Below, in pieces: positions 1 through 64,000 of a stretch of 64,000 nucleotides of DNA. This DNA is from Kalmusia sp. IMI 367209 (Eukaryota; Ascomycota; Dothideomycetes; Pleosporales; Didymosphaeriaceae), in contig JAPEUQ010000009.1 in NCBI GenBank assembly GCA_027946365.1, forward strand, positions 1,959,349 to 2,023,348, written 5' to 3'. Below the pieces are notes generated by a model. That model searched no databases. It worked only from the letters and a program-made list of their open reading frames with translations, and was not told the origin of the DNA. How positions within the stretch are numbered: position 1 is the first letter of the stretch; each line of letters begins with the position of its first letter. The translations under genes and the position numbers were made by a program.

Positions 1-828
1 GCCAATTTGGATCTTAAGACACTAGAAGGAAGAGCAAAGTTTGAAGCGCTCCTTGCCGACGTGGACGTCGTTGTAGATGGCTATCGACCTGGCAGCTTTG
101 ATCGACTCGGATACGGACCAAAACAACTCTGTGAGATGGCCATGCACCGGGGAAAAGGTATCGTGTACGTCAACGAAAATTGCTTTGGATATGAGGGCGA
201 ATGGGCTCACAGGCCAGGTTGGCAACAGATCGCCGATTGTGTAAGTTGTGATGTGTCCAAAACCACTACACGTTAGGGTCTTAAATTGACCGTTCCTGTA
301 CAGGTCTCAGGCGTTGCGTGGGAACAAGGTAAATTTATGGGCCTTTCAGAGCCTGTAGTACCTCCATTTCCGATCTCGGACTACGGTACTGGCTGTATGG
401 GAGCCATTACCGCTCTAATTGGGCTTCTACATCGAGCAAAGCGCGGTGGCTCTTGGCATGGTAAGGTCTCCCTATTACAGTACGATCTTTTGCTCTTCAG
501 GGCAGGGCTACATTCGGGGGAAGTCCAGGAGCAGCTGCGACAGTTCATGGGACCGGATTTTTTGGCGCTGCGTCACGACAACAGTGTCGATCAGATCAGT
601 GGTGTTGCACTGCGACAAATGCGCCGACAATTCCCAGCCTTTTTCACAAGCCCGAAGTTACTTGACCACTGGTATGCAGATAAGTACAAGGCCGATGTTG
701 AAGTAGTGAATCCTGTAGCCGAAATCGAAGGGTTAGAGATAGGTTTCCAGAGAGCTAGCCGGCCTAACGGATCAGATATACCTACGTGGGACTTTGGATC
801 GGAGGCAGATGTTCAACAAAGCCCATGA
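1..828 (+). CDS. CoA-transferase family III (CaiB/BaiF-like), 3' part
   Basis: This is the C-terminal part of a family III CoA-transferase. The family moves CoA between carboxylic acids or racemises 2-methylacyl-CoAs. The gene enters the window already open, so the N-terminus and true start lie outside. There are two exons, 1-240 and 304-828, separated by a phase-0 intron (GTAAGT...TACAG, 63 nt). Splicing joins the segments reading IADC and VSGVAW. Family features are the VDGYRPGSFDRLGYG segment near the start and the SDYGTGCMGAITALIGLLHRA segment in exon 2. The family-typical region with the catalytic Asp cannot be placed safely. The stop is at 826-828. The gene is co-directional with the decarboxylase downstream, so activation or recycling of an aromatic or branched acid thioester is plausible, but the substrate is not shown by the sequence. 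Confidence 0.85.
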
Positions 829-2858
<2,030 letters not shown>

Positions 2859-3418
2859 ATATTGTAGTAATATGGTATTATTTGATAATCGAAATGTACG
2901 TTTTCAACGGGAGGTCCAGGCCATTTTCAGTAAGGTCACGGTATGGCGAACAAGGCAGGCAGGACTCATTTAAAATGAAGACAAGCACTGCTCAAGGAGC
3001 CATGGTTTTGGTGCTGTCTGTGCTTATCGCCAGGCCATCTCGAGGGCAGGTTTAACGAGGGACGGCCGAGGCACGCTAAAAATGGATCGCCCAGCTAGCG
3101 GCCCCGAGCCTATCTTCGGATACTGCACCTTTGGGCGCACGTCGGCGCCCCGCTTTACGCTTTATCAGTATGCCGCCAGCGAGATCGAACCCCCTGGAGT
3201 TGGCAGCCAGACTGATCGAGTGGCGATTTGACGGGAGGGTATCAGAGACTATAATAATATAATGGCGGCTACTGCTCCAAGAGCGACGGCTTCCGCACAC
3301 TCTACAACACAGCACCCAACATCCGCATACCCTATTCTGACACTGGATGTGGGTCTGGGTGACTCTAACCTATAATCACGTGATGGTTTGAATCATCACC
3401 TTGGATCTCAAATTCACA
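2859..3418. promoter_or_regulatory. Intergenic region upstream of the regulator gene
   Basis: About 560 bases between the decarboxylase stop and the Zn2Cys6 start. It contains an imperfect E-box-like CACGTG at 3378-3383, about 40 bases before the ATG. Two short minus-strand ORFs lack features. No terminator or RNA gene was identified. Confidence 0.4.
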
Positions 3419-5876
3419 ATGCCTCGACGACCAGTAAAGCCAGAGGACCGGCAGCGGGTTGCTCGAGCATGCGACCCATGCAAAGCATCCAAAAAGCGCT
3501 GCAATGGGAACCAACCTTGCAATGCTTGCGGAAAGAAAGGCAACACTGAGTCTTGTCACTACACACCCGGCCGGAGGCACCATCCTTTACCACGGAGAAG
3601 CTCGTTTTCCTCACAAAATGACCGTGTAGTAAACTCGAACTCAGTTGACAATGGGAATACAATACGCGATTCTATGCTCTCACATGTGTCTTCCTGGGAT
3701 GTTCATGATCATATTGTCATGTCGTCCGGTAGCGTCGCTTCTGACGAGATCGAGGCTCATGGACATGATGGATCTGAGCTCAGTTATGACAACGACACGC
3801 AAAATTTCTCTAACGAAGGTATGGATCAACCGCCTCTCATGTTGTCGAGCGTGAATGGAGAAAACGGTAAGTCTAGCCGAGAAGCAATTTTTGTGGTGAC
3901 TTGCAATGTATTTTGAACCGTGCTTCCAACAAGCTGACCCTTGTTCCATCCAGTCTTTATCGGTAATACGGCAGCGATCTCGTTCCTGAGATTTTTACAG
4001 AAGACATTGGAGCATCATGTTGGTCCTTCTTGCTTTACCAACGCCAAAGAGAGTGAAAAGCTTTTTGAAGCAGATACTGCAGACGTAAACCAAAATCCTG
4101 TCTACGACGGTTTAAGCATTGACGATAAAAGAACCTTTGTACAAGTTTTTCTGGATGCCGTCCGTATCCCCCATTTTCAGCCTTTGCTACCCTAAACTAC
4201 TGTCTGACATGTGCTTAGTCGAGCGGCCTTCTCGATCTCTACTCGTCGGAGGACATCTCCCACTTATTGGGAAGCTACGAGCCTATAAGCCCAAGCAAAA
4301 TACCATCGACTTCCCAAAAACTGAGTAGCTTGGAGACCGTGTCTCTATACCTTATGATTGCAATCGGAGTACAGTGTCGTCGTAGCAAAGATGATGTCAC
4401 ATGGGCAGCGAAAATCTTCTCTTACGCTCGGAAAACGGCATTCGATGCAATGCTGGAGAATCCAAGTCTGGATCTAGTCAGAGCCTTTCTCCTTATGGCT
4501 TTTTACATGTTCGGAGCATGTCGTCGCAATTCAGCTTTCATGTATCTTGGGGTGGCCTCAAAAGCCGCCGACATTCTAGGCCTACACTCGTCTGCGCAGT
4601 ACAAAAACCTGTCGCAGGAAGTCCGAAAGGCGAGGTAAGCCGACCATTACCGTTTGAATGAAGGAAGTCAAGCTGACTTGGTGGTTGCAGACTTCGGACA
4701 GCAAAAAGTCTGCGTGTCTTCGATGTCATTTGTAATTCAATTCTTGGCCGTCCGAGTAGTACTCCATCTCTACGAGCAGGGCATACAAGCTACGTGACTG
4801 ACAACACGAACATTAGCCCTGAAGACACATACAAAGCGTTGGCGCTAGGAGCCTCTTACGAACTATCTGCTATTCTTAACGAAGCTGTTACTAAATCTTC
4901 TGAAGTCGGTCTCGATACGGCAGCAACCGAGGGGTTTGTGTTAGCTTTACGGCAACGTAGCCGCACATTTCCTCCGATCCTGCGGCATCATGGTGACGAC
5001 GATGGCTTCAATTCACGACATATGACCATAGGAAACGTTCACGTTTCTGGCACGTATTATTTCAGTGTCATTCTTGTCACTCGGCACTGCTTGATCCGGC
5101 ACGTTGTACCTTTGCTCTCAGAACAAGCACGCGTCTCGGCTCGACCGCACAAGGGCTCGGTGCCTACAACAACTGAAGATGCCAAAGTCACCCACCTAGC
5201 GGACGCTTGCATCGAGGCAGCTACTTTCATGGCACAGATGTGTTATCAGGTCATGAAATCTGGCTTGCTAGTAGGCAACATGTGTATCCTCAAGTAAGTG
5301 GTAAAGCCTCGAAAAGATTACAATACCAAAATGCTAATTCCGAACTGGGCATGGATTTTTGCGACTGGACTTGTTCTAGGCTTTTCCCTTCTTGTAGAAG
5401 ATGGCAACGATTTTCCACAGAAACGCACAGCATTTCTCAAGTCGCTCCATGTTTTGGGTGAGCTCAAGCGAATGAGCCCCCAGGCCGAGCAGTACTACCA
5501 CATCCTTTTGAGCTTTCATCAATCGATAAAGACCTACCGAGAACAACTGAATCGAGAAAGGCAAGAGCATCGCGAAACGCTGGTCGATCGCGTCTTCTTG
5601 ACAGACTTCACAGACCATTTTGAAGATGTGGAACACATCACCACACAGCTTCCGAGCCCGAATGCGACCGTACTAGAGTCCTCTTTGGCAGAATGGCCTA
5701 CCGAGCTAGATCATATGGGTTCTTTGAATGCTATAGCACCCATAGACCCTGCCTTAATGGGTGATAATGATGTCATCATGCGCATGCTTTGGGACGTTGA
5801 TAGGTATGCTGGTGAATATGTTGATCCTCTGTTACCAGATACACGTATGAGCTTAGATGCCTCAGCGCAAATTTGA
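3419..5876 (+). CDS. Zn2Cys6 fungal transcription factor
   Basis: This is a GAL4-type binuclear zinc cluster regulator, predicted at 733 aa, probably nuclear and the cluster-specific regulator. The N-terminal cluster is complete: CX2CX6CX5CX2CX8C from CDPCKASKKRCNG to TESC. The middle holds the Fungal_trans region, including FIGNTAAISFLRF, the long helical exon 3, and the hallmark RLRTAKSLRVFDVICNSILG created by joining exons 3 and 4. Exons are 3419-3866, 3954-4159, 4219-4634, 4691-5293 and 5348-5876. The total is divisible by three with no internal stop. The last intron (5294-5347) starts GTAAGT and has a good branch site (GCTAAT) but ends in TG instead of AG. Without its removal, TAA at 5295-5297 truncates the protein. 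The 5' site of intron 2 (GTCCGT) is weak. The ATG at 3419 is chosen because it lies just before the basic PRRPVKPEDRQR stretch. Confidence 0.9.
5294..5347 (+). other. Unusual intron ending in TG (GT...TG)
   Basis: Both flanking reading frames are the same and are separated by TAA at 5295-5297. Joining 5293 to 5348 restores the family-typical junction NMCILK-AWIFATGLVLGFS. The 5' site is canonical, and a CTAAT branch sequence lies about 11 bases before the end. The two final bases are TG. No in-frame AG occurs nearby: AG at 5316 and 5379 shifts the frame. This is either a rare GT-TG intron or an A-to-T lesion of the acceptor that cripples the regulator. Confidence 0.6.
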
Positions 5877-6159
5877 AGTACAGTATGATTGATGGGTTTC
5901 ACGATCAATGAATAAGAGCGGCATTTAGGAGCTATATTATACATTACCTCGTTGGATTCACAAGCCTATATACATATCTTAAGAATTCATGCACAGGACC
6001 GAAGTCCTGGGCGATCATATGTGTACAATCGAGGCATAAAAGCAATGGAAATGAAAGGCTTTGAATCAATGTAGGAATACTTCAGTGGAAACTAGCCTTT
6101 CTGGCTGTATACGAAGAAAAACTACCAGCTATACTCATGGTCTCCATCCTGTCGTTGAA

Positions 6160-7913
6160 TCATTTCGTGAAGATGCCGTTCTTCTTCTTATATTCATCTA
6201 AGACTCCGTTGTAATCCTCGGGGCAGTATGGGGAGATGAGCTCCTTGATGAACGAACCTTTTCGCTTATTCTGAATGCCCATGTCCTTAAGCAACATGTC
6301 TATGTAGGGGATGCCCTCAAAGACGAAGTCTGGGAGACTTGCACCGTACCCACAAGGGTATCGCCATTTTCCCCATTGCGTGTGCATCATAATCTCGTTC
6401 GTGATTTCGTCCTGAGTCTTTGCCTCGCGGTCCAACAGATCATCAAAGTAGGCTGTGATCCAAAGGCCCTGAGTGCTGGCGCAGATCGCCGTGCTGACCG
6501 AAGAGATCATACCTGCGAAGGCGAAGTTTCGCTTTGCAAGCATACCCGATGGAACCATGAAGCGATAGTAACGAAGAGGTTCTGCGGCCTTTTTCGGCTT
6601 GGTACGTAGAATTGGTTGATTCTCTAGGATCGGGAAGTCTTTCAGTACTTTGGCGTCATACTCGAGGCTGAGATTCGCCTGTTCTTTCGCATCGATTGGA
6701 AGACCTAAGCCTGCCTCGTCCAGACCCGAGAACGTGATGGTTGACTCTTTCTTCCAGCCTGTCGAACAAATCATAGCATCTGCTACCAGTTCCTCCCCGT
6801 TCTCGAGCACAACCTTTCCAGGAGCAAGGCGGTCGATGTTCTCAACGTGTACACGGATCTTGCCATTGCGTACCATGTCGAAGAAGCTAGTGTTGTAATT
6901 CAGGATACTTAGGCCGCTGCCAATCCAAAAGACAGAGTGCCACGGTTTCAGCTTCTGAAGCTCGGGGTGGTCGTCATATTGGTTGCGCTGTAAGACATCA
7001 TTGCCCATCATACTCCAGAAGCCCTTCACAAGCATTCGTCCAATCGAAGTCTTTTCCAGGAAATTGCGCACAATACCAAAGCCATCCTCATGTCCCCATG
7101 GACAGGGACTGAACCAAGACAAGGCCCGAACGTTGAGGATAGTGTCTATGCGGTGCTGAAGCGGTGTCACGTGTCGGGGTGCAATCCAAACAGGTCCGTT
7201 ACTATCAGGCTTGATGATCAAATCAACAAGAACACCGCTCTCGACCATCGCATACGCCACGTCATATGCCGACTTGGCACCTCCCACAACGACAGCTTTC
7301 TGTATTCCTTTGAGCTCGTCTGCTCTTTTGCAAAACTCCTTCGCGTGGAAGAAGGGCTTTTCAAAAGTTTTCGCATCCTTGTAATGAGGGATGTTAGGTG
7401 TCGACGTGAGACCCGTTGCTAAGATGAGTTTTTTCGTTCGTATTTTCCTCTCTCCACCTGGCGATGCGACTGTCAATATCCATCCAGATTCTGTGGACTC
7501 AACAAGACCGACAGTTGAGTTGAGTTGCAATCTCTCGTATATCCCGTAATGTTTCGCGAAATCAGTCAGGTATCGGTTCAAGACCGTCCCAGGGATGTGA
7601 CTGAGCGATTTCACACCGTAGACCTCTTCGCTCATGGGAAAGTCAGGAAATTCGTAGCTGCCAAGCATATTGTTGGACTTCAGGCCTGGGTACAATCGCT
7701 TCTCTGACCATGTGCCTCCGACCGACTCGTTCGACTCTAGCACAGCAATTTTCTGCTCTGGATGGGATTGGATGTATGCCCGAGCGGCCCCTAGGCCAAA
7801 CCACCCTGATCATCACTCCGTCAGAACAGCCTTACGAGGGTCATAGGCAGGTAGGTTAACGTACCAGAACCAACTACGACAAGGTCGTAGAACTCAGGCA
7901 GTGTTGCAATCAT
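6160..7913 (-). CDS. Flavin-containing monooxygenase (FMO/BVMO-like)
   Basis: A predicted 564-aa FAD- and NADPH-dependent monooxygenase. Exon 1 is 7913-7865 and exon 2 is 7805-6160 on the minus strand, with a 59-nt intron between (GTACGT...TCAG). Splicing creates the FAD-binding motif GSGWFGLG at residues 15-22 behind a hydrophobic beta strand (YDLVVVG). A second, NADPH-binding Rossmann motif is VVVGGAKSAYDVAY near residue 191, with Ala-Lys in place of the usual Gly-x-Ser-Gly. An FMO-like F-x5-H (FEKPFFHAKEF) lies near residue 165-175, and ATGLTSTPNIP near 146-156 is the typical linker. The C-terminal third (WGKWRYPCGYGASLPDF) is seen in fungal secondary-metabolism FMOs. It converges on the regulator gene and is followed by the SDR on the same strand. 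Substrate unknown. Confidence 0.9.
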
Positions 7914-8794
7914 AATCAGAGGCTGAACGTGAAGCGGAACGACAAGGGGAGGAACGATTATGGCGTTTCACTTTAGTGGGAGATGACTGATGTAGAGAAA
8001 TAGTCGTATGCTCCTGAAGAAGCTCGATTCAAGTACATGAAGTAGCGTGAGCATCATAGCACTGAGGGTGATTGGAGCCTTGCCAAAAGCCGTATCGCAA
8101 ATTGGGGTTACCCGAATCAATCGTCCAATGCGAACCTACCGGCGTCACCTGATCTGGGGTAGCCTTATCTGGGGCAAAGGACGTTGGCCTTTTCTGGCAC
8201 CGGGTAACGTTCCAAAGATCTTCGGCAAAGTATCGTCGGCTAGATAAGGACTAGTGCGCACCCTTACTCTCTCCGACCCGTCATTGGTGCACTGTCTGCT
8301 TCGGATTGCGGATAACGTACCAGCATTTTACAAACATTTATACGCGGCGCGGCTTATCAATGGAGGGGAAGTTTTATCACCCGCGGCGGTACTTCGCTTC
8401 TATCGTTCGGACGTCCCATCAGCCACGTATGTGTTCGTTATCTGAGATGACCAAATCAGGAATCACAGGAAGCGGCAATGGGCTCCATCGGACCTGGACG
8501 AGAGGGCACACGAGGACGTTGGAAATGTACCGAAACATGGGAGATGCATGCGCCTAATAGTCTATTAGAATTAGCACATTGTACAACAAGCTTATTTTCC
8601 TGGGTACCGACATTTCGATGAACAATGACTCTGTTTCAAGTAGAGATGTGTACAAAAAGTACGTGCCTGGTTGTACACAGATGGTAAGAGATGGCGATGG
8701 GTTATCAACATGAGAAAAAGGTATACATGAAAAGTGCTTAGGAATTGACTTCTATGGTCCTCATGCTGGCATACGTGATATGCTAAATGATGTC
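7914..8794. other. Intergenic region between monooxygenase and SDR
   Basis: About 0.9 kb. It must hold the promoter of the minus-strand monooxygenase (7914 upward) and the 3' end of the SDR. Short ORFs on both strands have no recognisable features. Nothing else seen. Confidence 0.55.
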
Positions 8795-9692
8795 TCATAG
8801 CGGACTAATAACTCCATCGATAGTTCCAGCATGTAGACCTCCAGTGATCTGAATATCAGCTGCCGTCGTGTGTCTCGATGAATCGCTGAGAAGATAGATG
8901 ATAGCGCCAGTCAGATCGTTTTGCGTGCTCAATCTTTGCAGTGGTGGAGCCAGCCACATCTGATCTCCTTCCCTCTTGTCCTTGGATGCACGCACGTTGC
9001 GTGTCATTTCCGAATCGACGAATCCGGGAGATATGGTATTGACTCGGATGTTATGTTTGGCTAGCTCTACCGCAAGTGCTTTAGAAAGCATCAGAATACC
9101 GCCTTTGGAGGCATTGTATGCGGCCATCCTGTAGCCTGGGAGACCAATGTGAGAAGATTGCGAAGCAATAAGCACAATGCTGCCACAAGCTCCTCGTTTG
9201 ATCATTTCCTTCGTCACTCGTTGGACGATGAAGAAAGTTCCCCGGACCTGAGGCATATTAGTGATGCACGAGGTCATCAGCACACAAGATGGGTTTTACA
9301 TTGATCTCTTGGATACGCGTGAATTCCTCCCATGTTTGGTCAACGAAAGGCTTGTCAATGGCTATGCCTGCTGCAGGTACACATCCGTCGATTGATCCAA
9401 GCGCCTCGAGGGCCTCATCGAACCCCGCATTCAAACTGTCCTGTTGCGTAAGATCTGTCTGAAAATAGAAAGTCTTAACGTGGAATTTCGAGGCCAGGCC
9501 ATTGAAATCCTCGACCGGTTCATTCTGGATGTCCAAGATGGCTACATTTCCTCCCAGTTCGCAGATGGCTCGGGTGGCGGCAAAACCGATACCCTGTGCA
9601 CCGCCTGTGATCAAGTAATTTCGGCCTCGCAGCTCGAACATAGGCCGCACATCGTCAAGTTTGTCTGCCATTCGAGATGACTTCTGGGTCAA
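8795..9692 (-). CDS. Classical short-chain dehydrogenase/reductase
   Basis: A predicted 281-aa NAD(P)-dependent oxidoreductase in two exons, 9692-9300 and 9247-8795. The 52-nt intron is in phase 0 (GTAAAA...CTCAG). The cofactor motif TGGAQGIG is at residues 29-36, with Asp in AILDIQ at the end of the second strand, and the catalytic Ser about 160 (IASQSS). Tyr175 and Lys179 lie in YNASKGG, and RVNTISPGFVDSEM is the post-catalytic block. The usual NNAG is replaced by PAAG near residue 108. The overall pattern is closest to the fungal sorbose/mannitol-reductase-like group. A second ATG seven codons downstream (MADKL) is an alternative start. It is divergent from the hydrolase-like gene, sharing 538 bases of upstream DNA. 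The substrate cannot be inferred. Confidence 0.92.
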
Positions 9693-10230
9693 GAGCGTCT
9701 ACTATGTCTCAAAGGTGTAAAGGCTGGGATGGTGTGTTTGTGGATGTTGTATTCAGCAATGCAGAGATGATAAGTCCATGTAAATTTTGTAACTTCGCGT
9801 TCAGCTATTAGGTTCCAAATTTAATGCCACACGGTGGAACCGAGACCCATGTGTCCTAATCGGCAAAGTTCCTTCGCCGTGCAGCAACTATCCGACAGTG
9901 GCGGCAAAACGCGTTTGTGGTGCCGATAGTATTTGGTGGGGCGGAGGCGGCTCCGTCTCCGTCTTCGCGACTGTTAGTCGCACGCTAGACTTCAAAGTCC
10001 CTGTGCCGCAGCACATTCTAATCGAGGCAGTCACGAAGCGTGCATTATTTAGGTTATAACACAGTTCGTTATACGTTCGTCGGTCTCTATGATTGAAACA
10101 AATAATAGGTTTGGAACAAGCATCGCGACTCTGTATCACTGCTGAATCTTGAAAGGTAGCCTCGAAAAGTTTCTGGGAACCCATATCACGCCCTCACGTC
10201 CCGCATTTGCCTTCAGTCTTGTTTTCCAAG
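9693..10230. promoter_or_regulatory. Divergent promoter region (SDR / hydrolase-like gene)
   Basis: 538 bases between two divergently transcribed genes, so promoters for both must lie here and may be shared. Several CGG/CCG triplets occur (for example ggcggctccg at 9945-9955), as expected for Zn2Cys6 binding sites. No spaced pair was found that stands out enough to name as an operator. Confidence 0.45.
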
Positions 10231-11621
10231 ATGTTTAACGATATCACAAAACCTCCACCGCCGCTACCAACAGAGGACCTCCGAGAGCTCGGCCCGGGCG
10301 TTTCTATACTCTCCCCGCTCACCCGCAGGGGACACGGCCCAGGAATCATCCTACTTGTCCCAGATTCAGACGCTTCCACCAAGATCATCGAAGGTATTCC
10401 ATCACTTCTCGTCAAGTGGGCCGAAGAAGGTTATACTGTCGTTGAAATTCAACAGCAAGCGCTAGAAAAGAATGCTGGGGATGCGCTTGGGCAAGGTGTT
10501 GATGCATTGAAGCAAAATGAAAAATGTACTCCTATAGATAAGATTGGGGTCGTGGGTAAGTTGTACCAGAGCGCGCATTTGATTTCGAGTCTAATGGTAT
10601 CGTTCACGTAGCATATGACCCGACATGCTGGAATGCTGCCGCAGAGGCAGTAAGCAAGATCCGGGAAGTTGCGGCTACGGTTGTGTACGCAGATATAGCT
10701 CAGAAGAGCGCTATAGCTGTGTCAAATGTTCCGTCCGTCTATCATCTGGCAGGCCGAGGAAGTGATAGACCACTGAGAACTGAAAAATTGACTGTGTACT
10801 ACTATCCTGAAGTACAGTCATACAACTTTTCCATACCGTTCCAAAAGTCGTTTCATTACACTACCGAGGCAATATCGCATACCAGGAGTATCACTCATCT
10901 CAAGAGCCAGATGGGGGGCCCTTTTTTCGACCTTGAGCTCATATGGGACGAGCACACCTACTATGAGTTTTCAGATCGCTCTGTTGAGCATACAATGAGC
11001 ACTATGGTCCGGGAGCCATATGTAAATCACGTTCCTACCGTATGGATCCACCTCAAGACGAGTCTGGGATCAACGTACTAACTGCATGATAGCTTACGGG
11101 TGGCGTGGGAAGAGAGCCGTTGACCAACTTCTACGCACATAATTTCATCTTCAACAACTCTACGGACACAAAATTAGAGCTTATCAGCAGGTCAATTGCC
11201 ATCGATCGCATAATTGACGAATTCATTCTCATGTTTACGCACGATCGCGAACTTGACTGGCTGTGCGTATTCTCCTTTTGTGTCAAGCAGCTAATAAACT
11301 AACAATAATCACAGTATACCTGGTATTCCCCCAACCAACCTCAAGGTTGAGGTGCCATTCACGGCTGTTGTGAACGTCCGTGGTGATCGTTTGTACCATG
11401 AGCATATTAGCTGGGACCAGGGCACGGTCCTCCGGCAGCTAGGTCTGCTGCCAGAGTACCTACCCTTCCCGTATCCGTTACCGGATGGGAAAACCCCAAC
11501 ACCCGGCAAGCAATTCGAATACCACGTGCCGGTAGCTGGTACTGATGCGGCAAATAAGATGAGAAATAGGAATATGATACAGTCGAATCAAATGTTCGGG
11601 TATAAAATCAGAGAGGTCTAG
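10231..11621 (+). CDS. Dienelactone hydrolase-like / NTF2-like protein (annotated family: carboxymethylenebutenolidase)
   Basis: A predicted 409-aa protein in four exons: 10231-10555, 10612-11039, 11093-11262 and 11315-11621. Introns are 56, 53 and 52 nt; the second has a perfect TACTAAC branch site. The N-terminal half is dienelactone-hydrolase-like in layout (GPGIILLVPDSDA, then a VVEIQ strand). The C-terminal half has the SnoaL/NTF2-like pattern: WDEHTYYEFSDRSVEHT, then YVNHVPT-LTGGVGRE across the second splice, and VIDEF-type helices. It ends with PFTAVVNVRGDRLYHEHI and a proline-rich tail. The GxCxG nucleophile elbow of true dienelactone hydrolases is not apparent, so catalysis as in the beta-ketoadipate pathway is uncertain. 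The decarboxylase in the same cluster makes a role with ring-cleavage lactones attractive but unproven. Confidence 0.85.
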
Positions 11622-12464
11622 TTTATAGATTTATATTTCATGACACGGTTTTAGTCGACAAAAAGGAGCGCCATGTCCACGACTGTTGCATGGTCAATCA
11701 CTTGTTGCGAAGAAGTATCTGAGCATACGTTCATCTTACCCCCCCAAGACAGCTTACTTATCTACTTGACTATTCTTCATAGGCGGCTAAAAGAACACGC
11801 CCGTATTCAGGAATCAACTGGTGGCGTTGGTTTCATGTCAGCGCAACTGGTACCAGTCGTTTGGGAGGGAAGCGCTGCCTCAACCATGACGTCTCTTGGA
11901 GCACGTGCCTGCTTCAGCTGGCGCCGTTTGCAATGAGAGTAAAAACGTTACTGGCAGCTGTCTGGCATGTTAACGGGGTCGGAGACGTTTCACGTGGCGG
12001 CTAGCGCTGGGTCTAACCGGATACAGCCAGATTTGAACGCTAACGGCTCGGCGCGCTTGCCCCGACGCCAACTGCCCAAAGTCCAGTTTATACACGAAAT
12101 TTGATCCTGGCGCTTGCATAACAGCAGGCTACCGCATCGAAGCCTTTTTCGTGATTCGCGGTCATTATGTTGGCCCTTTCGCGCTTCGAAGATCTGCAGG
12201 TGCGTGCCGCTATGCGGGCCGGCGGCGTGTTGTCTATAATTAGCGATAACTGTTTGTATAGCTAACTGAAGCCTCATACGATTAGTGCCAATACAACGCC
12301 GTTTGCACCAAGCCTAAACACTGAATTTTCCGATTTTCCATTGCCCACCGGTCCATTGAGCGATTGTTGCTTTCGCTATCTCACCGAACGAGTTGTTGTC
12401 ATACATCTGCTGAACGATCTTATATCCATCAAGCGGGCCACGGCTAAGGCTGGTGCTAGTGACC
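11622..12464. other. Intergenic region
   Basis: About 840 bases between the hydrolase-like gene and the DUF3176 gene. It contains only short featureless ORFs on both strands. No RNA gene, repeat or conserved site was recognised. Confidence 0.5.
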
Positions 12465-15262
12465 ATGCCGAACTTTCCTGTCTCTCCGATATCTTTCACC
12501 AACGCGGACATCCCAATATATCTTGATTCGAGCCACGATCAGACGTCTTTGCGAATCGATGAAACTTCCGAGCACATATGTCCAAAATGCTCGGCCAGCT
12601 CAAAAGATCAACCTATTCACTGTATAACAGTGTCACCAGCTCCACCTCCATATACCACAGTGACTCCACGGACAGCGTCTCTCGGAAGATTGGCTGTTCC
12701 CGTCCTCAACTTGCAGACAGCAGCCGGACACTGGTCCAACCCTGGTCGTCCACATCGTCCTGCACCTACTTTCCGACCCGATGGAGAAGGAAGGCGTGTA
12801 CGGTTTCGTCACAATGCTTTCTCCCCCATCGCTTCTCGAACTCACGACCATCATCTTGACGGCAACCAGCGAAGCCAGATCGGTCTTGGCATACCGGATG
12901 CTCCGTTCAAACCTGATGCCAGCCCGATAACGCCTGGGACGGCAGAGAAAGCGGAGAAAGTAAAAGAGATCCAAACTCAACAGGAAAGTTCCGGGGGCTT
13001 GTTTGGCGCATCGAATTTCGCTCAGGGGATCGAACAGAAACTATGGAATTACAGTGCGTCTCGCAATGTTGTTAAACGATGGCTGATGGAGATCATCAGC
13101 TGGACCTTGAGCGCACTTTGCATGGCTGCCATCATAATCGCCCTGCACATCTACCAACGTCAGCCCTTACCAAAGTGGCCCCTTGGATTAACATTGAACG
13201 CTTTCATTTCAGTCCTGGCAAAGGTTGCCTCGGCAGCTCTACTCCTCCCTGTTTCTGAAGCTCTCGGACAACTGAAGTGGAACTGGTTTCAAGCAAGGCA
13301 GAACAAGTCTAAGGAAAGCAAGAAGATGTGGGATTTTGAGTAAGTAAAAGCAAGCTACAAATTGGCGTTGGCTTTAAGTCAGTATAGATCTACAAAGGTA
13401 CTTTGGTGCCATGTTGTGACATGCATCTAAAAGAGACTGGCGTTTATTCTCTTCACCTTGGCGAACTTTGCTGACTTGATGGTCCAACTCTAGGCTGTTC
13501 GATAATGCCTCCAGGGGTCCTTGGGGATCCTTCATGTTACTATTGCGTACTAGAGGAAGATCATTAGCAGGCCTTGGCGCAGCCGTCACTCTTTTTGCGC
13601 TTGCCATGGACCCCTTCTTCCAACAACTTGTTGGCTTTCCCGAGAAATGGCGTATCCAACCGATGAAAGGGTCCATTGCCCGTGCAACCACATACACGAC
13701 GTATGTAGCTGGAACATACTCAATAGAAAACGATGCCGTCCTGGAGCTCGACCAAGCCATGTCAGCAACAGCATATCATTACTTTTTTGATAACGGAACC
13801 GGGTCAGTCACTTCTAGTAAGGACGATGGAATCAGACCTGCAATCCCGCTAGCATGCCCCAACAGCAATTGCACGTGGAGCGAATATGAAAGTCTGGGTG
13901 TCTGTAACAGTTGTGAGGATGTCACGGACCGCCTCGAGTTTCGCTGTCGCGTGTCCATCCTCGACTGGATACAGTCTCCAGTTGCTATTCCCGACCTATC
14001 CAATTGGGATTATCCAAATGGCACTGCATGCGGATGGTATCTCATAGCAGATAACCCAATTCTAATGACCGGCTATACCACCGATCCTTTTACCAACCAT
14101 ACTGGAGAGGTACTTGTGTCACGCTCACAGCCCCTATACGATCTTTTCACAAGAGCTCCGCTTCCTGGCTACGCAACGAAACTTGACGACACCCGCAATC
14201 CAATTTCGCATTTTGTCGTTGTTTCTGGTGAGAATGCAGTGCAGGTTCAGCGGAATGCAACCCCTATAGCTCATGAATGCAGACTATCGGTAAGATGCCC
14301 GCGGCTTCAAGCGCTATGCTTCTTCTCAAGATCAGTGTGGGTCAAGCACCATTCAAGGGGCGCTTCAGTCGCTCGATCACTTCAGGGGATGCATACGCCG
14401 TAGCCGAACTCCCTCTCTTGGCCAATAACACTGACTCTTAGGGTTGTAGTGGTGCATCAAAACTCTGCAGTCGACTGTATCAGGAGGATCGTACACTGAA
14501 GACGTTACGGCTACAGTCTTCAACAAAACCCTCGGACCTGATCCATGGACTGCTACTACGTTATTTGACGGTAATACGTCTGTTGGCATCAACCTTGTAT
14601 ACAACGAGAATCTCACCATTCTCGGAAATAGTGGGTACGAGTACCACGTCACCAATTGGACGCATTCCAATATTCTCACGATTTTCGACGATATTTTTCC
14701 TTCAACATACACCGTCACCAACACTACGGATATGGCTCAGGCTGTTTTGCGATTCGAGCAGTACAGGACCAGCGGCTATCGGTCACGGGTTGAGCTATAC
14801 AACCCTTTTCTCTATGACAACATCACGGCACACCTAGACAACTTGGCCACTGACTTTACCAACATAGTGAGATCAGGAAAGGACTCAATCGAGATGGTGC
14901 AGGGTCCAGCATTTGACCTAGTCAGTGTCGTCGAAGTTCGATGGGAATGGCTTTCTCTCCCTCTTGGTTTGCTGCTACTCACGTTCATATTCTTGGTGGC
15001 AACTATCATCCGAAGCTCGATGGAGCAGGACGTCGGTGTTTGGAAGACCTCCGCCATTGCAACACTTCTTTACGGTCTCCCAGACGATGTGCGGAAGAGG
15101 GTTACGTCTGTCAAAGACAATGGAACACCACGAGCCAATGCGAAGCATACAAAAGTGAAGTGGCTTCCTGGAACCGGATGGAGGCTCTCGGGTGCGAGCG
15201 CGTTCTCGCCATCTTCTCTGAGATCTCGTCACACACCTCCGCAGACGGAATGGAAGGGATGA
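12465..15262 (+). CDS. DUF3176 family membrane protein
   Basis: A predicted 827-aa fungal membrane protein of the DUF3176 family, function unknown. Exons are 12465-13339, 13494-14289 and 14450-15262; both introns (154 and 160 nt) are longer than others here. The first ~200 residues are polar and probably disordered. Membrane segments follow: IISWTLSALCMAAIIIALHI, a second helix in LTLNAFISVLAKVASAALLL, and the LAGLGAAVTLFALAMDPF helix. A large Cys- and N-glycosylation-rich extracellular part (NCTW, NHT, NGT sites) runs to a C-terminal helix (LSLPLGLLLLTFIFLVATII) with the family VWKTSAIATLL motif after it. Family junctions DFELFDNASRGPWGS and CRLS-WCIKT appear only after splicing. The start codon is the least certain part. 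There is no link to the upstream cluster beyond proximity. Confidence 0.85.
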
Positions 15263-16135
15263 TTGAAATAATAGGAATGAACATCAAACACTCGTATACT
15301 ACGGAGATATTTAGGATATCTTTCCCTCAAGCACTGAAGCTTCGTTTCTTCACGTTACAACTCTATTAAGACGAACGAAAAGCACTCTATATCCTTCAAC
15401 AACCACATACTATTTTTGGACGTTGAAGCCCGATCCGGCTTTCCAAACACGGGGAGATGGAGTATCAAGGGTGTGTGGGCTGTGCGTGGCGAAGCGCTGG
15501 GCTTAGGTGTCCCTTCAGACGCAGCGCTTGACACTGGGACATCACGGCCTAATTCTACAGATGTCCATCCCTCAAGACGCATCGCGTGCACTCGATGTCA
15601 CATTTAGAGATCGTAGTCGAAACTGGCCAATGCGTGCCTCAGCAAGAACGATAATTTTGCTATGAAATGCTCGATGACTACTTCCAAGTACGCGTGGGCT
15701 TTCCTTGTCTTGCGGGTGAGATTTGCGACTCATTGAGCTTAAGCGCCGGTAGTACATGGCAGATAATGCTTGCTTTGACTTCGTTGGCTCTAACACTCGC
15801 AGGGATAAAACCATAGATGTTTCAGTTCACCTATCGGGCGGCTAGCAGCTAGAGGAAGTAAGACGCGCTTCGAATTGTGGGGCCGAGAAGTACTGAGCCA
15901 ATCAGCGCTAACGCGTCAACTCTCTACATCCCACCTCATCTGACTTGTAAACAGTTAAAGATGAGGCATTCTGCCCGCAATTGCAGGGCAGGGCCGGCTC
16001 CACTCAGCATTCTTTCAACAACTTCCGTTTCTTCATTTACTTTACTACTTTAGTACATTGAGGTGCTGCGCACTGATACCTAACATCTAAACAAATTAGA
16101 AAATACATATCCACTTTTACAATCTCTACGACAAC
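15263..16135. other. Intergenic region, promoter of the repeat-peptide gene
   Basis: About 870 bases. Short ORFs on both strands are not supported by any feature. The last 120 bases have CT-rich tracts and a CAAC-rich leader directly before the ATG at 16136 (context ACAACATGCG), typical of a well-expressed fungal gene. Confidence 0.5.
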
Positions 16136-16659
16136 ATGCGCTACGCACTCATCTTCACAGCTTTGGCCCTTACTGTTCTCACCGCTCCGCTCCCAGTGGT
16201 ACGTCGATGATGTGCTCGGCAGACTTGACTCGTAAACGCTAACGGCAGACGCAGGAGCAAGCGCGCGATGTTGCCACCCATGAGCAGCGATCCGTGAGGC
16301 GATATGGCGATGGCGTGACATTAGATTCACGCGAAGTGGAAATTGAAGCAGACGAAGAGATCGAGGTCAATGAGCGTCGCGAGGCTGAAGCAGATGGGAA
16401 TCTTCGACCAAACAGGCGCGAGGCTGAAGCAGATGGCAACCTTCGCCCAAACAGACGTGAGGCTGAAGCAGATGGCAACCTTCGACCAAACAGGCGCGAG
16501 GCTGAAGCAGATGGCAACCTTCGACCAAATAGTGCTCGCGATGGAAACCTTCGCCCTAACAGAGCTCGTGAGGCTGACGCAGACGGCAACCTTCGACCAA
16601 ACCGAGCTCGTGACGCCGAGGGTTTCGCCCCCATCAGTCGCTCGCCGATCCCAGCCTAG
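16136..16659 (+). CDS. Secreted Kex2-processed repeat peptide precursor (pheromone/KEP-like layout)
   Basis: A predicted 157-aa secreted precursor. Exon 1 (16136-16198) encodes exactly a signal peptide core (MRYALIFTALALTVLTAP), followed by a 50-nt GTACGT...GCAG intron; exon 2 is 16249-16659. After an acidic pro-region (residues 22-63) come six copies of DGNLRPN at about residues 70-76, 83-89, 96-102, 109-115, 119-125 and 133-139. Four are preceded by RR-EAEA, and one by R-EADA. RR (or RAR/SAR in the last copies) marks Kex2-type cleavage, and EAEA resembles the Ste13 dipeptidyl-aminopeptidase spacer of yeast alpha-factor precursors. Predicted products are short peptides related to DGNLRPN. 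They lack the Trp/Cys pattern of known Pezizomycotina pheromones and any Tyr of dikaritin cores. No DUF3328 oxidase is nearby. Role unknown: signalling, surface or defence peptide. Confidence 0.8.
16381..16611 (+). repeat. In-frame 39-bp coding tandem repeat of the peptide precursor
   Basis: Four near-identical 39-bp units (encoding EAEADGNLRPNRR) followed by shortened or altered units (SAR, RAR spacers). The first four differ by a few mostly synonymous changes, such as ggg/ggc and cgc/cgt, suggesting recent amplification or gene conversion. Because the unit is a multiple of three, other frames and the reverse strand stay open too. Confidence 0.9.
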
Positions 16660-17344
16660 ATTAAGCACCCATCACAGAAGACCCGGATTTCGAGTAGTGG
16701 AAGCCTTGCGGACGCATGGCCATTGTAGCATTTGTAAGAATTCGAGGAGATTCGATCTACGAGTCCAAACGACAATAACCAGCTTCACCACTGGAAGACA
16801 ATTTTCAGGTGATCCAGAGATATCAGTCAAGTCACGCTCACGCAAGTAGCACGTTCCCAAGACACTCTTTTCACTCTTAAATGTGCGTGCATCATCATTG
16901 TGATGTTGAAGAGGTGAGATGGAGGACCGAAGTGACATTACAGTAGTTCGCCTCAGCCTATCAATAGGCTCCATTCATGAAAATGTTCAATGGTGTTCAT
17001 AGATAAAGCACCTTCATTTTGCATAATACGCTCATGAGTCTCATTGTGTAAAAGTAGCCGTTCTCCTATATGAACGAGATTGAGATTTTGACCTTAGAGT
17101 ATCAGTAACATCTAAGAGGAGGTGCCACATCTAAGGAAAGCCATACCATCCTATGTATGTCTGTTGGGCACTATACGAGTGAGTCTCGACGTGCCAATGG
17201 GCTGAAATTTGAAATGCCCTATTCTAACCCAGCTAGGACCCTACCATCGTGCCAGAAAGAGAATAAATAAGTCCTCCTTTGTCCCAATCAGCCTTGAATC
17301 GTTTGTCAAGCTCAGTACCAGCGTGACTAGACACGACACTTTGA
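16660..17344. other. Intergenic region
   Basis: About 680 bases after the repeat-peptide gene. An open frame overlapping the repeats continues to 16849 but is a shadow. Nothing else recognised. Base composition begins to fall toward AT. Confidence 0.5.
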
Positions 17345-17953
17345 TCAACTACAGTCGACACAGTGTCGCCCAAAGCCTTCCAGCTGCTCTTGCTCATCAA
17401 GATTCAGGCCTTGCCTAGACAAGAGGTTGTTCTGAAGCTCGCGAGACAGCTGTTCATTAAGTCTCGGGAAGAGATCATTCAATGAATCATCTACCTCCCT
17501 CCTCTGTGTCTCTGAAAGCATAGGATAATGCTCCGTGGTCAAAACTCCAAACAGACGAGGCGTTGCCTGCTCGAGTTCCTCATAAGGGATCGCGATCTTG
17601 CCATAAACCCGGGCCCAGAGTTGCCGCGAAAGACTCAGCCGAATCTCATCATTGAGTTCCTCATTGTAGTAGCGATCAAACTCGGAACTACGCTGGACCT
17701 CATCTAAGCGGTTAGTAACACCGCCAGAAAGCTCTTCCGATGGCACAGGAGCATCGAGTGAAGCATCTTGACCTGGCCCTGACGCTGTACCAGCGCCTTC
17801 CGGACCGGTCTGGTGCAGTATTTACATGGCAGCCATTTCAGCCCGGAGCCTGCGATTCTCCTCCTGTATCTGTAGTATACCCGCCATGTTGAGGTCGGAT
17901 TGTGAAATACTCGAACTTGAATGAACAGGAGAGTTGCCATCCGCTTCAACCAT
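17345..17953 (-). pseudogene. Hypothetical coiled-coil gene fragment with an in-frame stop
   Basis: Minus-strand reading frame from an ATG at 17953. It opens with a Ser-rich stretch and a short heptad-like helix (ILQIQEENRRLRAEMAAM), then meets TAA at 17824-17822. The same frame continues without interruption for about 160 codons to 17345, including a charged helical segment (RYYNEELNDEIRLSLSRQLW). The stop is a plausible CAA-to-TAA change, the type RIP makes, and the gene lies within 1.5 kb of the RIP block. The upstream frame can be read back past the ATG to about 18000 (residues FQGGSQPLDCNQSPPS), so the true start may be farther up, possibly joined to the Cys-rich gene. Between 17954 and 18272 no other gene was seen. 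Family not recognised. Confidence 0.5.
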
Positions 17954-18272
17954 AGACGGAGGGGACTGGTTACAGTCCAAAGGCTGAGATCCGCCTTGAA
18001 AAGAAAGTAGAGGATTATACTCGCGGCCTCGTGTAGGTTACGAAGGGCGAGTAATACGGCCAGAGAGAACCCAGATTGTGAGCCCCGCCAGCCTGAGCTG
18101 CGTCCGTGAACAGCGGACCCACGTTCAACATCAATGGGAATTTCTACAGCAGCGTAGGCAGCTTCGACTCATCGCCATTTGCGATGTCGACAGAACCGTC
18201 TCCGTGGAACAGCAGCTTCTTTGCTAGAACAGGCGACTCTGTTTCGCAGGCAGGCTCCATGCGGGGCGGAAT

Positions 18273-18806
18273 TCAGGGCCGTGGCCATGGCCGTAGCCGC
18301 GGACGTCCCGTTAGTCCCATGGCTGGAAAACCCATGCTCGGAGCATGCGAAGCTTGAGAGATAGCCGAAGGAGGTACTGAGAATCCAATCCCCGTCAAGA
18401 TGCCGTCGGGGCACGCCAACGCCTGCACCTGGGAGGCCTTGCAGCCGAGCTTGCGCGACCTGACAAAGGGATCAGTCTCTGACCACCGTATTAATACCAA
18501 TGAAACTTACCACTGGTTCTTCGTGAGTCGATTGCTCCAGAGCGGGCAGACTCGACCAACGTGAGCCTGAGCTCGGTTGCATTGCCAGCGTGTGCTGGCG
18601 CAGTTGAAATGGTTGGCGCGATGCTGGGCATCGACAGCCTGACCACAGCACAGACAGGATTCGTGCGTGTCTTTGGCACCCATCTTGTGTTGATAGACAT
18701 TGACTGCCTCTTGGTCGAGACCATGTGGCGGGATGCGTGCAACCATCTGCATGGGCTGGTTAGCAGTCAGTGGGATGCTACCTACAGTATTGAAAAAACG
18801 AGCCAT
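18273..18806 (-). CDS. Hypothetical Cys-rich protein (possible zinc-binding), N-terminal exons
   Basis: Two minus-strand exons, 18806-18511 and 18459-18273, joined by a canonical 51-nt intron (GTAAGT...GTCAG). The first exon has a conserved-looking block (IPPHGLDQEAVNVYQHKMG). A Cys/His-rich stretch follows: C-x-C-C, H-x3-HFNC, C-x8-VCPLW, which could bind zinc. The second exon contains KLGCKASQVQALACPDG and becomes Pro/Arg-rich before a stop at 18273. The family was not recognised. The product may be a complete protein of about 160 aa or the 5' half of a longer gene that continued into the coiled-coil fragment at 17.3-18.0 kb. Confidence 0.45.
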
Positions 18807-19001
18807 GGCGAGCCATGACTGGGCTGAACAGAGCAAAATACCGCAAGCATAGTGTCGTATGCGCCGAGAGAATGCGTATTCTATGGATGGGGAGAGAAAC
18901 GGCTTCGTTGTTTGGTTTGCGCAGCGCGAAGACTACTCCACCTTTGTGATGAAGGTGAATTTTCGAATTCAACGTTTTATAGGCAACATTGAAATCTTTT
19001 T

Positions 19002-19150
19002 TAGGGCTTTACTCCTAGGAGTAAGAGATAGTTTCTCTTTATTAATATTATTTTATAGCCTTATCTCTAGAGGTAAGAGATAGTTTTCTACTATTAATAC
19101 TATTTTATAGCCTTACCCCTAGAGGTAAGAGTTAGTATCCTATTATCTAG
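19002..19150. repeat. Three tandem ~52-bp units with a hairpin core
   Basis: Three successive units, each with a short palindrome of the type CTTAcccCTAGaggtaAG (first copy actcctaggagtaag) followed by agatagtttyct...tattaatattattttatag. They start directly at the edge of the AT-rich island. Differences between units are mostly C/T and G/A. Confidence 0.7.
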
Positions 19151-20059
19151 GCCTTATTAATATATATCTACGTTTCTAAGTACTTGAAATTGAATCCTAT
19201 TATAGAGTAAACCTCATTTTCACCCCTAAGGATAATTTAACCCTACCTTAGTAGTACGGTTTAGGATATAGTATAGTAGGCTTTTTAAAAAAATAATCGT
19301 GAAACTTTAGTAGTTATCTAAACGTCTATAGTCGGCTCCCCTAAAATATAAATATTTATAAACTTAGACCACTAGATTCATTAGTAGTTTCTTAATTATC
19401 TATACTAGATGATTTGACTATTATAAAAGATATTATAATGGGATTAGAACCTCCTAATTAGATTATTAATTTCTACTATTTAATCTCTCTCTTTATAAAG
19501 AATATCTAAATAACCTATTATTAATCTATATTAATAAGATATTAATGGGGATTTTGGTGTCAAGCAACTTAAGAAGCTAAAATAAGATAAGGTTAAGTGG
19601 TAACCTCTAGTTATCTTAAAAATTAATAATAAAGGGTTTAAATTAATTAGTCTACGCTAGTATACTATAAATCTATATATAATTATTTTCTATCCTATAG
19701 ATTATATCTAGGGGCTCATGGGGGACTTATAGGTAAATCTCTATATATTATAAATATCCTTTCCGGAGGATATTATAATTTATTTAATTATATAAGAGGA
19801 GAAATCACTGATAGCGTTATTAACTTAAAGTAAAATTATATACTAAGAAAGACTTTTATTTCTTTAATATTAAATTATTAATATTCCTTTATAATACCGC
19901 TATATAAATATAATAATCCAACCATAAATTCTTATAAGATAACTTAACCCCTAGATTCTATTTATAAAAATTAATTAGTAAAATTCTAGTATTCTTTATA
20001 ATGATCGTATATTTATTACTAGAAATAATCTTTCTAAAAGTCTTATAGCTTATTATTAT

Positions 20060-20890
20060 TTTAGACTAGATAGATATTAGAGTTACTATATTATTATCCT
20101 TTATTATAGTTAATATCTATAACGTTATTAATATTAGATTAACGCTAATAATACTTACGTAGATATAATAGTCTAACTAGAGTTTATTATAACTAGTTAC
20201 TATAGTAGAATTCTAGATATAGAATTAAAATAGATTAATTTTATACTTTATTATAATTACTATGTACCCGTCTCCACTTATAATCTTATAAAAGGCGTTA
20301 TAGTTAATTATTATCTTATCTTAAATAGATATAGGAGTTACTATATTATTTATAGATATCATGACTATACTTATAATTATGGACGATGGGTCGACGCCAA
20401 TAATAGATATATAGATATAGTTATTAAGTTGAAGACTACTATAGCTAGTTTCTATAGTAGGATTCTAGAAATAGAATTATAATAAGCTAATTCTATACTT
20501 AGAGATAATAGCTATATAATCGTCCCTATTAACTACTTTATAAAAGATATTATAGTTATTTATAATACTACTCTAAATAGATATTAATATAATAATATTA
20601 TTAATAGGCTTTATTAATATTATAATGGGAACTATAGACGAGGGTATAAAATCCTCCCTAATAATAGAAATATAGATATATATATTAAACTAAAGGTTTA
20701 TATAGTTTAAACTAATCTTAGAGTTTTATTTATAAAACTACGCTATATTAATACTATACTAGGACGTAAATACTACGTAACTATTATTTAACTTAATAAA
20801 ATAAAAGATATTATAATTATTAATTATACTTAACTATATAGATATTAGTATTATAATATTATTAATAGTAGTAGGTATAGTGGCGTTTAT
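20060..20890. repeat. Degenerate ~255-bp tandem repeat array
   Basis: A motif agatatta(g)-gttactatattatta recurs at about 20070, 20328, 20578 and 20840. Each is followed by a similarly ordered set of words (actatagtaggattctaga, aaaagatattatagttatt). Copies differ largely by transitions, as expected after RIP of a tandem array. No coding function seen. Confidence 0.55.
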
Positions 20891-22249
20891 ACTAGTAGTG
20901 ACTAGAGTCTAGCCAAGAATATTAGTATAAACCTATAAGTCTTAGATAAATATAAGAAATACTTTAAACTAGACTTATATAACTATTAAGCTATAGATTC
21001 TAGTACTAAGTACTAATATTAAAATTTTATACTATAAGATTCTTTAGCGTTAAACCTAGATATTTCTAGATAAAAGTTTTATAGTTATTATCTTTTTTAT
21101 ACTAAGTCTTATTAATTATAAGTATTAATCTGACTAGGCTATATTAGTCCGGGTGCGTTAGTAGTCGAGATAGAACTAGTAATAGTAAAAGAAGTAATTA
21201 TTACTAAAGATATCTTAGGCGTAGACTTATTAAATACTTCTACATAGTAGGATTTTCTAGTCTTAAATTCACCACATTTAGTAGTAATAATAGGGTTCTA
21301 AATATTTATTAAAAATTAAATATTAAGACGATTAATTCTATAGAAAAGACTTATTTATCTTTAAAGTTAGTTAAGATTATTACTTAAGTAGTAGATATCT
21401 TATTATATAATATAAAACTATTATTATTATACTACTAAATATAATACTTAGTAATATTTAGATTAATAGAGAGCCTTAGGTTTTATCTTACTAAAGATTA
21501 GTAGTTTTAAGGCCTTAAGAGGTCATGAAGAAAGAAGTAAGAAAGAAACTATAATAGAATATTTTATACTAAGTACTTATAAACTTTATCTATATATAAG
21601 CCCATCTATTTAAAGATAAACACTTAAGTAACTCTCTAGTTAGAATTCTTTAACTAAATCTCACTTAGCCTTTCCTATAGAATTAATTTTTTCTCACCTA
21701 AAATTATAGCCTAGTATTAAGATTAGATATTATAATATTCTATATAGTCTATCTAATCTCTCTAGATTAGAACCTACTTAGTAATTAATATCTATAGGTA
21801 CTCTTATTATTATAGCGTGGATATTATAGATGTTAATTCTAGGATAACGTAAAAACTTTTAATCCCTAATTCTAGTTATATATTATTTATAATAAGCTAG
21901 AAATATTAATTCTATACTATATAATTTTATTAGATAATAAATATATACCGTATAACCATTCTATACCTCTAAATATCCATAAATTTATATCTTAAATATA
22001 TCAATTCCGTGATTCCCCAAATCCCTCATTAACTACCCAAATTAAGATAGTATTATATATTAATAATCTAGTTATTATCACCTTTTTATTAAAATATTAG
22101 TCTAGGCCTAAAATAGTAAATATATTAATTTTTATTACACCCTATATATTCGCGCGTAAAAGTATGTGCATATAGTTATATTATATCTTAATATATTTTA
22201 TACACTAGTATAATTTACGCATTTAATATAAAACATATCAACTTTTAAT

Positions 22250-22870
22250 ATATAATATCTTAATTAATATAAACTCTATAGAGGCTATAATTATAGCTTT
22301 AAAAGCGTAAGATCTTATAGATTTAATTAATTATATAAAAACTATATATAATTTTAGCGTTATATACTCTATATTAACGTGAAAGTATAAGGCACTTAAA
22401 TAATTAAAAATAGATAATATAGATAATTACTAAAAGATTAATTAATAATAAAAGTATAAGCTTTATAGTATATTAAAAGCTTATAAAATAAGGCCTCTTA
22501 TCTATAAGATAGATAATTTAAAATTTTATAAGCTTAATTACTAAAATAAATATCTATATCTTATAGATTAATTACTTTATTAGCTAAAATTATAGCTCTC
22601 TAGTTTTTAAATAAATAACTAAAAAAGATTATAATTACTATAAAGCTAATTTAAAAATAAATTATAAATAGTATTTTTAATTACTAGAAGAAAAAAATCA
22701 CGTAATATAAAATTAAGACCTAGAATATATATAATATAGATAAAAAAGACTTTATAGTTAAAAATATCTCTAGAATAAAGTAGATTTTTAATAGATTTCT
22801 ATATAAGAGTAATATATTTTATAAGTAAATACGTATCTTAAGTAAATATATAATATTAAATTAGTATACT
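22250..22870 (+). pseudogene. Fot1/pogo-type transposase remnant
   Basis: With stops ignored, the + strand reads through an N-terminal helix-turn-helix-like region to a block N-IYNIDKKDFIV-NISRIK-IFNRFLYKS. This matches the first catalytic Asp block (YN-DEKGF-x-G) of fungal pogo/Fot1 DDE transposases. Many TAG/TAA codons and G/C-to-A/T changes are present. The C-terminal half, with the remaining catalytic residues, is not visible before 22900, so the copy is truncated as well as RIP-mutated. Confidence 0.6.
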
Positions 22871-23599
22871 ATCTATATAATAATATTACATAACGCGTAA
22901 TATATATATTAAAAATTTAAGTAAGTTAATCTATTCTTTAGACTTATTACTATCCTTAGTATTATTTATTTCTATCTTATAGATATAGGAGTTATATCCT
23001 TTCTTACTATAATATCTATAATATCTTATATTATATATTTTATATATAGGCCCTTCGCTAGTATTATACTCCCTATCTATCCTTTTAGTAATTAAGTCTT
23101 ATACTTCCTTAATTATTAGGGTCTCTCTATTTAAATATATTTATATTTTCTTAATTAATACTTTATAAGTTTATTAATTATATTTTATATATATATCTAT
23201 TTCTTTTATAATAATATTATATTATATATAATCTATTATATATCTTTACTTAATTATCTAATTTTTTTATCTAATAAATTTATAGAGGACTTAGAATAAT
23301 TTTAGATTTTCTATTAAATAAATATAAATTATATTTTAATTTTATATATATTATATAGTATCTACGCCTCCTATATATTTTATATTAGTAATAATAGTAC
23401 TAGAATTTATAACCTTATATTAAGCTTTAATAAAATAGCTTTTAAGTTATATAAGACTAGTCTAGTATCTCTAAAGTCTACTTTAATATTTTCTACTATT
23501 AAAGATTATTTAAAAGCTAACTTAAATATTTAGAGGAAGGTTTTTTATTAATAAAATATATATAATTATATACTAAGACTAAGATCTAGTTACTATACC

Positions 23600-23760
23600 T
23601 ATTATAGGCTAGCCCTAGAAGTATTATGTTATAGGTATTAATTAAAAGGTATGAATTCTAGCTGAGGTAGAAAAAGGGAAAAAGGAAAGGTTCTCTACTT
23701 AAGTAGATGTTCTCTCCTTACTAATCTTACTAAGGCTAGGTATAGCCCTAGCCTATTATA
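23600..23760 (-). repeat. 3' LTR of the Gypsy element
   Basis: 161 bases, aligned end to end with the copy at 33012-33175 over blocks such as agccctagaagtattatrtt and ttaagtagatgttctctcc. Differences are mostly C/T and G/A plus a few small indels. The termini are short inverted repeats. Confidence 0.88.
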
Positions 23761-26700
23761 TATCCTCCTTATCTTCTCTTAAATTATATAATATTATTCT
23801 TAAATTACTTATTATTATCCCTTCTCTTTCTTTAATATTTACTTTTATAGTATTTATTACTCCCTTATACTAGTATATAAGTTTATTTACTATAGTATTT
23901 ATTTCTTTTACCTTAGTATACTTAGTATTATCTATCTAGCTAGGTCTCTTACTATTATTTTATTATACTAGTGTATAAGTTTATTTATTATAGTATTCTT
24001 TATCTTTACTTTAATATATATAATATTATCTATTTAATTATGTCTTTTACCCTTTTTTATTACTATAGTGGTGTATTATCTTATTTTATTATAATATTCC
24101 TTTCTTTTTTAGTTATTTATAATATTATCTAAGTGATTATATATCTACCTTATATATTTTCTATTTTATAGATATATTATAATCCGTTATATTATTATTA
24201 TAGATAATAATTAAGTTATTATAGTACTATACTTAAGGTATTAGGGTATCCCTCTACTCTATTAACTTTCTCCTTCTTCTTCTTACTATACTCTTTTTAT
24301 ATTTCTCTAGTTCCTTATCTCTTTTAATCTATCTCTTTAATTACTTTATTTTATATTAGTTCCGTCTCTATATTATAAAGTTCCCTTTTTTATTCTATTT
24401 CTTAGCTTTTTTACTAGTCTTTTTACTTTCTTTAGTTTTACTTTACTTTATATTTAGGTTTCTAGTATTATGGTTTCTTCCCTGCCCTTTAGGTAATTTA
24501 AATAGGCTTACTAATAATATTACTTTAGTAGATTTTAGAGGTTATAGTAATAATAATGAGGATAATAATTTAAATTAGTTTAGATATTATATCTATCCAC
24601 TCTACTCTTATAAGCTTAATACTAATAACTCTCTAGATAAACTCTTTAATTATATTTTTATAAAAGGTAAGCCTCTGTCTAGTTCTAAATTATCTATAAA
24701 GTAGTATAAGATCTTTATAACTATAAAGTCTATTTTAGATATTATATCTATAAAGTAAATCTTCTAGTAAATCTATAGAGTTATACCTAAGATTATTTAA
24801 CACCCTAGTCTAAAGGATAGAGCCTATTTCTAATTTAATTATTTTATTTTTATTTTACTTTATTTTTACTTCTTTTTAATATTTTATATTATTTATTTTA
24901 TCTACTAACTATTTAACGAAGCGGTGTTATATTATATAGAAGTTAATTTTATAAGGGATAACTCTAAAGAGGAACTTATTAATATTATATCTAATAACCT
25001 TTATACTAAGTATATTAGTTATTTAAAGCGTGCTGGGACGTTTAAGTAAATATTTCTATTTCTAGGCTATAGTATTATACTAATGATTTTAGTTATAAGC
25101 TATTATAAGATAAGTTCTATAAGGTTTATTATACCTCTAAGACTATTTATTATTATAATTTAGAGGTATATATTAATTTTCTAGAATTACGTCGCGTTCT
25201 TCGATAGTGGTTAGAGTACGTATATTTATTTTAATATAATAATAATATTTATATTATTAAATATAATACTATTAATATTAATTCTTTATAGTCTATTAAA
25301 AATACTTTATTTATTTTTATATTTAAGTTTTATAAGTATTTATATTAATATAATACTTACCTTAATATAATTTTATATAATCTCCTTCCTAGCTAAACTC
25401 TAGATTTTTTATAAATTTATATATTCTATTTTAGCCACTCATGCCTTTTATTAATAATTTATCTAGTAGCGTTTTAATTATACTATCTCTTACTATTATA
25501 TTAGTTTAAAATTATAATAATTAGAATTATAATATAACTTACTTTATCTAGGGTATTATAGGTTAAATATATAATATCTCTTAATAGCTATATTATACTA
25601 ATAAGGATATAAACCGGCGTATAAATAAGATTATATATATCTAATTATAAATTATAATTATTTTATCTAGTCTAGTAGATCACCTTAGAGTAATATTAAT
25701 AAATCTATAAATTAAAGATATACTAGAGGTGCCGTATCCTTATCTTATTCTTAATCTACCTCATCCTTATATTACTTTAATATATTCTTAAAATTATTAT
25801 TATAATGATTATACTTTACTACTATATTCTTCTAGTTATTATTATAACTATTATATTCTTTAAGCTAGTATCTCTATGGCTTTACTTTAATTTCTTTAAT
25901 AATTAAGTAGGTATCTTTATTATTATCTTTAGAGTAGATACCTCTTTGGTTCATAGTTATATAAATACTAAGTTAATTTCTTATTATATTTTAATATTTC
26001 TATTATAATATTATAATATATTACTTTAATTTCCTCTTTAGGCTATTATTATTTTAGGCATCCCCTTATAGGGTTTTAAACTAGTCTAGCGCTTCCGTAT
26101 TTACTATATTATTAAGGGACCTATATTGGCGTAGTCTATTCTAATTATTTTATTAGAGTTTATTAGTCTCCTCCTTATATATTTTATATTCTAAGTATCT
26201 CTTCTATCTTCTATTTATATAGGTCTGGATCTTCCTCCTCTAGTCCTAGAGTTAGGCCTAGTTATAGGTTATATTATATCTAGCTTAAAAGTAGGTTAAT
26301 TACGGCCTACTTTAGAAGATCTATATATATAATTTTATAGAGGTTTCTAGAAAGGTCTAGTATTACTATAAGTAATAAGAATATATTTACTATTATATAT
26401 TTTATCTAAAGCTAGTCTAACTTTTTTTTAAACTAATTTATTTTAATATTATATATAGAGAACTAGACCTTATTATCTTTTTAGAATTATTCTACTAGTC
26501 TATAAAAGGAGTTTATCTACTCTATAGTTTATTATTAGGTAAATATAATTATAGCTTAGACTAATACTATTCTCTACTTTAGGTAGTTAAGAAACTAGAC
26601 CACTTATTCTATAGATATATAGTAGGATTTATCTTTTATAGGGATATATTTAAGTAGGTCTATATAATATCCGTTTAGTAGTAGTATTAAAGATATCCTA

Positions 26701-28399
26701 GTAATACTAGAATTCTAGTTATTAAGTATAAGTTAATAGGCTAGAAGGTATTCCATCTAGTTATCTTATTTAAAGTTTACTATTATTTATAAAACTATTT
26801 ATATCTTTTAATTTAAATATTCTATACCGCTATTAGTCTAGGGTAGTAAGTAATAGATAATAGCTATTTAGTATTTACTTTTTTATAGAGTATAGTCTAG
26901 AATTTTTCTAACTAGTCTAATCCTCTATTAGTAATAATTAAATTAGGAAATCTATAAAATTACTACTATATATTTTAGAAATATTCTATATAATCTTTAG
27001 TCTTTATTAATTTTATTATCTCTAGTTATATAAATTTGGACAGCCGGTCCGTTATTACAGTAGGTAATATAGGGTTATAGTAGAGGTATATAGTAGGTCT
27101 ACTATAAAGTCTATAGAAATCTAGGACTAATATTAGTCTATAATTAGAAGTGACTATAGTAGTCCCTATTACTTTCTATAGTTAATATATACTCTAAAGT
27201 AGTAATAGTTCTATATATATTTTACTACGTTCTATAATATATTATCCTAGTAATAGTTCTATTATAGTAGCTTAAATATTATATTCTTTTCTAGATGGCT
27301 GGCTATTATTAATTCATGTGTCCTCTAGATTAGGGTGGTGGTTAGAGGTTCCTATTTAGGATCTAGAGTATTCCTCTCTAGAGTATATTTCTATATATAC
27401 TAATTATATAATTACTAATCTAATATTATATTTTTATAGTTAGGGGAAGGTATAGTCTCCTATAAGTATTATTTTATATTAAATATAGTATCTATCGTTC
27501 GTTATTATAGCCCTATTTTATAGTTATTAAAGGTGGGTATTAGTAAAGAATTAGGTTTTATATAACCTAGCTTATTTCTAAGTTTTTACTATATAAACGC
27601 GGATAGTTTATAGATATATAAATAGTTTTTTAATTTATTCTCTATACCTTTTATTCTATTCTCGTTAGCTTAGGGTATCTAGTTATTTTACTTATAAGCT
27701 AGGGTGGTATTAGAGTGGTATTAGAAAGTAAATAGTATTTTTAATTATTAATATTATCTTTTACTTAATTTATGGATACGTGTAAAGTATTCTAGGTTCT
27801 TATAGTCTATAAAAATTATAAATAGATTCTATATATTAATAAATTCTAGTTTCTACGCTATTATATATTATATTATAGTAAGTAGTTCTTTATTATAAAT
27901 TATATAGTTCTATTATATTTATATAAGGCTAGTTGAGTGGTAGATAACTAGGTACTAAATCCCTTCTTCTAATTATAATAGATAATTCTCTATTATCCTT
28001 CTAGAGTAGTCTATCTCTAGTCTTATATCTCTTAGGGTCTTAGAGTACTAGGACTAGCCCTATAATAAATACTATCTTAAGAGTATAGAAAGCTTTATCC
28101 TCCCTTTCTATTTAATAGAATAGGGTATCTTTTTTATAAAATAATAGAGTGGTTCTACTAATTTAGTAAAGTTCTATAGAAAGTTATAGTAGAAGTTCGT
28201 AAATCTAATAAAGTATTAGACTTCTCATATTATTATAGGATATTCCTATAGTTATATAACTTAAATCTTTTAGAGTCTAGATGGATAGAGTCTCCCACTA
28301 TTATAATATAGTTAAGGTACTTAACTTCCTTTATAATAAACTTATACTTTATTAGGTTTAGATTAAGGCCTACTTTATAGAGCTGTTAAAGAACTTTTA

Positions 28400-28700
28400 A
28401 ATATATTCTTAGTATTTTAGTAATAACCCCTTTATATAAATTAGAATATTATCTAGATATATTATATATATAGTGCCTAGGATTTTTTAAGGATTCTATT
28501 AATGTATCGTTGAAACGTAACAGGAGCTCCCATGAGCCTAAATAAAATAACTAGTTATTTAAATAGGCTAAACTAAGTCTAGAATACTATTCTATACTCC
28601 TTTTCCTTAATTATATAGAGTTTATAAAATATTATTTAAATATCTACTTTAGTAAATTACCTCACTTTAGAGAGTATTCATAGTATCTCTTTAATAAATA
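28400..28700 (-). pseudogene. Gypsy reverse transcriptase remnant
   Basis: The minus strand of about 28650-28500 reads, with stops, along the conserved RT path: a K-(V)DI-x-AFxKIRI-like block, then RLSLAYLNN-LFYLGSWELLLRFNDT, equivalent to FGLFEYLVMPFGLTNAPATFQ. Near 28460-28440 a YLDNILIY block corresponds to the catalytic YLDDIL, with one Asp codon altered to Asn by a G-to-A-type change. The polymerase is inactive. Confidence 0.75.
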
Positions 28701-30853
28701 GAGTAGATAGTAGTCTAGTTCTAAGATTATATTAAATTTATAATAGTTAATATATAGTTATTATTTTTTTAGGCTTAGATGTGAGTAGAACTAGTATTTC
28801 TATAAAGAAGAAAAAGGTCTTTATTTAGCCCTTATCTATTAGCTCTATAAGTTATTTCCATAGCTTTATTAGTTATTCTCTTAATATGCCGTAGAGGGGA
28901 CCCTATAATAAAGATAGTATAGACTTATCTATCTCTACTTTAAGGTAGATATAATGATTAGATTATCCTTAATATAGGGATAGATTAGAGACCTTCTCTT
29001 TATTAAATAGATCTTAGAATATTATTAGCTCTAGTAATAGATATTATCCGTCCTTAATAAGTTTAGGGCTTAGTAGGGGTCTCCTACGTTTAGCATCTAA
29101 AGATAGGAGGATAGTTAAAATCTTAATAATATTTTAGATTAATATTAGGATAAGTTTATTCTAGTATAGTTTCTCCTTTAGGTTTAGATTAGGCTTATAG
29201 TCTACGTCCTCGAGGATATCTTAATGTAGAGATCTTCTTATTAAGATATTAATATCTAAGATTATAAGTTCCTCTATTACTCTAATCTAGATCTCTCTCT
29301 TATAGATATTTATTACTAACTAAGACTAATCTAGCTATAGAAAGCCTAATATTAAGTCTCTATATAATTCTAGTATTATATATATATATAGTATTTAGCA
29401 TTATCCTATAATATTATAGGGGATTATAACTATCTTTATAATTTTAGCTTTAGATAGTACCCTAGCTATTTACTTTAGTATTTGGGGAATTACTATATAC
29501 TCTATAGTAAATATCTCTATTATTTCTAGACTAATTATTATGAAGTATTTATATTCTATATTAACTAAGATATTTATATAATGGATGTCCCTAAGAATAT
29601 AATAATATAGGTAGGGGGCTATCTATTTTTATTATAATTCTTACTACCTAGACTATTAAAGTATATCTTAATTATATCTCTACTAAGTAATTATTTATAG
29701 ATCCTTATACCGGTATCGGTCTAGGGGCTAGTCTTTTTTAATAGGGCTTTTCTTCTTAGTAAAGGTAATTAGCTATAATATTACTATATTAGGTATACAT
29801 AGAATTGGTGGCCCTCTCATCTATAATATATATATATACCTACTTCCCATTACTATTAGAATAGTACCTCTAGTACTTAATTATCTTATAACTTAGTTAT
29901 ATTATTTATATAGCGTATACGTATTATTTTTACTAATATAATAATGGTTATTATAGTATCCCTATTATAATTCCTTATTAAGTTATATATAAAATTATAG
30001 TATACTTATTAGGTCTAAATCTCTTCTCTAGTAACTCTATTTCTATATTAGTAGTAATTTAGGAGTATTCTATAATAAGTTTAGCATATATATTTCTTAG
30101 GATATTACGGTTTAGTATAATCTACTTAATATTAAAATATATAATATATTTAAGCTTTTATATCTTTTTTAGATCTAACTAAAAGGCTTTACCTACCTTA
30201 ATTATTATACGCTTAAGGTGGATATAGAATTCTAAGAATAATTTATAATTCTCTTATATAATATTATCTAAACGCGTCTTAGCCTTTTATTAAATATACT
30301 TATTAGTGTATATAAAGATTAGATATTTAAAAAATTTAACTAGATTAAACTCATCCTTACCTCTATTATTTTTATAAAATATTAATATTATCGTCTATAG
30401 GCCTTCGTTAAGGCATTTCTATATAAGCGCCTACTAATCTTTATAGTTCTTAATATAAGCTATATTAGCCCTAAGTTTATATTTTATTATAATCTTTAGG
30501 CGCTAAATTACGCTTTTATACCCTTAAATTTATTTAAAATTAATAGGCTTTTCGGTAGACCGGCGCCGTAGTAATAAAGATATAATCTTAAGAAGATATT
30601 ATAAAAAGTAAAATAATTATTAGTTTAAAATTATTAGACGTTAGCGTCAGTGATAGTATAGGGACATAGAGTATAGAGGTTATAGAGAGTATACGTCTTT
30701 AGGACTAAAGAATATCTAGTACTAGTTTATATAGTTCTTTATTCTAGACTTATAGTATATTAATCTAGGCGCGATCTTCTTTTTATTAGATATAATTTTT
30801 TCTCTTATAATATTAAGGACTTAGAGCTAAATAAGTAGCTTACTAAGTTAATA

Positions 30854-32924
30854 CAGTGGGGTGACACGAAAAAGAGTAATACTTTTTTAACCTTTTTAAA
30901 AAGCTATAACTCGTTTATTTTATAAGCTATAAAATTAAAAAGTATATTATATTAAAGAGAAAATTATAGAAAATCTTTTTTATATTAAAGGTAGAAGCTT
31001 AGTTAGCATAGTAATATATCTTTTTAACTTAAACTAAATACTTTTAATACCTCTTTTTAGAGCTCTATAACTTTTTTTTGAATGTTTAAAAAAGCTAAAA
31101 TTTTACTAACCATAATAGGCTTAGCGCTTAATTTCTATATAGATTTTCGGACCATCTTCTCTCTCTAAATTTTCTTTTTTTTAATTTTAAAATTTAGGTA
31201 CCTGCTTATATAAGCCCTGCTTATGTAAGATTTTAGCTTAAATTTCTATATAAGAAGATCTTCTCAGATTGAAATTCCTTTTCCCTAAATCCTTAAAATG
31301 GCTCAAGAATTTTCAGATTTTGAGTCTAGGGTTGCTTTTCTAGAAGCTAAAACTCCTATTTCTACTATTTCTACTACTTTAAAAAAAGTCCTAAGAGTAT
31401 TTATAATACTATACAACGTATTAAAAAAAAGAATTAAATTCTCCTATTAAAAGAGTTAGTAATGGAAGGATTACAAAGACGACTCCTAGAGAGAAAAGAG
31501 CTATTAATAGAGACTTAACTAGAAGTCCTAAGAAGATTAATAAAAGACTATTAATAGAAAATAGTCTTAAGATTTCTAAGAGAACTTTACAAAGGATTAT
31601 TAAAGAAGAAGGATATAATATAAACGTTAGTAAGAAAAAACCATTTTAAATAAAAAAAGGGCCTTAAAAAGACTAGAATACGTTAAGGACATGTTAAAAG
31701 TTAAAAGATTAAACCTTAATAAGGTTATATTTTCAGATGAGTCAGCTATACAAAGAGGACATGGAGCTAGAAATAAATATTCTAGAAAAAGGGATATAAT
31801 AAGGCTGGAAAGGATTTAGTTAATCCTTTTAATAGAATAAGTTTTTTAAATTTTTTAAATTTCTATAATATTAAGAAAAAGCTCTACTTTTTTCTAGTAT
31901 TTTAGTTTTTAAAAATCTATAATACTAATTTATTTATAGGTCGAGATATTTCTATTCAAGTTTGGGAGCCATTTGGATAGGAGGAAGGTCTAAATTAGTG
32001 ATTACTAAAAGTCCTAATATTCCTTCTAACTTTGAGAATAAGGCCTATATGAGAAAAGTCTTAATTCCTATAGTTAAACCTCAAATTAAAAGAGGTAAGT
32101 TACTTATTAAAATTTTTCTATTTTTTAAAAAATTATATATATATATTTAATTATTTTATATTTTTATTTTATAATATTATTATATATACTAATATCTATA
32201 TAGGATGGAGTTTTCAACAAGATAACTCTAGAATTCATAAAGCTAGACCTATTTTAGCTTAGTTTAAAAGGAATAAAATTAAGCTTTTTCCTCACCCACC
32301 CTATAGTCCTGATTTAGCTCCTATTGAAAATATATGGAGCTTACTTAAAAATGGTTTAAATAAAAGACCTAGGGCCTCTCTAGAGAAGGAAATAGTCCTA
32401 AAGCTATAGAAGCATTTATAGAGGCTATAAAAGAAGAATGGGATTTAATTCCTCAAAAAAGTATAGATAATTGTATATTATCTATACCTAAGCGATGGGA
32501 GGCTTGTAAAGAAGCTGAGGGATGGTATATAAAATATTAATAATATATTTATTATTATTTAATTTTAAAAAAACTAAAAATTTTAATTTTCTTTTTAAAT
32601 AATAATTTAGTGAAATAACCTATAATAAAATTTAATATATAAATAGAGCTCTAGGTACTCTATAGTATATATCAAAATAAAAATTTTTAATACATTAATA
32701 AAAAGTTATAGATCCTTAAAGTTTTACTTTTTTATTCTCTATAAATACTATACTAGTACTTTTCTCCCTTACTTACTAAGTAATATTTAGACCCCTATAA
32801 GTAATCTTTTATACTTTCTCTATAAATAGAACTAAATTTTATATTTATAGCTTATATAATGAGTGAGTTATAGTCTTTTAAAAAAGATTAAAAAAGTATT
32901 ACTCTTTTTCGTGTCACCCCACTG
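30854..32924 (+). mobile_element. Tc1/mariner element nested in the Gypsy element
   Basis: 2,071 bases bounded by terminal inverted repeats that start CAGTGGGGTGACACG on both sides and are flanked by TA (30852-30853 and 32925-32926). The first ~48 bases of the two ends differ at only one or two positions, and similarity extends to about 90 bp (through ctataactcgtttat...ataagctataaa). It contains one transposase gene in + orientation. The sequence keeps many CA and TG dinucleotides, unlike its host element, so it inserted later and suffered less RIP. Confidence 0.92.
31298..32540 (+). pseudogene. Tc1/mariner DDE transposase, disrupted
   Basis: An ATG at 31298 opens MAQEFSDFESRVAFLEAK; frames then break by small indels and stops. 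All three catalytic blocks are recognisable: VIFSDESAIQRGHGARNKYS near 31726, QQDNSRIHKARPIL near 32215, and PYSPDLAPIENIWSLLK near 32300. A canonical intron (32095-32203, GTAAGT...ATAG) lies between KPQIKRG and WSFQQDN, and splicing keeps the frame. The C-terminus ends WYIKY-stop at 32540. The 62-codon frame at 31962-32150 is its middle exon running into the intron. Confidence 0.88.
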
Positions 32925-33011
32925 TATTTTATTTAAGATATTCTAGATTCTCTTTTACTTTAATCCTTAACCCTTTTTAAAGTTCCTTTTTCTAAAAGGA
33001 CTAGAATTTAA

Positions 33012-33175
33012 TATTATAGACTAGCCCTAGAAGTATTATATTATAGATACTAATTAAAAGATATAAATTCTAGCCAAGGTAGAAAAAGGGGAAAAAGGAG
33101 AGGTTCTCCACTTAAGTAGATGTTCTCTCCTTACTAATCCTTACTAAGGCTAGGGCGTAGCCCTAGCCCATTATA
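33012..33175 (-). repeat. 5' LTR of the Gypsy element
   Basis: 164 bases, the partner of the LTR at 23600-23760. It keeps more C/G at several positions (for example gctagggcgtagccctagccc), so it is slightly less mutated than the left copy. It is followed by the ATACC target duplication. Confidence 0.88.
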
Positions 33176-33479
33176 ATACCTACGCTTTAATAATATAAAG
33201 TAACTAATATTAAAAAACTATAATAGATATAATGAATATAAAGATATATAGAAAAGAATAATATTTTTTTCTTATAAAAATTCTAGAATTTAAGTAAGCT
33301 ATAGCTCTTATACCTATTAATTATAAATAATTAATATATATTTATAATACTTAACTTTATATACTTATTAAAGTACTCTAACTAGATAGAGTAAACTAGT
33401 TATTTATCTAACTATTAATATAGTGGATTTTATTTCTTACTATCTAAATAATAAGTAGTTATATAAATAACTAGAGACT

Positions 33480-34000
33480 TTTAAGAAGAAAAACCCTAGA
33501 TAGAGATAGAAGAAAAATCTTTAACTTAAGGTCTATTTTTCTACTAAGCTTAGCCTATTTTAGTTTATTTAAAGATTTTTATATAAAGGGTACTTTTATT
33601 TTCTTAAGAAAATAAGGTTCTTTTTATATATTATTTCCTTTAAAGGATATTAATAAAGATAGAAAGATTAATTTCTTTAAAGAATATTAACTTTAGAGGT
33701 TAATTAAGTTATTTTTCTATTAAAGAAAGGATACGTAAGCTTTCTATTAGAGGGATAAATAGGGTAAGTTCTTAAAGCTATAGTTAGACTGGTAAATAAA
33801 TATAGATTAGGTTAAGATTAAATTAGATTATATAAGACTCTAACCTAATCTATACCTAAACCTATTAATTTAGTACTAGTAATAGGTATAGATTAAGGTT
33901 AGGTTACTAAAATTAGGGTTAGGTTAGGGTTAGGATATATGATTATGTCTAGGGTCTAAGTAATTATAATTAATTAATATATTTCTATTTATAATTTAGT
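33480..34000 (+). repeat. Left arm of a long inverted repeat with TTAGG-like array
   Basis: The arm includes ctatagttagactggtaaat at about 33770 and then a run of TAGGTTA/TTAGGG-like words to about 33955. Its reverse complement recurs at 40800-41210. Differences between arms are mainly C/T and G/A. The outer parts (ctatttttctactaag type words) align only loosely. Confidence 0.5.
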
Positions 34001-37000
34001 CGTTTTTTTAATTATGATTATTATTAAGATGGATACTAGGGTAGCTAGGTAATATTAACTATTACGTATTTATTATAGTTAATTATAATAGTATAACTAG
34101 ATTTATTACTACTAGAGCTTTATGACCTATAACTACTACTCCCTAATAGGTTTTCTCCTCAATTTAATAGAATATATAGGATATAGTATCTTTAGTAGTA
34201 ATACTTTACTAAATAAAAAATCTTTAATCTAAATTATAATCCTCTTTATATAGATTATATTTATTTGGTAGTCTAGGAAAATAAGTATTTACTTAATAGT
34301 TAATATACTAATTAGAGATATATATCTTTAAGATATCTAACTATAAACGCCTTAGTAGCTTCTTAAAAAGAGTACTTAGTATAGAAGCCTAGATGTATAA
34401 GTCTAACTTATAGGTATAGACTAGCTCATGAATAAGACATAAGAATAGAAACTTATAAATAAATAACTCTATAGTTTTTTAATATTATCTAATCTCTCTA
34501 AGCACTACTACTATATTCTATTAGCTTAAGAATATAATTAGAAGCTATAATAACTTACTATTTAACTTAAAGTACCACTTTTCTTTATATTACTAGTAAT
34601 CTTCTTACGCGTAATCTTATTAATTAGATTTTCTTAGGACTTTTCCGCTAGTTACTAGCTTATAGTAAGGCTTTTTTAATAGTAATTTATTTAAATTTAG
34701 CTATTATAGATAGAGTTTATAGAGTAGCGATAAAAGTTAGAGTAGTTAAAAATAAAAGTAGAAAATAAAAGTAGAAAGTAAAAGTTTAGTTATTAAGATA
34801 ATAGTTATATAGCAGTAAATATAAAAGTAAGAAAATAAAAATAAAAGAGAAAGTAAAGATAAGAAGAAAATATAAAAGTTAAATAAGCTAATTTATAAAC
34901 TCTATTAGTATATATTATAATAACTTTATAATAAATTTCCATAATAATTTATATAGGGAAAGAGCTTAAGATACGCTTTTAATTAATACTCTTATTATAG
35001 TAATGTGACTTTTTTTTAGTTACTATATATATATATATAATATATAATTATTATTATTTATTATTATTATACTATGCTAGTATTATATATAGGCTACTAA
35101 ATCTCACTTAACTATATCTATAGTTAGTCCCTATTAACTTTCTTCTATCTATCTTCTACTATTATACTTTTATAAAATTACTCTATAAGTTACTATATAT
35201 CTTTATTATAGTTTCTGCGTAATAAAGTCTCTATCTATTAAGTAAAAGTCTATTAAAGAGACTAATTATCTAGATCATCTTAAGGGTTTACTACCTAGTA
35301 TTAAGCGTGAGATACCAGCTAGATATGACTATAATAAGTAGGATAAGCTTATAGAGATATTTATTCTAGTTTATTATTATAGTATAAACTAATTTATATA
35401 GGATTTTATTTTTAAAGAGTAAAGAAATTGATTATATTCTTTTTTACTACGTAGATAGAGCGGTTCTTAAAAAGATTATTCTATAAATTTATTAGTACTA
35501 TTTAAGGGCGTACTTAGTAATAGTATTTATATTATTTAGTAAAGAGATTAAGCTACTCTATATAATAGAGAGACTAAGACTATTAAGAGTATTAATACTA
35601 CTAATCGTTCTACTAAAAGTATACTTAGAAGAAACTTAAAAAATAAGATATATATACTTCTCTATCTAAGAATATAAAGAAAAACTATTTTAAGATAAAG
35701 TAGAAGAAGTTTTTAGATTAATACTTTTAGAATTAGAAGAGTAGTAAGTTATAATAGTAATTTATTACATATTTATACTTATAAGGTATAGATAAATAAC
35801 TAGTAGCTTAGCTATAATGAGTCTACTAGAAATAGAGAAGCTTAATTATAAAATTTCTCTTAGGTAGCACTATAAATCTCTAGAGAAGCTAGTCTAGGCT
35901 AGTAAAGCTCTCCTAATAGATAACTTTAAGGCTATAAAGAGTTATGACTCTATAAATCTAGCAGTACCTCTTAAGAAAATTATATAAAATATCTATAAAG
36001 ATAGCTTAGTAAAGCTTAAAAGTAATATATTTAAAAGTAAAGAGGCTAAAGCTAATTAGTAATAATTTATAGATAGTCTTACTAAAAAAAGAGTTAGCTA
36101 TAGTAATAGATAAAGACTAGTAGTAAGTTTATTATATTCTTTTATTATACTTATATACTAATTACGCTAGACGTTATAAGCCTATATCTATCCTTAAGTA
36201 TATATCTAGGAAAGAAGATATTACGCTTAAAAGTAATTTACCATATATTCTTAGTAATAAGAGTAATAAGTATAAAAAAAAGTTAACTATAACTCTAAGA
36301 TTAATACTGCGTATAATAAAAGGGATAATAAATATAAAACCTCTACTAATAAAGATGAGGATAAGGATAATAATAATAGTAAGAAGGAGTTTAAGAACTT
36401 TATAGATTTTAAGGGTTTTCTAATAAAGATAATTAAGTGTTAGAGTCTACTATAGAATAAATACTTAAATATTAAAAATAGATTTTAATTAAGTTTTAGC
36501 ACTCTGCTTAACTATAATTAGCTAGTAATAGTTAATATAGTTAATAATTATAGATTATTTACCTAAAATATAAATATATTATTTATAATTTTAATACTTA
36601 CTTATTATAGAATATATTTAGGAATGTAAATAGACGTACTAGAATATCATAAGCCCTACACCCTATCTTATAGTTATAAATAAAAATATACGTATTAAAT
36701 CCTCTTAGACTATTAATATATTTTATAACTCCTTTAGTTTTATTATATCTTTTATTATATTACTATTTTTATTCATTCTACTTATAATATCTATTTTTCA
36801 ATCCCTATAGTTTCTACCTATCCTTAATTAATTTTAATTAAGCGCCCCTAAATTATTAGAGGGGAACTTAAAGTATCCTAATATTAATTAAATATTCATC
36901 TATAAATAATAAATATAATGAGGAATAAAGCGAAATTCGTTCTATATAAAATAAATAGTAGAGTAAACTATATAGGCTATAAATCCTTTAACTTATAATC

Positions 37001-38349
37001 TATAGTAGAATTTAACCTCTTATTTTGGCTAAATCTAGACCTAATTTAGAGAGATTATATAGTATATAGATAATTATCTATATATATTCTATCTTAATTA
37101 CGGATTTATACTTCAATATTTAATAGTTAAAATAATTAAAACTAAGTATCTTATAAATTACCTTAATACTTAATCTTATAAGAAGACTTTAACTTCTATA
37201 TATATTTAGTTATCTATATCTATAACCTGACCTCTATATTATTAAAATATTATAATATCAGTCCCATTATATTCTCCTATAATCTATGAGAATAAACTTA
37301 TATAGATAATAATAGATAATAACTAGTCTTATTATACTAGTTCCCTTAGAATAGTATTAATTATCTTTTTAAAATCTTCTAAATCCTTTTATATTTAATA
37401 TTAGCGTAGACTTTATTAATAGTCACTCTAATCTAGTAACTAAATCTAGTCTATATAGCTATTTAATCTTATAATAGTTTAAACTTTACTTACTTAAGCG
37501 CCTTTATAACCCGAAAACATATAAAACTACTATAAATTCTATATCTAAAAAAAAAAAGTTTACTTATTTTATATATAATAATCTAGATGTCTACTACCTT
37601 ATCACCGTTATTATTTAAGTAGCGTGTCTAGTCTAATCTTACTACACTAAGGAGGATCTTATATATCTAGATGATATTCTTATTAATAATAACTTATAGA
37701 TAAACTCCTAATTATTACTTTTATTACTAGAATGGCACCTTTAGTACTTACCCGGTGTATAATACCCTAAAGCTCCTATCTCTATAATAGTACTATATAC
37801 CTATTAGGGGTAACTATATCTACGTTCTTTAGGTTTACTATTATTATCTACCCTAGCTTATACACCTCGAGCGCCTACTCTATATTTAAGTATAGGGTTT
37901 TCTACTACCCTCCCTTATACTACCTTTTAATTATTTTATAGATTAGATAGATAATCCTATAGTCTTTATATAACGTGGCTATCTCTAACTGGACTCTATG
38001 TGCGTATTATATAGAATCTATAAGGGCTCTAATATACACATTATCGTTCATGGGAAAGATAGTAGGACTAATAGTGAATAATTAAATAATAAGGTTAATT
38101 TTAATATATATATTTTTTATAGATAAAGTAGAAGCTAGATAATATATAAATGGTAGTCGTTAATATAAGATTACGCGGCTCACGCGGTATACTTAACCTA
38201 GTAGAGAAAAAAAGGAGAACATTATAGAGAGATTACTATTTACGATAATTTATTAACGAAGGAAGAACTATAACTTAATATAATTATTATTATAATGGGC
38301 CTATCCTTAATAGATGATATATATACTATATTCTTTCTCTTTATTTAAG

Positions 38350-38560
38350 TTGAATAACTTTTTTGATTAAAGCGTACGCCAAGCCTTACTTAATAATCTA
38401 ATTAGCTTAGTGGGAGTATAATATCTTTATTATTACTATCTTTAATATATCTTTTATATTAATAAGTAGGAGGAACCGCTACTATCTTTTTTAGTTTACT
38501 ATCTTTTAAAAACGTATAATCTTTTAATGCTCAGTAATATATATATATATAACTAGTCTT
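38350..38560 (+). repeat. Direct repeat, copy 1
   Basis: Shares with 41890-42130 an ordered series: acttttttgattaaagcgta, ccttactt.ataatcta, ataatatctttattatta, then a block ending gtttactatctttt...acgtataatcttttaatg. Differences are mostly RIP-type transitions plus small gaps. Confidence 0.55.
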
Positions 38561-40799
38561 TTTAAATAGTAGAGAGGTTATCCTTTAACGCTTCCTTTAA
38601 TATCTTAGGCCTAATACTATAATAATAAGTCGTTATAAATTATAGTTAATATTCTAAAATTAAGTTAAAATAGCTAAAGCTTTTCTACTTTATAATCTTT
38701 ATAAACTACGAAGATCTTAATTACCTTAGATACTTAGTTTATAAGAAATCATCTTAGTTTTCTTATAGTAAAGGGTACTATATTAATAATAATTAGGAAT
38801 TTTATAAAAAGCTACTTAATTTTATCTTAATTTATAAAAGTTATATAGATATTTCTATAGTATTAGAAGTACTATAGGTTCTATTTAATATAAATACTAA
38901 GTAGTAACTTTTAACTATTATATATAATAATACTAGTAATAATAGAATACTAGCTTATACTATCTAAACTTAACTATAAGAAGAAGGTATTAATTAGAAT
39001 TTTATTAAGAATATAGTTCTATACCTTACTTATATTATTAATCTAGTTGTCTAGGATATTATTTAGTATCTTAAGCTAGTAGCTTCTAGTAAGCTAGAGA
39101 TTAAAGAGAATCTATAATGGCGTTATATAAATGAGATTTAATTAAAAATTTTAATACTAAATTCTCTTTAGAAGATAAGCTAGCTTTTATTATAGGTATT
39201 TATTATAGACTAAGTTATGGCTAGCTCTAGATAATATATAAAGTAATTAATTAATCTCTATAATATTTTAAATATTTTATTACTACTTAGTAATCTCTAC
39301 TATCAAAAGAACGTCTCTCTATTATATAAAATATAAAAACTTATTAAAATTTAACGTTTAATATATATGACTGTATAGTTAAACTCTAGTTATATATTAA
39401 TAAATGGCTTAAATAAGAAATTAACTTAAAAACGACTCCTTATATTACTAGGCTACTAGTAATAATAATAATATAAAGATAGATTTTTATAACCTTAAAT
39501 AACTTTAACTATTTTATACTAAGTGACATTACCTTAAGCTTATTACAGCTATACTAAAGAGGTTTAAGGATATAACTAACTCTTTAAGCTAAAACTAAAA
39601 ACTATAAATCTAATATATCTAGCTTATATATAATTAACTCTTTAATTTTTTAGATAAGATGATGGAAGAGCTTAGTAAAGATTTAAAGAATAGAGATAAT
39701 ATAGAGTAGCCAATAGTAGTAAAAGCTATAGCTAAAAAGAATAAGTTAAACTAAGTAAGTACTATTTAAAAATAGATATAGAGTGGGGCTTCTTATTTAA
39801 CTATATAACTATTCTTAATCTAATATAAAAGTTTATAGTATATAAGATACTATTATTATAACTATTTATTATAGTAATTACTAATACTATCTATAGGATA
39901 ATACTTAGAAAGCTTAGAATAAATATAACTATTACTAGTAATTTCTTTAATACCTTAATCACTATAGTAATAAAGAAACTAGAGATTTTACTCTAGTTTT
40001 AACTACCTATCCTAGATAATTATTAGGTATAGAGTAGTTCTAAAAGCCCCTATCCTCAAATTAATTATAGTTAAGTAGTATTTTAGTATCTAGCCAAAAC
40101 CAGGGTACTAGCTTATAATATATAAAAGAAGAGTAAAAGATAGTATATTAGAAAGAAAAGCTTATCTAAGTATATCTTATATTATTATAGGTGAATCTTT
40201 TGATATTTTATAGTAGTAAAAAGTAAATAAGGATACTTATTCTTATCTTACTTAAATTATAAAAGATATTCTACCTATTTAGATTACTATAGTAAGTATT
40301 AAGCGTATTTTTAATATTATAAAAGATATAATTAAAGATTAGAGACACTGTCTTTTAGCCTAGAGAATTTAGCAGATTATATTTTTTAAGTATATAATTT
40401 TTAAGAAAAGGAGTAATATATTATTATAGAGAATAGCCTAATACCTTATAATAGAGTAAATAATCTTTTTAAGCTTTTAACCTATTTAGATTATATAGAT
40501 AGTATAGAGGAGGAAGAGATTACAGAGGAGGAAGAGGTTATAGATAAATAAAAAAGATTATAGAATAGGAAGATATTATATATATTCCTAGTATAAATAG
40601 GAGTAAATACTTTAACTATATAAATGTTAAAGGGTTTAACCTCCTTTACATTACTATATTTAATAGCTATTATAAATAAATAGTTTATATCTCTAACTTC
40701 CATAGTAGAGTATTCTATAAAAGTTATAAATATTTCTCTAAATATACTTTCTAGTAATAGAATTATATAAAATATTAATATAAATTACTATTATATAAA

Positions 40800-41210
40800 T
40801 TTAACCTAGATAGAAATTCTTAATCTAATCTATACCTAAGGTTCGTATAATCTAACCTTAACCTATACCTAGAGTCTATATAATTTAACCTTAACCTATA
40901 CCTAAGGTTTATGCGACCTAACCTAATCTATATCTAATACTTAGTAATAGCTAACCTAATCCTAATCTATTTATAATTAACCTCAACCCATTTACTAGTC
41001 TAGCTATAGTATAACTTTAAGATATCTCTTAGGTAGATCTTTTAGGCTAAAGGGAGACTTTTTAGGAATAAGGATAGGATTTAAACCTATAAGAGGAAAG
41101 GTAGAAAATTTTAGTTTTCTTAGTATAGGCCTCTACCTAACTAAAAATCTATTCTTTTTTTTTTTAAGAACTCTCTACCGTTTATCCTCTACCATTTTCT
41201 AGGACGTTCT
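40800..41210 (-). repeat. Right arm of the long inverted repeat
   Basis: TAACCTA-type words at 40855-40985 followed by atttactagtctagctatag at about 40995-41018, the reverse complement of the left-arm boundary. The arms are about 7.2 kb apart and could be the terminal inverted repeats of a decayed DNA transposon. No transposase was identified between them. Confidence 0.5.
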
Positions 41211-41889
41211 ATCTTATCTAACTATTAGGGCTTACTTTAAGGATTTAATTATATGATAGATCTTTAAACTATATATTAATAAATATACTATCTATAAAAA
41301 TAATAAAGGATAAAAATAGATAATTTATAATTTTAATATCTTAGATAATAGTAATCTATTTATAGTTATCTAGTTAAATTATCTTCTTTTTCTAGTTACT
41401 TTTAAACTAGTAATAATTATCTATAATAAAATCTTATTTATTATAAATCTAGTTTTATTAAAGTTATAAATATTATTATTTATAATCTTTTATTTTTATT
41501 TTATCTTCTATATTAAGTTAAACTAGCGCTAGATAGTTATAAAATTTTTTATAAATAGTTTATTAATAATTATATAGATAGCTTTAGTATTTCTAGAGCT
41601 TAGAAGTCTATTTAATAAAGTTATTAATTTAGTTTTTTACTAGTAGAATTACTATCTTATAATCTAAGGAGTCTATTTACTATTTCTTATATATAGAATC
41701 TTAAAGGTATAAGATCTTATTTAGATAACTTAATAATTCTTTAGTTATAACCTTCTTTTTTAATTTTATTAGATACTTTAAATTTACTTTATAGTTATAT
41801 TATATACGCTTTCTAGTATATTATCTATTAAGAGTTCTTTAAGATATATTATATATATCTATAGTTTAATTTTCGCTTTAAATATATTA

Positions 41890-42130
41890 TATAGTTAAAC
41901 GACTTTTAATTAAAGTATATACTAAGTCTTACTTTATAATCTAGCGTGATGATCTCATAATCTAATCTAATAATCTAATAAATCTAATAAAATATAATAT
42001 CTTTATTATTAATATCTTTTAAAATACCTTTTAAGTTAGAAAAGTAGAAGGAAACTACTATTATCTTTTTAGTTTACTATCCTTTATACTACGTATAATC
42101 TTTTAATGATTAAAATATATATAATATATT
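41890..42130 (+). repeat. Direct repeat, copy 2
   Basis: Partner of 38350-38560, about 3.5 kb away in the same orientation. It may be one of two LTRs or two copies of a dispersed element end. No target duplication was recognised, so the class is open. Confidence 0.55.
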
Positions 42131-42252
42131 ATATATTAATATTAAAGATAGTAAGTTATATATTAACTTTAATATAAGTTTTTTTAGTTTATTATAGTTA
42201 AGACATTACGTGATAGTTATATATAGATAGTATATTAATTTAATATTATATA

Positions 42253-42701
42253 TTTATTTAGGTACACGCTCGCTTATAAAACACGTTAAATAAATAATAT
42301 AAATAATATAAAATAAAAATTATAAATAGACTTTACTTTTAGTTTATATATATACTAATAAATTAATAATAAATCTAATCCTAATTTATTAATTAAACTT
42401 AAAATCTCTATAATTAAGCTAGATAAAAAAATTAACTTAAAAGATTTATCTTTATTATAATATTAAGCTCTAGATAAATAAATAATAAACTAAACCTTAT
42501 ATAATTTAAACTAATCTTTAATTACTATACTAAAAAAATCTAGATAAGTATATTAACTTCTTATAGTAGATAGATATAAATCTTATATTATTATAAATTT
42601 TATTAACTATTATAATAAATAAAAGATCCTACTTACTATTCTTTCTTTTTTATTTAATATATAACGTGGTTTATAAGTAAGTTAATAGCCTAAGTAAATT
42701 A
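42253..42701. mobile_element. MITE-like element
   Basis: About 450 bases bounded by inverted repeats. The left end (42253-42287) contains taggtacacgctcgcttata and the right end (42663-42701) is its reverse complement (aacgtggtttataagtaag...cctaagtaaat), differing mainly by transitions. There is no coding capacity. It is probably a non-autonomous DNA element altered by RIP. Confidence 0.6.
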
Positions 42702-42825
42702 ATAACTTTTTACTAGTATTTTACCATCGCGACAACTTCATGTAATGTCTTAATAATATAACATATAAAAGACCTATATAGAAGGGGATATATAGTTAAC
42801 TATCTTTAATATTAAAAGAAAATAA

Positions 42826-43545
42826 ATATGAAGCGAAAAATATACTATAGCTATCTATAATATATTATAAATAACTATATAAGAGAGATATACTAGAGAC
42901 GCCCTTAATATAACTATAAAGTAAACTTAAAGCGTATAAGTATATTAGAAGAGAAGGTAATTATTTAAGAGATACTTAAGTAAAGTACGTGATATAGTAT
43001 TTATAAAGGATAAGATATATAGTATAGTAAATAGATTACTATAAGTACGGGATAGTAAGTCTATTAATAAGAACTAAGTTAATAACTTTATTAAATAAAC
43101 TCTAGAGCTGAAAACCCATTAGATTTATTTATATAATAGTTAGTATACTATCTATAAAGACCTAGTGCTTATATAATACTAATTAGCGCTAGTTTAGTTA
43201 ATAAAGTTAAAGTATAGTATTTTAGATAAAGATATTTAGAATTTTAATAAGACTGGCTTTATAATGAGTAAGATATCATCCTAGTTAATTATTATAAGCT
43301 TAGAAGGATCTAGTAAGAAGAAATGAGTATAGCCTAGTAACTATAAATAGGTTATCCTGATATAAGGTGTTGCTATAATAAGGGTTATAATTCCACCTTT
43401 TATTATCTTTATAGATAAGGTGTTAATTATACCTAGTTTAAAGATCTACCCTTAGAATAAATTATTACTATTTCTAATAACTAGATTAATAATAATTTTA
43501 TACTTATCTAACTAGACTACTTTAGAAGTATTTATAGTATTAGCG
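42826..43545 (+). pseudogene. Fot1/pogo transposase remnant (truncated at 3' end)
   Basis: The + strand reads, through stops and frame changes, along the pogo/Fot1 path. A CENP-B-like N-terminus comes first, followed by V-NFIK-TLELKTH near 43090. The DDE block reads LDKDI-NFNKTGFIMSKISS near 43225, then EGSSKKK and IPPFIIFIDKVL near 43395-43425, and a final VLAYSDMSL at about 43545. There the sequence changes abruptly to GC-richer DNA, so the last catalytic residues are missing. Many CAG/CAA positions are TAG/TAA. Confidence 0.75.
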
Positions 43546-44070
43546 TATAGTGATATGTCTCTTGTTTCAGGTCCAGGTCAAGGCTGGCATGGGACATAGT
43601 CAAAATCACAGCGTGAACGGAAAGATGCCCCTCTCCCTACCTACGCTATATTGGGGAAAGGATAATGGCACCGTTTAACTAACTATCTATATATATATAA
43701 AAGCCAATGGCACCGTTTGGCTGACTGTCCATGTATATGTAAGAGTCAATGGCACCGTTTGGCTAACTGTCCATATATATGTAAGAGCCAATGGCACCGT
43801 TTGGCTGACTATCTATATATATATAAGAGTTAATGGCACCGTTTGGCTGACTGTCCGTGTATATGTAAGAGCCAATGGCACCGTTTGGCTGACTGTCCGT
43901 GTATATATAAGAGCCAATGGCACCGTTTGGCTGACTATTTATATATATATAAGAGCCAATGGCACTGTTTGGCTAACTATTTATGCATTTTCGAATTTCG
44001 TCACACGGCTAACAGCTTCCACACCATCATGAAGTTAAACTTATCCACTATCATTATTGTGACTACGTAT
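43546..44070. other. GC-richer, little-RIPed segment carrying a minisatellite
   Basis: At about 43546 the sequence abruptly regains CA/TG (tcaggtccaggtcaaggctg) and stays so to about 44110. It holds a unique 110-base leader, the 42-bp tandem array, and an ATG (44070) opening the decayed ORF that follows. It may be the 5' end of the element whose coding remains lie downstream. Confidence 0.55.
43664..43985. repeat. 42-bp minisatellite, about eight copies
   Basis: The core AATGGCACCGTTTGGCTGAC recurs at a constant 42-base spacing from 43664 to about 43985. Variable parts (tgtccatgtatatgtaagag versus tatctatatatatataagag) differ by C-to-T and G-to-A changes, so individual copies have been RIP-mutated to different degrees. 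Because 42 is a multiple of three, a frame from 43843 stays open, but it is a by-product. Confidence 0.92.
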
Positions 44071-46150
44071 GATGCCGACCCGGAAACCTCTCAAAGAACC
44101 TATAGAGGAAGATAGATAGTAAGCAAAAAGAGAATTAAATTAAAAAGTATAAGCTAATAGACGTAATTTTATACATAAATTAACACAAAACGACAGCGTA
44201 ATACAGCAATCATCTACTACTCTAGTCCTATAAATAATACTAAATAGACAATATCATTCTACTAAGCCGCATACACGACCGTTACTACCACGTCTAATAT
44301 AAGGTTAGTAACTACCACCAGGACTCCTTTATAAAGCACACCCTCAGTCTCCTTATATTAATTAACTACTTTATATCTAGTCCTCACTACGACCGCACCG
44401 CATACTACCAATAAACCTAGAACCTAATATACCACTTTTACAAAATGAAAACGAGTGCCTACCACATTTACTTAGTATAACCACAACCCCCATAATAGCC
44501 CAAAATTCGTAAAATATATGGTAAAACATATACCGAGGCATATATAGTCTAGAAGTGGTATTAGAAGACTGGCTAAATAAAGACATACTTAACTCTTCTC
44601 TAGTTGCCAGGGCTGATACTGAGTCAACCTATAGCGAACGTATATAAACGCTAGATAATAAAGAAGAATGCTTTAATAGCTGCTATGATAACTATAGCGA
44701 AGAAGAGTATAAGCTGAGTAAATACTAGAATGATCATAAAAATGAAGAGGTTAAGGTACTATAGGAGCAGATTTAACGTATAAACATAATCACCCAAGAA
44801 CTAGGTATATTATATCTCATACACTCATCAATATAACTATATATATATAGTATACTAGGTATTATACTAGGTATACCGTAAGCACAGGAAGGGGGGGTTA
44901 CTTTCTATTATTATAGTACATCGAACGGATAGTTACCCCTCCCTCATAGCTACTAGGATAACTAAAACTAATATGAATATATAAATAAAGAGACTAATAT
45001 ATTAATAACTACGGGACCTTCTCCACTTTTAAATAGGATCTAGTAATATATTACCACAATGTGTTTATATAGATTACCGCAGAGACTTTAAGGCCTAAGC
45101 CTCAATAAGATATTATCCCACCTAATTAATGCTATACCGCCATTTGTGCCCAATATTAATATGGCTCCACAACCCCTTATGTTGCCTAAGGTCCTACCCC
45201 GGTACCAACGCGATGCCACTAATAATTTTCATAGTTAAGATAAGATATTAACTAGGGTAGATGGTATTAGTGATTTAAATTACTAGTCTCTCAGCTACGA
45301 TCGCTCAGAGGCTGAATTTTTATAATAGACTAGACCGCATAAGCTCATATAGCGTTTTAACTACGACAGTATTCTCTTTTCACCCACTAGCCTTAGTGTC
45401 TTTCGGGACGACATATTATTATCTTTTCTACCTGGCTTCACCAAGGGGTTTAGTAGCAATCAACACATATCATTCTCCCTAGTCAACCTATATAAACATC
45501 ATAATGTTCTATTTTACACAGCCGGGTCTTATAGATGCCATATATTTTGGCCCTACTTTCCAGACCGGTATATAAATTCAGTAGGGGAGGTTATTATAGT
45601 ATAATCCTAACATATTAATAATACCGCCTTACGCGTTTAGATGAACAACGTAGTAATCCCAGCTCTAGATACCATAAGCGATAGCGTTAGCAGAGGACAT
45701 TATCCTATTAACTTCTAGTATACCACCATAAATTTACACATTAAGCGGGCGGCATCCCAGAGTCAAATACATAATAATAGTCACGTTAATATACGCCAAC
45801 CTATTAGTAGTATACTACTTAAAGCGTTTTAGGCTAAGATAATTAAGCTAGTATACTACGTGTATATCAAGGATACTAATATACCAGAGAACGCATTTCG
45901 CGATACATGCCTTGTTATTTCCTACTATAACTTAAAGATTGGCCAACTTGGCAGCCACTAAACATATATATAATGTCTATCTAAGCTTAAAGAACACATT
46001 ACTTAGTACTAGAATACTATCTATATTAACCCATAACGCTTCTATTGGAGACCTTAGTATATAGACTAGATTATCTCTACCTAGGACAACCACTCTATGT
46101 AAAGCGCGGTATAATAAATAATAAATAAATAATTTTTACTATAGAAGAGG
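44070..46150 (+). pseudogene. Decayed large ORF of an unrecognised element
   Basis: An ATG at 44070 starts MPTRKPLKEPIEEDR, continuing through TAG/TAA codons into basic sequence (NRRNFIHKLTQND). Farther on, long protein-like stretches remain: VFRDDILLSFLPGFTKGFSS near 45400 and HISFSLVNLYKHHNVLFYTA near 45470. Others are near 45660 (ALDTISDSVSRGHYPINF) and 45870 (YVYIKDTNIPENAFRDTCLV). The density of such stretches and the stops at expected Gln positions indicate one large gene hit by RIP. No DDE, RT or helicase motif was identified, so the family is unknown. Confidence 0.55.
44885..45075 (+). repeat. Dispersed palindromic repeat, copy 1
   Basis: Contains ggggggttactttctattat...cggatagttacccctccct, an imperfect hairpin. 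The same order (arm, TATTATTATA, TCGAACGGA-like centre, arm) is present at 53225-53420 in the same orientation. Confidence 0.5.
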
Positions 46151-49100
46151 CTATTATACTATATTAATATTTTTTATATTTGCTAGAATAGATGTAGGAT
46201 AGTAGGCATTAAACTTGGAGCCCAGAATAAATTCTATAATAATAGGCTTATATGGAAAGGTATATAATACTAATAAGGAACTCCTATATCTACTAATTAG
46301 AGGATACGGTTTATTTATAAATCCATACCTTAAGGTAGTTATCCTCACGCGCAAACTACTTAATACATAAAATAAAAATAAACGCAATGGAACTATAAAT
46401 ATCTTATAAAATAACTCTTTAATAAAGTTAAGTACTATAAAGAGTAGATTAGGTGATAATTTCTAATATTATAAGCCACACACGCTTTATAGACTGGTAG
46501 GAGCTTAGGATCTCTATATAGCGCTAGAATAGTTATAGCGTTTAACTTAATTAATGGAGAACTTTATTAGATTTAAGATAAGGAGAATAAACCTTACCAT
46601 AGATTCTAGATTCTATTAACTATAGATATTAATTACCGTTTTATACTATAGACTATAATTAATGGCTCGCTATATTAGAGTTAATTATAGTTATTTCTAC
46701 TAGATAGATCTAATAACTAGAGACTAAGAAGTTAACTATATTATATTAACCGCCTTAGTACGGACCCTTAATATGGTCCTAACTAGTATTATAACCTAGA
46801 GGAAATATTATCCTTAAGGTCTAGAAAAGTCTACTGACGACACGTAACTATTAACTAGTAAATAGTTAATATAGACGTCTTAGAAAGCTATATGAGAAGC
46901 GTCAGGTCTTAAATACTAGCCTTAATTATAAAATATAGAATGATATAGATACCTTATTATCTAGATATCTAGAATAAAGTAGTCCTACCTTTTATCTATT
47001 TAAATATCCTAATCTTAATATATACTATTATATCCTTTACAACTCTAAACGGCGTATGCTATTAGTATATCTATGAATAGAAGAGAGCTATAAGATGGAA
47101 TATCTTATTAAGCTCATAGAATATGCACGAGATAAAAGTAGTAGTAGTAATTTAATAATATAGTTATAGTTATACTATTACTTTATAATAGTAGCTATCT
47201 AAAGATATAATTAGTTTATATAGAAAACTATTAATAATAGATAAATACGCCATATAGGCCTTAATTCATAAGTCAACATAACTCTATTCTATAAACGTTT
47301 AAACATGAGCGACGTATATAGAAATAGCCTAGAGATTCTAAGTTTCAAAATATTAAAAATATTTTACTAGTTAAACTTAGAATTGAGACTTTATACTATA
47401 AAGCAATAGAAGTCAAAGAAAGTATCCTTCTTCTAGTAATAGGTAGATACTATATAGAAAGATTATATAGTACTACTCTTTATATATAATGATAATAATC
47501 CATTATAGCTGTTATATATACCTTATATAAAGAGTATTCTAGCGTAATTTAAAGTATTTCATATCATCCTTAAGAAGAAATACTATCTACTATATACTAG
47601 GCCTATTAAAAGACACTTATATATTATACTAGTAGATATATCTAGGCTATTCTTTATTACTCCAAATCAAGAGCGTCTAAACTAGCTAGTATAGATATAG
47701 TAGAGAATTAGCTATAATAAGAAAGACTAGGGTTACATAAAGTGATTTGGAATAAATAAAGTAGATATTCTATATATTATAAATAAGGATAGGATGCAGT
47801 ACTATACAGCTACTTAAATAATCTAAAACGTAAAAGGCTTATACGTAAAGAGATATTAAAGATTCTTAACTATTATTAAGTGTTTACTATAGAAGATAAA
47901 GGCCTAGTTAAAGAAAGTCTATTTCTAATAATAGATATATCATAAATAGGTTCCATGCTAAAGACACTAGATATACTAGCTAAGTTAGAAGAGGAGTTTA
48001 AAGCCTAGAGGGATGACTAAGAAGATAACTAAGATGAGAGTAATAGTAATTAACCTAATCCTCTAAGTCTTTATTTTAACTAGTAAAGTAAAGCGTCGAC
48101 TAATATAAATAAAAAGAAAGTATATATATATTATAGTTTTTAGAGTAGTTTTAGATATAATAAATTATTATATTTATATCTACTATGTATTATACCTTCT
48201 GTTACCAACATGAAATAAGTGATTATAGGAGACGTATTAATATAAACGCATATATATTTTTTTAATATAAATAAATATATATATATTTTTAAAAATAATT
48301 AGCGTAGAAGGACTAGTCTAAAACTATCTATTTAACTAGGAATCTATAGTAGATATACTAAGTATCCCCTTAATTGAGAGTATAATATCTAATAGAAGTC
48401 TATAATAATAAAGATAATAAAGAAGAAGAATATATAAACCCTAAGGTTACGTATATTAGAAAATCGTATTATCTAACCTAAAGCACGTCCCTATCATATA
48501 AATAAAATTATTCATTAGTAAATAAATATAAAGTAATATCTAGTTTACTAATATAGCCTATAGGCTATATTAAATATATATCTATAATAAGGTGACCGAT
48601 AGGCTTACTATAGACCCTACTTAATAATAATAGAGAAGTACTCATATTATTATTTATCTATATGCCTAGTAAACATGTGAGCGGCTATACTATCTATAAA
48701 ATCTATAACGTAGGGATCTACTAATAGGATATTAAAGGTAAACTAAGCCTTTTATATATTAGCCTAACGCGCAAAGGGAGCTAGAGAAATAGATTATCCT
48801 ATTAGATAATAAAGACGCTATAATAGTTAGTATATATATTTATATATATAGTAGATAATATAAGCACTACTAATCTCACCTAGAAAACCCATCTTAAATA
48901 CGGTACTGTAAGTCGTAGGGAACTCTAATAAATCTAAGACGTCGTATCTATAGTTATCTATTAGTAAATTAAAGCCACACCGCGAACGACTTAATACGTA
49001 TAAGTAAATAATAAAAGTAGAGGTATATAAGGAAGAAATATATAATAGGGTGGTAGGCCACTACACCTTATTACTAATGGATAAGAACGTTTCCAGCCCT

Positions 49101-50324
49101 AATAGTTAGGGTCTATAGTAACCTACGCTTAAGGTAGAACCATACTTAGATAGTAATACCTAGCAACCATTATATACTAGTTATAGACTAGAGACTAGAG
49201 GGGAAGTGGAAAGTTAAAGTAATAGAGATATATATAAACTATATAAAAGATCTATACTATATAAATATAGGACCGCGTCGCCTAAGGTAGATGAGACGGT
49301 AAGGCTTATTACTAAGTAGGTATAGAATATACTTAGGGCTACTAGACTAAGTAGGTCATAGCAACAGTAATCATGGCTAAGCTAAATAAATAGGGAATAT
49401 AGACTGGTAATATTTATAGATTCGCGTATAGTATAGAAAAACTTAACACGCTATATTATAACGTGAGAGAATGGTAGGATAAGGAGAGTTATTATTATAA
49501 ATATATATTAAGAGTAATCATACGCGTTAAGTAGATAGAAGAGGAAGAGGAGTAGCTAATATCTTACTATATAGTATACAGCTCATAATAGGAGAAGATT
49601 ATAGAGGCTAACGTAGATGGTGATTAACTCTAATAAGATAGAGTATATATACTAGTAAATCTTAAAGATAAGATGCGTAATATTATATAAAATCTATATA
49701 AGTACGTAAAGTGTTTAATATATCATATAGCTAGATAGGCTAATAAAAGTAGAATGGTAGAGACGCTAGTAGATCTATTTCTAGTCTAGATACTAAGGGA
49801 AGGGATAAGTAACAGCTTTAGGCGATGAAATATACTATATAAAAGTAAAAATATAACTAGTAAGAAGGTAAAACTATAGATTATAATAGATATAAAATAT
49901 AGACTAGAGTAGAATATCTTTTCGTTTCTATTTCGCAGTCTAGTAGTAGTTAATATAGTTAATAAGTAGTTTAGCCCTATAAGGGTAGAGATAACTTTTT
50001 ATTATATTAATATTACGTTAGCGTTATACTAGCGACTTACTTAGTAGGGTCGTATACTTAGTAATATTCTATACTATAGATCTAGCTTTACTTTAATATT
50101 AACTTTTTGTCCGTATAACTTTTTATAACGCATAGATATATAATTATCTATATCTACTCTATATAATTTGACTATAAAACACGTACGAGTTATTCTATAA
50201 GTTAGTAGTAGCTTTTTTTTACTATAATTTTATATTATGTAACCTATAACTCTTACTAGAGGGCTAGATTATTAATCCTTAGGTATTTTGATCCGTGCTC
50301 TAATTAGCCTATATAGGTCTAAAT

Positions 50325-50703
50325 GGAAAGTTACCCCCTTTTATCTCTAGCTTATACTTCTCTTAAACTAACATTTTTAATTTAGATCTATAAATTAGTA
50401 AAGATTAATAAACAGAAATATATCCCTTCTTCTCTAAGCTTAGACTTTTTATAAAGAAATATATCCTATAAAAATAAGGTTTATAAGTATAAAAAAAAAT
50501 AAAAATAGAGTAGTAGAGGATATATCTATCATTTTATAAAGGAAGAAGTAGATGGGAAGAGACCCTTTTTTATACTAAGTGACACCAATAAAATAAAAGG
50601 ATATATACTAACTTAATTAATACGTAGGAAGGATAGATAGTATTTATTAAAATATATTAGTTAACGGGTAAGCTATTATAAAGATAGAAGGGGGTAACTT
50701 TTT
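50325..50703. repeat. Inverted pair of the AAGTTACCCCCTT motif
   Basis: ggaaagttaccccctt at 50325-50340 and its reverse complement aagggggtaactt at 50688-50700, with weaker inverted similarity for about 35 bases inward. It may be a short non-autonomous element or a rearranged copy of the palindromic repeat at 44.9 and 53.2 kb. Confidence 0.45.
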
Positions 50704-53224
50704 ATTTTTAAGTTTCTCATGGATAACCTGCGAAAATGAAAAGTGCCTCCCTCTTTTTTTTTTACTCTTCTTTAATCTTTATGCGCTAATTTTATATAGA
50801 GGAAGTGAGGAGATACTAACTAATAGAAAGGAGTTTAGTACTTCCCTATATTTTTTAGAATTTAAATAATTCACTGCCGCCAAAGGAACTATTCTTATAA
50901 CTAGAGAAAAAGATACTATTATTAAATAAACTATTTATATTATTAGAGTAAGAGATACTACCGTTAGAAGAAGAATTATTATTTTTAGAGAAAAAGTTAC
51001 TATTTTCTCTAGATAGTCTGTTACACCTATAGCCTTTAGGTAGTAGCTAGAATACGCCCAACAACGTAGATCCACTTAAAGATAATAAAGATAGAGTAGG
51101 CTTTTTACTTAATACTAATAAATTTAGTAATGGCCCTAGGGTCTTACTAAGATAAATTCCTCTATAGAATATAGATCTAGTACCTTAATACTATAGATAC
51201 TATATATAGATACACCGATATGGGAGAAGGTTAGTAAGAAGCTAGGTGGGAAGTTAAATATTAGTAATATTATAAAGTTTCTAGACTATACTAAGGCGGT
51301 GGTTAAGGCATTTAAGAATATTAAAAAATTATATATATAACTTAGTATATTATTATATAATATTTATAGGGTGGAATATAGTTTAGTAATAAGATTAATA
51401 CGCTAGTAATATCTATCTTTATAAAGATTATTAAAGATTAGATTATTTTAAACTCATTTAAGTTTATATTAAATATATTATCTAAGAATTTTAATAAGAT
51501 AAACTATACGTATTACGCCATCATTTAGATTTATGAGATGGTAGTAGTTAACTCTAACGCCCTAATCTATAGTCGTGGGCTATTTCTATAGATATATATA
51601 GATAGGTAGTATTACTCTATAAATACCTAGAGTAGATAATTATTAATTATATACTACGTAATTAAAATCTTTAGGCTATATGCGAAAGCCGTATATTATT
51701 CTAAAAAGAAAAGGAATCGCGTATAATAGTATATAAGCGCCTAAAGTATAACCTTTAAAAATATTCTTATATAGATAATAACCTCTTTATGTTCCTAGAT
51801 AAAATTAAAGAAGATGAATATCTAGTATATATATATTAGTATATTTATAAGAGTACCTAAACACGGCGGTTGATGAGTAGTAATAGATCTAAATATTTAA
51901 GTTAATAGAGACTTTTAGCGTAAATATGTAGAAATAGTACTAAGAGAAAATTTCGTAAACACGGATATAGATGTGGAAGTATATAACTATAATATATATT
52001 AAATAAGAAGTCTAGAAAGTAGATAAGGTAGTAGCGTTTAACGACCTAGACTTAGAAATCTAAATAATTAACCTAGAAGGATAGATAATTCTAGTAATAA
52101 TCTTATAGATCTAACTATAGAGTAAATAAATCTTAGTAATAATAATATAGAGTTAATAGACCTAGTATTAGAAGATAAGGATAAGATAACGGAAGAAGAG
52201 CTTAAGGCCTATAAAGAATAGTATATAATAGGGTTCTAGTGGTTAAAAAGGTTATACTAACCATATATATACTATAGATATATTATCCCACGCCCGCAAT
52301 ATTGATATGTCTAAGGATTAAAGATAACCTAAATTTAAGTCTTTATAATTTAATTAGGTGGACGAAAAGTAGGTTATAATTAATAATAACTATATATAGA
52401 ATATAACTAACTAGATAGTTATAGATGAGATGGAAAAGTAGCTATTATAACGTAGGTTAATAGAGATGAGAATGATAAATCACGCCCTAACCCTAGTATA
52501 AATCTAGGGGGCTCTAATACCTTATATATTAATTCCTTATAAGTATTTTAGTCAGCGCCTCGACTCTAAGGTAATAAGCTGGCATAGGCAGCCAAGAGTA
52601 GAAAATTAAAATACTAGAGTATACTATCCTAGACGGTTATATAGTTAAGAACGTTAAAGGGTATTTATATATATATTATATATGCTCTCCGACCAGTTGA
52701 TTATACCTAGCCTAGCCACCCTTAGCGCGTAAGTTATATATAATATTAATAATAAAATTAACATTACTTTAATCTATAATATAGATACTAGAGACATTTT
52801 AGTAAGACTAGCCTTATTAAATTAGAATGATAATTTAGACGAATCGTACCGCGTATATGTAGTCTTTTAATCTAGCTAAGATAGAATAATTTAAAAATAA
52901 TTAAATGGAGATAAAGAAGCTTTTAACTAAAAAGAAGATAAAATACTAGCTATAAAACTATATAGATATACTTAGATAACTCTAAGTATACTTACGCTAC
53001 GTCCTATCCGCCTAGCTAAAATGCTAGCGGTAAATATCTAATTTAGTCTTAAATTAATAATATTATTTATATAGGACGTGAGGTGGATCACGCGGCCTAG
53101 AATAAAGCGGTAGGAGAACCTTATAAATAAGATATATTAATATATAATAGGATAGGAATAGAAAAAATAATTTAGTTATATATAGCTATCATTAATATAA
53201 GTTTACCCTCATCCTTAAATAGTA

Positions 53225-53420
53225 GACGGGGGGTATCTTTTTTATTATTATAATATTAAAGTCTATCGACGGAAAGTTACCCCCTCTCTATTCTTAACCC
53301 TTAAAATTAATATTTAAAAGAATAGACTAATAAAAATAGAATTTGAATAAGTGAAAACGCATACTCTAATAGCTAATTAATAAGAAAGACTAGAAAGTGC
53401 TTATAAAGTTTCCCCCACAT
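53225..53420 (+). repeat. Dispersed palindromic repeat, copy 2
   Basis: Contains ggggggtatcttttttatta...cgacggaaagttaccccctc and continues with a loosely similar AT-rich tail. The 8.3 kb spacing and same orientation would suit LTRs, but no target duplication was established. Confidence 0.5.
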
Positions 53421-54329
53421 ATTAATATATAGTTATATCCTCTATATCTAGTCTACTAAACCGTAAGTGATCTATATAGTACTATAGATAGTCTCCTCTA
53501 TATTATTAAGGCGCGTTTAAGGAAGAAGATTACTAGATGAGTTAGGTCTACTACTAGTATTAAGTATACTATACTCACTAATACCTTAACTCGTAACTAC
53601 TAGTTACTAGACCCTTATAATAAACTTATAGTACACGTTATTATAATTATATTTTACCCACTGGCCGCGTATCGTCACAGCATTCAAGGGTAGTCGTAGT
53701 AAATAAATAAGATAATATATACTAGAGCTAGAATTAGTATTAACGCTAGTATATCTATTAAGTAGTACTTAATTACGCTAACGGGTCTTATTAAGATACT
53801 CATTATAGATAAGTTATATACGGTAAAAAATTAATAGAATTCCTTATATATTATCGTGTGATTTCTATAGTATAAGTTTAAATTTATAATACTTATAAGA
53901 CCCTAACTCCTTAACGCCATATAGATATAATTGGATAGTTGGCTCTTATCTATAACTAGTATAACGCAGAGTTAGTTCTAAAAAATAACATAAGTAGAGA
54001 TATATATATAAAGCTATATATGGATAATTACCTAGAGGATCTTTTATTATTATATATAACTACTATGACTTTTTTAAGCATTCGACGGCGTTGAAGATAA
54101 GATATAGATAGATATTATATTAAAATAATATATAAATAGATTATACTAGTATAAGACTATTACTTAATTTATTAAGTCTTTTATTACCTACGTACTGATA
54201 GTAGCAGAACTCACTACCTTAAAGAAATAATATTATTATTATATAAAGTTTAATTGGTCTACTACTTTATAAAATAGTACTAGCGCCTATATAATATACT
54301 TAGGGGTGAAACGATGCCAGTAAGGTAGG

Positions 54330-55175
54330 GTTAGGTTGCCCCCAGGGGCGAAAAAGTGGTGCAAGGACGACCCATAGGGGTAAAGACCCTATAGAAGACT
54401 GCCCCCGGGGCAAAGACTCTGGCAGACTGCCGTAGGAGTAAAGACTCTGGCAGACTGCCCCCGGGGGCAAAGACTCTAGCAGACTGCCCCAGAGTAAAGA
54501 CTTTGCGAAAGACTTGGGGGCAAAGACTTGGCAGACTGCCCTGGGGGCAAAGACTGGCAGACTGCCCCTGGGGGCAAAGACTCTGGCAGACTGCCGTAGG
54601 AGTAAAGACTTGCGGAAGACTGCCCGGGGCAAGACTCTGGCAGACTGCCCGTAGGGAGTAAAGACTCTGCGGAAGACTGCCCTCGGGGCAAGACTCTGGC
54701 AGACTGCCGTAGGAGTAAAGACTTCGGAAGACTGCCCCTGGGGCAAAGACTCTGGCAGACTGCCGTAGGAGTAAAGACTCTACGGAAGACTGCCCCCGGG
54801 GGCAAAGATGGCAGACTGCCTGCGGAAGACTGCCCCCGGGGGCAAAGACTCTGGCAGACTGCCGTAGGAGTAAAGACTCTGCGGAAGACTGCCCCCGTGG
54901 GCAAAGACTTTGCGGCAGACTGCCGTAGGAGTAAAGACTCTACGGAAGACTGCCCCTGGGGCAAAGACTTAGCAGACTGCCCCTGGGGGCAAAGACTCTG
55001 CGGAAGACACTCTGGGGCAAAGACTGCCTAGGGAGTAAAGCAGGAAGACTGCCCCTGGGGGCAAAGACTCTGGCAGACTGCCGTAGGAGTAAAGACTCTG
55101 CGGAAGACTGCCCCCGGGGGCAAAGACTCTGGCAGACTGCCCCTGGGGGCAAAGACTGGAAGACTGTTCTCAGGG
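54330..55175. repeat. GC-rich minisatellite at the AT-island boundary
   Basis: About 850 bases of two alternating half-units. One has gcagactgccgtaggagtaa, the other gaagactgcccccgggggca; both are joined by agactctg. Unit length varies by indels of a few bases. The reverse strand gives GCCCCCGGGGGC palindromes and stays open for long stretches, producing spurious Ser/Pro/Gln/Arg-rich frames. The array shows no RIP decay although it directly abuts RIPed DNA. Confidence 0.92.
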
Positions 55176-55327
55176 CAAGAGGTTCAAACTAGACCCATAG
55201 ATTTATAAGCACTAAACCTACTCCCGATTAGTTTAGTAGATGACAACTCCATAAAATCGACGTTGTATCTTAAAAGACCCCACTCTCCCTTTACCTTCTA
55301 ATCTAATCGCACCCAGAGCTACCTACC

Positions 55328-57664
55328 ATGAAGCGCAAAGGCACAAATGATACAAGAGTAACAAAAGGCAACGTACAACGATTAAGGAAGTCAGAGAGGT
55401 AGATTCTCTACGATCAAGCTGCGCCATACGAACTGGCAACAGCTAGATTTCCGATCGACGCGCTCAGCCCAGATTGGAGCCTCGGTATCAATCGACCTAT
55501 CGATGAAGCGCATAAGCGTCGCCTCTATGAGATTTTCAAAGAGGTGGGTGTCCTTCGGCGAGATGCAAGCCATCGGTTACAGGTTGCTTGCTCCAAGGCG
55601 CAAGTACAGCAGATGCTAGACCACCTTCACCAGGAGGGCCAGGCTCAGACTACCGTCGCTTCAGGCGAGAGCGGTAATGAGGATAGTACGAAGTGGCCAT
55701 CGTTCAAAAGCTGGGATAGCGTAATTGGAGAAAAGGTAGAGCTTATCGCGGGCCATCATCGAGTGGAAGCTTTCAAAGAGTATCTCCGACATTTTCGATT
55801 GCCGGAGGAAGAGCGTTGGTGGGTATGCAGCATCTACGACAAAGGTCAGTTTCACCCCCTACTTGTGTCAGCCAAGGCAAGCTAACCCTAAGAGGTAGAT
55901 ACGCTTCCACCACACCTGCGGATCAAGCTCCGTGCCAATCGAGAGGATACCATACTTCCAGATAACCATGGCCAGATCTGGACCGAATTAGCAAGCCTGT
56001 CCTCGAATAATGGCCAGCTGTTCCAGGGGTCAAACGGGTCAGTTGAGCAGGAGATGCTGGAGCAACTCAGGCTCAGCAGTCGAGTGAAGTTTCCCGTGCG
56101 ACGGCTGGCTACACTATGGCGGAACACTAGTTGGAGCCCTATAATCACGAGATGGTGCCGTACCTCGATCGGACAGGTAACCTTTAACATCTCCACGTTT
56201 GAATGGATGGCAAGCTGCAGGATAGACGATGTGAGCGCAAACCCAGGCTGAAACCCTTACCCATCCCATGCTAAGCGACACTGGCAGTATTGGTTCGCTG
56301 CCTTTGACGAGGTTATCGAGCTTACCTCGGAAATCCGCGACCGGTGGGGACTGGTGGTCCAATTGGCCGATTGGACCAAGCTGGCCAGCTTACCGCAGAC
56401 ACGCAGCAGAGGTGACGTACAGGGCCTATTCTATCCTAGCCTCGAGCCCGACGCGGAGCCTCACCCGTCCAGCAGTCGCCGAAGAGATTTCTTCTCAACA
56501 GCGAGCGACGATGCATATCATGGCTTGCATGGATGGGTGTCTGCAGAGCCAGGTAGACGCTTCGTTGACATCCAGGCGCTCCTCAAGACTACGAAGCAGG
56601 AAGGAAGCTCATGAGCGTCTTGATGACGCACATCAGCCAGTGGTTGAACCAGGAGCCTGCCAGGGTCGTTGACCGTGAGAATAACAAGCCCGCGTTACGG
56701 AAGGACTTGGTGCCTGCGCTGCGAGAAAGGCATGGAGAAGAGGCAGAAGCTACCTCGCGGATCCTCCAGCAACGGGTCCTCGACTACGTGCGTAAGAATG
56801 GAAAGGACTACACCAGCACAATGCTGGAGCACTACCTCCACGAATATCCAGCCAGACACGAAAACGCCTACAGCGCACGCTTCAAGCACAAGGTGTGGAG
56901 GAGACGCTACTCATCGTCGCAGACTTCACGGGGCCAGCTCTCCGGCACAAGTACCTGGCCGACTTCCTTCCGGAGGAGACGTGCGCGACCAGCGCAGATC
57001 TTTCACCGACGATCGCCCAAATCGCGCGTACGCTCATCTGCCAAATCCCAGAAGTCGCCAACGACCCAGCACTCCAGTCGAAATGCGCAGGCCAGAAGCT
57101 ACTTGCGATGATGCAGCCAGTGATCCAACAGTGGATCTCTGAACAATACGCAGAAGCGCCGGGCAGTCCCAGCAAAGAGGAGCAGTCGTCCACGGCTGAG
57201 GGGATGGAGGTAACGCTCGAGACGGCTGAGGGGATGGAGGTGACGCTCGAGACGCTCCCAAAGAGCTAAGCACACCCACCCTAACCCAAGGGCAAGGAGT
57301 ATCCACGGCGCATCGGCAGCGTAGGTCTCCATCTCCCGGAGCGCAGGCGGCATCACATAGGCACGGATCTGCGAAAGAGCAAGGCGCTACCCAAACCTTA
57401 CAACACGGGCCACAAGCGGCACCAGGCAGAGAGTCGCCGCACGGCGACGTGAGCAGCCTTACCTCGGATGAGCTGCGCAGCCTTCGCAAGCAACACCGTC
57501 AGCAGAAGGACCGACACGTCGGGTCTCCTCAACGGCCACCGCTAGACCAACGACTACCGCTAGACTCCACCGGCCCGCAGATTCCGAGCGAGCTAGCCCC
57601 CACAGCCTATCACGGGCTCACGACATTGAGGCAAAGGACATCAGCGAAACACGGTACAAGGTAA
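55328..57664 (+). pseudogene. ParB/sulfiredoxin-like domain protein gene (DUF3723-like?), frameshifted
   Basis: A large + strand gene with good coding sequence but several lesions. From ATG 55328, TAG at 55400-55402 interrupts the frame; it could alternatively be removed by a minimal 45-nt intron, 55358-55402. Introns at 55845-55892 and 56177-56275 fit GT-AG. The marker is ELIAGHHRVEAFKEYL followed by ERWWVCSIYDK, like the ParB-type GxHRxxA box and the WW motif of fungal DUF3723-type proteins; this comes from memory of families, not a search. Downstream the frame jumps by single bases near 56587, 56897 and 57262, each time continuing into clearly coding sequence (SQWLNQEPARVVDRENNKPA; ETLLIVADFTGPALRHKYL; LTSDELRSLRKQH). 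A 30-bp unit encoding TAEGMEVTLE is duplicated at 57196-57255. Confidence 0.6.
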
Positions 57665-57967
57665 GTTCACCAATCTGAGGTGATCGGCGTGGTTCCTCAC
57701 TGGTCCGGACGGCCTAAACAGTGTAAAGTTACCATGTAGATGGGGAGCGCTAGTCCCCACAAACCACCTAGACTATATATCATCTCCCAGACTTTGCATG
57801 TTCAGCGCTAGTGCTGCTGGCGATTCAGCGTTGAGTGAATACATGTCATGTTTTGCTTCAAAGTTCCTTTCTTGCAGCTTGCCCCCAGGGGCAAGGGTAG
57901 ACTCGGTGCCTGCTCTGCTGCCTTTCACCCCTGAAAGTAGCTCCTCCTCCATACTATTCTATCAACG

Positions 57968-60900
57968 ATGGACCCGTCATTAGACGAGGTAGGCCCTAGG
58001 TCCGCTCGGCGATGTGGACCAGTGGCTAAACTGGTCACCTACCATCCCTACAACGCCTACACCTGCACCTACGACGCCTACACCTGCACCTACAACACCT
58101 ACACCTGACCTGCACCTACAACACCTACACCTGCACCTGCACCTGCAACACTTGCACCCATAACACCACACCTGCACCTGCACCCGCAACACTTGCACCT
58201 ACAACACCTACACCTGACCTGCAACACTTGCACCTACAACACCTACACCTACAATACATGTACCTGCAACACCTGCACCTGCAACGTATCCAACATACCC
58301 AACATACGAGCAAGAGAGCAATGGCAGCTTGTCCGAGACTTCTGAAGATGACGCCGAACCCTGGGACGACGTCACGCCTTACGAATTAAGGCAGGATGAT
58401 GGCGAAGGTAGTTTTGGCGACGAAGAACAGGTGGTCGTAGCATCTGAGCAATATGTATGGAAGATCGACCATACAAAGGGGGATCACAAGTTCAAGGGTA
58501 AGTAACGGGTGCGTAGGAGAAACCGTGCAGCCACTGACCACGTAGCAGTGCAAGACTTCATCGCAGCGACGGAGCGCACCTCTTTCAATGGTAGCCACGC
58601 CACCGACATGCTGCAAAGGCGATACACGCTCGACTATGGAAGCCGAAAAGCCGGCTCACGAGCTGCAGCACTGGAGGACGACTACATACCCTCCTTCTTC
58701 CTCGACCTTCATAATCGTCGGCCAGCCGCTAAGGCCAATCACGCGACAGTCGAGCCGGTTCTTTGATAACATAACGATGAGCTTCAAGAACTGGAGGGCC
58801 TGTACAGCCACAAGCACATCCATGGACTGTCGTTCGACCTGGAGCACCGGACGTTCCGGCTGGCAACCGCCGCCACAAGGGAGGCCTGGTACATCGTCAT
58901 GCACCCAATCGCTAACCCGCCCGAGGAGCTCCTGACGAGAGGCGAGCTTCGAAGACGTCGTGAGAAGGCATCCTGGCACAGCGCCCTAGAAGACCACCAC
59001 GCGGAATTCCTGGCCTCGTACATCAAGCAGATCTTCCTCATCGGCGAACTGCTGGGCGAGGGTGTGGAGCCATCGTGGAGGCTAGGCGATCCGCGCACGC
59101 AGAAGATGACCGTCAACAAGTGGATGATGTTTCAAGAGAAATTCACAGCAGAGTGGCCCGCATACGTTAGACGGAGCACGCGAGACGCCTTCTGGTTGGA
59201 AAACGAGCCGGCGTTCCACGCGTACGACTACGGCGCGAACATCGAGATTGAGGTAACAGAGCAGCTGCGATCGGTGCCAAAGGAGACCCGACTTCGATCC
59301 AGGGAAGACGAATCCGACTCATCAGACGAAGAGACCGGGGAGACCGCGGGGCAGGAAGATGTCGTTGCGTCCGACGAGCTGGCTGGGAGCGAAGTGCCGG
59401 AGGCCAGCGACCCTCACGTTAGCTACGACTACCAAAGCCTCTTCACCGGCGGACTCGACCAGCTGAGAACGGAGTTGGAACAAAAGTACATCCTCGACAA
59501 CATCGAGACCGTCTCCTATGCGCTAGCGGTCGATATCAATTGCCTGGATGGACGGTCCCCAGACCCACGTGGCGATAGACCGGCACGCTGTCTCCTGGCC
59601 GATCGTAACAAGGTTCTCAGGGAATATCGAGGGCGCCGAGACTTCACCTTCTACCCGCTTGCGTTCCATCCGGCCTACGGCAACTTCTCGTCGGCGCAGC
59701 CGCCGGCGTTCCTCACAGACAACCTCCTCGCAGTCATGCAGGAGAACATGAGCTACCAGCACAACGGAGCAAACGTGCTGAAGTACGGATACTTTCAGGC
59801 GTACTCCAACATCAAAAGGAGCATCCGACACGGGCCCGACGACCTGCTCGCTACCAAGGGCGTCGCAACCGCGGCGCTGGCGCTCCCCGATCGCGATGGA
59901 GCACTGCCTGCGTGGGTGGCGACGAAGCGGAATCGCCTCCTGCAGCACCTGAGAGGGCAGCTGACGCCCAACGACCCTGAACGAGGCTGAACGAGGACGG
60001 GCGGAGCTTCTCCGCCATCCTCACCCCCATCTTTCAGCTGATGCGTTTCTTCCTCGAAGAGTCGCAATGCTATACACATCTCTTCCGCTCCTTCACGCCA
60101 TCCGTGTTTCCTGGCGTTCTGGCGTCCTTTGCGAACCTCTTCGCGCAGGCGATCGACAGCCTCCACGCTCGATTCGAGACCACCGGCTCCAAGGGACTAT
60201 GCGTGGCGTTGGCAGAGGGCGTGTCTGCCCTCGATCGCCTAGGCAGCTACTGCTTCACCGGCTTCCCAAGGTCCCTGATGGGCTCGGTGCTCGCCCCGCT
60301 CGGGACGATCGACAGCATCGAACAGGGCGGATGGCCGTTCATCGACCCTGGGGTGCTCAGCCTGCAAGGTGCCGGCAACCTCAGCCTCACGCAGTGGCCT
60401 CGCTGCGGGAACGGACGGCCTACCCTGATGCACATAGCATCCATCGCCTTCCATTACTCGCCGGAGGTCGCAGCCAGCTGCCACAGCGAGGCGTGGTTCA
60501 GGGAGCTGGGCGGACTGCGGGTGCAAGGCCGAGCGGTGCTGGGAGGTTCATCGAAGAGGTGCTGCAGGAACTTTGGAAGCCTCAGATGATCACCTTCATC
60601 ACCAGCCGCCTCCGTCGAGCGTTGAACGAGGGCAGTCGAAGCCGAGGGGGCAGCGATGGTCCGGAGGTGCTACAGCTGCTAGAAGAGCGACGGGAGCAGG
60701 TGAGGCAATGGGCACAGAGCGAGGACCCCTTCTCGTGGAGGTTCGACTCCCAAGCGCCGTTCCGGCCGTCGTGAAGAAGCCAGCTAACAATCATGGGTTG
60801 CAGGGAGTACCAGTCGATCGTTCCCCACTGCTCGGTGCGGAGGACGGCCACGCCCTCCATCGTATCCCCGACCGCGCGACGCGACTTTGCGCAGGACCTG

Positions 60901-61914
60901 TACGACAGCTGCATGCAACGCGACCCAGCAGCAGGAAGGCCGTTCTGTCCACGGAACGCAACCTGGTTCTCGGTGCTCCGCGCTGCCATACGACATACTG
61001 GGGAGAAGACCATGAGCAAAGACCAATGGGTCGGCGCGATCACCGCATCCATGCTCACGTGTCGGATCGAGTGCATGCCGGGCTCCTACCGGGCCAAGGT
61101 CAGCTCCCGGAGGGTCATCCGGCTGGTAGGGTTAGCCCCCGCAGCATCAGCCATCGCGGCGAGGCCTGGCAGCCTCAAGCGCTTGGCCATCGAGGCGGAA
61201 CACCGGGCGAAGCGACCATCGCTACGGCAGAGCGTGATCGACTTCGGCTGCGAGTTACCCTTCCGCGTCATACCGCCGCTGATAGAGGATGGCTTTCGAC
61301 GGCACGAGAAGCTCTTCGCGACAGGCAACCGCGCCGTGCTAGAGCACTACCAGACAGCTCATCAGTGTCTCGCTGAGTGTTTGGGCGATCCGCTTTGCGA
61401 TCTGATGCTCATGATGGTGTTGACGCTGGCCTCCTCGTCCGTAACGCCTACCGTAGCACCCAAAGCGCGGGCGTTCAGCGCGGGGCCTAAGAAGGAGACC
61501 AACTCGTTCGCAGCAAGCCTGGTAACCAGGATGCTCTGGTTCCTGCGACCCGGATCCTTTCCTTGGGACGATGGTGATACGGATAACGCGGTACTGCGGG
61601 TGTCGGAGATGACGAAGAAGATTGGTAAGTTGGCAAGAGGCAAGACACGGACAGAGCTAACGGCCGACGCCACAGAACACAAGGGAGTCAGCAATCGATT
61701 GCTACGAGAGCTAGGCTGGATAGAGGTCTTTCGAAACAATCGAGACAGTCCGCGCAATAGCGAGGTCAGGCTTCAGGATCAAGGAGTCCTGCTCGGTCGG
61801 CGAAAGGGCTTGATGTCCCTTCGATCGGATGCGGCAGGGTTTATAGGGTATATCTTCCAGAGCACTGATCCTATCTGGGTTGAGCGCTGCACTTCCATTA
61901 TAGTAGATTCGTAG
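57968..61914 (+). pseudogene. Large gene of unknown family (~1,300 codons), multiply disrupted
   Basis: Coding sequence runs almost continuously from ATG 57968 (MDPSLDE, then GDVDQWLNWSPTIPTTPTPAP one base out of frame) to a stop at 61914. A Pro/Thr-rich repeat is followed by an acidic stretch (SETSEDDAEPWDD) and a canonical 48-nt intron (58498-58545). Lesions follow in order. Adjacent in-frame TGA-TAA lies at 58764-58769 (CGA-CAA by C-to-T would restore sense). A 10-bp tandem duplication at 59977-59996 shifts the frame after a 360-codon stretch. There is a single-base shift near 60548 before FIEEVLQELWK, and an in-frame TGA at 60772-60774. The last part is a 373-codon open stretch from 60793. 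Charged and helical segments dominate. No transposase, polymerase or helicase motif was found; function unknown. Confidence 0.6.
58035..58285 (+). repeat. Pro/Thr-coding 12-bp repeat
   Basis: Repeats of cctacacctgca and variants (cctacaacacctacacctga, cacttgcacctacaa) encode PTPAPTTPTP-like residues. Several units contain indels that change frame inside the array, so the coding register is lost in at least two places. The reverse strand gives the Cys/Val/Gly-rich shadow frames seen at 57980-58313. Confidence 0.85.
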
Positions 61915-62470
61915 ATCAACTTCGCTTCTATGAAAGATCATCAAGGATAGACCATCGTAGATACCGTAGTTACAATAGACCACTTGAATACTCGCCCACG
62001 GACTCGTCTAGCACCTATAGCAGGACGTGAACCCCAGTCATGGAAACGAGTAGGATCAGTGCCTGATCATATGTAACGCATCTCTAGCTGGTGATGAACG
62101 TGTAGGGCGTTAGCTTTATGGCCCACGTACCAGGTCATAAGTAGGTTGGCGTGGATGCTTTGCAGTCCTTCGTGATGCCGAAGAGACATGGTATTAGGAT
62201 ATATGATAGCACCAAAGCGTTCGTCATGGCCAAGCAAGCGATAGATCGATACCTGCACGTTTATATAACCATTCTGTCGTGTACACAACGTTGCATGGTA
62301 CAGTGGTGGTAGTGTAGGATTTTTTAGTTCTTTCGTATAATGTATAATTGCAAAAAAAAAAAAAAGAAACGTTGACCAGGTAGTACAAACCACAACATCC
62401 ACACGGGCCTCAAATAGTTTTGCGAGAGGCTCGTAGCATGGCACCTTGACTCTCTAAGCTTTCGCGACTC
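61915..62470. other. Intergenic region
   Basis: About 555 bases after the large broken gene. Contains a 14-base A run at 62352-62365. No gene, RNA or repeat recognised apart from loose similarity of the end to sequence before 63356. Confidence 0.45.
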
Positions 62471-62860
62471 CTTTGCGAGGCCTAAGCAGTTAGGTAGTCC
62501 CTTTGGGTAGGCGTGGTTGCTGGAGCGCAGCAGGTCCACCCTAAGACTTGAGCCATGATCATGGGAATCGCGAGAGGCAAGCAAAAGTCAAGTAGCGACA
62601 TGAGATAGTACACTACCGTAGACTGTGCTGGTATGCCATAGACTGCGTTATGTAAAGGCATACGCATGAGGTGCTTAGACTAGCTGCGTTCCCGTCAGGA
62701 ACGGAGCTATAGCGATCCTTGGCACGCCACGAATGGAACTGCGAAACCGTCTGGGGGCGCTGTGCCAATATCTATTGTATCGCCAGCTACCTTCTATCGC
62801 TTACTCCTTCGGCTTGAAGAAGAGTCGCACAGGCGATAGTTCCGTCCAGCCCTCTCACGC
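62471..62860 (-). repeat. Diverged direct repeat, copy 1
   Basis: Aligns in order with 63356-63830: tttgcgaggcctaagcagt, gtggttgctggagcg(ca)gcag, gtagactgt..tatgccatagact, gctgcgttcccgtcaggaac, ccacgaatgg. Read on the minus strand, its start resembles the C-terminal coding region of copy 2 (G-x-x-ELSPVRLFFKPKE, then a stop), so it looks like a decayed gene 3' end. Confidence 0.55.
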
Positions 62861-62869
62861 AGCACCATC

Positions 62870-63355
62870 GGCACCCACTATAGCAGGAGAGTCGTCCCCT
62901 TCGTCCCCTTTCCGAATAAAATATCCGCCCACTCAAACCACGTAAACTTTCGAGACTACCATTCAAAGTACACGCTATGCGATAATGAGATGTAGATACC
63001 TACACGGAACCCTTTTCCCATCCCTTCTCACGCTGATCATCGATCCAAAATACTTGGCAGCCTCTACGATACGAACGAGACCTGATAGTAGGGAATACCA
63101 CGGCACGAAAGCACTCAACACGGACAAATTAGCATGTAATGAATACCTCTTCACCCATATTATCGTTCTAGCGTACACACGGCGTGATACGGCAAAGAGG
63201 TCCTGGCTGGGATTTTTTTCGTTATTTCACATGACGTCTTGTTTCAAGAAAAACCACCAGAACGCACCAGCAACCGGACCTCGCACGCTGGTCCTTGATA
63301 AGTCTAGTAAAGGGCCTGCAGCATAACGCCTACGTGAATGGAAGCTTCGGCAACT
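62870..63355. other. Spacer between the two direct-repeat copies
   Basis: About 485 bases with a 113-codon + strand open frame (62985-63326) starting MRCRYLHGTLFPSLL. It has no recognisable domain or signal peptide and is overlapped by a minus-strand frame, so it is not called as a gene. Confidence 0.35.
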
Positions 63356-63830
63356 ATTTTGCAAGGCCTAGGTGCAGTCATGTAGTTCTTTGACAGGCGT
63401 AGTGGTGGATGGTTGCGTTGAAGCGTAGCAAGACCACCACGAAGGTGCGAGATATGATCGCAAGACATGAGGAAGGAATGCGAAGTCGCTACACAAAACA
63501 GCACGCTACTTTATAATAGACTGTCGTAGTATACCATAGATTGTTATAGATTACACGCAAAGGTGGGTGGGAATAGAGGTAGAGAGGCGCTTGGACCCCA
63601 AGGTGCGTCCCTGGCAGGAACGCAGCTACGGTGGTGCTGATCGACGTCCACGAATCGAACCGCACAGATGATCAGAAGGCTCTGGAGACGTCGTGTCATG
63701 CTGGAACGTCTACCGCAATGCTAACCTTTATATATGCAAGGTACCATGTCTTATTATCTAGAATCCATCGCTCACCCTTGGGCTCGAAGAGCTCTATCAG
63801 TGACAATTCATCCAGCCCTACGACCTCGAG
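63356..63830 (-). repeat. Diverged direct repeat, copy 2
   Basis: About 885 bases downstream of copy 1 in the same orientation and overlapping the 3' part of the minus-strand gene at the window edge. Shared blocks include ttttgcaaggcctaggtgca, gtatgcc/gtatacc-atag, and gcaggaacgcagctac. Identity is moderate with indels; the two copies are old. Confidence 0.55.
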
Positions 63831-64000
63831 CCCTAACCACGCCTCCAACGCCCGACCAGCGGCGCACGCTTGCGGGTTCACCTTCTCTACCAGCGCCAGC
63901 CAGATGGCTCCATTCGCCCACGCGCAAGGTCTGCTCAACCCGGAGTAGTGGTGACAGACTCGTGCGACGAGGCAGAGGATGCCCAACCAAGCTTCCGGGC
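63696..64000 (-). CDS. Hypothetical protein, C-terminal part, runs off window
   Basis: The minus-strand frame is open from the window edge to a stop at 63696. It reads HYSGLSRPCAWANGAIWLAL, then AGRALEAWLGLEVVGLDELS, then LIELFEPKGERWILDNK; this looks like genuine coding sequence. After WILDNKTW a GTACCT could start an intron, so the last 15 codons are uncertain. The family was not recognised. The similar but broken reading in copy 1 of the direct repeat supports that this was a real gene in two tandem copies. Confidence 0.4.
   Translation of the reverse strand, partial: PEAWLGILCLVARVCHHYSGLSRPCAWANGAIWLALVEKVNPQACAAGRALEAWLGLEVVGLDELSLIELFEPKGERWILDNKTWYLAYIKVSIAVDVPA

What the first reader, a model, noticed from the sequence alone, without database searches (positions are those of the whole stretch)
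16136..16659. A new Kex2/Ste13-style repeat peptide precursor with core DGNLRPN
Seen directly: a signal peptide encoded exactly by exon 1, then six DGNLRPN copies, four of them in RR-EAEA-DGNLRPN-RR units. RR cleavage by Kex2 and EA-dipeptide trimming by a Ste13-like peptidase are established for alpha-factor precursors. The core lacks the Trp/Cys pattern of Pezizomycotina pheromones and has no Tyr, so it is neither a typical pheromone nor a dikaritin core. I infer a secreted family of 7-residue peptides of unknown function, one of the most testable candidates in the window.
Basis: partly seen in the sequence, partly recalled or inferred. Interest (0 to 1): 0.82.

Follow-up and report, generated by a model that had tools for sequence, protein, structure and literature searches.

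The report
Fungal pheromone-style repeat peptide precursor
A fungal gene encodes a secreted precursor built like the one for yeast alpha mating factor and probably releases several copies of a seven-residue peptide, DGNLRPN, which is probably not the fungus's mating pheromone; this is a new orphan member of a known class whose job is unknown.

Summary
In the window, identified as the last 64 kb of a contig of cf. Kalmusia sp. IMI 367209 (Didymosphaeriaceae, Pleosporales), exons 16136-16198 and 16249-16659 splice to 157 residues: a signal-peptide-like N-terminus, an acidic pro-region, then six copies of DGNLRPN. One correction: four copies follow RR-EAEA, but only three of these are also followed by RR; the last three copies are followed by SAR or RAR. 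All nucleotide differences between core copies are synonymous in this frame, so the frame is coding and the peptide looks constrained. The genome holds one Kex2-type gene and two genes with a whole DPPIV domain. It also holds a separate alpha-pheromone gene (eight CRFPGQPC copies) and one STE2 gene, so DGNLRPN is probably not the mating pheromone. No UstYa match was found nearer than 610 kb on this contig (which ends 47 kb to the right), so a dikaritin-like cyclic product is unlikely. The gene is single copy, and two capped searches of a 5.77-billion-protein database found no relative. [quoted passage not shown] Function as a linear extracellular signal is inferred. New member of a known kind.

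The parts
16136..16198 (+). Exon 1: ATG and signal-peptide-like N-terminus, MRYALIFTALALTVLTAPLPV
   Evidence: translation; hydropathy maximum 2.63 over residues 5-15. SignalP not run.
16199..16248 (+). 50-nt intron with GTACGT donor, CTAAC box and CAG acceptor; alternative in-frame acceptor ends at 16254
   Evidence: No transcript data.
16249..16659 (+). Exon 2: pro-region, repeats and C-terminal tail, stop included
   Evidence: matched as an open frame without stops in the own genome.
16297..16302 (+). First Kex2-type RR site (residues 38-39), end of the leader
16303..16374 (+). Acidic 24-residue spacer YGDGVTLDSREVEIEADEEIEVNE
16375..16413 (+). Unit 1: RR-EAEA-DGNLRPN, followed by RR
16414..16452 (+). 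Unit 2: RR-EAEA-DGNLRPN, followed by RR
16453..16491 (+). Unit 3: RR-EAEA-DGNLRPN, followed by RR
16492..16530 (+). Unit 4: RR-EAEA-DGNLRPN, followed by SAR and not by RR
16531..16656 (+). C-terminal tail with two more core copies (16540-16560, 16582-16602) bounded by SAR/RAR; no dibasic site

Best explanation
The gene encodes a KEX2-processed repeat protein. The signal peptide sends it into the secretory pathway. Kex2 cuts after RR, a Kex1-type carboxypeptidase removes the RR left at the C-terminus, and a Ste13-type dipeptidyl aminopeptidase strips EA-EA and stops at DG. This yields at least three, and up to six if SAR/RAR sites are cut, copies of the linear unmodified peptide DGNLRPN outside the cell. 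Shown here: the reading frame, the repeats, the constraint on the core, the presence of Kex2-type and DPPIV-type genes, a separate mating-pheromone gene, and no UstYa match nearby. Inferred: splicing, secretion, cleavage, and above all the function. I think a diffusible signal outside mating is most likely, acting on the fungus itself or on its plant or microbial neighbours (about 0.5 for a signal of some kind, no preference between targets). The confidence below is for the precursor and its processing, not for that function.
For: Architecture; synonymous-only divergence of the core copies; one P_proprotein match, Kex2 type, on C11; two matches over the whole DPPIV_N domain and one weak partial match; canonical Cys-type alpha-pheromone precursor at C23:793056-793667; a single STE2 gene; nearest of 102 UstYa matches on the contig about 610 kb away. 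Among 33 hits of a degenerate pattern that includes [KR]R-EAEA, the four here are the only cluster. Literature: KEPs with a STE13 signature are proposed as hormones with roles other than sex (PMC6339444, section 15 read), and such precursors are processed to linear peptides in mushrooms (PMC9769878, abstract and passages).
Against: No transcript, splice or peptide evidence. No relative was found in any species, so cross-species conservation of the core is untested. Half of the copies lack RR on at least one side. The test of constraint assumes that the copies diverged independently, which conversion between copies could upset. Deleting six KEP genes in Coprinopsis gave no visible phenotype (PMC9769878), so a function may be hard to see.
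Confidence: 0.8

Rival explanations
1. It is a mating alpha-pheromone precursor, possibly a second or degenerate one: DGNLRPN would be a Cys-less shortened cousin of the pheromone unit EADPNCRFPGQPC.
For: Same processing style. EA-D-x-N-x-R-(gap)-P lines up with the genome's own pheromone unit (p = 0.009 against random cores).
Against: A full canonical pheromone gene exists. There is only one STE2 gene. The resemblance is weak and was noticed after the fact (p = 0.05 against shuffled cores). The pheromone gene reads as a single exon with a different leader.
Confidence: 0.07
2. It is a RiPP (dikaritin-like) precursor whose core is cyclised by UstYa oxidases.
For: Signal peptide plus Kex2-bounded repeats; the genome is rich in UstYa genes (102 matching pieces). 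An FMO-like monooxygenase gene lies at 6163-7809, and flavin monooxygenases occur in the ustiloxin cluster (recalled).
Against: None of the 102 UstYa matches is near: on this contig they lie at 27 kb and 1365 kb against 1975 kb for the gene, although the contig ends 47 kb to the right. The core has no Tyr. PMC6339444 (section 15) says STE13 signatures are absent from the precursors of toxic cyclic tetrapeptides and epichloecyclins. A UstYa acting from elsewhere is not excluded.
Confidence: 0.06
3. The peptide is made but its role is structural or waste: a hyphal-surface peptide of the Rep1 type, or a repeat tract with no function as a free peptide.
For: KEPs include Rep1 of Ustilago maydis (PMC6339444); KEP deletions in Coprinopsis had no phenotype (PMC9769878).
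Against: DGNLRPN is short and hydrophilic, Rep1 lacks the STE13 signature (PMC6339444, section 15), and the core residues are constrained.
Confidence: 0.2
4. The coding strand is the antisense one: an open frame of 138 codons (16242-16655) with LFGRR-LPSASASR repeats.
For: The antisense frame is open through the array and also has RR in each repeat.
Against: Its residues vary in 2 of 6 core columns against 0 of 6 in the sense frame; no signal-peptide-like start was seen in that frame (translation, by eye).
Confidence: 0.03

Closest known systems
KEX2-processed repeat proteins (KEPs) with a STE13 signature (PMC6339444)
   Same: Secreted precursor, tandem identical peptides between dibasic sites, XA dipeptides after the Kex2 site
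   Different: Core sequence not found elsewhere in the searches made; located in an ascomycete that also has a proper alpha-pheromone gene, whereas that paper says the signature is generally only dedicated to alpha pheromones in Ascomycota
Ascomycete alpha-pheromone precursors (yeast MFalpha1, Pezizomycotina Ppg1 type; here the gene at C23:793056-793667)
   Same: Leader, Kex2 sites, EA/EP spacers, repeats
   Different: Core of 7 residues without Cys or Trp (known range 9-24 residues, PMC6339444), RR instead of mostly KR, intron after the leader, not the mating gene
Dikaritin precursors (ustiloxin, phomopsin)
   Same: Signal peptide and Kex2-bounded repeats
   Different: No Tyr in the core, STE13 signature present, no UstYa match nearby
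Agaricomycete STE13-signature KEPs (Pleurotus MSGVAADW, PMC9769878)
   Same: Alpha-factor-like processing of a short linear peptide outside mating
   Different: Unrelated core, other phylum; there the peptides were detected, here not tested

Membership tests
KEP (PMC6339444 pipeline) | N-terminal signal peptide, no membrane protein | tested here: inconclusive
   Hydrophobic stretch at residues 5-15 only; SignalP and TMHMM not available
KEP (PMC6339444 pipeline) | In-silico cut at KR/RR gives at least four fragments, at least three similar | tested here: met
   Five RR sites give six pieces, three of them EAEADGNLRPN, a fourth copy at the start of the tail (counted by hand)
KEP (PMC6339444 pipeline) | Repeats fill at least 15% of the protein | tested here: met
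   3 x 11 of 157 residues = 21%
KEP with STE13 signature | XA or XP dipeptides right after the Kex2 site | tested here: met
   EAEA after 4 of 5 RR sites
KEP with STE13 signature | Peptides released by Kex2, Kex1 and Ste13 | not testable with these tools
   Kex2-type and DPPIV-type genes are present; Kex1 not searched; cleavage not shown
Alpha mating pheromone precursor | Pheromone-type core (two Cys, or PYGxPxG in Pleosporales) | tested here: not met
   Core DGNLRPN; the Cys-type core is in another gene; a PYG[LM]P[IV]G DNA pattern (TTR leucine codons not covered) has 0 hits in the genome
Alpha mating pheromone precursor | Activates Ste2 | not testable with these tools
   Single STE2 gene found
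Dikaritin RiPP precursor | UstYa/DUF3328 gene in the neighbourhood | tested here: not met
   Of 102 matches at E up to 0.001 the nearest on the contig is about 610 kb away; the contig ends 47 kb to the right
Dikaritin RiPP precursor | Tyr in the core | tested here: not met

The most novel reading that the evidence does not exclude
A second, non-mating peptide signal in a Pezizomycotina fungus that keeps the complete alpha-factor processing code (RR, EAEA, short linear core) alongside an intact mating-pheromone gene. It may have arisen from a pheromone-type unit (EADPNCRFPGQPC to EADGNLRPN) by loss of the cysteines, and it would be read by a receptor other than Ste2.
Probability: 0.2. Interest if true: 0.6.

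Novelty: new member of a known kind. Interest (0 to 1): 0.4.

Why it matters
KEPs with STE13 signatures have been proposed as fungal hormones apart from mating, but their roles and receptors are open. Here the mating pheromone is separately accounted for in the same genome, the peptide is seven residues long and cheap to synthesise, and no UstYa match lies near it. That makes it a clean case for asking what such a peptide does. It was not found in the protein database, which does hold this strain's annotated Ste2, so such genes may be missed by annotation.

Tried and rejected
Relatives: the whole precursor (only the 7987 candidates sharing most words were scored) and residues 1-95 (550 candidates) found nothing at E up to 10. 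A local control showed that the scoring step would give 2.2e-19 or better to all 33 randomised relatives (25 with 10 to 50% of residues redrawn, 5 with changed cores, 3 sharing the repeats only) with the full query, and 8e-9 or better with residues 1-95. The candidate step needs shared 5-residue words, so very diverged relatives (as few as 1 shared word at 50%) could still be missed, as could proteins outside 0.55-1.75 times the length and unannotated genes in related fungi. The strain's own precursor was also not listed, so it is probably not annotated in that size range.

Pfam: two sub-threshold hits (E 0.028 and 0.055), taken as chance. Rfam: 0 matches in the window at gathering thresholds. 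Pleosporales PYGxPxG pheromone pattern: 0 hits, which led to the Cys-type search (23 hits, reversed control 2). Paralogues: only the gene's own two exons matched. Other precursors with EAEA after a dibasic site: 33 pattern hits against 32 for the reversed control, only the four here clustered. Homology to the pheromone unit: too weak to claim. Starship-linked families (association recalled) near the contig end: PF11917 and PF12520 gave 0 matches, but the controls did not ring either, so this is uninformative. Literature: DGNLRPN 0 papers, CRFPGQPC 0 papers, in the open-licence library only; 13 papers since 2020 hold 'KEX2-processed repeat', of which I opened two in part.

Full report
What is there. 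The window is G000:C30:1959349-2023348 in a 42,784,582-base genome of 30 contigs; contig C30 ends at 2023348, so the window is the contig's last 64 kb. A Ste2 protein spliced from this genome is 100% identical over 380 residues to 'pheromone alpha factor receptor [Kalmusia sp. IMI 367209]', and its contig has the same length. The strain paper lists 30 contigs and 42.78 Mb for cf. Kalmusia sp. IMI 367209, an endophyte from the CABI collection (PMC10027605, passages read).

The gene. Exon 1 (16136-16198) encodes MRYALIFTALALTVLTAPLPV. A 50-nt intron follows, with GTACGT donor, CTAAC box and CAG acceptor. Exon 2 runs from 16249 to the stop ending at 16659. The product holds a single Met, the first residue, so the gene needs exon 1. 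A second acceptor at 16254 keeps the frame. The 157-residue product reads: leader - RR - acidic 24-residue spacer - RR-EAEA-DGNLRPN four times - SAR-DGNLRPN-RAR-EADA-DGNLRPN-RAR-tail.

It is coding and the peptide is constrained. Because the repeat is short, several frames are open through it, including a 138-codon antisense frame with its own RR repeats. The copies decide between them. All differences between the six core copies are synonymous in the sense frame; over the first six codons each of the other five frames has 2 to 5 variable residue columns. Six of seven third positions and none of 14 first or second positions vary (p = 1.3e-4); seven changes all being synonymous has p = 8.5e-5. 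Gene conversion between copies would weaken the test but would not by itself favour synonymous changes.

What it is not. The mating pheromone is elsewhere: a pattern for the Cys-type core gave 23 hits (reversed control 2), eight of them spaced within C23:793056-793667. The sequence there encodes a 229-residue precursor with eight CRFPGQPC copies between KR/RR and EA/EP spacers. The Pleosporales-type PYG[LM]P[IV]G pattern, which leaves out TTR leucine codons, gave 0 hits. One STE2 gene is present, in two pieces. A dikaritin is unlikely: of 102 UstYa-matching pieces in the genome the nearest on this contig is about 610 kb away, and the core has no Tyr. Two cautions: the contig ends 47 kb to the right of the gene, and an FMO-like monooxygenase, a kind of enzyme known from the ustiloxin cluster (recalled), lies 8 kb to the left.

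Processing machinery. One P_proprotein (Kex2-type) match, and three DPPIV_N matches of which two cover the whole domain. Whether either of the two is the Ste13 orthologue was not tested; Kex1 was not searched.

Distribution. The gene is single copy. No relative was found in two protein searches (the first scored only the 7987 candidates sharing most words), and a local control shows the scoring would have picked up even distant or core-swapped relatives once they were candidates. Among 33 hits of a degenerate pattern that includes [KR]R-EAEA (reversed control 32), only the four here cluster. Related fungal genomes could not be searched at DNA level here, so 'orphan' means orphan among the proteins of that database.

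Setting. Ten frames of the left 15.3 kb were scanned; they include an amidohydrolase, a Zn-cluster regulator, an FMO-like monooxygenase, a short-chain dehydrogenase and a DUF3176 protein. The AT-rich block starts about 2.3 kb after the gene (GC 0.51 to 0.28 at 19001).

Comparison with what is known. It fits the published KEP definition on the points that could be tested (PMC6339444, section 24, section 6 and the second part of the results read). The same paper states that the STE13 signature is generally only dedicated to alpha pheromones in Ascomycota, and proposes signature-bearing KEPs as hormones with other roles. In mushrooms such precursors are processed to linear peptides, and knockouts of six KEP genes in Coprinopsis had no visible phenotype (PMC9769878, abstract and passages). 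A survey found 2560 stand-alone KEPs without homologs among 7878 (PMC7329392, passages), so an orphan KEP is common. What may be less common is a clear STE13 signature in an ascomycete beside an intact pheromone gene; I could not check the surveys' supplementary tables for other such cases.

Verdict. A sound candidate secreted peptide gene, new as a sequence in the searches made, ordinary as a kind. The alpha-factor-style processing with a non-pheromone core is the part worth testing.

Noticed in passing
L052 (G000:C23:793056-793667): This Pleosporales member (Massarineae) has a Cys-type alpha pheromone (CRFPGQPC x8), whereas PMC6339444 describes Pleosporales as having PYG[L/M]P[I/V]G pheromones.
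   Followed up: partly
window 19000-54000: AT-rich block (GC about 0.2 to 0.35) in which 19500-43000 has strong RIP-like dinucleotide bias (TpA/ApT 1.44, (CpA+TpG)/(ApC+GpT) 0.21, against 0.71 and 1.23 in the left 19 kb).
   Followed up: partly
window 16242-16655, minus strand: Open antisense frame of 138 codons with RR-bounded LPSASASR repeats opposite the precursor; judged a by-product of the repeat.
   Followed up: yes
window 54394-55157: Long imperfect tandem array (28/56-bp units, AGACTGCC...GGGGGCAAAG) at the right edge of the AT-rich block.
   Followed up: no
window 43664-43980: 42-bp tandem repeat, about 7.5 copies, largely within an open frame 43679-44029.
   Followed up: no
window 55403-55882: Open frame with a sub-threshold DUF3723 match (E 0.0081); the genome-wide family search found no match but its control did not ring.
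   Followed up: partly
whole genome G000: 102 UstYa (PF11807) matching pieces, suggesting a large dikaritin-type repertoire; this finding is not near any of them on its contig.
   Followed up: no
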